Below are positions 1-35,236 of a stretch of DNA of 35,236 nucleotides, one piece after another. A model generated the notes under the pieces. That model was not told the origin of the DNA. It ran no database searches and saw nothing but the letters and a program-made list of their open reading frames with translations. The DNA comes from a virus: positions 1 to 35,236 of the IMG/VR virus record IMGVR_UViG_3300028388_001992; one strand, 5' to 3'. The position numbers were made by a program, and so were the translations under genes. Position 1 is the stretch's first letter, and every line of letters starts with the position of its first letter.

Positions 1-1483
1 CACCGTGAACAGCGTTGCGGTTGTGAACGGCGCGGTGACCATTGACAGTGATGACATTGTTGCACCGCACACGGGTGTGAATTACACCGCCGCTAACACG
101 GACACAATCACAACTCACCTTGCGGGCATAGACACAGCGCTTGCGGGTGCGGGCGGTGCGAGTTCAACAGATGACCTGACCAGTGATCACACAGGCGTGA
201 ATTACACGGGTGCGCTGAACGCGACATTGACCACACACTTGAGCGGCATTGACACTGAGTTGAACAACCGCGCTGACACCGTGAACAGCGTTGCGGTTGT
301 GAACGGTGCTGTGACCATTGACGGCGGTGACATTGTTGCACCGCACACGGGTGTGAATTACACCGCCGCTAACACTGACAGCGTTGCGGCACACCTTGCG
401 GGCGTTGATCAACAGCTAGGCACGCTTGACGGGCTGATCACAGCACTTGATTCAACAGATGACCTGACCAGTGACCACACGGGTGTGAATTACACCGGCG
501 CATTGAACGCGACCGTGACCACACACTTGAGCGGTATTGACACCGCTCTTGCGGGCAAATTGAGTGATCTCCTTGTTGACGGTTCGCCCCAGTTGGGGGG
601 TGATCTTGACATAAACGGGCGCGACATCATAACCACAAACAACGCTGACCTTGACCTTGCACCGCACGGCACGGGTGCTGTTGCGGTGCTGGGCAACACA
701 ACAGGCGGCAACAATCAGGGCGCGCTTCAGTTAAAGTGTGAGCATAACACTCACTATGTTGAACTGAAAAGCCCCGCGCATGCATCATTCACAGGTGCAT
801 CATATACTCTCACATTACCCCCTGATGACGGTGACCCTGACCAAGTTTTAAAGACAAACGGCGCGGGTGTACTTGACTGGGCTGACCAAACATCAGCGAC
901 AGATGACCTGACCAGTGATCACACAGGCGTGAATTACACGGGTGCATTGAACGCGACCGTGACCACACACTTGAGCGGTATTGACACTGAGTTGAATAAC
1001 CGCGCTGACACAGTGAACGGCGCGGCGGTTGTGAACGGTGCGGTGACAATTGACAGTGATGACATTGTTGCACCGCACACGGGTGTGAACTACACCGCCG
1101 CTAACACTGACACAGTGACCGCGCACCTGAGTGCGATTGACACAGCGCTTGCGGGCGCGGGCGGCGGGGGCGGCGCGTCAGCACCTAGCGTGAACCCGTC
1201 AACAATCACAACGTCAGATGTGACATTAGGCGCACCCGCCGCTGGGGTTACTGAGGAAATTTACACAATCAATAATAGCTCAACGGCTATCACAGTAACG
1301 TTGCAACCAGCTGCAACAACGGGGTCAGGCTTCAAATACACGTTCAAAGCGCTGGGCTCTGCAAATGTTACGATTGACGCAAATTCTACAGAGACTATTG
1401 ACGGCGTGCTAACCTTTGTGATCTCACAGACTTATGAAGCCTTGACGGTTGTCTGTGACGGGTCAAACTGGCACATCATTTAA
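1..1483 (+). CDS. Tail fiber protein, repeat-rich, 5' end outside window
   Basis: Partial gene: the open frame runs in from the left edge, and the first visible GTG lies inside a repeat (D-T-V-N-S-V), so it is not the true start. About 493 residues are visible. They contain six copies of an HTGVNYT motif, alternating between a 'TSDHTGVNYTGALNAT' and an 'APHTGVNYTAANTDT' version, each followed by a THLSGIDT or AHLAGIDT-like end. Between them sits a region (about residues 185-300) with PQLGGDLDINGRDI and a YTLTLPPDDGDPDQVLKTNG stretch, wording typical of phage fiber shafts. A Gly-rich hinge follows and then a C-terminal beta-rich domain ending DGSNWHII, which resembles receptor-binding fiber ends. 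Inference: a trimeric fiber or baseplate-attached shaft protein that contacts the host. The family is known only by these sequence habits; the specific fiber type and receptor are unknown. Confidence 0.8.
   Translation, partial: TVNSVAVVNGAVTIDSDDIVAPHTGVNYTAANTDTITTHLAGIDTALAGAGGASSTDDLTSDHTGVNYTGALNATLTTHLSGIDTELNNRADTVNSVAVVNGAVTIDGGDIVAPHTGVNYTAANTDSVAAHLAGVDQQLGTLDGLITALDSTDDLTSDHTGVNYTGALNATVTTHLSGIDTALAGKLSDLLVDGSPQLGGDLDINGRDIITTNNADLDLAPHGTGAVAVLGNTTGGNNQGALQLKCEHNTHYVELKSPAHASFTGASYTLTLPPDDGDPDQVLKTNGAGVLDWADQTSATDDLTSDHTGVNYTGALNATVTTHLSGIDTELNNRADTVNGAAVVNGAVTIDSDDIVAPHTGVNYTAANTDTVTAHLSAIDTALAGAGGGGGASAPSVNPSTITTSDVTLGAPAAGVTEEIYTINNSSTAITVTLQPAATTGSGFKYTFKALGSANVTIDANSTETIDGVLTFVISQTYEALTVVCDGSNWHII
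61..1140 (+). repeat. Coding repeats in tail fiber (HTGVNYT modules)
   Basis: Six near-identical copies of a roughly 20-30 codon module start near 61, 180, 335, 470, 910 and 1069. They are so similar at the DNA level (for example the stretch reading GTGTGAATTACAC) that recombination between copies is likely. They are in frame, vary in spacing, and are separated by unique sequence, so they are protein shaft repeats, not a CRISPR array. Confidence 0.85.
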
Positions 1484-1492
1484 GGATTTAAC

Positions 1493-2044
1493 ATGACATA
1501 TAAACCGACACCAAAAGTGCTTGATATAGAGGTATTCCCGCAAGGGTTTAATTCTATGGCGTGGTCAAACATGTACCGTATGACATATAACCTTGAAGCT
1601 GTAGACGCCTCGAATATAGGTCATGTGCGTACACAAAACACTATCGGCGCGTTATATGCTAATAATACTTGGGGGTTGCCAAACGGCACATATAAGTTGA
1701 CATTTGAGTTTGCTCAAAAGTGGGATGTGACACAGACCAACACTATAAGCAATCTTAAGAACGCTACACTTAGTAAGTTCAGTGGTAATGGTTCTATGTC
1801 TGTTTTACATGACCGCACAAAGATTGAGTGTTATGATACAGGGCGCACCGTGTCAACAGGGTATAACATCTTGTATTTCCGCGTTGAACACTATGTGACA
1901 ATCTCAGGTGTTCCCGCTGGGCAAGTTGGGATTATGCCGCACTACTATGCGTCAAGCTCAATCACAAGCGGTCTATATATGCCAACATTCTCACAATATA
2001 AGCGCCGCTTCAGGGCTGAACTTATAGAAGATGTTACAATTTAA
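1493..2044 (+). CDS. Hypothetical fiber-associated protein
   Basis: 183 residues, starting at an ATG nine bases after the fiber stop, with AAGGA just upstream. I do not recognise a family. The protein is rich in aromatic and beta-forming residues (Tyr, Thr, Phe), has no hydrophobic membrane segment and no coiled coil, and ends in a basic FSQYKRRFRAELIEDVTI. Position directly after a fiber gene suggests a fiber tip, adhesin or fiber chaperone (inference). The DNA here is visibly richer in A and T than the genes around it, with frequent ATA, TAT and AAT codons. This fits an exchanged host-range segment. Confidence 0.6.
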   Translation: MTYKPTPKVLDIEVFPQGFNSMAWSNMYRMTYNLEAVDASNIGHVRTQNTIGALYANNTWGLPNGTYKLTFEFAQKWDVTQTNTISNLKNATLSKFSGNGSMSVLHDRTKIECYDTGRTVSTGYNILYFRVEHYVTISGVPAGQVGIMPHYYASSSITSGLYMPTFSQYKRRFRAELIEDVTI

Positions 2045-2056
2045 GGGGATATTGCT

Positions 2057-2404
2057 ATGAAGATAAGAGCAACAATCGCAACAAATGTGCAATTAAATGA
2101 CCTTGTAACATATGATCAAGCCTCTAACCAGTGGGTTAAATCTAATACACCTTTAGGGTTATTAGGGGCGGTTATTGGTATTGAGCCTGACACATCAACA
2201 GCTATCATTGAGTTCAGCGCTGAAGTGACCGCGCACACATCAACTGTGATTGCATCACACGGCGGGCGGTTGAATGTTGTGAACGGGCGTGTGTACATAG
2301 ATGATGCGGGTGGGGCACAGCACAGGTTCATATACCCACAAACTGACAATCTTGATATTGACGGCAACATTGCGGCGGGTACACAGGTGCGTGTGCTCAT
2401 TTAA
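2057..2404 (+). CDS. Hypothetical small beta-rich virion-associated protein
   Basis: 115 residues, ATG start with AAGGGG eight bases upstream, 12 bases after the previous stop. No membrane segment. The sequence alternates short beta-like stretches (LGLLGAVIGIEPDTSTAIIEF, with VTYDQASNQWVKSNT before it) and ends AAGTQVRVLI. This 'value plus context' pattern is seen in small phage decoration or fiber-accessory proteins, but I cannot assign a family. It is last in the fiber-linked group before the membrane-protein cluster. Function unknown. Confidence 0.55.
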   Translation: MKIRATIATNVQLNDLVTYDQASNQWVKSNTPLGLLGAVIGIEPDTSTAIIEFSAEVTAHTSTVIASHGGRLNVVNGRVYIDDAGGAQHRFIYPQTDNLDIDGNIAAGTQVRVLI

Positions 2405-2433
2405 ACTAGCACCGCATAATGAAGCATGATAAT

Positions 2434-2463
2434 CTCTCAAGTACACTTTGAATCACTTGAGGG
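2434..2463 (+). promoter_or_regulatory. Hairpin overlapping the ribosome-binding site of the 2470 gene
   Basis: CTCAAGT at 2436-2442 is complementary to ACTTGAG at 2455-2461, and pairing can extend to 2434 and 2463 with one G-U pair. The loop is 12 bases. The right arm covers the first bases of the GAGGGGG Shine-Dalgarno sequence (2459-2465). No T-run follows, so it is not a standard terminator. It could limit translation of the next gene (inference). Confidence 0.4.
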
Positions 2464-2469
2464 GGTGTC

Positions 2470-2763
2470 ATGCACAAGCAATACATCTTGCCCGCGCTGG
2501 GCGTGCTGTGTGTCATTATCGTTCTGATCTATTCGGTTGAGGCCGCCTTCACGATATTAGGCGGCATTGCGGCTGTGCTGTTTGGTGACAACCAGCGCAA
2601 GCGCACTGAGCTTGAGATCAAGACTGACGCGCTCAAGCGTCAAGAGGATGAAGCCGCAAGCGTGCGGTCAGATCTTGAGTCAATCAAGCGACACAATGAA
2701 GCGGTTGAAGAACAAATTGCGCGAGATGAAGAGAGTGAGGTTGACCAGTGGTTAGACTCATGA
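2470..2763 (+). CDS. Small membrane/coiled-coil protein, inner-spanin or holin-like candidate
   Basis: 97 residues. ATG start, four bases after a strong GAGGGGG. Two hydrophobic stretches fill the N-terminal third (about residues 6-22 and 25-40). A highly charged, Lys/Arg/Glu-rich helical region follows (about 42-92) with heptad-like spacing, so a coiled coil is likely. An N-terminal membrane anchor plus a charged helical tail is the layout of phage inner-membrane spanins and of some holins. The next gene overlaps its end and encodes a secreted or anchored coiled-coil protein, which supports a lysis role. No sequence signature proves it. The stop is TGA at 2761-2763. Confidence 0.5.
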   Translation: MHKQYILPALGVLCVIIVLIYSVEAAFTILGGIAAVLFGDNQRKRTELEIKTDALKRQEDEAASVRSDLESIKRHNEAVEEQIARDEESEVDQWLDS

Positions 2764-3158
2764 TCATGAGCGCACTAGTGTGCGCCGCGCCGTCAACAGG
2801 CAACTGGGTGTTAAAGAGCGGTGAAGTTGTTGAAAAGCCTTGCCCGTCATCTTTACAGATGAGTGATAAAGCGCGCTTGCCGCAAGGGTGTGTTGCACAT
2901 CAGGCGGGTGTGTGGCTATCTCGTCAAACATACACTGACGGTGAAGTTGAGCGGGCACGGTTGCAACACCGCCTTGAGGCGGCACGCGAGCGTGAAGAGA
3001 TATTGCAACAGCGCATCATCAACCTTGAGGCACAGTTAAGCATGACAACGGTTGCGGGGGTGTGCCCCGCGTGCAACTGCACATCATCAATACTCACATC
3101 AACAGTCATTGCAACGGGGGCGTGTGCCGCATGGACACTCTACAACTCACAACGCTAG
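2748..3158 (+). CDS. Exported coiled-coil protein with C-terminal membrane segment, spanin-like candidate
   Basis: 136 residues from GTG 2748, chosen because GAGG lies seven bases upstream; an ATG at 2760 would give a slightly shorter product. The N terminus (MVRLMIMSALVCAAPS) looks like a short signal peptide. The cysteine sits where a lipobox cysteine would, but Val precedes it instead of the usual Gly, Ala or Ser, so lipoprotein processing is doubtful. Residues about 62-96 form a Glu/Arg-rich coiled coil. A CPAC motif and then a hydrophobic C-terminal segment (about 111-130) follow. A signal or lipoprotein start plus a C-terminal membrane helix is the plan of unimolecular spanins such as T1 gp11. 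It overlaps both neighbours. Confidence 0.45.
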   Translation: MVRLMIMSALVCAAPSTGNWVLKSGEVVEKPCPSSLQMSDKARLPQGCVAHQAGVWLSRQTYTDGEVERARLQHRLEAAREREEILQQRIINLEAQLSMTTVAGVCPACNCTSSILTSTVIATGACAAWTLYNSQR

Positions 3159-3373
3159 TCAGCACAGTCACGGTGCTGGGGTTCATTTACACCTATGTCA
3201 AAGACCGCTTTGCGCAAGGGCGGGCAATGGGCACGCTTGAACAGCGTGTCACCGCGCTTGAGAATGACAAGCAAGTGCTTGAGACGCTGACACAGACGTT
3301 GACAGAAACTCGTATGGCTGTGACTCGCCTTGAAGGTAAGGTTGACACATGGATAAACAAGCATGAGAACTGA
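3131..3373 (+). CDS. Small membrane-anchored coiled-coil protein
   Basis: 80 residues from ATG 3131; an upstream in-frame ATG at 3062 would add a sequence with no clear features, and GGGGG at 3116-3120 serves the 3131 start. Residues about 5-23 form one hydrophobic segment (LTTLVSTVTVLGFIYTYV). The rest is a coiled coil with repeated LEQRVTALEND and RLEGKVDTW patterns. The layout matches small phage proteins that accompany holins (XhlA-like by architecture only) and also the minus-strand gene at 10321. It overlaps the previous gene by 28 bases and thyX by 11, so these genes are probably translated together. Confidence 0.5.
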   Translation: MDTLQLTTLVSTVTVLGFIYTYVKDRFAQGRAMGTLEQRVTALENDKQVLETLTQTLTETRMAVTRLEGKVDTWINKHEN

Positions 3374-4049
3374 GCATATTGACCTGTATGATGACGGTAT
3401 AGGTTCAGTGTCACTTGTCGATTATATGGGCAATGACAAGCGTGCGATTAATGCGGCGCGGGTCAGCCTGTTGAATGACGAGATTGACGGCTTTGACGCT
3501 GAACTTGATGAGAGTGATAAGCGGTTGCTCTCATTCCTAGTGAGAGAACAACACACGTCACCCTTTGAACACAGCACGGTCAGTGTGCGCATCACTTGCC
3601 CGCTGTTTGTGAGCAAGCAAATCATGCGTCACCGCACCTTCAGCTTCAATGAGGTGTCACGCCGTTACACAAGCAAGGGGCTTCAGTTTTATGTGCCCAC
3701 TATATTGCGTCAACAGGCGGTCAAGAATCTTCAGTGCTCAACGGGTGAAGCGGTTGAGGACAACACAGCCGTGCGCGCACTGTATGAACGGCAAGTTAAT
3801 GTTGCGCTGGTTGCATACAATGAATTGATTGACGCGGGCGTGTGTCGAGAGCAAGCACGCGGTATCTTGCCCCAGTGCCTATACACTGAGTTTTACATGA
3901 GCGGCAACTTGCTGAACTGGTTTAAGTTCTTGCGCTTGCGCTTGCACCCGCACGCACAACCTGAAGTGCAAGAGGTTGCGCAAGCTGTTCTTGAGTTGTT
4001 GCGTGAATACTTCCCCGTGACAGCCGCGCAATTTATCAATGAAGATTAA
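3363..4049 (+). CDS. thyX: Flavin-dependent thymidylate synthase
   Basis: 228 residues, normal ThyX length. It converts dUMP to dTMP using methylene-tetrahydrofolate, with FAD and NADPH as redox partners, without the classical ThyA chemistry. The signature R-H-R-X7-S is complete at residues 89-99 (RHRTFSFNEVS), followed by RRY. The surrounding FEHSTVSVRITCPLFVSKQ and later ARGILPQCLYTEFYMSGN segments are typical of the family's FAD- and dUMP-binding regions. The ATG at 3363 lies within the 3' end of the preceding gene. The deaminase downstream overlaps by 11 bases and would supply its dUMP. Identification is firm; whether the phage makes modified thymines cannot be judged here. Confidence 0.95.
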   Translation: MRTEHIDLYDDGIGSVSLVDYMGNDKRAINAARVSLLNDEIDGFDAELDESDKRLLSFLVREQHTSPFEHSTVSVRITCPLFVSKQIMRHRTFSFNEVSRRYTSKGLQFYVPTILRQQAVKNLQCSTGEAVEDNTAVRALYERQVNVALVAYNELIDAGVCREQARGILPQCLYTEFYMSGNLLNWFKFLRLRLHPHAQPEVQEVAQAVLELLREYFPVTAAQFINED

Positions 4050-4572
4050 ACACTTAACACACTGGCTTCAACAAACCGTTGCGTTGTCTCAACTCAGTGA
4101 GTGCAAGCGGCGCAAGTTTGGTTGCTTGATCATTGACCCCGCCGTCAACAGTCTCGTCACTGACGGGTATAACGGCGGCGCACGGGGCGGGTCACGGTGT
4201 TGCGGCGGTGAAGATACTTGCTTGCGTGAAGTTGAACAGATACCCAGCGGTGAACGGCTTGCACGCGGGTGCAATCACGCTGAAGCAAACGCTGTTGCAA
4301 ACGCGGCGCGGCGCGGGGTTGCCCTTGAAGGGTGCTGGCTTATGGTCAACGGTGAACCGTGCCTTGCGTGTGCAAAGCTCATACATCAAGCGGGCATTGC
4401 TCGCGTGATCTTCATAGGCGGTGTATACTCGACAAGTGAAGGTGTTGAATACTTGCGGCGGTATATACCCGCGCATGATGTTGACCTTGACGATACATCA
4501 ACACTTGAAGCGGTGTTGCGCCCGCGCTCTTTTAGTGTACACTTGACGGGTGCGTCACCGTTCAACAAATAA
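4039..4572 (+). CDS. Deoxycytidylate (dCMP) deaminase
   Basis: 177 residues. It deaminates dCMP to dUMP, the substrate of ThyX next to it. The zinc-dependent cytidine/deoxycytidylate deaminase motifs are present: H80-A-E82 with the proton-shuttling Glu in CNHAEANA, and P107-C-L-A-C111 carrying the two zinc cysteines. An additional Cys-rich stretch, RCCGGEDTC, lies at about residues 53-61 and could form a second metal site, as in some phage dCMP deaminases (inference). The Asn after HAEA and the length support dCMP over free cytidine. It is translationally overlapped with thyX and sits just before the portal gene, so nucleotide genes are embedded in the structural region. Confidence 0.9.
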   Translation: MKIKHLTHWLQQTVALSQLSECKRRKFGCLIIDPAVNSLVTDGYNGGARGGSRCCGGEDTCLREVEQIPSGERLARGCNHAEANAVANAARRGVALEGCWLMVNGEPCLACAKLIHQAGIARVIFIGGVYSTSEGVEYLRRYIPAHDVDLDDTSTLEAVLRPRSFSVHLTGASPFNK

Positions 4573-4583
4573 GGGTTTGAACA

Positions 4584-6182
4584 ATGGGTATATTCTCAAG
4601 ATTGTTTGGTAAAAGAGATGACGTGAACACTGATGAAGAGGTGTTCAAAGCGTTGCCCGCGCCCAGCGCAAAACCCGCTGTGCCGCTGAGTCAACAAGTC
4701 AGTTCTAGTGATATCGCAAACGCATACATGCTTGAAGGTATGAATGAGGGGGGTGAGACTTCACGCGGGCTTGATTATGATCAACTGTTGTCAATGACTC
4801 GCGTGCCGCTCATAGCCGCGATCATTCAAACGCGCATCAATCAGGTTGCAGAGTTTGCAACCCCCAGCCGTGACGGTTTTGAAGTGGGGTTCATGATCCG
4901 TTTAAAGGATGAGAACGCAACACCTAGTGATGCAGACCTAGAGACAATTGAGCAACTGTATCAGTTCATACTTGATTGCGGTGACAACCGCATTGCGCAA
5001 GAGACAAACTTTGAATCATTCTTGCGCATGCTTGTGCGTGACTCACTCACCTATGATCAAGCGTGCTTTGAGATCATACGCAATCGGGGCGGCGGTGTAG
5101 CTGGTTTTATGAACGTAGACAGCCGCACAATTAGGCGCACAAAGATGACCCCCGATGAACGCAAGGCGGGGCGGCGTGACCCTAAGAAACCGCAATTTGT
5201 GCAGGTGATAGACAACAAACCGAAAGCTGAATTTATGGCACATGATTTGTGCTTTGGCGTGCGCCGCCCGCGCTCTGATCTGCGGTTTCACGGTTACGGT
5301 TTCCCTGAACTTGAAGAGGCGGTTGGGCTGATCACACACTTGTTGAACGCCGATATATACAACGCCGCAAACTTCACAAACGGCATCAGCGTTGCGGGCA
5401 TCATTGCGGTGAAGAGTAAGATGAACCCGCAACTGTTCAGATCATTCAGGCGTGAGTTCTATCAAATGTTGAGCGGGTCAGCTAACGCAAAGAAAACCCC
5501 GCTGGTTCAATTAGACCCTGACAGCAATGAAGATTTGAAGGCGTTGAACCTGAGTGCGAGCAATAAAGATATGGAGTTTCAACAGTGGCAACACTACCTG
5601 TTGAAGTGCATATGCGCGCTGTTTCAGATTGACCCGATGGAGTTAGGTTTCAACTTTGGGCAAGAGGGTCAGCGCTCATCACTCAATCAGAACACGGGCA
5701 CTGAACGTGTGCTGATGAGCAAAGAAAAGGGCTTGCGCCCGATGTTGAGAGCAATTCAACAATGGATCAACCGCTATGTGATTGACCATTTAGATGACCG
5801 CTTTGAGCTTGCGTTTATAGGGCTTGACACGTCACCAGCTAAAGACCAACTTGCGTTAAACATTGATAAGGTCAAGACAATCATGACAATCAATGAAGTG
5901 CGTGCGCTGTATGATCTCAAGCCGTTGCCTAATGGTGATGTGATCCTTGACCCCACATTTATAAACGCATACGGCGCGGGCGCTGATGCGGGCGCTGATG
6001 CGGTCATCACGCCTGAGAATGACGCTAGTCTTGAGTTAGGCACTGACGCTGAAGCTGAACCTGAAGCTGAACCTGAACCTGAAGCTGAACCTGAAGCTGA
6101 ACCTGAAGCTGAACCTGAAGCTGAACCTGAAGCTGAACCTGAAGCAAACCGCGTTTACACTGTGAGTCTTGATGATGAGTAA
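4584..6182 (+). CDS. Portal protein
   Basis: 532 residues. It forms the dodecameric ring at the capsid vertex through which DNA enters and leaves. Start ATG 4584 follows AAGGG. Portal-like features are the N-terminal MGIFSRLFGKR, the early LLSMTRVPLIAAIIQTRINQ helix, the middle VRDSLTYDQACFEIIRN segment with NVDSRTIRR, and the FQIDPMELGF and LNQNTGTERV wing/stem segments. The order of genes after it (minor head protein, protease, scaffold, capsid) agrees. The C terminus carries a run of Glu-Ala-Glu-Pro repeats (about residues 490-519), an unusual acidic tail that may vary in length. It is followed with overlap by the metallopeptidase-like gene. Confidence 0.88.
   Translation: MGIFSRLFGKRDDVNTDEEVFKALPAPSAKPAVPLSQQVSSSDIANAYMLEGMNEGGETSRGLDYDQLLSMTRVPLIAAIIQTRINQVAEFATPSRDGFEVGFMIRLKDENATPSDADLETIEQLYQFILDCGDNRIAQETNFESFLRMLVRDSLTYDQACFEIIRNRGGGVAGFMNVDSRTIRRTKMTPDERKAGRRDPKKPQFVQVIDNKPKAEFMAHDLCFGVRRPRSDLRFHGYGFPELEEAVGLITHLLNADIYNAANFTNGISVAGIIAVKSKMNPQLFRSFRREFYQMLSGSANAKKTPLVQLDPDSNEDLKALNLSASNKDMEFQQWQHYLLKCICALFQIDPMELGFNFGQEGQRSSLNQNTGTERVLMSKEKGLRPMLRAIQQWINRYVIDHLDDRFELAFIGLDTSPAKDQLALNIDKVKTIMTINEVRALYDLKPLPNGDVILDPTFINAYGAGADAGADAVITPENDASLELGTDAEAEPEAEPEPEAEPEAEPEAEPEAEPEAEPEANRVYTVSLDDE
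6051..6140 (+). repeat. 12-bp tandem repeat encoding the acidic Glu-Ala-Glu-Pro tail of the portal
   Basis: Seven copies of GAAGCTGAACCT, with one extra GAACCT hexamer after the second copy, lie in frame near the 3' end of the portal gene. The copies are almost perfect, which suggests recent slippage; any change by whole units keeps the frame. The complement gives an open Phe/Arg/Ser frame that is an artefact. Confidence 0.9.
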
Positions 6183-7941
6183 GTTGACATTCAGCGATTT
6201 AACGAGAGCGGCACAGACTGTGCGCGGTCTACTCGCAAAGGGCGCGGGGCATAAATACATCAAGCGCATACCGGTGAGTATGACAAAGACGGGGCGCGTA
6301 AAGTACCGTTATATATACAAAGAAACTCACACAGTACGCGGCAAACATTTGCTTGATGAAGCGCACTTGAAGGTGGGCACAAAACTGATGCTTGAAACCG
6401 GTCACGGTAAACAAGTGCATGCTCACATCAGAGCGGTCAACGGTGACAAGGTAACGATTGAGTATGATGACGGTGCGCGCAAGGGTGAGACAAAGACACT
6501 GACCAAACAGAAGTTGTTGAGTGAGTTTGATGAGGCGCACGGGCTGGGTCAGAAGATTGATGAGGCACGCAAGCAAGCACAAGAGGACGTTGAAACAGCC
6601 CGCCGTTCAAAGGCTTCAGAGAAGGTGATTGCACGGCTTGAAGCACGGGTTGAAAGGTTGCGGCGTGAGATCAAAAGAGACGTGCCCAGCGCACTGCAAA
6701 AGAAGATTCTTAAAGATCACAGCGTGACCACTGAGAAAGTTGAGAAACACCGCCAGCGGCTTAACCGCAAGCGGGCGGGTGACTTACGCAACCCAGTTGA
6801 TATCATGGTCAAACGCATAGACAGCCTGACAAGTGACGGCGTTGATGAGGCGGTCACTAGTTACAACAGTATGCTTGAGCGTGCGGCGGCTGATAATCAA
6901 GATGTGCTCACGGCAATTGAGGCTTATCAAGATCTCATCAGCGTGACATTCTCAAACTCTGATGACCTGAATAGCATCATGCAAACACAGGCTGATAATT
7001 TAACATATATCCTAGACACTTATGACCTGTCACCTGACATGACGGGCACTGACGCCTTGCGACAATTACCCACGAAACAACACCCCCAGTTTATACAAGA
7101 TGTTAAGAAACGCACAGGGCATGACGTGCGCAAGCACCCGCAAACACTAAAACAGATAGTTTCATCTTTTCAAAGTGCGGAAACTGTGCGTCAGCAAATG
7201 GTTGAGACGCGCATGAATTCAGAAGTTGCACAGCGTGCGCACGCGGCAATACAAGAGCACGTTGAGAAAGCATGTGCTGATTTCAGCTTTAGTGATATGA
7301 AGTACAGTGAGGGTGAGTATCACGCGAACCACAAGAGAGATGCACGCAAGCGAACAACTAACCAGCGCGAGATAATGAACGGCAATGCGCCTATGCTTGC
7401 GCACGTTGAAGATGTGTTTGAGCGCGCATATCCTGAACGCAAAGCGCACAAGACAAAAGTCAGTGTGACTAATGACACCCGCGCATCTGCTGAAATGGAT
7501 GACGCAAACAAGTCAACACTATCACTTGTCGCGGTCGATTCAAGAACAGCGGCGCATGAATTAGCACACACTCTTGAGGGTACATTTGATGTGCGTCAGC
7601 CGTATCAACAGCGTATTCAAGAGGCCGTAACGCTCACACACTTGACGCGCACAGACACAGCCAGTGAAGTTCTGTATGGTGACCGCAATGAGCAAGCCCT
7701 AAGTGACAGTTACACAAGCACATACACAGGCAAGGTGTACAACAACGGCGCAACAGAGCTGGTATCAATGGGCGTTGAAGAGTTCTTTGATCATCGGACA
7801 CGCGGGTTTGATTACGTTGAGTTTAGGTCAATCCCGCTTGACCCCGTTCAGGTGCAAATGAAGAGAATTACAAACTTTGCACTGAATGACCCTCATCACT
7901 ATCTTGTCACATACGGAATACTGAAGGGGTACACTAAATGA
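6172..7941 (+). CDS. Minor head protein with HExxH zinc-metallopeptidase domain
   Basis: 589 residues from ATG 6172 (ATG 6175 also possible), overlapping the portal stop. The N-terminal HKYIKRIPV...YRYIYKE pattern (about residues 20-45) is a motif I associate with large phage and mobile-element proteins; its role is unknown. A basic, SH3-like stretch follows (about 55-115), then long Glu/Arg-rich helices. Near the C terminus, H462-E-L-A-H fits the HExxH zinc site in AAHELAHTLEG, and about 60 residues later ATELVSMGVEEFF offers a Glu as a third ligand. Position directly after the portal points to a virion or capsid-assembly role (inference). Possible tasks are proteolysis during assembly or an ejected peptidase; none is shown. 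Confidence 0.7.
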   Translation: MMSKLTFSDLTRAAQTVRGLLAKGAGHKYIKRIPVSMTKTGRVKYRYIYKETHTVRGKHLLDEAHLKVGTKLMLETGHGKQVHAHIRAVNGDKVTIEYDDGARKGETKTLTKQKLLSEFDEAHGLGQKIDEARKQAQEDVETARRSKASEKVIARLEARVERLRREIKRDVPSALQKKILKDHSVTTEKVEKHRQRLNRKRAGDLRNPVDIMVKRIDSLTSDGVDEAVTSYNSMLERAAADNQDVLTAIEAYQDLISVTFSNSDDLNSIMQTQADNLTYILDTYDLSPDMTGTDALRQLPTKQHPQFIQDVKKRTGHDVRKHPQTLKQIVSSFQSAETVRQQMVETRMNSEVAQRAHAAIQEHVEKACADFSFSDMKYSEGEYHANHKRDARKRTTNQREIMNGNAPMLAHVEDVFERAYPERKAHKTKVSVTNDTRASAEMDDANKSTLSLVAVDSRTAAHELAHTLEGTFDVRQPYQQRIQEAVTLTHLTRTDTASEVLYGDRNEQALSDSYTSTYTGKVYNNGATELVSMGVEEFFDHRTRGFDYVEFRSIPLDPVQVQMKRITNFALNDPHHYLVTYGILKGYTK

Positions 7942-8255
7942 GTGAAAGTCTTGAGATTCAATGTACTTACAGGGGCAAGAGCGCAAAGGTTGCGCTCACT
8001 TGGGATGACACGCCGTTCATGTGTGTTGCCAAGTATGAAGGCGCGGGTGAAGTGCTGGGCGTGTTTGCCCTTATGCTTGAGACGTTCTCAGGCTATCACA
8101 TACAACCGCCGTCAGTGTTTAATGTTGAGACATACCTGAACACCGCTCAAGCCGCGTCAGCGCGTTTTGAAGGGTTCACCTATACCGTTGACCCTGAGTT
8201 CAGCCTGAGTGATTATCTTGACCCCGCTGACAAAGACCCTGAGAAGGTTTACTGA
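7938..8255 (+). CDS. Hypothetical protein
   Basis: 105 residues, ATG overlapping the previous stop (ATGA) and ending one base into the next start, so it is tightly coupled within the head operon. I do not recognise the family. It begins with a beta-like MSESLEIQCTYRGKSAKVAL segment, has a hydrophobic helix around VLGVFALMLETFSGY, and ends in an acidic FSLSDYLDPADKDPEKVY. There is no membrane segment or catalytic motif. Conservation of place between minor head genes suggests an assembly accessory, but function is unknown. Confidence 0.6.
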   Translation: MSESLEIQCTYRGKSAKVALTWDDTPFMCVAKYEGAGEVLGVFALMLETFSGYHIQPPSVFNVETYLNTAQAASARFEGFTYTVDPEFSLSDYLDPADKDPEKVY

Positions 8256-9562
8256 TGAGCAAGTCATTTGATGTGCCGCAAGCGGTACGGCGGCAAGCCC
8301 AGCGCGGGCTTGACCTGAGAAAAGAGCACGGGCGCGGCGGGCTGTCTACACAGCAAGCAGGTGCGCAAGGTATTGGGTCAGGCGTACAACGCGCCGCTGA
8401 TCTTGTTGAAGGGCGCGTAACTTACAACACGGTCAAGCGCATGCTTGCGTTCTTTAACCGGCACAAAGCCTACAAAGAGCACCACACAATGAACCCGCCA
8501 AGCAACAGCCTGATCAGTTGGTTGTTGTGGGGTGGTGACGCGGGGTATAAGTGGGCACAGCGTGTTGTGCGTGATGAAGAGAAACTTGAAAAGGGATCAT
8601 TCACCGCGCTTGCGCTGGGTGTGACTGATGAGGCGTTCACAGAAGATGAGCCCGCGCCCGCACCGCCCGCATCTTTTCAAGAGTTAGTGACCCGCGCACA
8701 GGTCGCTGAATCGAATAGAGAAGCGGCACAGAGTTTAAGTGAAATCACAGTTGAGCAAGCTGAGAAGATGCACGCTGATGACCCTATGTTTGCGCCGCCT
8801 TCATCAAAGCCCTTCATCAAGTCATTGCCTGAAGATGATGATGAAGATGAAGATGATGATGACACGCTTGACGCACCCGCTGTGTTTGCGCCTGATATCA
8901 ACTTACCCCCCGCCTTGAGAGGGTATGTCAAGAAAGCGTTGAAGCACCGGCGGTTGACGGGGCAAGGCTCAACCGCCGCAAAGCGTGTTGCGCAAGCACT
9001 TCAACGCGGGCGCTATGATCAGATTGACGTGAACGTGATTGAGCGCATGCTTGATGGTCTGGGTGATGATGACCCTGCGGCACAGGCTGACGCACGGCTT
9101 GCGGGCGGTCACCTCATGCTTGAAGCGTTAAGCCGCGCACAACCTCATGTGCCTGACAAGTACCTTGAAGGCTTGAAGGGTGAAGCGCGGGCAAAGCGCA
9201 AGCGTCAGATACAGGCGCGGGTGAAGGGGCGTGATTCATACAAGCCCCTTGAGGGTGACAAAGACGCAAAGACAAAGCCCAGCAGATACAGCAAAACGAG
9301 ACTTGCCGCCGCCGTGCGTGAAGAGATCAAAGGCAAGGGCAAGGGTGAGTTCTTACGCGCCGCCGCTAAGATAGGCAAAGCCCCGCGCCGCATACTTGAG
9401 CAGGTGTATGACAGGGGTTTGAAGGCGTGGGCAACCAGCGGTCACAGAGTAGGTGCGACCGCACAACAGTGGGCAAAGGCGCGGGTATATTCATTCTTGA
9501 CCGGCGGCAAGACTACAAAGACAGGTGACAAAGACTTGCATGACAAATGGAAGTCAGAATAA
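8255..9562 (+). CDS. Head-module protein with duplicated N-terminal motif and DUF5824-like C terminus
   Basis: 435 residues, start ATG overlapping the previous TGA. Residues about 7-70 (VPQAVRRQAQRGLDLRKEHG with GVQRAADLVEGRVTYNTVKRM and LAFFNRHKAYK) match a motif common in phage head-region proteins. A degenerate second copy occurs at about 220-275 (LPPALRGYVKKALKHRRLTG ... VNVIERMLDGLG). A Pro/Ala and then Glu/Asp-rich linker with an Asp/Glu run (about 189-205) separates them. The C terminus, with KYLEGLKGEARAKRKRQIQ, then ILEQVYDRGLKAWATSGHR and AQQWAKARVYSFL, resembles DUF5824 proteins of myoviruses. Function is unknown; the basic C terminus could bind DNA. It converges on the minus-strand cyclase, overlapping it by nine bases. 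Confidence 0.65.
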   Translation: MSKSFDVPQAVRRQAQRGLDLRKEHGRGGLSTQQAGAQGIGSGVQRAADLVEGRVTYNTVKRMLAFFNRHKAYKEHHTMNPPSNSLISWLLWGGDAGYKWAQRVVRDEEKLEKGSFTALALGVTDEAFTEDEPAPAPPASFQELVTRAQVAESNREAAQSLSEITVEQAEKMHADDPMFAPPSSKPFIKSLPEDDDEDEDDDDTLDAPAVFAPDINLPPALRGYVKKALKHRRLTGQGSTAAKRVAQALQRGRYDQIDVNVIERMLDGLGDDDPAAQADARLAGGHLMLEALSRAQPHVPDKYLEGLKGEARAKRKRQIQARVKGRDSYKPLEGDKDAKTKPSRYSKTRLAAAVREEIKGKGKGEFLRAAAKIGKAPRRILEQVYDRGLKAWATSGHRVGATAQQWAKARVYSFLTGGKTTKTGDKDLHDKWKSE

Positions 9563-10324
9563 GTCACGCCACATCTCACGCAAGGTGTTGTGCGCGTCTC
9601 TTATCCCCCAGTCACCTATCACCCCTAAGTATTCAAGAACAGCAAGAAAACATGTGAGCGCATAAAGCGCGGTCAACAGCGCGGGCGGCATGATGTACCG
9701 TTTGACGCGGCGCACCCATAGTTGACGCGGTGTCAACGGCGGCGGTTTCAAGAGCTTCACCTTGTCACTTTCTTGAGGTGTCATCAGGCGGCTGGCGTTT
9801 GCTGATATTGCATACAACTTGAGCGGTGCTTTGACACCTTTCAAACGCCACAAGCCCACATCACGCATCAACAGTTTGCCGCGCACGCTCGCGGCGTATT
9901 CCCCAGCGCGTCTACTCATCAGGGTTTGCCCGCCGCTTGCAACGCTCATCACCCGCGCCGTGATCACTTTGTGTATGCCGTCAACCTCAACAGGCTTTGC
10001 ACCGCGTGCAACAAAGTGTGCGGCGTTGCTGTGCATGATGATATGCCCGCAATGTATACCCGCCCGTGACCGCAAGTTAATGTGGTGTTCAACAAGCGCG
10101 TGATAGGCTGTGATGTATGCGAGCGCTTCCCGCATAGTCTCAAAGATCAACAGCGCGCCGTCAGTCTTGTCAATCTCAAGCCCGTTGTACTTGATCAGCA
10201 ACCCCCTGAATATGCTGTCATACACACGCATTGCCTGACTTGCGCGCACGTCACCTTGTGACTCAATGAACTTTGTTGAGTCAACAAGGTCAATACACAC
10301 AAGTATGACAAAGGCGCGTTTCAC
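9554..10324 (-). CDS. Class III nucleotidyl cyclase with C-terminal membrane anchor
   Basis: 256 residues. Class III cyclases make a cyclic nucleotide from an NTP. The catalytic domain (about residues 4-175) keeps both metal-binding aspartates: D12 in CIDLVDST and D55 in EIDKTDGALLIF. It also keeps the RAGIHCG core strand (87-93), GAKPVEVDGI, R124 in ITARVMS, SGGQTL, and the closing LWRLKGVKAPLKLY. The usual transition-state Asn four residues before the Arg is Val here, as in the related bacterial subfamily I recall. Substrate (ATP, GTP, CTP or UTP) cannot be inferred. A Pro-rich linker leads to one hydrophobic helix (about 211-236), so it is probably membrane bound. GTG start, GTGA overlap with the upstream minus-strand gene, weak own ribosome-binding site: translation is coupled. 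It is not a GGDEF enzyme. Confidence 0.88.
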   Translation of the reverse strand: MKRAFVILVCIDLVDSTKFIESQGDVRASQAMRVYDSIFRGLLIKYNGLEIDKTDGALLIFETMREALAYITAYHALVEHHINLRSRAGIHCGHIIMHSNAAHFVARGAKPVEVDGIHKVITARVMSVASGGQTLMSRRAGEYAASVRGKLLMRDVGLWRLKGVKAPLKLYAISANASRLMTPQESDKVKLLKPPPLTPRQLWVRRVKRYIMPPALLTALYALTCFLAVLEYLGVIGDWGIRDAHNTLREMWRDLF

Positions 10325-10653
10325 TTCAGCACTTCAAGCTCTGCTTCAATCTTTGCAAGGCGGGTGTATACTTCACTGGGTGCTATACCTTCATTCAATC
10401 GAGTCTCGACACGCGCCAGCCGTTCACTTGACTGTTCATCTCTAGGCTTCAGGTCATTGTTGATCACCCCGAAAACCTCAATACGCCCTTGCCTATTCGC
10501 TTCAATGCCGTCTTTGCAGTCTTGCACCTGATGTGTGAGCGCTTGCAACCGCGCTTCAATATGCGTGATCTGTTTGCTAAAACTCCACAACAGCCCGCCC
10601 GCCGCAACAATCGCTGGTAATACGTCCATCAACAGTTGACTGATGTTATCCAT
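10321..10653 (-). CDS. Membrane-anchored coiled-coil protein, partner of the cyclase
   Basis: 110 residues from ATG 10653, which has GAGAGG upstream (minus strand); a longer start at 10689 would read through the promoter region and is less likely. One hydrophobic segment lies at about residues 5-25 (LLMDVLPAIVAAGGLLWSF). The remainder is a long charged helix with heptad-like repeats (IEARLQALTHQVQDC, RLARVETRLNEG, RLAKIEAELEVLK). It is first in a two-gene minus-strand operon and its TGA overlaps the GTG of the cyclase gene. Inference: it could be the membrane effector, a scaffold for the cyclase, or a superinfection-exclusion factor. By fold alone it also resembles small lysis accessories such as the gene at 3131. 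No nucleotide-binding domain is visible. Confidence 0.65.
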   Translation of the reverse strand: MDNISQLLMDVLPAIVAAGGLLWSFSKQITHIEARLQALTHQVQDCKDGIEANRQGRIEVFGVINNDLKPRDEQSSERLARVETRLNEGIAPSEVYTRLAKIEAELEVLK

Positions 10654-10682
10654 TGTCACACCTCTCAAGTATCGGTTATACT
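10653..10682 (+). promoter_or_regulatory. Sigma70-like promoter for the helix-turn-helix gene
   Basis: TTGTCA at 10653-10658 and TATACT at 10677-10682, each five of six matches to consensus, are separated by 18 bases. The start codon served is ATG 10716, with AAAGG six bases upstream of it. The -35 element lies at the start codon of the divergent minus-strand gene, so the two transcription units share control sequence. Confidence 0.55.
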
Positions 10683-10687
10683 GATAC
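10669..10687. promoter_or_regulatory. Imperfect 19-bp palindrome, candidate operator
   Basis: The sequence GTATCGGTTATACTGATAC pairs in seven of nine symmetric positions, with perfect outer arms GTATC/GATAC. It covers the -10 element of the plus-strand promoter and lies just upstream of the minus-strand cassette. It is a plausible binding site for the adjacent helix-turn-helix protein, which would then control itself and the cyclase genes (inference). Confidence 0.5.
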
Positions 10688-10715
10688 ATTAACCGCGCAC
10701 GGTAAAAGGTTCAAT

Positions 10716-11414
10716 ATGCTCAAGCGTTTCTTTAGTGCTGAGATCATACGCACACCGCAAAGTTCAGAGATGTATTTCACACGTAAGTCAATCAGCGCAA
10801 TGCTGGGCATGACAGAGAAGGTGATTGAACACCGGTTGAAGCGCTTGAAGTATGAGAGCTTGAAGGGTTTGCGGTATGACGGCAAGTATAAGGGGCGCAA
10901 GCATTTCTTTAAGTATGGGCTTGATGCGGTGCTGGCGCTCATCTTCACCTTGCCCGCCGATGATGAACGGCGGGTTGAGCGTCACGCAATGATTATTGAC
11001 TTTATCACGTCACACATCAGCAACTTGTGTCTTGATGAGTTCACCAGCCTGAAGGGGTACAACTTGCCGATTGATTGCCGCCGCGCAATACTAGCGCACG
11101 TGTGTGGAGTTGAACACTATACTGACATAGTTGCCGCACGCTTTGACCCTGATGCGCCGTACAAGGGTTCAATGTTGCGCAACCTACATTGCACACCTGA
11201 GTTGCTTAGTCAGCCTGAAGTGTATGTGACCCGTGCGGAAGTCACACGGGTCAAAGCGGTTGACCTTGCGGTGCATCTTCTCACATCACACCTTGTTGAC
11301 ACCCCCGCGTCAGTCTTACTTGCTCAGTTAGGAATAGACACCGCACGGGGCGCTGACTATACTGAGCAAGAAAAGATTAACGTCATAGCGCACATACGCG
11401 GCGCTGTGTTATAA
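10716..11414 (+). CDS. Putative helix-turn-helix DNA-binding protein
   Basis: 232 residues from ATG 10716, preceded by AAAGG at six bases. Residues about 18-50 (YFTRKSISAMLGMTEKVIEH and RLKRLKYESLKG) fit a helix-turn-helix with a basic recognition helix, followed by an HFFKYGLDAVLAL segment reminiscent of RhuM/KilA-type phage regulators. The remaining 150 residues are helical and unassigned. It lies divergent to the cyclase operon with a palindrome between them, so it may regulate the cassette (inference). It ends just before the protease gene, and its location interrupts the otherwise structural gene order. It could alternatively be an unrelated head-region gene. Confidence 0.5.
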   Translation: MLKRFFSAEIIRTPQSSEMYFTRKSISAMLGMTEKVIEHRLKRLKYESLKGLRYDGKYKGRKHFFKYGLDAVLALIFTLPADDERRVERHAMIIDFITSHISNLCLDEFTSLKGYNLPIDCRRAILAHVCGVEHYTDIVAARFDPDAPYKGSMLRNLHCTPELLSQPEVYVTRAEVTRVKAVDLAVHLLTSHLVDTPASVLLAQLGIDTARGADYTEQEKINVIAHIRGAVL

Positions 11415-11415
11415 T
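11407..11415 (+). promoter_or_regulatory. Extended -10 promoter element ahead of protease
   Basis: TGTTATAAT provides a consensus TATAAT (11410-11415) with the TGn extension. No good -35 hexamer lies at the expected distance. The protease ATG is 22 bases downstream of the element, behind GAGGAG. Confidence 0.45.
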
Positions 11416-11437
11416 ATGTGATTGAGGAGTGATCTAT

Positions 11438-12403
11438 ATGACTGACGTATCAAAAGCATTGCCGCCCGTTGAACTGTTCTCAACATGGTTGCCCGTTGAC
11501 GTGAGCAAGAGTGAGAGTGTTGAGAATAAAACCCGTATCGGCGGCATTATCTCAACTGACACCGTTGACCAGCAAGGTGACACGCTCTTACAAGAGGGGA
11601 TGGACTTCACTTACTTCATTGATAAGGGCTGGTTCAACTATGAGCACAAGCAAGGGGCTGATAACATCTTAGGCGCACCCACAAAAGTTGAGCCCGTGAT
11701 GATTGACGGCAAGCGCGCAACCCGCGTTGAAGGGTACTTGCTGAATGACGCGCCGCGAGCAAAAGAGATCATTGACATTGCCCGCGCAATTGAGCGTGCT
11801 GACTTGCCGCGCACTATCGGGTTCAGTGTTGAAGGGCAAGTGATTGAGCGTGACAAGGTGAACCCTAAGATCATCACCCGCTCACGCATCTTGAATGTTG
11901 CGATCACGTCAGCGCCGGTCAACCCTGATGCGCGGCTTGAAGTGCTGGCGCGCTCACTCATGAGCGCCCCTTCAAAGGCTGACGTTGCGGCGGCAATCTA
12001 TGCGGCATACCCTGAACTTGCTGACGGTGAAATCATGACTGAACTTCACAAGTTGATGAATAAGGGTGAAGTTGGGTATGCGACACCCGCACAACCTGAT
12101 GCGGGCGCTGGTCTGTCAGCGCTTGTTGAAGAGAGTCTTGATGAGAAGGTGTCAGTGCAACAAGCCCCGTCACTTGAAGATGTGCTCTTTGAGAAGATGC
12201 GCATTGAGATGAGTCAAATGATGAGTGAGCGCATGACCAACCTTCAAGCGGCAATGCGGGGTGAGCAGAAGGCAATGCCTAACATATCGGCACGCCAGCT
12301 GACTGAAGTTATGTGCAGAGTGTTTCCGCATCTCTCACAAGGGCAAGCGCGCACGCTCGCAACAAATCTTGTATCTTCAGCTAAAACATCTTATAATCAC
12401 TAA
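11438..12403 (+). CDS. Prohead serine protease (S78-like)
   Basis: 321 residues from ATG 11438, chosen over GTG 11429 because GAGGAG (11424-11429) is correctly spaced only for 11438. It cleaves scaffold and capsid proteins inside the procapsid. The fold pattern fits caudoviral S78/XkdF-like proteases: IGGIISTDTVDQQGDTL, then the catalytic His candidate H70 in WFNYEHKQ, the catalytic Ser candidate S130 in TIGFSVEGQ, and the closing strand LNVAITSAPVNPDARL. The C-terminal third (about 185-321) is a separate helical region that could act as a scaffold-like extension. Gene order protease-scaffold-capsid supports this strongly. Confidence 0.85.
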   Translation: MTDVSKALPPVELFSTWLPVDVSKSESVENKTRIGGIISTDTVDQQGDTLLQEGMDFTYFIDKGWFNYEHKQGADNILGAPTKVEPVMIDGKRATRVEGYLLNDAPRAKEIIDIARAIERADLPRTIGFSVEGQVIERDKVNPKIITRSRILNVAITSAPVNPDARLEVLARSLMSAPSKADVAAAIYAAYPELADGEIMTELHKLMNKGEVGYATPAQPDAGAGLSALVEESLDEKVSVQQAPSLEDVLFEKMRIEMSQMMSERMTNLQAAMRGEQKAMPNISARQLTEVMCRVFPHLSQGQARTLATNLVSSAKTSYNH

Positions 12404-12432
12404 ACTAACCTGACCTTATAGGAGTGACAACA
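12369..12432 (+). promoter_or_regulatory. Promoter and leader of scaffold/capsid genes
   Basis: TTGTAT (12369-12374), 17 bases, TATAAT (12392-12397), followed by CACTAAACTAA. The stretch TATAATnnnTAAACTAA recurs ahead of the sheath gene at 17171. The leader ends GGAGTGACAACA (12421-12432), the same 12 bases found before the chaperone gene at 19639. It overlaps the end of the protease gene. Confidence 0.55.
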
Positions 12433-12954
12433 ATGAGTGATCAAGTCACCGTTGAACAGCCTGTTGACGTTGCCGCTGATGAGCACGTTGACATTAATCG
12501 CCTTGAAGAGTTGCTTGTTGACCTCAACAAGTCAATGAACGCCGTTGACCCGTCAGTTGAGATTATCAGCAAGGGCGCTGACGCAATTGTTGAGCAAAAC
12601 CGCGCACTTGTTGAGGCGGTTGAGAAGTCAATTGACGAGATGAGCAAGAAGATTGACGCGCTTGCTGAGAAGGTGAACGCGCTTGACGGACTCAACGCCC
12701 GCGTTGAAAAGGGGTTCAGTGACCTTGCCGCACAGCCATTGCCCAGCAAGGCTGTGATGAGTGAAGCTGAGATTGCACCCGCTGACGCACAGCCTGTTGA
12801 AGCACCTGTGTCAAAGGCTGACGTGCTCTCAAAGGCACTCACTGCAATGAGCAACACAACTGACCCTTCACGCCTTGCACAGTTACGCAAGGGTGTTGCC
12901 CAGCTTGAATCAAACTTTAACCCCGCACAGGTTGCGGCTGATCTGTCACTTTAA
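12433..12954 (+). CDS. Probable capsid scaffold protein
   Basis: 173 residues from ATG 12433, eight bases after AGGAG. It is almost entirely helical and acidic, with clear heptad patterns in the middle (VEKSIDEMSKKIDALAEKVN at about 75-94), Ala/Pro/Val-rich linkers, and a short basic patch near LAQLRKGVAQLESN. There is no catalytic motif. Lying between the prohead protease and the major capsid gene, it fits an internal scaffold that is degraded by the protease. It could instead be a minor internal head protein; the assignment rests on position and coiled-coil character. Confidence 0.7.
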   Translation: MSDQVTVEQPVDVAADEHVDINRLEELLVDLNKSMNAVDPSVEIISKGADAIVEQNRALVEAVEKSIDEMSKKIDALAEKVNALDGLNARVEKGFSDLAAQPLPSKAVMSEAEIAPADAQPVEAPVSKADVLSKALTAMSNTTDPSRLAQLRKGVAQLESNFNPAQVAADLSL

Positions 12955-12968
12955 GAGAAGGTACAATT

Positions 12969-14378
12969 ATGCTTCCACAGAATAATCAAATGGTCAACCC
13001 AAGTGACCTTGTTGAGTTGAATGAAGCACTGCGCAAGAGCGCGGGGCTTATCGGTCACCAAACACCCGCCGTACCTGACGCGCAAGCTGGTCTTTCACCG
13101 CTTGTGCCTCAGTCAATTGAGGGTATGCTTTCAGTTGCAACGCACACTATGAATGAGATTGCGCTTTGGCGTAACATCCCAAAGACCAGCGTTGCAAACA
13201 GTCTGCATGAATACGTTGTTGTTGAGGAGCACGGGCTTGACCTTGACCCCTTCATTGCTGAAGGCGGCGGCGGCACTGAGTTTGCAACCGGTTCAGCGTC
13301 ATATGACCGCAAGTCAGTCAAGGTCAAGTATATGGCTGAACGCCGTCAGATCAGTGACGTTGCTTCTATGGTCGGTCTTATCGGTGACAACCGCACAGCA
13401 ATGGCTGAAGAGACAGAGCGCGGCACACTCTCACTCATGCGTAAGGTTGAGTCACAACTTTGGCACGGTGACGAGTCACTGAACAATGAAGGTTTTGACG
13501 GCATCATTAAACAGATCAGTGACAGCGGTTCAAATCTCGATTTGAACGGGTCAGTGCCTACACCGCTCTTGCTTCAAGAGATCTTAGGTGAAGTTTATGC
13601 ATCACCTAACTATGGCCGCCCTGACACAATTTATGTTGAGCCCCGCATCCATGCAGAGCTTATCAGACAGAGTGTAGAGAACGGGCGTCATGACATGTTC
13701 ACCCGTGACCCCGCACAGGGCGTGACCTTTGGTCAAGAGAACATCTTCATTACCGCGCCTTATGGCAAGGTTCAGGTTGTTGCCGCGCCGTTCCTCCACA
13801 CCGCAAGCCTTGCGCCAGCGGGTGCAATCGGTTCACAGTCAACTGAGGCGGGTTATGTCGCACCAGCCTTTGCAACCGCACCTAATGCCGCATCAAATAT
13901 GGCGGCGGGCTCATACTTCTACAAGGTTGTTGCAGTGGGCAAGAGCGGTGCGCTTGCGCCCGTCACCTCTGCAATTCAGAACGTGGGTGCGGGTGATGCT
14001 GTCACAATCACGCTTGATGCTGATGTGAACATCAACTATTACCGCATCTATCGAAGCGAGCGCAACGGCACTTCTGACACTTGCCGCATGATTGCACGCA
14101 TTGCGGGTGACGGCACAGACTATGTTGACCTTGGTCAAGATAGTTACAACACAAGCAACATTGTCTTTGCACAGCACACCCCTGACGCAATGCAGTTTGT
14201 GCGCTTGCTTGATCTTATTCGCCGCCCCCTTGCAGAGACTTCAACCATCAGGCCTTTCTTGCTTATGCTCTTTGGGTCACCTGTTGTGAAACTCCCCCGC
14301 AAGATGTTTGTGCTTGAGCAAGCGGGCTTCAGTTCAACAAGCGGAATCAGCGCTAACTATCTCAACGCTGACTTCTAA
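12969..14378 (+). CDS. Major capsid protein with an inserted FN3/Ig-like domain
   Basis: 469 residues, ATG 12969 with GAGAAGG upstream. HK97-type capsid character is suggested by the N-terminal arm, the central YDRKSVKVKYMAERRQISDV strand/helix, the LSLMRKVESQLWHGDE segment, and the AELIRQSVENGRHDMF and FGQENIFITAPYGKVQVV stretches. Residues about 288-387 interrupt this pattern with a beta-sandwich-like sequence (AAGSYFYKVVAVGKSGALAP, INYYRIYRSERNGTSD, DGTDYVDLG) typical of fibronectin type III/Ig-like insertions displayed on phage capsids. The capsid fold then resumes (RRPLAETSTIRPFLLMLFG). Strong promoter-like and leader sequences upstream fit high expression. Confidence 0.85.
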   Translation: MLPQNNQMVNPSDLVELNEALRKSAGLIGHQTPAVPDAQAGLSPLVPQSIEGMLSVATHTMNEIALWRNIPKTSVANSLHEYVVVEEHGLDLDPFIAEGGGGTEFATGSASYDRKSVKVKYMAERRQISDVASMVGLIGDNRTAMAEETERGTLSLMRKVESQLWHGDESLNNEGFDGIIKQISDSGSNLDLNGSVPTPLLLQEILGEVYASPNYGRPDTIYVEPRIHAELIRQSVENGRHDMFTRDPAQGVTFGQENIFITAPYGKVQVVAAPFLHTASLAPAGAIGSQSTEAGYVAPAFATAPNAASNMAAGSYFYKVVAVGKSGALAPVTSAIQNVGAGDAVTITLDADVNINYYRIYRSERNGTSDTCRMIARIAGDGTDYVDLGQDSYNTSNIVFAQHTPDAMQFVRLLDLIRRPLAETSTIRPFLLMLFGSPVVKLPRKMFVLEQAGFSSTSGISANYLNADF

Positions 14379-14395
14379 GATAGAGAGGCAACCTA

Positions 14396-14716
14396 ATGTG
14401 GTATTATAGAAGGCGTTTAAGCGTTCACCCGATTGAAAGCAACGTGACCTTTGACGGTCAGCGTCTCAAGATTGCCGCAAACGGTTGTGTGCTCACACCT
14501 GTTGATGATGCGCTTGCACTGAAGATGAGGCGTGCGCCGCACGTCTTTATGTTCAAGCCCGCCGCGCCGATTGACGCACCCGCACCGCTTGCTGAACCTG
14601 TGCAAGCAGATGAGCCAGCGCCAGCGGTTGAGGCTGAAAAGGTTGAAACTTCAAGCGCAAATGATGATAATGTCAAGACTAAGCGCACGCGCAAGCGCCG
14701 CAAAGTTCAGGGGTGA
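14396..14716 (+). CDS. Hypothetical head-associated protein with basic tail
   Basis: 106 residues, ATG 14396 after GAGAGG. The first half is a compact beta-like domain (RLSVHPIESNVTFDGQRLKI with DDALALKMRRAPHVFMF). The second half is an Ala/Pro/Glu-rich linker and a very basic end, KTKRTRKRRKVQG. It lies between the capsid and the neck genes. Possible roles are a capsid-to-neck adaptor or a DNA-contacting decoration protein. I recognise no family. Confidence 0.6.
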   Translation: MWYYRRRLSVHPIESNVTFDGQRLKIAANGCVLTPVDDALALKMRRAPHVFMFKPAAPIDAPAPLAEPVQADEPAPAVEAEKVETSSANDDNVKTKRTRKRRKVQG

Positions 14717-14744
14717 TTGACCGCCCCGTGTGAAGGGGGCTTCA

Positions 14745-15716
14745 ATGGCTAGAACTATCTTTGATATCATCACGGTTGAGTCACTAAAGAGAACAACCAT
14801 TGCGGGCGTTGACCTGACGTTTGATGACGGCACACCGTACCCTGATGAATTGTTTGAAACTACAATTCAACAGGCGGTTGCTATGATAGAAGCTGACTTA
14901 GGTGTTGTGCTTGATGACTTCACAGTCAAGGGTGAGCGTCATGACGTTGACCTGATTGACCGTCACTCACATTACCTCATGAGCGTTGACCAGCGCCCGC
15001 TTAAAAGCATTGAAGCGCTACAGATACGCATAGGCAACAGCAACGCCGTTGCTGACTTACCTGTGAGCTTTGCAACCGTTGCGTCACATATGCAGGGTCA
15101 GTTCAACCTGATACCTGACAGCACCCTTGCGGCAAGTCTACGCTTCAGTTCAGGTGTGCCGTTTCTTGTGGGTGACGTGTTCTCACCGTACTCTAAGTTC
15201 CCGTTATACTTCAGCATTGATTATACAGCGGGGCACACTTTTGATGAAGGGTCAGCCGTGATTGCACAGGGCACTGACACAGTTGAAGTGCCGCTGAACG
15301 TCACGTTTAATCACAGGTACTATGCTGACTTGACCGTCACTGACGCACAGGGCGGCGCGGGGTTGCGTGTCATCTCAACCAGCCCTGACAGCATGACCGT
15401 GCAAGCGCGCACCGCGCCTTCAACGGGTGATCTCACCCTCAGTTGGTCAGCACATGACGTTGACCCGTTACTTGTGCGCGCCGTTCAGTTGATTGCCGCA
15501 ATGTTGCCGCTTGATATCGCGGGTGACCTGATACTGGGCGCGGGTATCGCAACAACATCAATCGGCATTGACGGGTTATCACAAGCAATTGGGTCAACAT
15601 CATCAGCGACAAACGCGGGTTACGGTGCGCGGCTTGTGAACTTCAACCGTGAATTGAAAGCTGTGCTCAAGACCTTGCGCGCTAAGTATCGCAAGGTGAA
15701 CTTCTACGCACGTTAA
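14745..15716 (+). CDS. Head-tail connector/adaptor protein
   Basis: 323 residues from ATG 14745, behind AAGGGGG; GTG 14730 is in frame but lacks a ribosome-binding site. The N-terminal DELFETTIQQAVAMIEADLG and the closing VDPLLVRAVQLIAAMLPLDI, then SIGIDGLSQAIGSTSSATNA with GYGARLVNFNRELK, are like neck adaptor proteins of SPO1-like and other myoviruses, where the helical ends surround a beta-rich insert. It would close the portal and connect head to tail. The next genes overlap or follow closely in neck-module order. Fairly confident in role, not in subfamily. Confidence 0.65.
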   Translation: MARTIFDIITVESLKRTTIAGVDLTFDDGTPYPDELFETTIQQAVAMIEADLGVVLDDFTVKGERHDVDLIDRHSHYLMSVDQRPLKSIEALQIRIGNSNAVADLPVSFATVASHMQGQFNLIPDSTLAASLRFSSGVPFLVGDVFSPYSKFPLYFSIDYTAGHTFDEGSAVIAQGTDTVEVPLNVTFNHRYYADLTVTDAQGGAGLRVISTSPDSMTVQARTAPSTGDLTLSWSAHDVDPLLVRAVQLIAAMLPLDIAGDLILGAGIATTSIGIDGLSQAIGSTSSATNAGYGARLVNFNRELKAVLKTLRAKYRKVNFYAR

Positions 15717-15727
15717 GGGGTCACCTC

Positions 15728-16525
15728 ATGTTGTTACCATTGCCTGAACGTTCCTTAACAAAGGGGCGCGCTGACTTTAGAGATGATCACTTTAGCAAGT
15801 TGATTGCTCAAAAGGGCTTATACTTGCGCTGGTCACAGTCAGCCCCGTGCCCTTGCTCAAGCCGCACAAATGAGTTGAACCTTGACCTTGACTATGTGGG
15901 TGCGGGTGACACCTCGATTGATACACAGTACAACCCCGCATGCCCTGTGTGTGCGGGCAACGGCACAATATACCATTCACCGCAAACGATTCAGGGCGTT
16001 GTCACCAGCGCTGAAGGTGATTACCTAAATGCGCGCTTTGGCGGTTACCGTGACGGCGTTGTCAACATCACGCTTGAGCCTGAACACTTGCCGTCTTTCG
16101 GTGACAAGTTTGAAGTGCTTGACAGCGTGATGCTGTATCAAGAGAGCGTTGACGATAACGGTCTAAACACGCTTGCGCTACGTTTCCCGATTGCGCCGCG
16201 CACAATGACCCTTGCAACGGGTGACGTGACGGCGGGCGTGATGTATGCCACATATTCAAACAGCGCAACGCGGCAAGCGTCAGGCGTTGAACTTGTTGAG
16301 GGTGTTGACTTCAACATTGTTGACGGCGCGGTGAACTGGGTGAACAAACCAGCGGGCGCGGGCAAGTTCAGCTTCAGCTATTTCATGCACCCAACATATA
16401 CATGTATTGGCTTTGCAAACAGCATGCGTGACACGCACATCAGGCGCAAGTCACTGGCTGACCGCACGGTTGCGTTGCCTGTGCGCGTGCAATGCAAGCT
16501 TGAGTTCTTAGGTGATGACTCATGA
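15728..16525 (+). CDS. Neck/head-completion protein with Cys-rich zinc-ribbon-like motif
   Basis: 265 residues, ATG 15728. An N-terminal region carries CPCSSR and CPVCAGNGTIYH (about residues 41-82), four cysteines in CxC and CxxC pairs that could bind zinc. A beta-rich domain follows (GVVTSAEGDYLNARFGGYRD and onward) with a strand-rich C terminus. Phage proteins with a CxxCxGxG-type motif at this location occur in large myoviruses near the head-tail junction. The exact role is unknown. It overlaps the next gene by four bases. Confidence 0.6.
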   Translation: MLLPLPERSLTKGRADFRDDHFSKLIAQKGLYLRWSQSAPCPCSSRTNELNLDLDYVGAGDTSIDTQYNPACPVCAGNGTIYHSPQTIQGVVTSAEGDYLNARFGGYRDGVVNITLEPEHLPSFGDKFEVLDSVMLYQESVDDNGLNTLALRFPIAPRTMTLATGDVTAGVMYATYSNSATRQASGVELVEGVDFNIVDGAVNWVNKPAGAGKFSFSYFMHPTYTCIGFANSMRDTHIRRKSLADRTVALPVRVQCKLEFLGDDS

Positions 16526-17175
16526 TTGATCTCTATTTGATTCACATCATAGGCAACGCGGTGCGGTACTACAGAAGTGACCGCACGCTATTTGACCCGC
16601 TCTTGCCACACGTCAGCGCCGCAATGCGTGACCGTATGTGGGCAACCCTTCAAACAGTCAACGTGTCATTTGACGCGGCGTATAATGCCCGCACCGCAAA
16701 GCGGTTGCCGCTGATCACGGTTGAGAGTTCAGAGCAATACTTTGATGAGCAGGGGCTTGCACAGATTGCAAGTGAACACGTTGATGATGACGGGCAATTG
16801 ATCAGGCTCAACCATGTGTTCACCTCACAAGAGGCGGTTGTAAACATCTACGCTGACACGCTTGAGACTGTGCGCTTGCTCGCGTTAATCGTTCAGGCGG
16901 GCATGCTCACGTTTCATGACGTGTTGGTCAAGGCGGCGTTTCAGAACGTTGTGTACATCGGCGCAACATCACTTGTGCCTGACCCGTCATTCACGGGTGA
17001 AGATCTGTCAACATATGGGCGGCAAATGCGCTATGCCGCGCTTCACTTGCTAGAGTTACCAGCGCGGGTCAACATTGATGACCCTGACGCGCTTGACCCG
17101 TTGTTCAACATTCAAGTGCAACATGAGAGTCAAACCGCGCAAGGTAGTACAATAAGCGGCGGTGTTAGTGTATAA
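16522..17175 (+). CDS. Probable tail completion/terminator protein
   Basis: 217 residues, ATGA overlap with the previous gene. The sequence alternates helices and strands (LYLIHIIGNAVRYYRSDRTL, AVVNIYADTLETVRLLALIV). There is no membrane segment despite hydrophobic stretches. Position immediately upstream of the sheath gene, after two neck proteins, is where tail terminators lie in many myoviruses. The assignment is positional; an additional neck protein is the alternative. Confidence 0.5.
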   Translation: MIDLYLIHIIGNAVRYYRSDRTLFDPLLPHVSAAMRDRMWATLQTVNVSFDAAYNARTAKRLPLITVESSEQYFDEQGLAQIASEHVDDDGQLIRLNHVFTSQEAVVNIYADTLETVRLLALIVQAGMLTFHDVLVKAAFQNVVYIGATSLVPDPSFTGEDLSTYGRQMRYAALHLLELPARVNIDDPDALDPLFNIQVQHESQTAQGSTISGGVSV

Positions 17176-17221
17176 TATATAAACTAAACTCAACCCTTGT
17201 CATGACTTTGGAGTTTAAACA
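17171..17221 (+). promoter_or_regulatory. Promoter-like element and leader of the sheath gene
   Basis: TATAAT (17171-17176) is followed by ATATAAACTAA, matching the element at 12392 (TATAATnnnTAAACTAA). No clear -35. The leader shows GGAG about ten bases before ATG 17222 and includes the CAACCCTT also found before the chaperone gene. Confidence 0.5.
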
Positions 17222-18013
17222 ATGCCTACTAGCATATTCTTTAACGGGCAACGGCGCTTTAGACCGTCAGTGTATGCCCGCGTGATTAACAACCTGACTG
17301 AGCAAGCCGCGCCGTCAACAGGCAACCTTGCGCTTGTGGGTGACTTCCCTCAACTCAAGCAAGCAACGCCAGTGCGCTTCACAAACAGCCTTGACCTTGC
17401 AGACTACATGCGCGGCACAAACGGTGACATTGACACCGCCGCCGCGCTCATGTTCAAGCCGCTTGAAGGTGACGGCACGATTGACAGCCTGACGCTTGTG
17501 AGCGCAAACGAGTCAACGCAAGCCAGCACAACAAACGGCGGTGTCAAGGTCAAGTCACGCTTGTGGGGTGTTGACGGCAACCGCATCAAGGTCAAGATTG
17601 CGAGCAACGCAAGTGACGCATCACTGTTTGATCTTGAGGTCATTGAGGGTGTGACCAGCCGTGAAAAGGTTGAAGCGCTGGGTGACGGTGCGGTTGCGTC
17701 AATTGAGTATGTGTCAGCACAAGCAAATGAGACGCTCTCACGCATGAGTCTTGAGGTTGATGCAACTGACTTTAACATTGAAGCGGGGCTGTCATATCTT
17801 GAAGCCGCTGTGCAAGGCGGGGGTGATTTACTTGTAGGTGACACCCCTTGCAACAGCAACGTCACCTTGACCGTTGTTGACGCACAGAACACACAAAGTA
17901 CAATCAACCTAAGCGGTTTAGGGCTTAACGGTGTTGTCACTAGTGAGTCAATCACAATACCCGCAAACGCACAGGCGGGTGACACGTTTGTGTCAAACCG
18001 CGCTTACTGTTAA
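17222..18013 (+). CDS. Tail sheath protein, N-terminal fragment
   Basis: 263 codons in this frame. The sequence begins MPTSIFFNGQRRFRPSVYARV and continues with NLALVGDFPQLKQATPVRFT and a GDGTIDSLTLVSANESTQAS segment; this is the start of a contractile sheath protein, which stacks around the tube and drives penetration. Reading is sheath-like to about codon 260 (VSNR) and then ends in AYC and a TAA. The rest of the protein is in another frame downstream, so the gene is split. See the frameshift site. If joined, the full protein would be about 610 residues, a normal sheath size. Confidence 0.8.
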   Translation: MPTSIFFNGQRRFRPSVYARVINNLTEQAAPSTGNLALVGDFPQLKQATPVRFTNSLDLADYMRGTNGDIDTAAALMFKPLEGDGTIDSLTLVSANESTQASTTNGGVKVKSRLWGVDGNRIKVKIASNASDASLFDLEVIEGVTSREKVEALGDGAVASIEYVSAQANETLSRMSLEVDATDFNIEAGLSYLEAAVQGGGDLLVGDTPCNSNVTLTVVDAQNTQSTINLSGLGLNGVVTSESITIPANAQAGDTFVSNRAYC

Positions 18014-19052
18014 GTCACTGGGTGACGAGTTGTCAGGCGCGTTCACAATCACAACGCCCGCCGCAACGCTCGCGGGTAGTGATCTCGACGCAATGGCTAG
18101 TGCAACAATCTTTGACACCGCACGCTCATTCACGGCTGACGCAATCACAATCATTGACTGGTTTAACGGGTCAGCGTTTGTTGAGGCTGAACGGGTCAGC
18201 AACACTGTTGTCACCCCCGCCGCAAATGCCGTGCGTATGCTGGGCGGGTCAAAAGATGCGGTCATTTCAAGTGATGACTGGCAAGCGGCGCTTGACTCAA
18301 TCAAGCGCGTTGACATTAACATTGTTGTGCCGTTCAATGACACACTTGCGGTTGCACAGCTTGCCGCACAGCATGCGATTGACGCGGCACAAGACGCCGG
18401 TTATGAGCGTAATGTGTGGGTGGGCACAACCAGCGCACAGACTGTTCAACAGGCTTATGCGGGCTGGTCAAAGCAACTCAATGACCGCAATGTTGCTGTC
18501 ACACCTCAGTCAATCATTGTTGACGGCAAGACGCTTGACCCGCGCTTCACCGCGTGCTTGCTCGCGGGTATTCAGGGTGCAACATCAATTAGTGAGCCGA
18601 TGACACGCAAGCGCCCTACTGACGCGGTGACGGGTACGGTTGAGAACTTCAACCGTGAAGATGACGCCAGCCTTGCAATCAGGCGTGGGCTTGTGATCTT
18701 TGCTGACCCGTCATCAACGGGCTTGCGCGTTGAACGCTCTGTGACAACGTGGCTTAAAGATGACAACCCTGTTTATTCTGAGGTGAGCGCAAATGAGTCT
18801 GTTAACCAGTCAATCAGGCTGTTGCGCGCTGACCTGAATGCACAAGTAGGCACAAAGGTCACAGAAGCACGCCGCACTGTTGTTGAAAAGGTTGCTGAGA
18901 AGTCACTTGCTGAACAGAAGCGCAACGGAATCATTAAAGATTTCAGAGACTTAACTGTCACGCTTGAAGGTGACATTGCAAATGTCATTTACAGCCTTGC
19001 GGCGGTTGAGCCTTTGAACTTCATCACAGTCACCGCAAACATTGTGCGCTAA
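17931..19052 (+). CDS. Tail sheath protein, C-terminal fragment
   Basis: Open in the next frame from 17931, but the first 24 codons look like noise; sheath-like sequence begins near 18003 with ALTVKSLGDELSG. The body has the strongly conserved sheath C-terminal pattern: YERNVWVGTTSAQTVQQAYA, DPRFTACLLAGIQGATSISE, RKRPTDAVTGTVENFN, IRRGLVIFADPSSTGLRVER and SIRLLRADLNAQVGTKVTEA, then EKSLAEQKRNGIIKDFRDLT. The end LNFITVTANIVR is the typical interlocking strand. An internal ATG at 18093 exists, but no ribosome-binding site supports separate initiation. Confidence 0.8.
   Translation: MLSLVSQSQYPQTHRRVTRLCQTALTVKSLGDELSGAFTITTPAATLAGSDLDAMASATIFDTARSFTADAITIIDWFNGSAFVEAERVSNTVVTPAANAVRMLGGSKDAVISSDDWQAALDSIKRVDINIVVPFNDTLAVAQLAAQHAIDAAQDAGYERNVWVGTTSAQTVQQAYAGWSKQLNDRNVAVTPQSIIVDGKTLDPRFTACLLAGIQGATSISEPMTRKRPTDAVTGTVENFNREDDASLAIRRGLVIFADPSSTGLRVERSVTTWLKDDNPVYSEVSANESVNQSIRLLRADLNAQVGTKVTEARRTVVEKVAEKSLAEQKRNGIIKDFRDLTVTLEGDIANVIYSLAAVEPLNFITVTANIVR
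17990..18013 (+). other. Frameshift junction in the tail sheath gene
   Basis: Frame changes between GTG-TCA-AAC-CGC and CTT-ACT-GTT-AAG. The tract reads CGCGCTT; inserting one more CG (CGCGCGCTT) would restore N-R-A-L-T-V-K in one frame. So loss of a CG dinucleotide, real or an assembly error, explains the break. No familiar programmed slip site is visible. Confidence 0.7.
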
Positions 19053-19063
19053 AGGGTTGAACA

Positions 19064-19591
19064 ATGGCACTTAATAACATCAGATCAATCAACGGCGCAA
19101 ACGCGCTTGTGAAGGTAGGAAACAAAACGCTGGGGTATGCAACCGGCGTGACCGTCAATGAGGTTTATGGGCTTCAGCGTATTGACGTGCTAGGTGAGAT
19201 TGACAGCCGTGACATTGAACCTATCGGGCGCGTTGTCAATGTTCAGGTTTCATTTATCCGTATGACCCCGAACCCCGCGAGCGGTTCACAAGACGGCAAC
19301 AGGGGCGGCGGGTCAGCACAGCGCGGGCTTGTGCCGCACGCAAAGAGCGAAGATGACAACCGCGAGAATACAGAGATTGTGACAAGTTTCTTTGAAGATG
19401 GATTTGATCTCGATATCTTAGACAGCGGCAACTTTGACGGTAATAGTGAACCAGTCTTACGTTATACCATTGTTGGTTGCCGCCCCTCATCACAGAGCTT
19501 TGCTATCACACGCGGCACGCTTATGGGCGTGAACGTGACCTGTGAAGCGTTGCGCATTGTTGAGAAGGACTTTAGAGACACACACGCTTGA
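19064..19591 (+). CDS. Tail tube protein
   Basis: 175 residues, ATG 19064 behind AAGGG, 11 bases after the sheath stop. Tube proteins form the rigid inner tail channel. The pattern GANALVKVGNKTLGYATGVT, QRIDVLGEIDSRDIEPIGR, and the final strands RYTIVGCRPSSQSFAITRG and MGVNVTCEALRIVEKDF fits small myovirus tubes. A Gly/Asn/Ser-rich loop (PASGSQDGNRGGGSAQRG) is inserted at about residues 71-88. Gene order sheath-tube-chaperones is classical. Confidence 0.85.
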   Translation: MALNNIRSINGANALVKVGNKTLGYATGVTVNEVYGLQRIDVLGEIDSRDIEPIGRVVNVQVSFIRMTPNPASGSQDGNRGGGSAQRGLVPHAKSEDDNRENTEIVTSFFEDGFDLDILDSGNFDGNSEPVLRYTIVGCRPSSQSFAITRGTLMGVNVTCEALRIVEKDFRDTHA

Positions 19592-19608
19592 TAATCTGTT
19601 GTCACCGC

Positions 19609-19650
19609 TATAGTATCAGGGGCAACCCTTAAACTATTGGAGTGACAACA
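19609..19650 (+). promoter_or_regulatory. Promoter-like element and leader of the tail chaperone gene
   Basis: TATAGT (19609-19614), a near-consensus -10, lies 43 bases before ATG 19652. A TTGATA at 19588 is only 15 bases upstream, short for a -35. The leader contains CAACCCTTAAACTA and ends GGAGTGACAACA (19639-19650), identical to the end of the scaffold leader. Confidence 0.4.
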
Positions 19651-19651
19651 C

Positions 19652-20152
19652 ATGAGCAAACGCACAGTCAACTTGCGACAAATGAAAGCTGACGCTGAAG
19701 CGGCGGCCACAAGCCCCGCTGAAGTGACGGCTGACCGCACACCTGTTGTGCCGCGTCAACTGGCAATCTCAGTGACGTATGACGCGCCTGACGGCAACAC
19801 ATACACAGATGACCTTCAGTCTGTGATTCTCAACAGTGACGGGCGCATGACTAAAACTCGTTTGATGAACTCACTGACGCAAGGCATGATTGCCGCAAGC
19901 CTACCTGAAGGTGAGCAACTGAGAATTGAAGCGCTTGCGCGTCTCGTCACACAACTTGATGACGCACCTGAATGGGTGATGACGTGGGCTGGTGAAGATC
20001 TTGAATTGTTGAGCGTGATCAATGAAGCGCTAGTGAAGCATGAGAATGCCTACTTTCGCGGCAACACTAGAAAGGGTGAAGGCGGTGCGCTCAAGCCCCG
20101 CATTTCAATTGATTGCCCCGCACTTGATCAAGCAAGGGTTGCCGCACCCTGA
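19652..20152 (+). CDS. Tail assembly chaperone, first (non-shifted) product
   Basis: 166 residues, ATG 19652. Tail assembly chaperones bind the tape measure protein while the tube polymerises. Features are a charged N-terminal helix (MSKRTVNLRQMKADAEAAA), a beta-like LAISVTYDAPDGNTYTDDLQ, and the helical TRLMNSLTQGMIAASLPEGE and LVTQLDDAPEWVMTWAGEDL stretches, as in gpG-type proteins of myoviruses. It ends ...RVAAP with CCC-TGA at 20147-20152. The following frame continues sensibly right after this stop, so this is the short form of a frameshifted pair. Confidence 0.8.
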   Translation: MSKRTVNLRQMKADAEAAATSPAEVTADRTPVVPRQLAISVTYDAPDGNTYTDDLQSVILNSDGRMTKTRLMNSLTQGMIAASLPEGEQLRIEALARLVTQLDDAPEWVMTWAGEDLELLSVINEALVKHENAYFRGNTRKGEGGALKPRISIDCPALDQARVAAP

Positions 20153-20319
20153 TGACCCGCTTGCACCTGAGAACGCGGAATACGCGCTGATATGTCTTGA
20201 TGATGAAGGGTGGAATACAGTTCTTAGAACCGCTATAAGTGAAGGTAACTACAAACAATCAACAGGCGTGAAGGTCTTTGATGATCTTGAGCGCGCCTTT
20301 GAACAGGGGGCTGACTTTG

Positions 20320-20348
<29 letters not shown>
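20040..20348 (+). CDS. Tail assembly chaperone, frameshift extension (GT-like)
   Basis: Open in the +1 frame across the end of the first chaperone gene. Used with a shift at the CCC-TGA junction it adds 65 residues, DDPLAPENAEYALICLDDEG through ELISKRFK, giving a fused product of about 231 residues. The ATG at 20040 could only start a 102-residue stand-alone form and has no good ribosome-binding site. Position between tube and tape measure and the two-form layout match lambda G/GT-type systems. The tape measure start (20320) lies inside its end. Confidence 0.75.
20144..20156 (+). promoter_or_regulatory. Probable programmed +1 frameshift site
   Basis: The zero-frame reads GCA-CCC-TGA-TGA. The proline tRNA on CCC can slip one base to CCT, placing GAT-GAC-CCG in the A site and producing a sensible continuation (A-P-D-D-P-L). 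Proline or similar codons followed by a TGA stop are known +1 shift sites (eukaryotic antizyme TCC-TGA; proline shift sites have been reported for Listeria phage PSA). Tandem TGA codons may slow termination. A downstream stimulatory fold was not established. Confidence 0.65.
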
Positions 20349-22343
<1,995 letters not shown>

Positions 22344-22347
<4 letters not shown>

Positions 22348-24218
22348 GATACACACAGCCCCTTCAAAGTATCGAGGTGATGTTATACCCGCACGGCGTG
22401 TTGCGTGAACCCCGTGAAGATACCAGCCCGCGCACACCTGACCGTCATGCTGAAGGTGTGAACGTGCGCACACAGGCGCAACCGCTGGTTGTGCGTAAGC
22501 TGTCAGAAATATATCAAACTGACCCGTTACGTTTTGATGACGCAAACCGTTCAACAAGTGAGGGGTTTAGCGTGCTAGACTTGTCAGCGTATTGCACAAG
22601 CGTCACTTTTAGTGAGTCACTGTCAGGCGCATACGGCGGTGCAACGCTCACACTTGAGTTGCCCTTTGCTGATGCATTGAAGCTTTTAGGCGGTACGGTT
22701 GCGGGCACGGCTCGACACTTGCGCCGCGATAACCCCGCATTAACATTGCGCAATTTATGCACGGGTGGCTGGCTTGTGATCAAACAAGCAACAGCGGGTG
22801 GTGATCTTATTGGGCGTTTCTTTGGTCAGGTCACGCGCATTGATAACCGCTTACAATACCTTGAGAGCGGCGCACCGTTGCGCGTTGTGAACATGGTTGT
22901 TGACAACTTTTATGCGGGGTTCATGCGCAACCAACTGAAGCAAACAATGAGCCGTGATGACAGCATCAGTGAGCTTGAGCCCAGCGCGGTGTTTCAAACA
23001 AGTGATTATACACAAGGTTTCTTAAGCGCAATACAACAGAGCTTTAAGGCGCAAGCGCCCGCTGAAACACTGAGCAAGGTTGTGTTTGCGCTGGGCGGTC
23101 ACAAGTTACCCGCATCACTCACACGCTTTGCAGATCAGCCGCTGGGTGCATATATACAAGTGTGTGACGGGTCACTTGAGGAGATGCGCAAGTATGGTTT
23201 AAAGGGCGCTGACGTTGACGTGATCAAAGGTAAGATCATGACCTTGTATCAGGGCGCGTTCAGTAACAACATCACACATCATGAGACGATACAACAGATG
23301 TTCAACGCCGCGCCGCAACTCATAGAATACTTTGCAACGCTTGTGCCGCTCACCCCGCGTGAGCTTGCACAGGTGAGCAAGAGCAAGGTGTACAAACGGC
23401 TGGGCGGTGTGCCCGTGATCATTTACAGATACAAACCGGTTTACCCTTATGCGCCGCCCAGCGCGGCGGGCTTCAACAAACTCACGCGCTTCAAATACGG
23501 TGTTGACCGTGTGGTCAGTTCACGCACAGACTGTGAAGAGTTCTTTGGTGATATGCCGCCGCAAGACTTTGGTGAGGGTCAGTCATATCTGATTGATGAT
23601 AAGTACATCACGGCGCTTGAGTATGAGGTGAATGAAGATGACCGCATCAACTACACCTTTGTTGAAGGGGCGTTTAGCAACGCGCAAGGGCACGCGCTCA
23701 ACTATGTGCGCAACAACGCATCACCAGCGCTCAACAAAGTTGACGTGAACAGGCACGGCTTGCGAGCAATGTCAATGCACACACCCTTTGTGTCAGTTGC
23801 AAGTGACCCTGATGAGATTAAGGCGTTCAACATGCGCGCACCTAACGCACTAGCTGAACGGCTGTTTCACAACACGGCGGCGGGGCATAACTTTGCAACG
23901 GGCACATTCACGGTTGAACATGACATTGCAGAGAATCACCTTAAGAACACCCGTGAAAGTCTCCTGTGCGCACCGTCAGGCAACTGGGTGACGTTCAACT
24001 TGCACATCAGTGAGAGTGATGATGTGAAGTTCACTTGCTACGTTGACACAGTACAGACGAACATAACCGCTGACGCAACAGGCATTGTGATGAGCATAAC
24101 ACAATACAGCTTCACACGCGGGCACATAGGTGTGCAAGCACCTGAGTTTGATCTGAGCAAGTATCAGGCTGAAGAGTTGAGCACACTTGTGCCTAATGAA
24201 GATGTGAGTGATGAATGA
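22344..24218 (+). CDS. Baseplate hub/tail-associated protein
   Basis: 624 residues if started at TTG 22344, which overlaps the tape measure stop; an in-frame ATG at 22380 would give 612 residues. Neither has a well-spaced ribosome-binding site, so the start is uncertain. It is a large mixed alpha/beta protein with early FSVLDLSAYCTSVTFSESLS and ALRVVNMVVDNFY-like strands (seen as LRVVNMVVDNFYAGFM) and a C-terminal HISESDDVKFTCYVDTVQTN segment. Location directly after the tape measure and before an OB-fold spike gene is that of the central hub that receives the tube. No peptidoglycan-hydrolase motif is evident. The call is positional. Confidence 0.6.
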
Positions 24219-24967
24219 TTTACACAGGGCAAATCACTGAGGTTGACAAAGTTCTTGACGGGTCACCCGTCATGACCGTTGTGAGCGCGGCGGGCGTTGT
24301 CATGTTCCCGTGTTACATGCTGAGTGCGGCGGGCGGGTATCAGGCGGCGTTCAGCACACCGCCCTTGCGCAAGGGCGCGGCTGTTGTGCTTGTGCGCCCT
24401 GATGACAACGCGCCGTTTTATGTGCTGGGCGGTGTGCCCGCGCCCGCTGATCAGGCGGCGGTGCAACTTGAAGGGGCAACCGCTGGTGCGGCGGCTGACT
24501 ATCGGGGGCACGCGATTGATGAAACCGTCATGCGCAACACTAACAGTACACTCACACTATCACCTAGAAACAACGCGGTGTTGAACGCGCCTTCAATCAG
24601 GTTACAACTTCAGGGCGGCGGCTTGCGGGTGAGTCAACAGGGTGCGGCAACAAACGGTGTGCTGAACGCGCAACCCTTCATTGACACGTTGTTCACATAT
24701 CTAGGTGAGATCACAGAGCGCCTGACCGTGATTGAACGCGCTGTCACCGCGTTAAACAACACGCTATCAAGTCAACTCGTCACTGAAGCCGCTGAGATCA
24801 CGGCGCGCATCACGGCGGGCACAGCAACCCCTGATGACATTGAACGGCTGGCTGAAATCAACCAACTTCAGATTGACGTTGTGACTATACAAGCCCCTGT
24901 AACAGCCTCAAATGTTGTGCAATCACAGGCTGAAGAGAGTATAAATGAACACATCAACATACCGTGA
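24215..24967 (+). CDS. Baseplate spike/OB-fold protein (gpV-like)
   Basis: 250 residues, ATGA overlap with the hub gene. The first 75 residues (MIYTGQITEVDKVLDGSPVM, FPCYMLSAAGGYQAAFSTPP, LRKGAAVVLVRPDDNAPFYV) look like the OB-fold domain of baseplate spike proteins: a flow of short strands ending in a channel-like 'GAAVVL...' segment. A middle stretch NSTLTLSPRNNAVLNAPSIR resembles the start of a beta-helix. The C terminus is a helical coiled-coil-like region (YLGEITERLTVIERAVTALN) in place of a long spike tip. It probably sits at the centre of the baseplate beneath the hub. Confidence 0.6.
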   Translation: MIYTGQITEVDKVLDGSPVMTVVSAAGVVMFPCYMLSAAGGYQAAFSTPPLRKGAAVVLVRPDDNAPFYVLGGVPAPADQAAVQLEGATAGAAADYRGHAIDETVMRNTNSTLTLSPRNNAVLNAPSIRLQLQGGGLRVSQQGAATNGVLNAQPFIDTLFTYLGEITERLTVIERAVTALNNTLSSQLVTEAAEITARITAGTATPDDIERLAEINQLQIDVVTIQAPVTASNVVQSQAEESINEHINIP

Positions 24968-24981
24968 TGAGGGGGTGAGCA

Positions 24982-26769
24982 ATGCTTTATAAAGGCACAG
25001 GCGGCAACACCGTATTCAGCACAAGCACAACAGAACGCATACCCGTTCATGTGCCCATATCATATTATCTGTCAATCAGTGACGGCGGCACGGTGCGTGA
25101 CTCAATTACCCTACCTAATGAACCTGAACAGGTGGCGTATCAGTTCACAAGTGAGCATGACATTGTGTATACAATCACGGGTGATAAGATTCACCGCCGC
25201 GCTGTTGACCGTCATGTATCTATCACGATTAGCGGGCGTTCAGGGTACGCAAATAAATACCACTGGCGCATGCGGCGCGGGGCTGACTCGCTTGACCCGC
25301 AAGAGATATTCTCAGAGTTCAATGACTTTCTGTTCAATGACCACAAGCTGAACACGGGCAAGGTCAACCAAAGACAACGCGAGTCAGCCGCGCCCAGTCT
25401 GAGCAAGTCTATGACCTTCACGGACTTGCAGACGGGTGTGCGCTTTTATGATTGTGTGCCTACTTCATTCACTTATGCCCGCTCTATCGAGTCAACGCGG
25501 TTTGGGTATGAATGGACACTTGAACTTATGGCTTATAAAGAGTCAGAGTTCATCACTGATCAGGGCGTGATTGCGGCGTTCTTAGAAGCGCTCACAGATT
25601 ACATCAACAGCGCAACATCTGTTCTTGATAGATGCACCGCTGTCATACAGGGTGCAAAGGCGTATGTGCTTGCGCCGATACGTGCAACATTAGGTGCAAT
25701 CAATCGCGTCATCAGCGCCGCACGGCGGCTTGCTGAATCACTACCTGACGCGGTGTCAAGTATCAGGGGTGTGTTCACCGCAATAAGAGATGAGATCAGT
25801 AACATCTTCAACGGCGTTGTTGCGAGCGTTGACGCAATCAAGTCTGTTGCTGATGATGACCTGTTTAGCGGGCGCTATTGGTCTGAAGTGTGGGGTGACT
25901 GGGCTGACGGTCAGGCAATGATTGACGTGTTCACAAAAGGTGAGTTGCCGCCCGCAAATGACACCGCCGCAAGCCCTGTGCTTCAAGAGGTCAGTAACGC
26001 GCTTCAAGAGTTAGGGTATGACGTTGCACGGGCGCTGGGGTATTTTGGGCGCATAGCGTACACTGACACCTTGCCCGCTGGTTCAGGCGGCTCATTCTTA
26101 GATAAAGAAAACGCCTTTAGGTTGCTTGCGGGTGAAGATCAAGCGTCACTGATTGTGAATGACACTGACCGTGACGCTGATCAATTCACAGTGTACGTGC
26201 TGAAGGCGGGTGAGAACCTGTATGACGTTGCGGTCAGGGTATACAATGACGTGAGCTTGTGGGGTGAGATTGCCCGCGCAAACGGCTGGCTTGACGCGCA
26301 CACAGATGAAGCGGGCAACATTGCCCGTGCGGGTCAACGTGTGCTTGTGCCTGTGCTTGACGGCGCGGCGTTGCTCACCTTGTCACCACAACTTGTTGCG
26401 GGGCAATCACCCTTGCTCACTGATCTGCTACTTGATGACGGTGACTTGAGTCTGTCACGCGGGCTGAATGACGTGCGGCTTGTGACTGGCGCTGACAACT
26501 TCACGCAAGCGGTTATCAACCGATTATCAACACAGCGCGGTGAACTTCCGCTCACCCTCAACTATGGGTTAACTGATCAAATAGGCGCACAGAACACCGT
26601 CAAGCGCCCTGAACAGATTGCGCTTGATGTGATTGAACAGGTGCTCACTGATGAGCGCGTGTTAACCGTCAGTGACGTGTCAATCACTCAACAGGGTGAT
26701 ATGCTTGACTTGCGATTCAACGCCGCGCCTGTTGAGGGTGACGCGGTTCAAATCATCTTACCTGTTTAG
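24982..26769 (+). CDS. Baseplate wedge protein: LysM domain fused to gp25-like domain
   Basis: 595 residues, ATG 24982 behind AGGGGGTGAG. Three parts can be seen. Residues 1-200 are beta-rich with FYDCVPTSFTYARSIESTRF and YEWTLELMAY, like tail/baseplate attachment domains. Residues about 205-300 are helical. Residues about 400-458 (YVLKAGENLYDVAVRVYNDV, LWGEIARANGWLD, ARAGQRVLVPV) form a LysM-like domain as in T4 gp53. Residues about 495-595 (VTGADNFTQAVINRLSTQRG, PLTLNYGLTDQIG, VTLSI-like ISDVSITQQGDMLDLRF seen as VSDVSITQQGDM) fit gp25/gpW-type wedge proteins. A gp53-LysM and gp25 fusion would join two neighbouring wedge parts in one chain. Confidence 0.7.
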   Translation: MLYKGTGGNTVFSTSTTERIPVHVPISYYLSISDGGTVRDSITLPNEPEQVAYQFTSEHDIVYTITGDKIHRRAVDRHVSITISGRSGYANKYHWRMRRGADSLDPQEIFSEFNDFLFNDHKLNTGKVNQRQRESAAPSLSKSMTFTDLQTGVRFYDCVPTSFTYARSIESTRFGYEWTLELMAYKESEFITDQGVIAAFLEALTDYINSATSVLDRCTAVIQGAKAYVLAPIRATLGAINRVISAARRLAESLPDAVSSIRGVFTAIRDEISNIFNGVVASVDAIKSVADDDLFSGRYWSEVWGDWADGQAMIDVFTKGELPPANDTAASPVLQEVSNALQELGYDVARALGYFGRIAYTDTLPAGSGGSFLDKENAFRLLAGEDQASLIVNDTDRDADQFTVYVLKAGENLYDVAVRVYNDVSLWGEIARANGWLDAHTDEAGNIARAGQRVLVPVLDGAALLTLSPQLVAGQSPLLTDLLLDDGDLSLSRGLNDVRLVTGADNFTQAVINRLSTQRGELPLTLNYGLTDQIGAQNTVKRPEQIALDVIEQVLTDERVLTVSDVSITQQGDMLDLRFNAAPVEGDAVQIILPV

Positions 26770-26779
26770 AGGGGGGCTT

Positions 26780-28183
26780 GTGGCTTACACACCTAAGAGT
26801 GCAAATGATATATTGCGTGACTTGCGCGGCATGATATTGGGGCGCACTGACTTAAATGATATCTTCGCGGGGTCAGTGCTGAACACACTATTGTCAGCCG
26901 TTGCACAAGAGGTTGCGTCAGGTGAGCGGCGCTTGTACGGCTTGCGTGAAGCGTTCTACTTGCGCAACGCGAGCGGGCAAGATCTTGATGAACGTGTTGC
27001 AGAGTTGCCGCCAGTGGGCATTGCTCGCATTGATGCGACAAACGCCAGCGGCGCGGTGCTGAAGATCACACGGTCATCAAGCCTCAACAGCTTGACAGTG
27101 CCCGCCGGTTCAACCGTGAAGAGTGACAGCGGCGCACAGTACCGCACATCACAAGATGTTGTGATCACGGCGGGCAACCTCTCAATTGAGAACGTGCATA
27201 TAGTTGCAACCGTTGCGGGTACTCAGGGCAACGCACTGGGTGAAGAGATCAACACCGTTGTCTCAATGCCTGATGACGTGATCTCTGTTGTGAACACACA
27301 GCCAGTGACAAACGGCACTGACCGTGAAGGTGATGAAGATTTGCGTGAGCGCGCCTTGCTCTATATGCAATCACTGACACGTTGCACGCGGTCAGCACTT
27401 GAGTTCTTAGGCACATCATTCATTGCAAGCACGGGTGAGCGCATGCGCTTTGCTCGATTGTTTGAAGATCCTAACACGCCCGCATACAGTGAACTTGTTG
27501 TTGATGACGGGTCAGGGTTGACGGTCACAGCGGTCAGCCGCGCCGCGACAACAGTCAACGGCACAGTGCCTGAAAACGGCGCGTCAATCCTGTATCATCA
27601 CGCACCCGCAACTGAACCGCTGACAACCAGCAACTTGCGTGTGTTGCGCAACGGCGTGCAAGTTAACATCAACGCAAGGGCGCTCACGTCACACCCTGAA
27701 CGCGGTGTATTGTACATTGATGAGGGTGTGTTACAGGCGGGTGACCAGTGGACAATATACAACTATAGGACATTTGAAGGGCTCATTAAAGAGCTTCAAT
27801 CTGAGATTGAAGGTGACGTTGAAAACCCGTCACTCTTAACGGGCTTTAGGGCGGCGGGCACACGCTGTGTTGTCAGGCTGGCTGACGCACAATTTGTGAA
27901 CATGGATATGTCACTTAGTGTTGACTATGATGTTGACTACAACGTGATTGAAGGCACGGTGCGTGAGACATTAGTGAATTACATCAACGGACTTGCGCCC
28001 AGTGAACCCCTGTATGTGTCAGCGCTCATTGAGGCGGCAAGGGGGGTGACAGGTGTGCGTGATGTGCAACTGTTTCAGCGCGGTACAACAAACGCGCTTG
28101 ATAATCAATACCCCGCTTCACCGCGTGCCGCTATTCGGGTAAACTCATCTTCAATCAACATTTCAAACAATGAGGCGGTATAA
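26780..28183 (+). CDS. Baseplate J-like protein (T4 gp6-like)
   Basis: 467 residues from GTG 26780, chosen because AGAGGGGGG precedes it; the frame opens further upstream within the previous gene. J-family proteins build the wedge ring and trigger sheath contraction. The markers are the N-terminal NDILRDLRGMILGRTDLNDI, LYGLREAFYLRNASGQDLDE, and RSSSLNSLTVPAGSTVKSDS with GAQYRTSQDVVITAG, then the characteristic NGTDREGDEDLRERALLYMQ and a C-terminal SEPLYVSALIEAARGVTGVR-type domain. It sits in the expected order after the gp25-like domain. Confidence 0.85.
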   Translation: MAYTPKSANDILRDLRGMILGRTDLNDIFAGSVLNTLLSAVAQEVASGERRLYGLREAFYLRNASGQDLDERVAELPPVGIARIDATNASGAVLKITRSSSLNSLTVPAGSTVKSDSGAQYRTSQDVVITAGNLSIENVHIVATVAGTQGNALGEEINTVVSMPDDVISVVNTQPVTNGTDREGDEDLRERALLYMQSLTRCTRSALEFLGTSFIASTGERMRFARLFEDPNTPAYSELVVDDGSGLTVTAVSRAATTVNGTVPENGASILYHHAPATEPLTTSNLRVLRNGVQVNINARALTSHPERGVLYIDEGVLQAGDQWTIYNYRTFEGLIKELQSEIEGDVENPSLLTGFRAAGTRCVVRLADAQFVNMDMSLSVDYDVDYNVIEGTVRETLVNYINGLAPSEPLYVSALIEAARGVTGVRDVQLFQRGTTNALDNQYPASPRAAIRVNSSSINISNNEAV

Positions 28184-28185
28184 CA

Positions 28186-29745
28186 ATGAGTGAAAAGAAG
28201 GTTATATTTCACGCACTTGAACGGCTTGACCTGATTGACGTTGACGCGCTTCAAGCTCAAGTGTTTGACTACCTTGCGCAAGCGCTGGGTAACATGTTAG
28301 GGCGTGATCAAGTGAGCGCTGATTTAATCGGCGCAACGCTCGCAAAGCCGTCATCAGTCACCGTCAATAACACAAACAGCACTATCAACTTGAGTGACTT
28401 CACGTTCATTGAGATGAGCGGTGACACACCTGTTGTGCGCTCGCGTCAATCACGGGTTGTGACGTATGATGCAAGTGAGTCATTTCATGACCTGTGTGAC
28501 TTCAGCGCTGTGCGCGCAATCACACAAACTTACTACAACGCAAACAGTGCATTGCCGCCTGTGCCCACACAAGATGCGAGCTATTCAGAGACTACGCACG
28601 GCGTGTTCTATCCGTTCATATGGGCACGCTCTGAAGATGTGAACGCATTACAAGACACCCGCCGCTTTTGGTCAGTTGCAAACGGGCAAGAGAACACAGC
28701 AACGGTTGCTACACGTAGTGATAGAGCGGTGCGCTTTGCGGTTCAGTTCACAAAGCCGTCAGGTGACTGGGTGCAAATCGCACGTATTGTGCAATGGTCA
28801 CTGAACGGGTCAACGGTTGAGCTTCAATCAAGCGGTGTTGTGTTTATCACTCTTGTTGACGCGCTTGTGCCCTTGCCCACATTTGGCGGCGGCGCTGATG
28901 AAGCGCGCTCATATTATGACCAGTTCAACACGGTCAATGATGCAAATGACTTCAGCGGTTTGCTTGCATGTTTCAGGGCGGTTCAGAATGAACTTACGCT
29001 GATCAGGTCAGGCGGTTCAAATGATGCGACATACGGCACAACGCTGACCAACATGACACGCCCGCCGCGCTTGTCACTTGACGGGCTGTATGACCGCACA
29101 GTTGCGCTGAACACACAATTTAGAGACGTGCGCCAGCTAGGTTCAGCCGTGTTCACGCTTGAGGCTAACCGCCCCGCCGGTGCATACACCTTCACTGTAA
29201 CTAATAACACAACGGTGTCATCAGCCTTGCCGCGTGTGACGCTCGCGGGGTCACCTGATTACTCACTTGTGTTCAACAAGACTTCACCGCCGTCAGCGCC
29301 GCTTGACTTTGCGGGCGCTCAATTTGACCCGTCACAGAACGTGTTCTTGCGCAACTGGGTTGCGGCGCTGTCAATGTTCACAGTTGAAGTGCCCGCGAGC
29401 TTTGCGGGCGCTGAGATCAGGGTGAAACCCGTGATAGTTGCGGCGGTTGTGGATGACTACAACACAAACAACAGCACCGCGTTTGAGGTCATCGGCACAA
29501 GCAATGAGAAGTTTGTACCGCTGACTGCAATGTTGATCACGGATAACCCCAGCGGTGACACTGACTATAGTGACACGCTACGTGTTGAGCAACTTGAGCG
29601 CAAAGACGCGAGCAACACCACCGCAACCTTTCACGGTGTGCGTGTAGGTATTGCGGGCATTGATGAACTGTTGACCAGCACAAATGTGCAACTTTATAAG
29701 GTGCGCATTGCGGTCAAGGTTGACGTTGAACTTGTGGAGATTTAA
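28186..29745 (+). CDS. Baseplate/tail protein of unknown subfamily
   Basis: 519 residues, ATG 28186 two bases after the previous stop. After a helical N terminus (ALERLDLIDVDALQAQVFDY), it is mostly beta-rich with many Thr, Val and Asn residues and no membrane or catalytic motif. Segments such as RFAVQFTKPSGDWVQIARIV and AGAEIRVKPVIVAAVVDDY-like strands resemble jelly-roll or Ig-like baseplate domains. Lying between the J-like protein and fiber genes, it is likely a wedge-to-fiber connector (inference). Confidence 0.55.
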   Translation: MSEKKVIFHALERLDLIDVDALQAQVFDYLAQALGNMLGRDQVSADLIGATLAKPSSVTVNNTNSTINLSDFTFIEMSGDTPVVRSRQSRVVTYDASESFHDLCDFSAVRAITQTYYNANSALPPVPTQDASYSETTHGVFYPFIWARSEDVNALQDTRRFWSVANGQENTATVATRSDRAVRFAVQFTKPSGDWVQIARIVQWSLNGSTVELQSSGVVFITLVDALVPLPTFGGGADEARSYYDQFNTVNDANDFSGLLACFRAVQNELTLIRSGGSNDATYGTTLTNMTRPPRLSLDGLYDRTVALNTQFRDVRQLGSAVFTLEANRPAGAYTFTVTNNTTVSSALPRVTLAGSPDYSLVFNKTSPPSAPLDFAGAQFDPSQNVFLRNWVAALSMFTVEVPASFAGAEIRVKPVIVAAVVDDYNTNNSTAFEVIGTSNEKFVPLTAMLITDNPSGDTDYSDTLRVEQLERKDASNTTATFHGVRVGIAGIDELLTSTNVQLYKVRIAVKVDVELVEI

Positions 29746-29748
29746 GAG

Positions 29749-31341
29749 ATGATTATTGCATACGCGAGCGGGGCGGCAAACCCCGTGCAATCACAGGTTG
29801 ACTTCATTGTTGACCTTCAGGGCGGTGACACCTTGCCCACAACCGCACAGTTGTACGGCGGCGGTACTGACTCAAGTGACCCTTCAGCGGTGTTCACCTT
29901 CAGTTGGTCAATCATTCACCGCCCGTCAACAAGCAACGCCGCGCTTGATGATGCGGTGTTGCAAAACCCTACACTGGGCGCTGTTGACGTGTGGGGTAAT
30001 TACCTTTTATTTCTTATAGTTACAAATACAGCAACAGGTCAAACGAGTGAGATTGACCCGCTTGCCGCGCCTCAAAGCGCGTTTGTTAGCGTGCGTGTTC
30101 AGAGTCTTGAGTTAGGTCTTGAGAAACCAGCGGCGGGTGAGCGTGAATGGTATGATAAGGCACATCAGTGGGTTGATACCATTGAGGATCATGAGGGGCG
30201 TATAGATGCACTTGAGGCACAAGGGCATGATCTGAATGACCTGACAGATGTGACACTAGGCACACTGACCAGCGGTGAAGCGCTACTGTACAACGGCGCG
30301 CAATGGGTGAACGGCGCGGTTGCGAGTCAACTAGATGCGCTGAGTGATGTGACACTGGGCACGCTCGCAAACGGTGAAGTGCTGAGTTATGACGGCGCGG
30401 TGTGGTCAAACAGTACACCCGCAACCGCACTGACTGTTCAAGATGAATACGGCGCTGACACAACATCAGTTGACCTTGTGGATGATAACCTTGTGTTGGT
30501 CAGTGACAGCGGGTCAGTTGTGGTGACACACGGCACGTTGACGGGCAACCCAAAGTTGAGTCTTGACGTTGCGTCAAACCTCACTGTTGACACTATGAAC
30601 GTGAACGGTGACCTGACGGTCAACGCTGACGGCGGTGCGGTTGACCCCACAATCTTTATGCTTGATGAAACGATAAACGCGCCCGCGCTGACCTATGACC
30701 GCGCCGCACAAGAGTTCAAGATCAAGCGCACAAGCGCTGAAGGCTTCAAGTCAATCATCACTGAAGCTGACCGCGCCTCAACCTCAGAATACGGTGTTGT
30801 GAGGATCGAAACAAACAACACAGGTTACAACTCAACAGGGAGAATTCTTGACGTTGAGCGGCTGATGTTCACAGGCGTTGTTGACGGTATGGTTGACTAT
30901 AAGAGTTCAACACAACATCACAAAACAACTGACGGTGACGTTGAGATTGAAGCAAACAGCGCAACCAACATTGCCCAGCGCGCCGCGTTGATCTTTGTGA
31001 ACGTGACGGGTGAAGAGATTGCAGTGAGTGACATAGCGCTTGTAATGGCTTCAAGCGGCATCTCAGTTTCAACTGATTATGCGTTCAGTCTCGTCATCTA
31101 TACAAGTCTAAGTGCGCTCGCGTCTAACACACCCACAACGTCACACGCCTTGCCTACGTTCACACGTATAGGTGACAATCAGGCGGGCGCATGCACCTTC
31201 AACTATGTAACGCACAACTCAGGCACACCCTATAGTGTACCCGCTGGCGCTTACTTTGGCATACTCGTCACAAGTGAACCTGACTCATATGCGGGCAATC
31301 GGTTGCAGTGTACTCTTCAGGCGTTCAGGTTGATCAACTGA
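29749..31341 (+). CDS. Tail fiber protein with DLTDVTLG repeats
   Basis: 530 residues, ATG 29749 three bases after the previous stop. Residues 1-125 look like an Ig-like attachment domain (FTFSWSIIHRPSTSNAALDD, YLLFLIVTNTATGQTSE). A short helix (HQWVDTIEDHEGRIDALEAQ) precedes two repeats of the widespread fiber motif L-(T/S)-D-V-T-L-G-T-L-x-x-G-E-x-L (about residues 162-222). Beta-rich shaft sequence follows, and the C-terminal 130 residues, ending LQCTLQAFRLIN, probably form the receptor-binding head. It likely projects from the baseplate. The next gene starts at its stop (TGATG). Confidence 0.75.
   Translation: MIIAYASGAANPVQSQVDFIVDLQGGDTLPTTAQLYGGGTDSSDPSAVFTFSWSIIHRPSTSNAALDDAVLQNPTLGAVDVWGNYLLFLIVTNTATGQTSEIDPLAAPQSAFVSVRVQSLELGLEKPAAGEREWYDKAHQWVDTIEDHEGRIDALEAQGHDLNDLTDVTLGTLTSGEALLYNGAQWVNGAVASQLDALSDVTLGTLANGEVLSYDGAVWSNSTPATALTVQDEYGADTTSVDLVDDNLVLVSDSGSVVVTHGTLTGNPKLSLDVASNLTVDTMNVNGDLTVNADGGAVDPTIFMLDETINAPALTYDRAAQEFKIKRTSAEGFKSIITEADRASTSEYGVVRIETNNTGYNSTGRILDVERLMFTGVVDGMVDYKSSTQHHKTTDGDVEIEANSATNIAQRAALIFVNVTGEEIAVSDIALVMASSGISVSTDYAFSLVIYTSLSALASNTPTTSHALPTFTRIGDNQAGACTFNYVTHNSGTPYSVPAGAYFGILVTSEPDSYAGNRLQCTLQAFRLIN
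30232..30414 (+). repeat. Two in-frame DLTDVTLG fiber repeats
   Basis: Copies at about 30232-30318 and 30331-30414 share the words GATGTGACACT(A/G)GGCAC and (G/A)CGGTGAAG-GCT. They encode the shaft repeats of the fiber and continue the protein frame without interruption. Confidence 0.75.
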
Positions 31342-32192
31342 TGAGTGCAACAGGTTTTGGTTCACCGATATACACGCCCGCGCCCGCCTTCAATGATTTA
31401 GGCTTCGGGTCACCCTTCAACCCGCAAGTGCGCGGTGTTGGTTTTGGCGCACCCATTGACCCCGCACTGTCACCTGTTGACCTAGCTCGCGGGGTTGAAG
31501 TTGTAGGTGATGACGGCGGCGCACGTCTTGATATTGCGGGCACATGGTATGACCTTGCACCTGAACCTGTGCCGTCACACTCAAGTGCGTTCACCGTTCA
31601 CTTCATTCACACCGTCACAAGCGCGGTCACCCCCGCGCTTGCGGGTTATTTAGGCGGCACGGGCGGGCAAGTGTTCACTGATGTGTCACAGCGCGTGATA
31701 CACGCCTATGTGCCGCCCCTTGCACACGGTGAATACAACATCAGGGTCACGCACAGCACGGGTGTGATTATGCTCAACAGCGCGTTCAGGGTCATCACCC
31801 GCAATCGAGCGGCTGAAGTGTACGGCTTGCGCAAGGCGTTGCCCGCCTTCTATAAGTGCGGCGCGGTCACGGCGGTCAATGAGACGCTTGACCCGTTGCA
31901 TGAGTACACAAATCTTGAAGCGCTCACGCGCTCAATAGGTCAGGTGCTTCAGCGCTTCAAGGGGCGGCACTTCACCTTGCTCACTCAAGGCTGGTCAGAA
32001 GGTCAAGCCGTGTTACATGTTGAGAGCACGCTTGACTTTGATGACAGCGGCGCGTTGCGTGTAGGTGAGATGACCTTCACTTACACGGGCAAGACTGACA
32101 ACACGTTCACAGGTGTTGCGCACGCTGGCGGGCTTACACTCGCCTCAATCCTCACTGACACAAAGGTTGTGCCGTATGACAAGCCGCGTTGA
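31341..32192 (+). CDS. Tail/baseplate protein with GFG(S/A)P repeats
   Basis: 283 residues from ATG 31341, which overlaps the fiber stop by one base. The N terminus repeats a short motif three times: ATGFGSPIYTP, DLGFGSPFNP, GVGFGAPIDP. An IPT/TIG-like beta domain follows (about residues 75-155: AFTVHFIHTVTSAVTPALAG, YNIRVTHSTGVIMLNSAF), then a helical linker and a second beta domain (QAVLHVESTLDFDDSGALRV). No enzymatic motif. It probably belongs to the fiber network. Its end overlaps the next gene by 17 bases. Confidence 0.55.
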   Translation: MSATGFGSPIYTPAPAFNDLGFGSPFNPQVRGVGFGAPIDPALSPVDLARGVEVVGDDGGARLDIAGTWYDLAPEPVPSHSSAFTVHFIHTVTSAVTPALAGYLGGTGGQVFTDVSQRVIHAYVPPLAHGEYNIRVTHSTGVIMLNSAFRVITRNRAAEVYGLRKALPAFYKCGAVTAVNETLDPLHEYTNLEALTRSIGQVLQRFKGRHFTLLTQGWSEGQAVLHVESTLDFDDSGALRVGEMTFTYTGKTDNTFTGVAHAGGLTLASILTDTKVVPYDKPR

Positions 32193-33027
32193 TCAGGTAC
32201 GCAATGAGATCATGTTGCACCGTGCTGAAGGCGCGGCGCTCAATCGGTTGTCAAAGTTTTACGGCTTTGAACGCCCGCTCTTTATCAAAGATCAGTATTG
32301 GGCTGACGCACTGAGAAACGCCGTATATTCAGCACGCGGCACGCTGGGTGTGTTCACCGCGTTTCTTGAAGCGCTGTTTGCTGAGTACACCGCACACGCA
32401 ACGTACACCTTTGAAGTTGTTGACCGTGACACGTTGCGGTTCAACGGCACGGGGCTTGACCTGTGCAACCTTGCCGCGAGATATGTCAACATCAACGGCA
32501 AGCGTCACTTTGCATCTCACAATGACGGTGACCTGTTACACCTCTCACCCGTCAGCGCAACCTATTGGCGCGGGGCTGACTTGCGTGACCTCATAGGGCA
32601 AGATGTTCAGGTCAGCGTGTTGCCGTACCTCATTGAAGAGTATAGTGGTGAAGTGAAGCTCATCATTGACGCGGGTGTGTTTGTCATACCCTCAACATAT
32701 TTGCGTCAAGACGCTGAACCGCGTGACAATGAGCCGCAAGGCGGCCACATTATGGACTTCACAAGCAATGACCCCGCTGAACGGTTCAACAGTGTTGAGG
32801 CTGGTGCATACCCCGCTTCACCCGCGTACCTGTTGCTTGATGTGTTCTTTGAGAAATTCTTTAGTGTCATCAGCAACGTGCTTGCGGCGTCAATCACACT
32901 GACTGTTGTTAACCGCAAGTGGTGCGCTGATGCACCCTCAATCTATGCTTCTCTCACATCAGTTCTTAGACTAGGCACGGTTGACCCCGCCGCGAGCGCG
33001 GCACAACCGTCACGCACTCAGGAGTGA
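32176..33027 (+). CDS. Baseplate/tail accessory protein
   Basis: 283 residues from ATG 32176; the frame extends upstream but overlapping the fiber protein by more is unlikely. The N-terminal MTSRVDQVRNEIMLHRAEGA and LNRLSKFYGFERPLFIKDQY region resembles the start of phage tail proteins that attach to the J-like wedge (gpI-type by context). A helical LGVFTAFLEALFAEYT segment and beta strands follow. It is the last gene of the baseplate-fiber block. The assignment is by place and N-terminal character. Confidence 0.5.
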   Translation: MTSRVDQVRNEIMLHRAEGAALNRLSKFYGFERPLFIKDQYWADALRNAVYSARGTLGVFTAFLEALFAEYTAHATYTFEVVDRDTLRFNGTGLDLCNLAARYVNINGKRHFASHNDGDLLHLSPVSATYWRGADLRDLIGQDVQVSVLPYLIEEYSGEVKLIIDAGVFVIPSTYLRQDAEPRDNEPQGGHIMDFTSNDPAERFNSVEAGAYPASPAYLLLDVFFEKFFSVISNVLAASITLTVVNRKWCADAPSIYASLTSVLRLGTVDPAASAAQPSRTQE

Positions 33028-33032
33028 ATCAA

Positions 33033-33314
33033 ATGCAATACTTCAATGAACATCAGGTGCAACTTGCAATCATGTGCGCGCTCATCTCGTTTGCGGTCAC
33101 ACAGATTGTCAAACCCTTCATCAAGAGCAAGTGTGATGATAAGGACAAAGCCGCCGCGCTCACCCGCCTTGCGGCTGTTATCACAGGCGGCTTGTGTGGC
33201 TACACGCTCACGTTTGCTATTGTTGATATGTGGCTGGGCGCGGGTATCGGGGGCGTGAACGCGCTTGTAATGCGCTCTGTTAAAGCTCGTCTAAAAGCAC
33301 CGAACAACGCTTAA
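33033..33314 (+). CDS. Holin-like small membrane protein
   Basis: 93 residues from ATG 33033; GTG 33024 falls inside the CAGGAG ribosome-binding site that serves 33033. Three hydrophobic segments are likely (about residues 10-28, 46-63, 65-80), separated by a charged loop KPFIKSKCDDKDKAAALTR, with a basic tail RSVKARLKAPNNA. Size, topology and charged C terminus fit class I holins, which open the inner membrane at lysis. No endolysin gene is visible beside it. Its 3' end overlaps the convergent minus-strand gene by 35 bases. Confidence 0.5.
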   Translation: MQYFNEHQVQLAIMCALISFAVTQIVKPFIKSKCDDKDKAAALTRLAAVITGGLCGYTLTFAIVDMWLGAGIGGVNALVMRSVKARLKAPNNA

Positions 33315-33558
33315 CGCTTCTCTCAAGTTCACCCAGTTTGAACATGATTGACTTGAACCGCGCATCATTCACAGGGTCAGGCTTTGACTCAACAGTGATG
33401 TGCGGCGGCGGGGGCGGGTTGAGTTGATCAACCGTATCTTTGACAACGGGCATGAGCGTTGACAATACAATCAGGGTCACGCCCAGCGCCGTGCGCCCGT
33501 GCTGTATGCACGGTATTGCAAGCCCGCAAAAGATAAATGATAAGAACGTATACAGCAT
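33280..33558 (-). CDS. Minus-strand membrane protein with Pro-rich linker and helix
   Basis: 92 residues, ATG at 33558 with AAGG upstream on the minus strand. Two hydrophobic segments (about residues 3-18 and 24-42) are followed by a run of five prolines (NPPPPPH) and a charged helix (FKSIMFKLGELERSVKRCSV). I do not recognise a family. It is one of only three minus-strand genes in the window, isolated and divergent from the DUF3310 gene, so it may be a separately controlled moron or an antiholin-like partner of the opposing holin-like gene (inference). Confidence 0.55.
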   Translation of the reverse strand: MLYTFLSFIFCGLAIPCIQHGRTALGVTLIVLSTLMPVVKDTVDQLNPPPPPHITVESKPDPVNDARFKSIMFKLGELERSVKRCSVLLDEL

Positions 33559-33570
33559 CAGTACACCTTG

Positions 33571-33596
33571 TGTTATAGTTTAGAGTGTAGACTCTA
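33571..33596 (+). promoter_or_regulatory. Extended -10 promoter with adjacent palindrome
   Basis: TGTTATAGT (33571-33579) is an extended -10 like the one at 11407. Immediately after it TAGAGTGTAGACTCTA (33581-33596) is symmetric in seven of eight pairs. It lies where a repressor would block transcription of the 33617 gene, and between two divergent genes. No clear -35 was found. Confidence 0.5.
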
Positions 33597-33616
33597 CTTT
33601 AACACGGGGTAAATAC

Positions 33617-34009
33617 ATGAGCAAGATCGAGCAACCGTCACACTATCAAGGGCGCGGCGGTATGAGCGCAAATGATGTGATTCGAGCATTCAACCTGAAC
33701 TTTGCGCTGGGCAACGTCATCAAGTATGTCACGCGAGCGGGGCGCAAGCCTGATGAGCCCGCGCTTGATGATCTCAGCAAGTCTTTGTGGTATCTGCTTG
33801 ACGAGATTCAACAAGAGTTGCCCGCTGGTCAGGTTGAGGCATTTGAAGAGTTGAGAGCGGGCTTGACGGCATTGCTGAGTGTGAACAAACAGCCGCCGTG
33901 TGATTTAAAGGGGCTTGCGGCACGCGGGTCAACAGGTGGCTGGGGGCACGTCGCTGTGCCCCGCGCTGACTTCATCAAGTCAATGAACGGGTGCGTTGAT
34001 GATGACTGA
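33617..34009 (+). CDS. DUF3310 domain protein
   Basis: 130 residues, ATG 33617 after GGGG. The N-terminal 60 residues match the DUF3310 pattern: QPSHYQGRGGMSANDVIRAF, then NLNFALGNVIKYVTRAGRKP and DDLSKSLWYLLDEIQ. The family is widespread in phages and sometimes labelled nucleotide kinase, but its biochemistry is not established. The C-terminal 50 residues are unassigned and rich in Gly and Cys. It starts a run of overlapping early-type genes leading to the right edge. Confidence 0.85.
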   Translation: MSKIEQPSHYQGRGGMSANDVIRAFNLNFALGNVIKYVTRAGRKPDEPALDDLSKSLWYLLDEIQQELPAGQVEAFEELRAGLTALLSVNKQPPCDLKGLAARGSTGGWGHVAVPRADFIKSMNGCVDDD

Positions 34010-34334
34010 TATTTACTTTCAACTCATCACAAAGTTCTGGGTGAGTCACTTTGAGTTTCTTGAACAGGGCGGTGCGCCTGATGACGCACAACGGCGCAAG
34101 ATGACGTTCTTGAGCAAGTTGAAGGGGTACTTACCCGTGACCGCGTTAAAGTACAGTGACACCCCGTTCACGCTCTCATTTGATGCGAGTGACGGCGGGC
34201 TTGTGTCAGTCACTCAGATCAGTGACACTGATGAACCGCTGTTCCCTGAGAAGATAGGCAAGCACACGCTGTTGACCGTTGAGCGGTTCAACGGGTGCTG
34301 GTCAGCGCTTTATGCTGTGGAGATGCAAGCATGA
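33999..34334 (+). CDS. Hypothetical protein
   Basis: 111 residues from ATG 33999 (ATG 34002 also possible), overlapping the DUF3310 gene. It is soluble, starting MMTDIYFQLITKFWVSHFEF, with a basic region (DDAQRRKMTFLSKLKGY), then beta-like sequence (TPFTLSFDASDGGLVSVTQI) and an end rich in aromatic residues. I recognise no family. The next gene starts in an ATGA overlap, so these small genes are co-translated. Confidence 0.55.
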   Translation: MMTDIYFQLITKFWVSHFEFLEQGGAPDDAQRRKMTFLSKLKGYLPVTALKYSDTPFTLSFDASDGGLVSVTQISDTDEPLFPEKIGKHTLLTVERFNGCWSALYAVEMQA

Positions 34335-34603
34335 GATACGCGGTATTTGCATACGCGGCGCTTGCTGGCGTGCTCACATCTAGTGTGACTGACTTCATGT
34401 TGTGCGCCGTGCCCTTGCTCGCGGTCATGTTCTATGTTGAGCGCCCGCGCCCGTTTGACGTGTTCATCTTCACGCCCGCGCAAGCTGATCTTGCTGACAT
34501 GTTTGCTGAACATGTGCTTGAGGATAGTGACGAGTATGACAACGCCCGCGTATTCTTGATTGACACAGACCGCCTAAGAGATGAGGTTGACAAAGGGCGG
34601 TGA
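34331..34603 (+). CDS. Hypothetical membrane protein
   Basis: 90 residues, ATGA overlap with the preceding gene. Hydrophobic segments at about residues 3-17 and 21-38 (VFAYAALAGVLTS, FMLCAVPLLAVMFYV) form one or two membrane helices. A PRPFDVFIFTP turn and an acidic cytoplasmic-like tail (FAEHVLEDSDEYDNARVFLI) follow. The function is unknown; small early phage membrane proteins of this type often alter the host envelope, but nothing here shows that. Confidence 0.5.
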   Translation: MRYAVFAYAALAGVLTSSVTDFMLCAVPLLAVMFYVERPRPFDVFIFTPAQADLADMFAEHVLEDSDEYDNARVFLIDTDRLRDEVDKGR

Positions 34604-34630
34604 CTGTATTATTGTGTGATCTCGTATTAT
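34587..34630 (+). promoter_or_regulatory. Promoter with direct repeats ahead of ribbon-helix-helix gene
   Basis: A perfect TTGACA (34587-34592) is followed after 17 bases by TATTGT (34610-34615, four of six). The words GTATTAT occur twice, at 34606-34612 and 34624-34630, 18 bases apart, around the expected start site. Direct repeats suit ribbon-helix-helix regulators, suggesting autoregulation (inference). Confidence 0.45.
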
Positions 34631-34671
34631 CCACACCGCGCAAACCGCGTGAGAAAAGAGAGAGACACACA

Positions 34672-34887
34672 ATGAAAACTGAACCGCGCAAGAGTGAAGT
34701 TGTGAGCTTCACAATGTCACCCGCAATGAAGGCTTTGCTTGAGATGATGAGTCAGAAGGCGGGGTGCAACCGTTCACAGTATGTGCGCAAGTTGCTGGCT
34801 GAAGAGTTAGAGCGCAAGGGGCTGATTGCTATTGATGAGGCTGACCCCGCGCCCCGTGACACTGATGATTATGAGGTGCAACAGTGA
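34672..34887 (+). CDS. Ribbon-helix-helix (CopG-like) DNA-binding protein
   Basis: 71 residues from ATG 34672, with GAGAGAG about ten bases upstream; the longer frame from 34600 would read through a promoter-like region. Residues about 7-45 fit the fold: a short strand EVVSFTMSPAM, helix KALLEMMSQKA, turn GCN, and helix RSQYVRKLLAEELERKG. RHH proteins bind DNA as dimers and often repress their own promoters. It is probably a phage regulator. The acidic C terminus is unassigned. Confidence 0.75.
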   Translation: MKTEPRKSEVVSFTMSPAMKALLEMMSQKAGCNRSQYVRKLLAEELERKGLIAIDEADPAPRDTDDYEVQQ

Positions 34888-35236
34888 TCAAGGGCACTGT
34901 GATTCAACTCACACCTGAGTTGTATGATGAGGCTTGCGAGTTAGGCCGCGCACGCTATGAGAACAACAGGCAACACGGTGTGCTCAAAGTTGAGATTGAC
35001 GGCGTTGACCCTGTGCTGGGTGACACTGAAGGTGTTGCGGGTGAACTCGCGTTTGCGCACATGGTTGACGCTGACACCGCTGAGATTAAGCGCATAGGCG
35101 TGACCAGCGCCGCACAGGGCACTGACACAGGTGACGTGACGTTCAACGGGTACAGCATTGATGTGAAGGCAACCAAGTATGAGAGCGGGCACTTGCTAGT
35201 GTACGCACACAAACTTGATAACACGCTGGTTGATGG
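34884..35236 (+). CDS. PD-(D/E)xK nuclease-like protein, partial at right edge
   Basis: The frame starts at GTG 34884, overlapping the TGA of the regulator gene, and runs off the window without a stop; 117 codons are visible. It begins MIKGTVIQLTPELYDEACEL. A helix with GVAGELAFAHMV (about residues 51-62) supplies an early acidic residue, and VTFNGYSIDVKATKYESGHL (about 89-108) has the D-x-K arrangement on a strand expected of restriction-endonuclease-like folds in small phage nucleases. Metal-binding Glu/Asp/Lys would then be near 55, 98 and 100. The rest of the active site and the protein length cannot be judged. Confidence 0.55.
   Translation, partial: MIKGTVIQLTPELYDEACELGRARYENNRQHGVLKVEIDGVDPVLGDTEGVAGELAFAHMVDADTAEIKRIGVTSAAQGTDTGDVTFNGYSIDVKATKYESGHLLVYAHKLDNTLVD

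Follow-up and report, generated by a model that had tools for sequence, protein, structure and literature searches.

A two-gene phage cassette that pairs a predicted membrane-tethered class III nucleotidyl cyclase with an exchangeable membrane/coiled-coil partner

The window analyzed here, a stretch of 35,236 nucleotides of viral DNA (IMG/VR record IMGVR_UViG_3300028388_001992), carries two minus-strand genes that lie antisense within the head operon. CYC (positions 9554–10324; 256 amino acids, GTG start) is an open reading frame for a putative class III nucleotidyl cyclase that carries a membrane helix near its C terminus, and SMALL (10321–10653; 110 amino acids, ATG start) encodes a partner protein in which an N-terminal membrane helix is followed by a coiled coil. 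The SMALL stop codon (TGA) and the CYC start codon (GTG) overlap in the tetranucleotide GTGA at 10321–10324, which confirms the inverted, overlapping arrangement reported in the preliminary description of this DNA. On the left, a head-operon DUF5824 gene (8255–9562, plus strand; PF19141, E = 3.5e-20) converges with CYC and overlaps it by 9 bases. On the right, a head-operon gene at 10716–11414 (plus strand; ATG start as in relatives) diverges from SMALL, and protease, scaffold-like, and SU10-type capsid genes follow it. The 10716–11414 protein matched no Pfam family at E 0.1; HTH matches, all sub-threshold, were seen for its homologue in record L043 only.

The promoter signal ahead of the pair in the window did not rise above plain base shuffles (299 of 500 were as good). 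Among 14 regions compared in the same way, three of which (L031, L032, and L043) had their anchor placed slightly away from the ATG, by a few bases, few shuffles were as good only in L004 (2/500), L009 (4/500), and L043 (6/500). A palindrome noticed by eye 5′ of SMALL in the window fell below the search criterion, and none was seen in relatives.

CYC contains both metal-binding aspartates (D12 and D55), the RAGIHCG core (residues 87–93), and R124, as described previously. Its AF2 model had a mean pLDDT of 84.8 (five models, 52.9–84.8), and the predicted catalytic domain (residues 1–176; 9797–10324) matched 1ybu_B, the cyclase domain of Rv1900c, with Z = 22.1 and rmsd 1.8 over 162 aligned residues. 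We aligned 38 phage-type CYC records, which form 19 clusters at 90% identity. Both metal aspartates were present in all 37 readable rows and the catalytic Arg124 in all 38, and Lys110, Glu113, and Lys119 were likewise invariant. The modeled fold and the retained metal ligands support the assignment of CYC to the class III nucleotidyl cyclases that had been proposed from the sequence alone.

Family searches differed in their ability to see this protein. The NCBIfam model TIGR04510 matched residues 8–189 of CYC (E = 1.5e-34), although the score of 119.6 bits was below the curated cut-off of 400 bits and only model positions 8–202 of 814 were covered. A Pfam scan found no family at E 0.1, PF00211 had no match in the window's record, and a PHROGs search did not detect CYC; these resources are thus blind to CYC, whereas NCBIfam detects it.

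The transition-state asparagine of the N-x3-R motif is replaced by V120 in the window, and it is present in 20 of the 38 phage relatives. This residue is described as missing from several established cyclases too (PMC4886424). With this residue missing and the usual base-contacting residues changed as well, the window enzyme might have low activity, a different specificity, or no activity. The C-terminal helix (residues 211–229; 9638–9694) is hydrophobic (Kyte-Doolittle mean 1.91) and is preceded by a basic linker with seven K/R and no D/E in residues 189–212; a membrane helix was found at the C-terminal side in all 36 CYC rows that have their 3′ end.

The helix and coil reported for SMALL were also borne out. 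Residues 7–25 (10579–10635) are hydrophobic (Kyte-Doolittle mean 1.81), and a 13-row alignment places the conserved centre of the coiled coil at residues 30–71 (10441–10566), with the motifs NRQGR (53–57) and FGV (61–63). The model of SMALL was all-helical but of low confidence (mean pLDDT 69.8). Two or three K/R residues lie within 18 residues after the helix in 14/14 rows, and none lies before it in 12/14; these charge counts favor a cytoplasmic location for the coiled coil. SMALL members weakly matched the PHROG spanin phrog_739 (8/13, best E = 5.4e-5) and the PHROG holin phrog_1296 (7/13, best E = 9.2e-4). Together with the absence of the transition-state asparagine from the window CYC, these matches would suit a noncatalytic cyclase fold within a membrane complex that serves lysis, assembly, or superinfection exclusion, and in which SMALL is holin- or spanin-like. 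We consider this improbable: the invariant metal aspartates, lysines, glutamate, and arginine would not be required of a dead enzyme, the predicted side of the coil is unlike that of a spanin, and matches between coiled coils and protein families are common (39 PHROGs, at E up to 1, for the gene at 12424–12954).

We found the intact pair in other phages. The module of CYC and a partner occurs in six phage lineages that have little else in common within the stretches fetched, and its carriers are many uncultured phages. A membrane/coiled-coil gene adjoins CYC in all 36 phage records in which the partner side is visible, and in 19 of 19 clusters at 90% identity; the figure of 36 is a raw count of neighbors. 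Where dS was unsaturated (four pairs for each gene), dN/dS was 0.055–0.193 for CYC and 0.059–0.079 for SMALL, ratios that are rough because some dS values reached 1.4–2.3. The recurrence of the same pair and layout in relatives, together with low dN/dS, a mark of purifying selection, indicates that the pairing is more than chance. The antisense placement and the lack of a promoter signal in the window might suggest a stray or decaying host gene acquired by one phage, but 38 phage-type records in 19 clusters, low dN/dS, and a pair intact in six lineages leave that idea with almost no credibility. The cassette is self-contained, occurs in unlike phages, and is missing from related ones, so it can be called moron-like, in keeping with the term "moron" applied to it earlier.

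Comparison beyond the single window on which the preliminary description was based brings out the central point: partners can be exchanged, and several phage lineages carry the module. Among the 36 records, SMALL lies upstream of CYC in 18, a diverged upstream form is present in 2, and an unrelated two-helix (2TM) form lies downstream in 16. In one lineage (portal proteins 75–78% identical, terminases 65–72% identical), either arrangement occupies the slot between terminase and portal, in opposite orientations, and the two CYC forms in that slot are 32–39% identical. Record L030 holds a mixed pair, in which a CYC of the SMALL clade (support 98/95) is accompanied by a 2TM partner that shares 56.6% identity with its L164 counterpart. 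SMALL was not found in the 168 kb L030 record, and the cyclase there is not a lone degraded gene, because it has the other partner. The L153 and L155 cyclases group with 2TM-type cyclases (98/99), yet their partner (101–103 amino acids) resembles SMALL in its layout and in an R-x-G-R-(I/V) motif; hhalign gave this resemblance a probability of 50% (E = 1.6e-4), and a single-profile search gave E = 0.005–0.006. A relationship between SMALL and the 2TM partner was rejected, as the hhalign match (42%) aligned a membrane helix with the coil.

In a tree, 15 phage CYC rows separated from 18 bacterial rows at 100/100. When distant rows were added, the phage cyclases split into two clades and the bacterial rows fell alongside that of the window; the trees thus stop short of showing a single phage origin. 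Among 50,697 deposited phage records there was no clear relative: five queries, drawn from CYC, SMALL, partner, and bacterial sequences, had no match, and the L153 CYC had one weak match. Annotation pipelines built on those records will therefore miss the module. Matches in seven plasmid records (26.4–28.2% identity) look like ordinary bacterial cyclases. Our literature search, which covered open-licence papers, found no description of the module.

The preliminary description had compared the pair with Pycsar, in which a cyclase signals to an effector. The comparison holds for the architecture, but kinship beyond it is unsupported. Of 14 CYC members searched with the PADLOC PycC profile, 2 gave a match within E 0.1 (lowest 0.013; window 0.068), against 1.5e-34 for TIGR04510. 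The cNMP-binding domain PF00027 was found in 0/10 and 0/8 records (17 distinct, which may be fragments) and in 10 of 14 control genomes, in agreement with the earlier statement that no recognizable nucleotide-binding effector domain is visible. A search of 299 genomes for PycC candidates gave 11 weak matches (42–53 bits, open frames of 319–584 amino acids) that were unconvincing as PycC. The matches listed by VIA-align (50 rows) included no Pycsar cyclase, an absence that excludes nothing. Judged by these searches, membership in Pycsar fails: the PycC family is not matched and the receptor domain is not found. The suggestion that the cassette protects a lysogen found no positive support, as a tyrosine integrase, the sole integration route looked for, was absent from the same 17 records, which may be fragments.

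An analogue of Pycsar or SMODS-SLATT might nevertheless operate, in which the partner is an effector and the CYC product, formed for example on a second infection, triggers a membrane perturbation that stops the competitor. A cyclase and a membrane protein are adjacent in every judgeable case, and alternative forms in one slot are an expected product of rivalry between phages. The 2TM partner also resembles SLATT_fungal (PF18142, the one SLATT model in this search), which matched at 15.7–17.4 bits in six of six records, always at the partner gene (E = 0.0064 in L030). These scores fall short of the 26.5-bit cut-off, however, sub-threshold matches also occurred in 7 of 14 control genomes, the Pfam scan linked SMALL to no SLATT family, and no cNMP-binding domain was found in the 17 records. 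We rate this effector role as unlikely, though less so than the other rivals. Alternative forms in one slot would also fit counter-defense, in which a CYC mononucleotide acts as a competitor of host cyclic-nucleotide immunity or sets it falsely, and the partner does no more than anchor the enzyme. Panoptes is described as using decoy cyclic nucleotides in the phage-host arms race, there on the bacterial side (PMC12657218). We give counter-defense little weight, because no sequence pointer leads to a particular immune system and a constant coiled-coil partner would be superfluous for a decoy.

The explanation that we prefer, though we put it at slightly short of an even chance, is that the cassette is a transferable two-gene signaling module, in which a membrane-tethered class III cyclase is made together with a coiled-coil partner that regulates it. 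CYC would be active and would produce a cyclic nucleotide, with ATP and/or GTP as the most probable substrate. Its catalytic domain would face the cytoplasm beside the coiled coil, a topology suggested by the charge counts, and the partner would act in trans as a regulatory or dimerizing subunit; we favor this role over that of an effector only because the partner has no recognizable nucleotide-binding domain. Because our searches of the phage records found no receptor domain, we assign the signal to host receptors, on which it would act during infection to the phage's gain, by reprogramming the cell or by excluding competitors or host immunity. A bolder form of this proposal, possible but on balance doubtful, is that phages of several unrelated kinds exchange membrane-tethered cyclases and interchangeable coiled-coil subunits as alternative forms at fixed slots, and that these sense membrane events in infection and set off a response aimed at competing phages or host immunity, a second-messenger system by and for phages. 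Phages are described as destroying or soaking up cyclic nucleotides. If our explanation is correct, some would in addition emit their own second messengers, through a conserved module with a dedicated, swappable membrane partner. The same-slot cyclases with unlike partners and the one mixed pair provide a natural template for partner swaps.

Several known systems share features with the module. Pycsar (PycC with PycTM or PycTIR) likewise places a class III type cyclase with two metal aspartates beside a membrane protein. K53 of CYC precedes D55 by two residues, the same spacing as between K104 and D106 in AnPycC (PMC11224242); AnPycC has the aromatic F60, whereas position 10 of CYC, two before D12, is C, L, I, M, or V across the phage rows. 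A phage-borne adenylate cyclase is already in print, in pelagiphage curli clusters, where it is described as sitting after FecR and curli genes (PMC9599517); we compared it by description only. CsgG was found in none of ten of our records. Rv1900c (LipJ) of Mycobacterium tuberculosis is the best structural match among the matches listed, with 24% identity between its cyclase domain and CYC. That domain is fused to a lipase-type domain, and to our knowledge Rv1900c has no membrane partner. Like the window CYC, Rv1900c is described as lacking the transition-state asparagine, with a histidine in its place (PMC4886424). The cyclase domains of TIGR04510 (mod_pep_cyc) and the bacterial relatives L012–L029 are 37–48% identical to that of the window and share the signatures E-I-D-K-T-D-G and G-A-K...E.(E/D)G..K....R with phage CYC. 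The bacterial relatives are multidomain proteins of 448–1376 amino acids (two cut by contig ends), and seven that we scanned contained NB-ARC (2), AAA (1), protein kinase (2), FHA (1), and TPR (6) domains; phage CYC has, in place of these, a membrane helix at its C-terminal end and a partner that is a protein of its own.

The gene pair lies on the minus strand of the window, inside a head operon in which profile searches identified portal, protease, and SU10-type capsid genes; the phage also encodes tail-sheath and baseplate genes. The ORF of the small membrane/coiled-coil protein (SMALL) runs from an ATG at 10653 to a TGA at 10321, and that of the class III nucleotidyl cyclase (CYC) from a GTG at 10324 to 9554, with a GTGA common to the SMALL stop and the CYC start. 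A DUF5824 gene (8255–9562) flanks CYC, and a head-operon gene with its ATG at 10716 lies on the other side. These coordinates and the overlap bear out the preliminary description, which had placed two minus-strand genes here. Between SMALL and the gene that follows, an imperfect palindrome (10669–10687) was spotted by eye; it falls below our search criterion and did not turn up in the relatives looked at. Elsewhere in the window, a plus-strand gene (5–1483) encodes a protein whose residues 327–380 match PF25180 (Gp54, "phage antiviral trigger protein"; 29.8 bits, above the cut-off of 27), and next to each other on the plus strand (3363–4572) are genes for thymidylate synthase ThyX and for a deoxycytidylate-type deaminase. 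In other phage records (L160, L163, L164, L165, and L166), genes related to these two occur in the interval from terminase to CYC.

CYC has no match in Pfam (E up to 0.1) or PHROGs (E up to 1). Its residues 8–189 match NCBIfam TIGR04510 (E 1.5e-34, with a score far under the family's full-length cut-off), the NCBIfam LipJ model matches at 1.3e-9, and Rv1900c is a PDB match (E 5e-4). The AF2 model, built from a 14-row alignment, has a mean pLDDT of 84.8 (the five models span 52.9–84.8; residues 106–110 are below 50), and its residues 1–176 superpose on the Rv1900c cyclase domain (Z 22.1, rmsd 1.8 over 162 residues, 24% identity). Among 38 phage sequences, D12, I51, D52, D55, L58, R87, G89, and H91 are invariant in the 37 that are readable there, and G108, A109, K110, E113, G116, K119, A123, and R124 are invariant in all 38. 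At position 53, K occurs in 19 rows and R in 18; at position 120, the window has V and 20 rows have N. By our own reading of the residue spacing, E113 would occupy the base-contacting position. Glutamate in place of the base-contacting aspartate, together with an absent asparagine, is judged in the available part of PMC4886424 to be compatible with ATP and GTP elsewhere, and we infer a purine product. The linker (residues 189–212 in the window) has seven K/R and no D/E and is followed by a membrane helix, which is present in 36 of 36 phage rows with an intact 3′ end. dN/dS was 0.055–0.193 in the four of eight CYC pairs with unsaturated dS, and 0.059–0.079 in four of six SMALL pairs, the remaining pairs being saturated in both cases.

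SMALL consists of a single N-terminal hydrophobic helix and then a coiled coil, at whose centre NRQGR (53–57) and FGV (61–63) are conserved across 13 rows; its predicted model is all-helical, with low confidence. The 18 residues past the helix contain two or three K/R in 14 of 14 rows, and K/R before the helix is absent in 12 of 14, charge counts that favour a cytoplasmic coil. In PHROG searches, 8 of the 13 SMALL members hit spanins (best E 5.4e-5) and 7 of the 13 hit holins (best E 9.2e-4). Such matches are typical of coiled coils: another gene of the window (12424–12954) hit 39 PHROGs with an E cut-off of 1.

Scans of IMG/VR and GTDB brought the number of phage-type CYC records, the window included, to 38; they form 19 clusters at 90% identity. 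Six phage lineages carry the module. Every carrier in the window's group that shows both flanks has the pair in antisense orientation, with the DUF5824 gene on one side and the next head gene on the other. Using the protease gene as a search handle, we found 92 loci and kept 80; both flanking genes were visible in 21, some of them mutual copies, with the pair between them in 7 and no pair in 14. Two pair-less loci (L044 and L062) differ in gene order, and in two others (L048 and L050) the site is empty, with a 4-base overlap between the flanking genes. Nine more (L045, L046, L049, L052, L053, L055, L057, L059, and L060) have 210–533 bases between the flanking genes, in which no convincing gene was found. 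The module is also carried by phages whose portal is of Mu type; by L031 (a 113 kb record) and its near relative L011 (a contig from a GTDB genome of 0.9 Mb); by L030 (a 168 kb record); by L123; and by L153 and L155, which are related to each other. By BLASTP of the fetched stretches, carrier lineages have little or nothing in common except the module. The exceptions are that a single lineage comprises the L156 set and the records with a Mu-type portal; that the window group has thymidylate synthase, deaminase, and DUF5824-like genes in common with the L156 set; and that one match links L006 with L123, and one small protein links the window with L030. The gene behind the L006/L123 match (L006 5328–6647; L123 3254–4396; 47.5% identity across 408 residues) is close to the module in both of these otherwise dissimilar phages, and by eye it looks like a DNA methylase. 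Two relatives carry a third antisense ORF that overlaps the CYC end (1848–2171 in L041, a contig identical with L032, and 3319–3642 in L043, both minus strand). It encodes 107 aa with several hydrophobic stretches, has no Pfam match at E 0.05 and a best PHROG E of 0.039, and may mark a three-gene version of the module.

We examined 39 records for a partner gene, dropping L168, of the bacterial NB-ARC type, and two records cut at the partner side (L154 and L165). The L168 cyclase (5559–6418) is of bacterial type on a contig filed as viral and was excluded from phage counts. A membrane/coiled-coil gene adjoins CYC in all 36 remaining records, many of them near-copies, and in 19 of 19 when counted by CYC clusters. 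The partner is an upstream SMALL in 18, an upstream diverged form of 101–103 aa in 2 (L153 and L155), and a downstream protein of 147–173 aa with two membrane helices (2TM) in 16 (L030 and 15 of the L156–L172 set). The 2TM protein is likely to contain a coil, as read from its sequence rather than from program prediction.

In one lineage, the slot between terminase and portal holds either SMALL and CYC in antisense (6 records, of which 5 show both flanking genes) or CYC and 2TM in sense (16 records, of which 15 show both; the L165 contig ends after CYC); these records were retrieved via CYC, so that an empty slot would have escaped. Between the two sets the portals are 75–78% and the terminases 65–72% identical, whereas the CYCs are 32–39% identical. 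The L030 CYC groups in the tree with those of two other fetched records, L004 and L009 (support 98/95), and its partner is a 2TM protein 56.6% identical to that of L164; SMALL was not found in the 168 kb record. The L153 and L155 cyclases fall in the 2TM clade (98/99), yet their partner is SMALL-like. Partner and cyclase types are therefore mixed in nature.

In class III cyclases, the active site is formed between two catalytic domains. AnPycC is such a homodimer, with the active site between its two catalytic domains, according to the available part of PMC11224242. The simplest trans-acting regulator would be a membrane protein that is made together with CYC and has its coiled coil on the same side. 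A search of 17 distinct records, comprising 16 from viruses and one genome and all possibly fragments, revealed no cNMP-binding domain, so a host receptor is the likelier target of the cyclic nucleotide if the partner does not itself serve as the effector. The resemblance of the 2TM partner to SLATT is below threshold; the same search gave sub-threshold matches in 7 of 14 control genomes. Nor was a tyrosine integrase found in those 17, possibly fragmentary, records, which argues weakly against a lysogeny moron.

The earlier interpretation, a cyclic-nucleotide moron resembling Pycsar in architecture, is partly supported: the observation itself was confirmed, and searches with the PycC family and, in the 17 records, for cNMP-binding domains led us to reject Pycsar membership. 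The phage CYCs constitute a predicted cyclase family. A signature like theirs occurs in 18 bacterial relatives, and in the seven scanned the cyclase domain is fused to NB-ARC, AAA, TPR, protein-kinase, or FHA parts. Some of these seven (from L012–L029) join it to NB-ARC or AAA parts and TPR repeats, a layout resembling that of STAND immune sensors. Among 50,697 phage records, no matches were obtained with CYC or SMALL of the window, with the CYC of L160 or that cyclase's partner, or with a single bacterial relative; the L153 CYC had one weak match (27.1%, E 1e-5), to a faecal phage record that carries no annotation. Literature searches found no description of such a module. An adenylate cyclase carried by phage, in pelagiphage curli clusters, is already published, as the available part of PMC9599517 describes. 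Compared with what was first reported, the present finding is larger: a putative phage cyclase family with a constant yet exchangeable membrane coiled-coil partner.

What the first reader, a model, noticed from the sequence alone, without database searches (positions are those of the whole stretch)
20147..20156. Tail chaperone +1 frameshift at a proline codon directly before TGA
The zero-frame ends CCC-TGA-TGA; slipping one base continues D-D-P-L-A-P-E-N with no gap in sense. Most known tail chaperone shifts are -1 on heptameric slippery sites; +1 at a stop is uncommon in phages and recalls antizyme-type shifting.
Basis: partly seen in the sequence, partly recalled or inferred. Interest (0 to 1): 0.65.

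Follow-up and report, generated by a model that had tools for sequence, protein, structure and literature searches.

The report
Phage tail chaperone +1 frameshift, UUU_CGC
A phage tail-building helper gene is very probably read in two ways because some ribosomes skip one base, but the skip is at a phenylalanine codon (UUU followed by CGC) 31 codons before the stop and not at the proline codon next to the stop; the same UUU_CGN signal recurs in distant bacterial and archaeal viruses and in influenza PA-X.

Summary
The sequence is as described: ORF1 (19652-20152) ends GCA-CCC-TGA-TGA, and ORF2 continues in the +1 frame to 20348. The gene pair is a tail assembly chaperone (TAC) between tail tube and tape measure. 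A +1 shift is well supported; the proposed site is not. CCC_TGA occurs only in the window and one close relative. Other relatives end ORF1 with GCT, GCA, GAA and other codons while ORF2 stays in +1. ORF2 is conserved for 30 codons upstream of the CCC.

The conserved site is TAC_TTT_CGC (20051-20059). In-frame TTT_C is present in all 30 TAC lineages examined, and TTT_CGN in 29. They include 12 window-family lineages, SPO1, K, A511, Thermus phage Lalka8 and archaeal HF2. No ATG, GTG or TTG precedes the site in the ORF2 frame in at least seven. In K, phiSHEF16 and A511 only six codons could host the shift. UUU_CGN is the +1 motif of influenza PA-X and plant amalgaviruses, and was proposed once before for TACs of haloviruses. 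SPO1 and Adastra records already annotate a +1 product. The window is a new member; the class-wide motif appears unreported in the library I could search. Nothing was tested in cells.

The parts
19652..20152 (+). ORF1, tail assembly chaperone N-terminal (short) product, 166 aa
   Evidence: Open frame. Lies between tail tube and tape measure, as in the related loci. AlphaFold model matches Herelleviridae tail assembly chaperones by Foldseek (Bacillus phage JL TAC E 5.9e-4, probability 1.00).
20051..20059 (+). Proposed +1 shift site TAC_TTT_CGC; P-site tRNA-Phe slips from UUU (20054-20056) to UUC (20055-20057), next codon GCG at 20058
   Evidence: TTT_CG in frame in 28 of 28 lineages in the census, next best 5-mer 10 of 28, plus L077; the thirtieth lineage, Eldridge, has TTT_CAA.
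20037..20348 (+). ORF2, +1 frame; C-terminal extension of the long product, read from 20058 after the shift
   Evidence: Conserved from F-A/E onwards in all relatives.
20147..20152 (+).
   Evidence: Only in the window and L014. At most a minor, lineage-specific second site.
20040..20048 (+). ATG AGA ATG, the only ORF2-frame start codons upstream of the shift site
   Evidence: No well-placed Shine-Dalgarno by eye. Absent in L037 and in six cultured TACs.
19064..19591 (+). Tail tube gene, inferred from position and conservation
   Evidence: Homologues at the same place in 6 loci; no PHROG match.
20320..22347 (+). Tape measure gene (probable ATG at 20320)
   Evidence: Long ORF immediately after the TAC; relatives have the same arrangement and similar N-termini. 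No PHROG match.

Best explanation
The pair 19652-20348 is a phage tail assembly chaperone gene of the lambda gpG/gpGT kind, read in two ways. Most ribosomes make the 166-residue ORF1 protein. A minority slip +1 at UAC_UUU_CGC (20051-20059): with UUU in the P site and CGC waiting in the A site, peptidyl-tRNA-Phe (anticodon GAA) re-pairs with the overlapping UUC, and translation continues GCG-GCA... into ORF2. This gives a 231-residue product whose first 135 residues are shared and whose last 96 come from ORF2. Shown: gene order, frame relation, invariance of UUU_C(GN), lack of an ORF2 start in several relatives, and a folded domain ending at the shift codon. Inferred: that the slip happens in cells, its efficiency, and the tRNA mechanism. 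By analogy with lambda, the short form would coat the tape measure and the ORF2 tail would recruit tail tube subunits.
For: (1) In-frame TTT_CG is in the region where a +1 shift is possible in 28 of 28 TAC lineages; the next 5-mer reaches 10 of 28. L077 adds one. Eldridge keeps TTT_C with CAA. (2) ORF2 is in +1 every time. (3) No ATG/GTG/TTG lies between the last ORF2-frame stop and the site in L037, EalM-132, Mecenats66, phiSHEF16, K, Grass and A511; in phiSHEF16, K and A511 only six codons could host the shift. (4) In the aligned cultured TACs (16-77% identity to SPO1) the only invariant residues are M1, I58 and the F-R pair of the site. (5) Third-position identity in ORF1 falls to 0.31 two codons before the site, then is 0.82 and 1.00 at TAC and TTT. 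(6) A scan allowing every synonymous codon of VEHExRYFR found ten contigs, all already among the relatives, all TAC_TTT_CGN. (7) The ORF1 model is ordered through residue 137 (F135 is the UUU codon) and mostly disordered after 140; its best named matches are Herelleviridae TACs. (8) UUU_CGU is the proven PA-X +1 site (PMC3498833), and in Salmonella tRNA-Phe slips +1 at UUU-CAA (PMC3617221).
Against: No proteomics or reporter data. The window itself has two ATGs upstream of the site in the ORF2 frame, so from this one genome internal initiation cannot be excluded. No conserved RNA structure and no correctly spaced Shine-Dalgarno stimulator was found, so efficiency is unexplained. In-frame TTT_CGN also occurs in other genes of some relatives (nine in-frame copies in L011, the TAC one included), so the motif alone need not be efficient. 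The profile match between the window family and cultured TACs is weak (E 0.0011, probability 20%).
Confidence: 0.88

Rival explanations
1. The +1 shift happens at CCC_TGA (20147-20152), where tRNA-Pro slips to CCU while termination is slow.
For: CCC_UGA is a real +1 site elsewhere: Listeria phage tsh genes, and E. coli pheL at 15% (PMC5009743). L014 shares it. The frame works.
Against: Absent from every other relative while ORF2 stays in +1. ORF2's conserved N-terminal part (FAATLERVKAVRSSPAFQLIAPHLIKQGLPHP) would be left out of the product. CCC_TGA follows from ORF2 coding H-P-D-D.
Confidence: 0.05
2. No frameshift: ORF2 is a separate overlapping gene started at ATG 20040 or 20046.
For: An ATG lies just upstream of the site in the window and most family members. 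L015, which lost the first ATG, has the second.
Against: L037 and six cultured TACs have no ATG/GTG/TTG there. The ATG comes for free from the conserved ORF1 codons CAT GAA. No well-spaced Shine-Dalgarno by eye. It does not explain why F-R of TTT_CGN is nearly the only invariant feature of divergent TACs.
Confidence: 0.06
3. The frame break is a sequencing or assembly error in one gene.
For: The same contig does have a broken tail sheath gene.
Against: The +1 relation recurs in every independent contig and in finished phage genomes.
Confidence: 0.01

Closest known systems
Herelleviridae / SPO1-type tail assembly chaperones (SPO1 gp10.2-gp11.1, Adastra tapemeasure chaperone, K, A511)
   Same: Gene order tube-TAC-tape measure, ORF2 in +1, in-frame TTT_CGN at or near the end of ORF1; SPO1 and Adastra records annotate a +1 product.
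   Different: The window family was not found by tblastn in cultured phages and is linked to them only by predicted fold and a weak profile match; its ORF1 runs 24-32 codons past the site, against 2-18 in the Herelleviridae.
HF1-group halovirus tail chaperones (HF2)
   Same: TTT_CGC in the TAC with ORF2 in +1; authors proposed TTT-CGn as the shift site (PMC7230728).
   Different: Archaeal hosts; site is 2 codons before the ORF1 stop; HF2 did not appear among tblastn matches here.
Influenza A PA-X and plant amalgavirus UUU_CGN +1 frameshift
   Same: Same core motif; SPO1, PHB04, ST4, K and phiSHEF16 even share UCC_UUU_CGN (PMC3498833, PMC5052127).
   Different: Eukaryotic ribosomes and unrelated genes; the window family has UAC (UUU in L030), not UCC, as the preceding codon.
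Lambda gpG/gpGT and other -1 tail chaperone shifts
   Same: Two-product tail chaperone upstream of the tape measure gene.
   Different: Lambda shifts -1 on a heptamer; here +1 at a single P-site codon.
Listeria PSA/A118/A500 tsh and SPP1 gp17.1*
   Same: +1 shift in a phage tail gene.
   Different: CCC_UGA or CCC_UAA sites in the major tail protein gene, not the chaperone (PMC5009743, PMC6316719).

Membership tests
Phage tail assembly chaperone with programmed frameshift | Two overlapping ORFs between tail tube and tape measure genes | tested here: met
Phage tail assembly chaperone with programmed frameshift | ORF2 in a fixed alternative frame across relatives, without a conserved start of its own | tested here: met
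   +1 in all; no start in L037 and six cultured TACs.
Phage tail assembly chaperone with programmed frameshift | Fold or sequence similarity to known TACs | tested here: met
   Foldseek BFVD: JL TAC E 5.9e-4 and 521B TAC E 1e-3, both probability 1.00. Sequence only weakly; no PDB match.
Phage tail assembly chaperone with programmed frameshift | Short and long products made in a fixed ratio and needed for tail assembly | not testable with these tools
   Needs proteomics and genetics.
UUU_CGN class of +1 frameshift sites | In-frame UUU followed by CGN where ORF1 and the +1 ORF2 overlap, conserved among relatives | tested here: met
   12 of 12 window-family lineages, 29 of 30 overall.
UUU_CGN class of +1 frameshift sites | Loss of shifting on UUU_CGU to UUC_AGA mutation | not testable with these tools
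   Shown for PA-X only (PMC3498833).
CCC_UGA +1 sites (Listeria phage tsh type) | CCC_UGA at the ORF1 stop conserved among relatives | tested here: not met
   Only window and L014.
Antizyme-type +1 shift | Shift at a codon directly before a stop, with the stop in the A site | tested here: not met
   The conserved site is a sense-codon pair 31 codons before the stop.

The most novel reading that the evidence does not exclude
UUU_C(GN) is the general +1 recoding signal for tail assembly chaperones across SPO1-type contractile-tailed viruses of bacteria and archaea. It needs little more than the P-site tRNA-Phe slip and a CGN codon in the A site (CGC, CGA or CGU; no CGG seen). Influenza PA-X and plant amalgaviruses would then have come to the same minimal motif on eukaryotic ribosomes.
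Probability: 0.7. Interest if true: 0.65.

Novelty: new member of a known kind. Interest (0 to 1): 0.52.

Why it matters
It moves the predicted shift site by 93 bases and gives a simple, testable rule (in-frame TTT_CGN, ORF2 in +1) for annotating a gene that is often split in two and misnamed. In K and A511, ORF2 scores best against a family labelled 'RNA polymerase beta subunit', and A511's record uses that name. If UUU_CGN works on bacterial, archaeal and eukaryotic ribosomes alike, it is a small shared test case for +1 slippage at a sense codon without an obvious stimulator; PRFect notes that no general motif has been identified for forward shifts (PMC10885494).

Tried and rejected
CCC_TGA as the site (not conserved). 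Separate initiation of ORF2 (no start in seven lineages). A conserved downstream RNA structure: RNAalifold gave 5 pairs and no covariation; single-sequence z-scores ran from -3.2 (K) to +0.9, window -1.85. A Shine-Dalgarno stimulator 3 nt upstream: none by eye; GTG GAG is well conserved 15 nt upstream in the window family but too far for the known +1 spacing. Avoidance of TTT_CGN elsewhere: the window has no other in-frame copy, but TTC_CG is as rare there and relatives have several, so not used as evidence. No relatives in the GTDB scans or, for four family members' ORF1, in INPHARED (one weak hit, E 0.08). L002 was a chance match. PDB sequence and fold searches gave nothing.

Full report
What was claimed, and what is there. 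The window is an IMG/VR virus record of 35,236 bases with portal, head protease, SPO1-type major capsid and tail sheath matches. ORF2's frame is already open from 20037, so the shift could lie anywhere in about 110 bases.

Relatives. Tail-tube, capsid and chaperone searches of IMG/VR gave 12 distinct lineages, the window included, with the same gene pair. ORF2 is in +1 in all. ORF1 ends differently...GCA CCC TGA in the window and L014...CCC GCT TGA in L015...TCA GCA TGA in L016 and L019...CCC GAA TAA in L017; unrelated tails in L022, L026, L030, L033, L034-L038 and L077. CCC_TGA is therefore not the conserved element, while ORF2 is conserved through the whole overlap.

Where the shift is. The one constant is TAC TTT CGN (TTT TTT CGT in L030), 24-32 codons before the ORF1 stop, at 20051-20059 in the window. 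ORF1 third positions vary up to the preceding codon (identity 0.31 at -2), then are fixed at TTT. ORF2 similarity starts at the F of this site. L037 has no ATG/GTG/TTG between the last ORF2-frame stop and the site; L034 has only a TTG. A scan that allowed every synonymous codon of VEHExRYFR found ten contigs, all already known, all TAC_TTT_CGN.

Outside the family. I then read the chaperone region of cultured phages chosen by capsid, sheath, tube or TAC similarity, not by the motif: SPO1, SP8, SBSphiC, Goe26, LysYB1, EalM-132, ST4, Touem01, PHB04, Mecenats66, phiSHEF16, K, Grass, Lb338-1, Iacchus, Lalka8, A511 and Eldridge. I added halovirus HF2 because of PMC7230728, where the motif had been noted. 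All have TTT_CGN in ORF1 with ORF2 in +1 except Eldridge, which has TTT_CAA at the same place. In phiSHEF16, K and A511 the shift can only occur within six codons and ORF2 has no start. An in-frame 5-mer census over the possible region gave TTT_CG in 28 of 28 lineages and no other above 10. The census region was anchored on the ORF holding the site, and lineages are not independent. A rough background of 3e-4 to 1.5e-3 per codon (codon totals of the other loci estimated from length) still gives about 1e-10 to 1e-16 for eight deep groups. In aligned cultured TACs F and R of the site are two of only four invariant residues.

Protein. The ORF1 model is confident for roughly residues 31-137 and mostly below pLDDT 50 after 140: the domain ends close to F135, the shift codon. 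Foldseek finds Herelleviridae tail chaperones; PDB gives nothing. ORF2 is predicted helical at lower confidence.

Mechanism. UUU_CGU is the site of the influenza PA-X +1 shift, where P-site slippage on UUU_C is the supported model (PMC3498833), and UUU_CGN is the amalgavirus motif (PMC5052127). In Salmonella, when tRNA-Gln is limiting, tRNA-Phe slips +1 at UUU-CAA, shown from the frameshift product (PMC3617221), which fits the Eldridge exception. CGG was not seen as the A-site codon; CGC, CGA and CGU were. I found no conserved structure or spaced Shine-Dalgarno. That the shift occurs in cells, and how often, is inference.

Known or new. Tail chaperone shifting is a known kind. SPO1 and Adastra records carry a +1 product; HF1-group authors proposed TTT-CGn (PMC7230728). 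I found no paper stating the motif for Herelleviridae or other bacterial phages, but the SPO1 genome paper is not held, so absence is not proof. The window is a new member. The wider pattern is the part of interest.

Noticed in passing
window 17222-19052: The tail sheath gene is broken: two ORFs (17222-18013 and 17931-19052). Relatives L014-L017 and L019 have one intact sheath ORF; against L014 the window lacks about 122 bases near 17997-18012, which changes frame. Assembly artefact or defective genome.
   Followed up: partly
window 20945-20990: Run of GGC repeats encoding a poly-glycine stretch in the probable tape measure protein.
   Followed up: no
window, whole: CCCTGA hexamer is about five times over-represented (45 against 9.2 expected); CCC_TGA is thus weak evidence here.
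   Followed up: partly
L057:5401-5937 (phage K ORF54), L069:3231-3824 (A511 gp027): ORF2 of Herelleviridae TACs matches phrog_1316 'RNA polymerase beta subunit' and is so named in A511, apparently a misannotation of the frameshift extension.
   Followed up: partly
window 20033-20038 and equivalents in the relatives: GTG GAG codons (GTG AAG in the window) 15-20 nt upstream of TTT have unusually conserved third positions (0.82) in the window family; SD-like, role unknown.
   Followed up: no
L072:2051-2473 (phage Eldridge): Only exception to CGN: GCC CGA TTT CAA TTC TGA, with ORF2 still in +1.
   Followed up: partly
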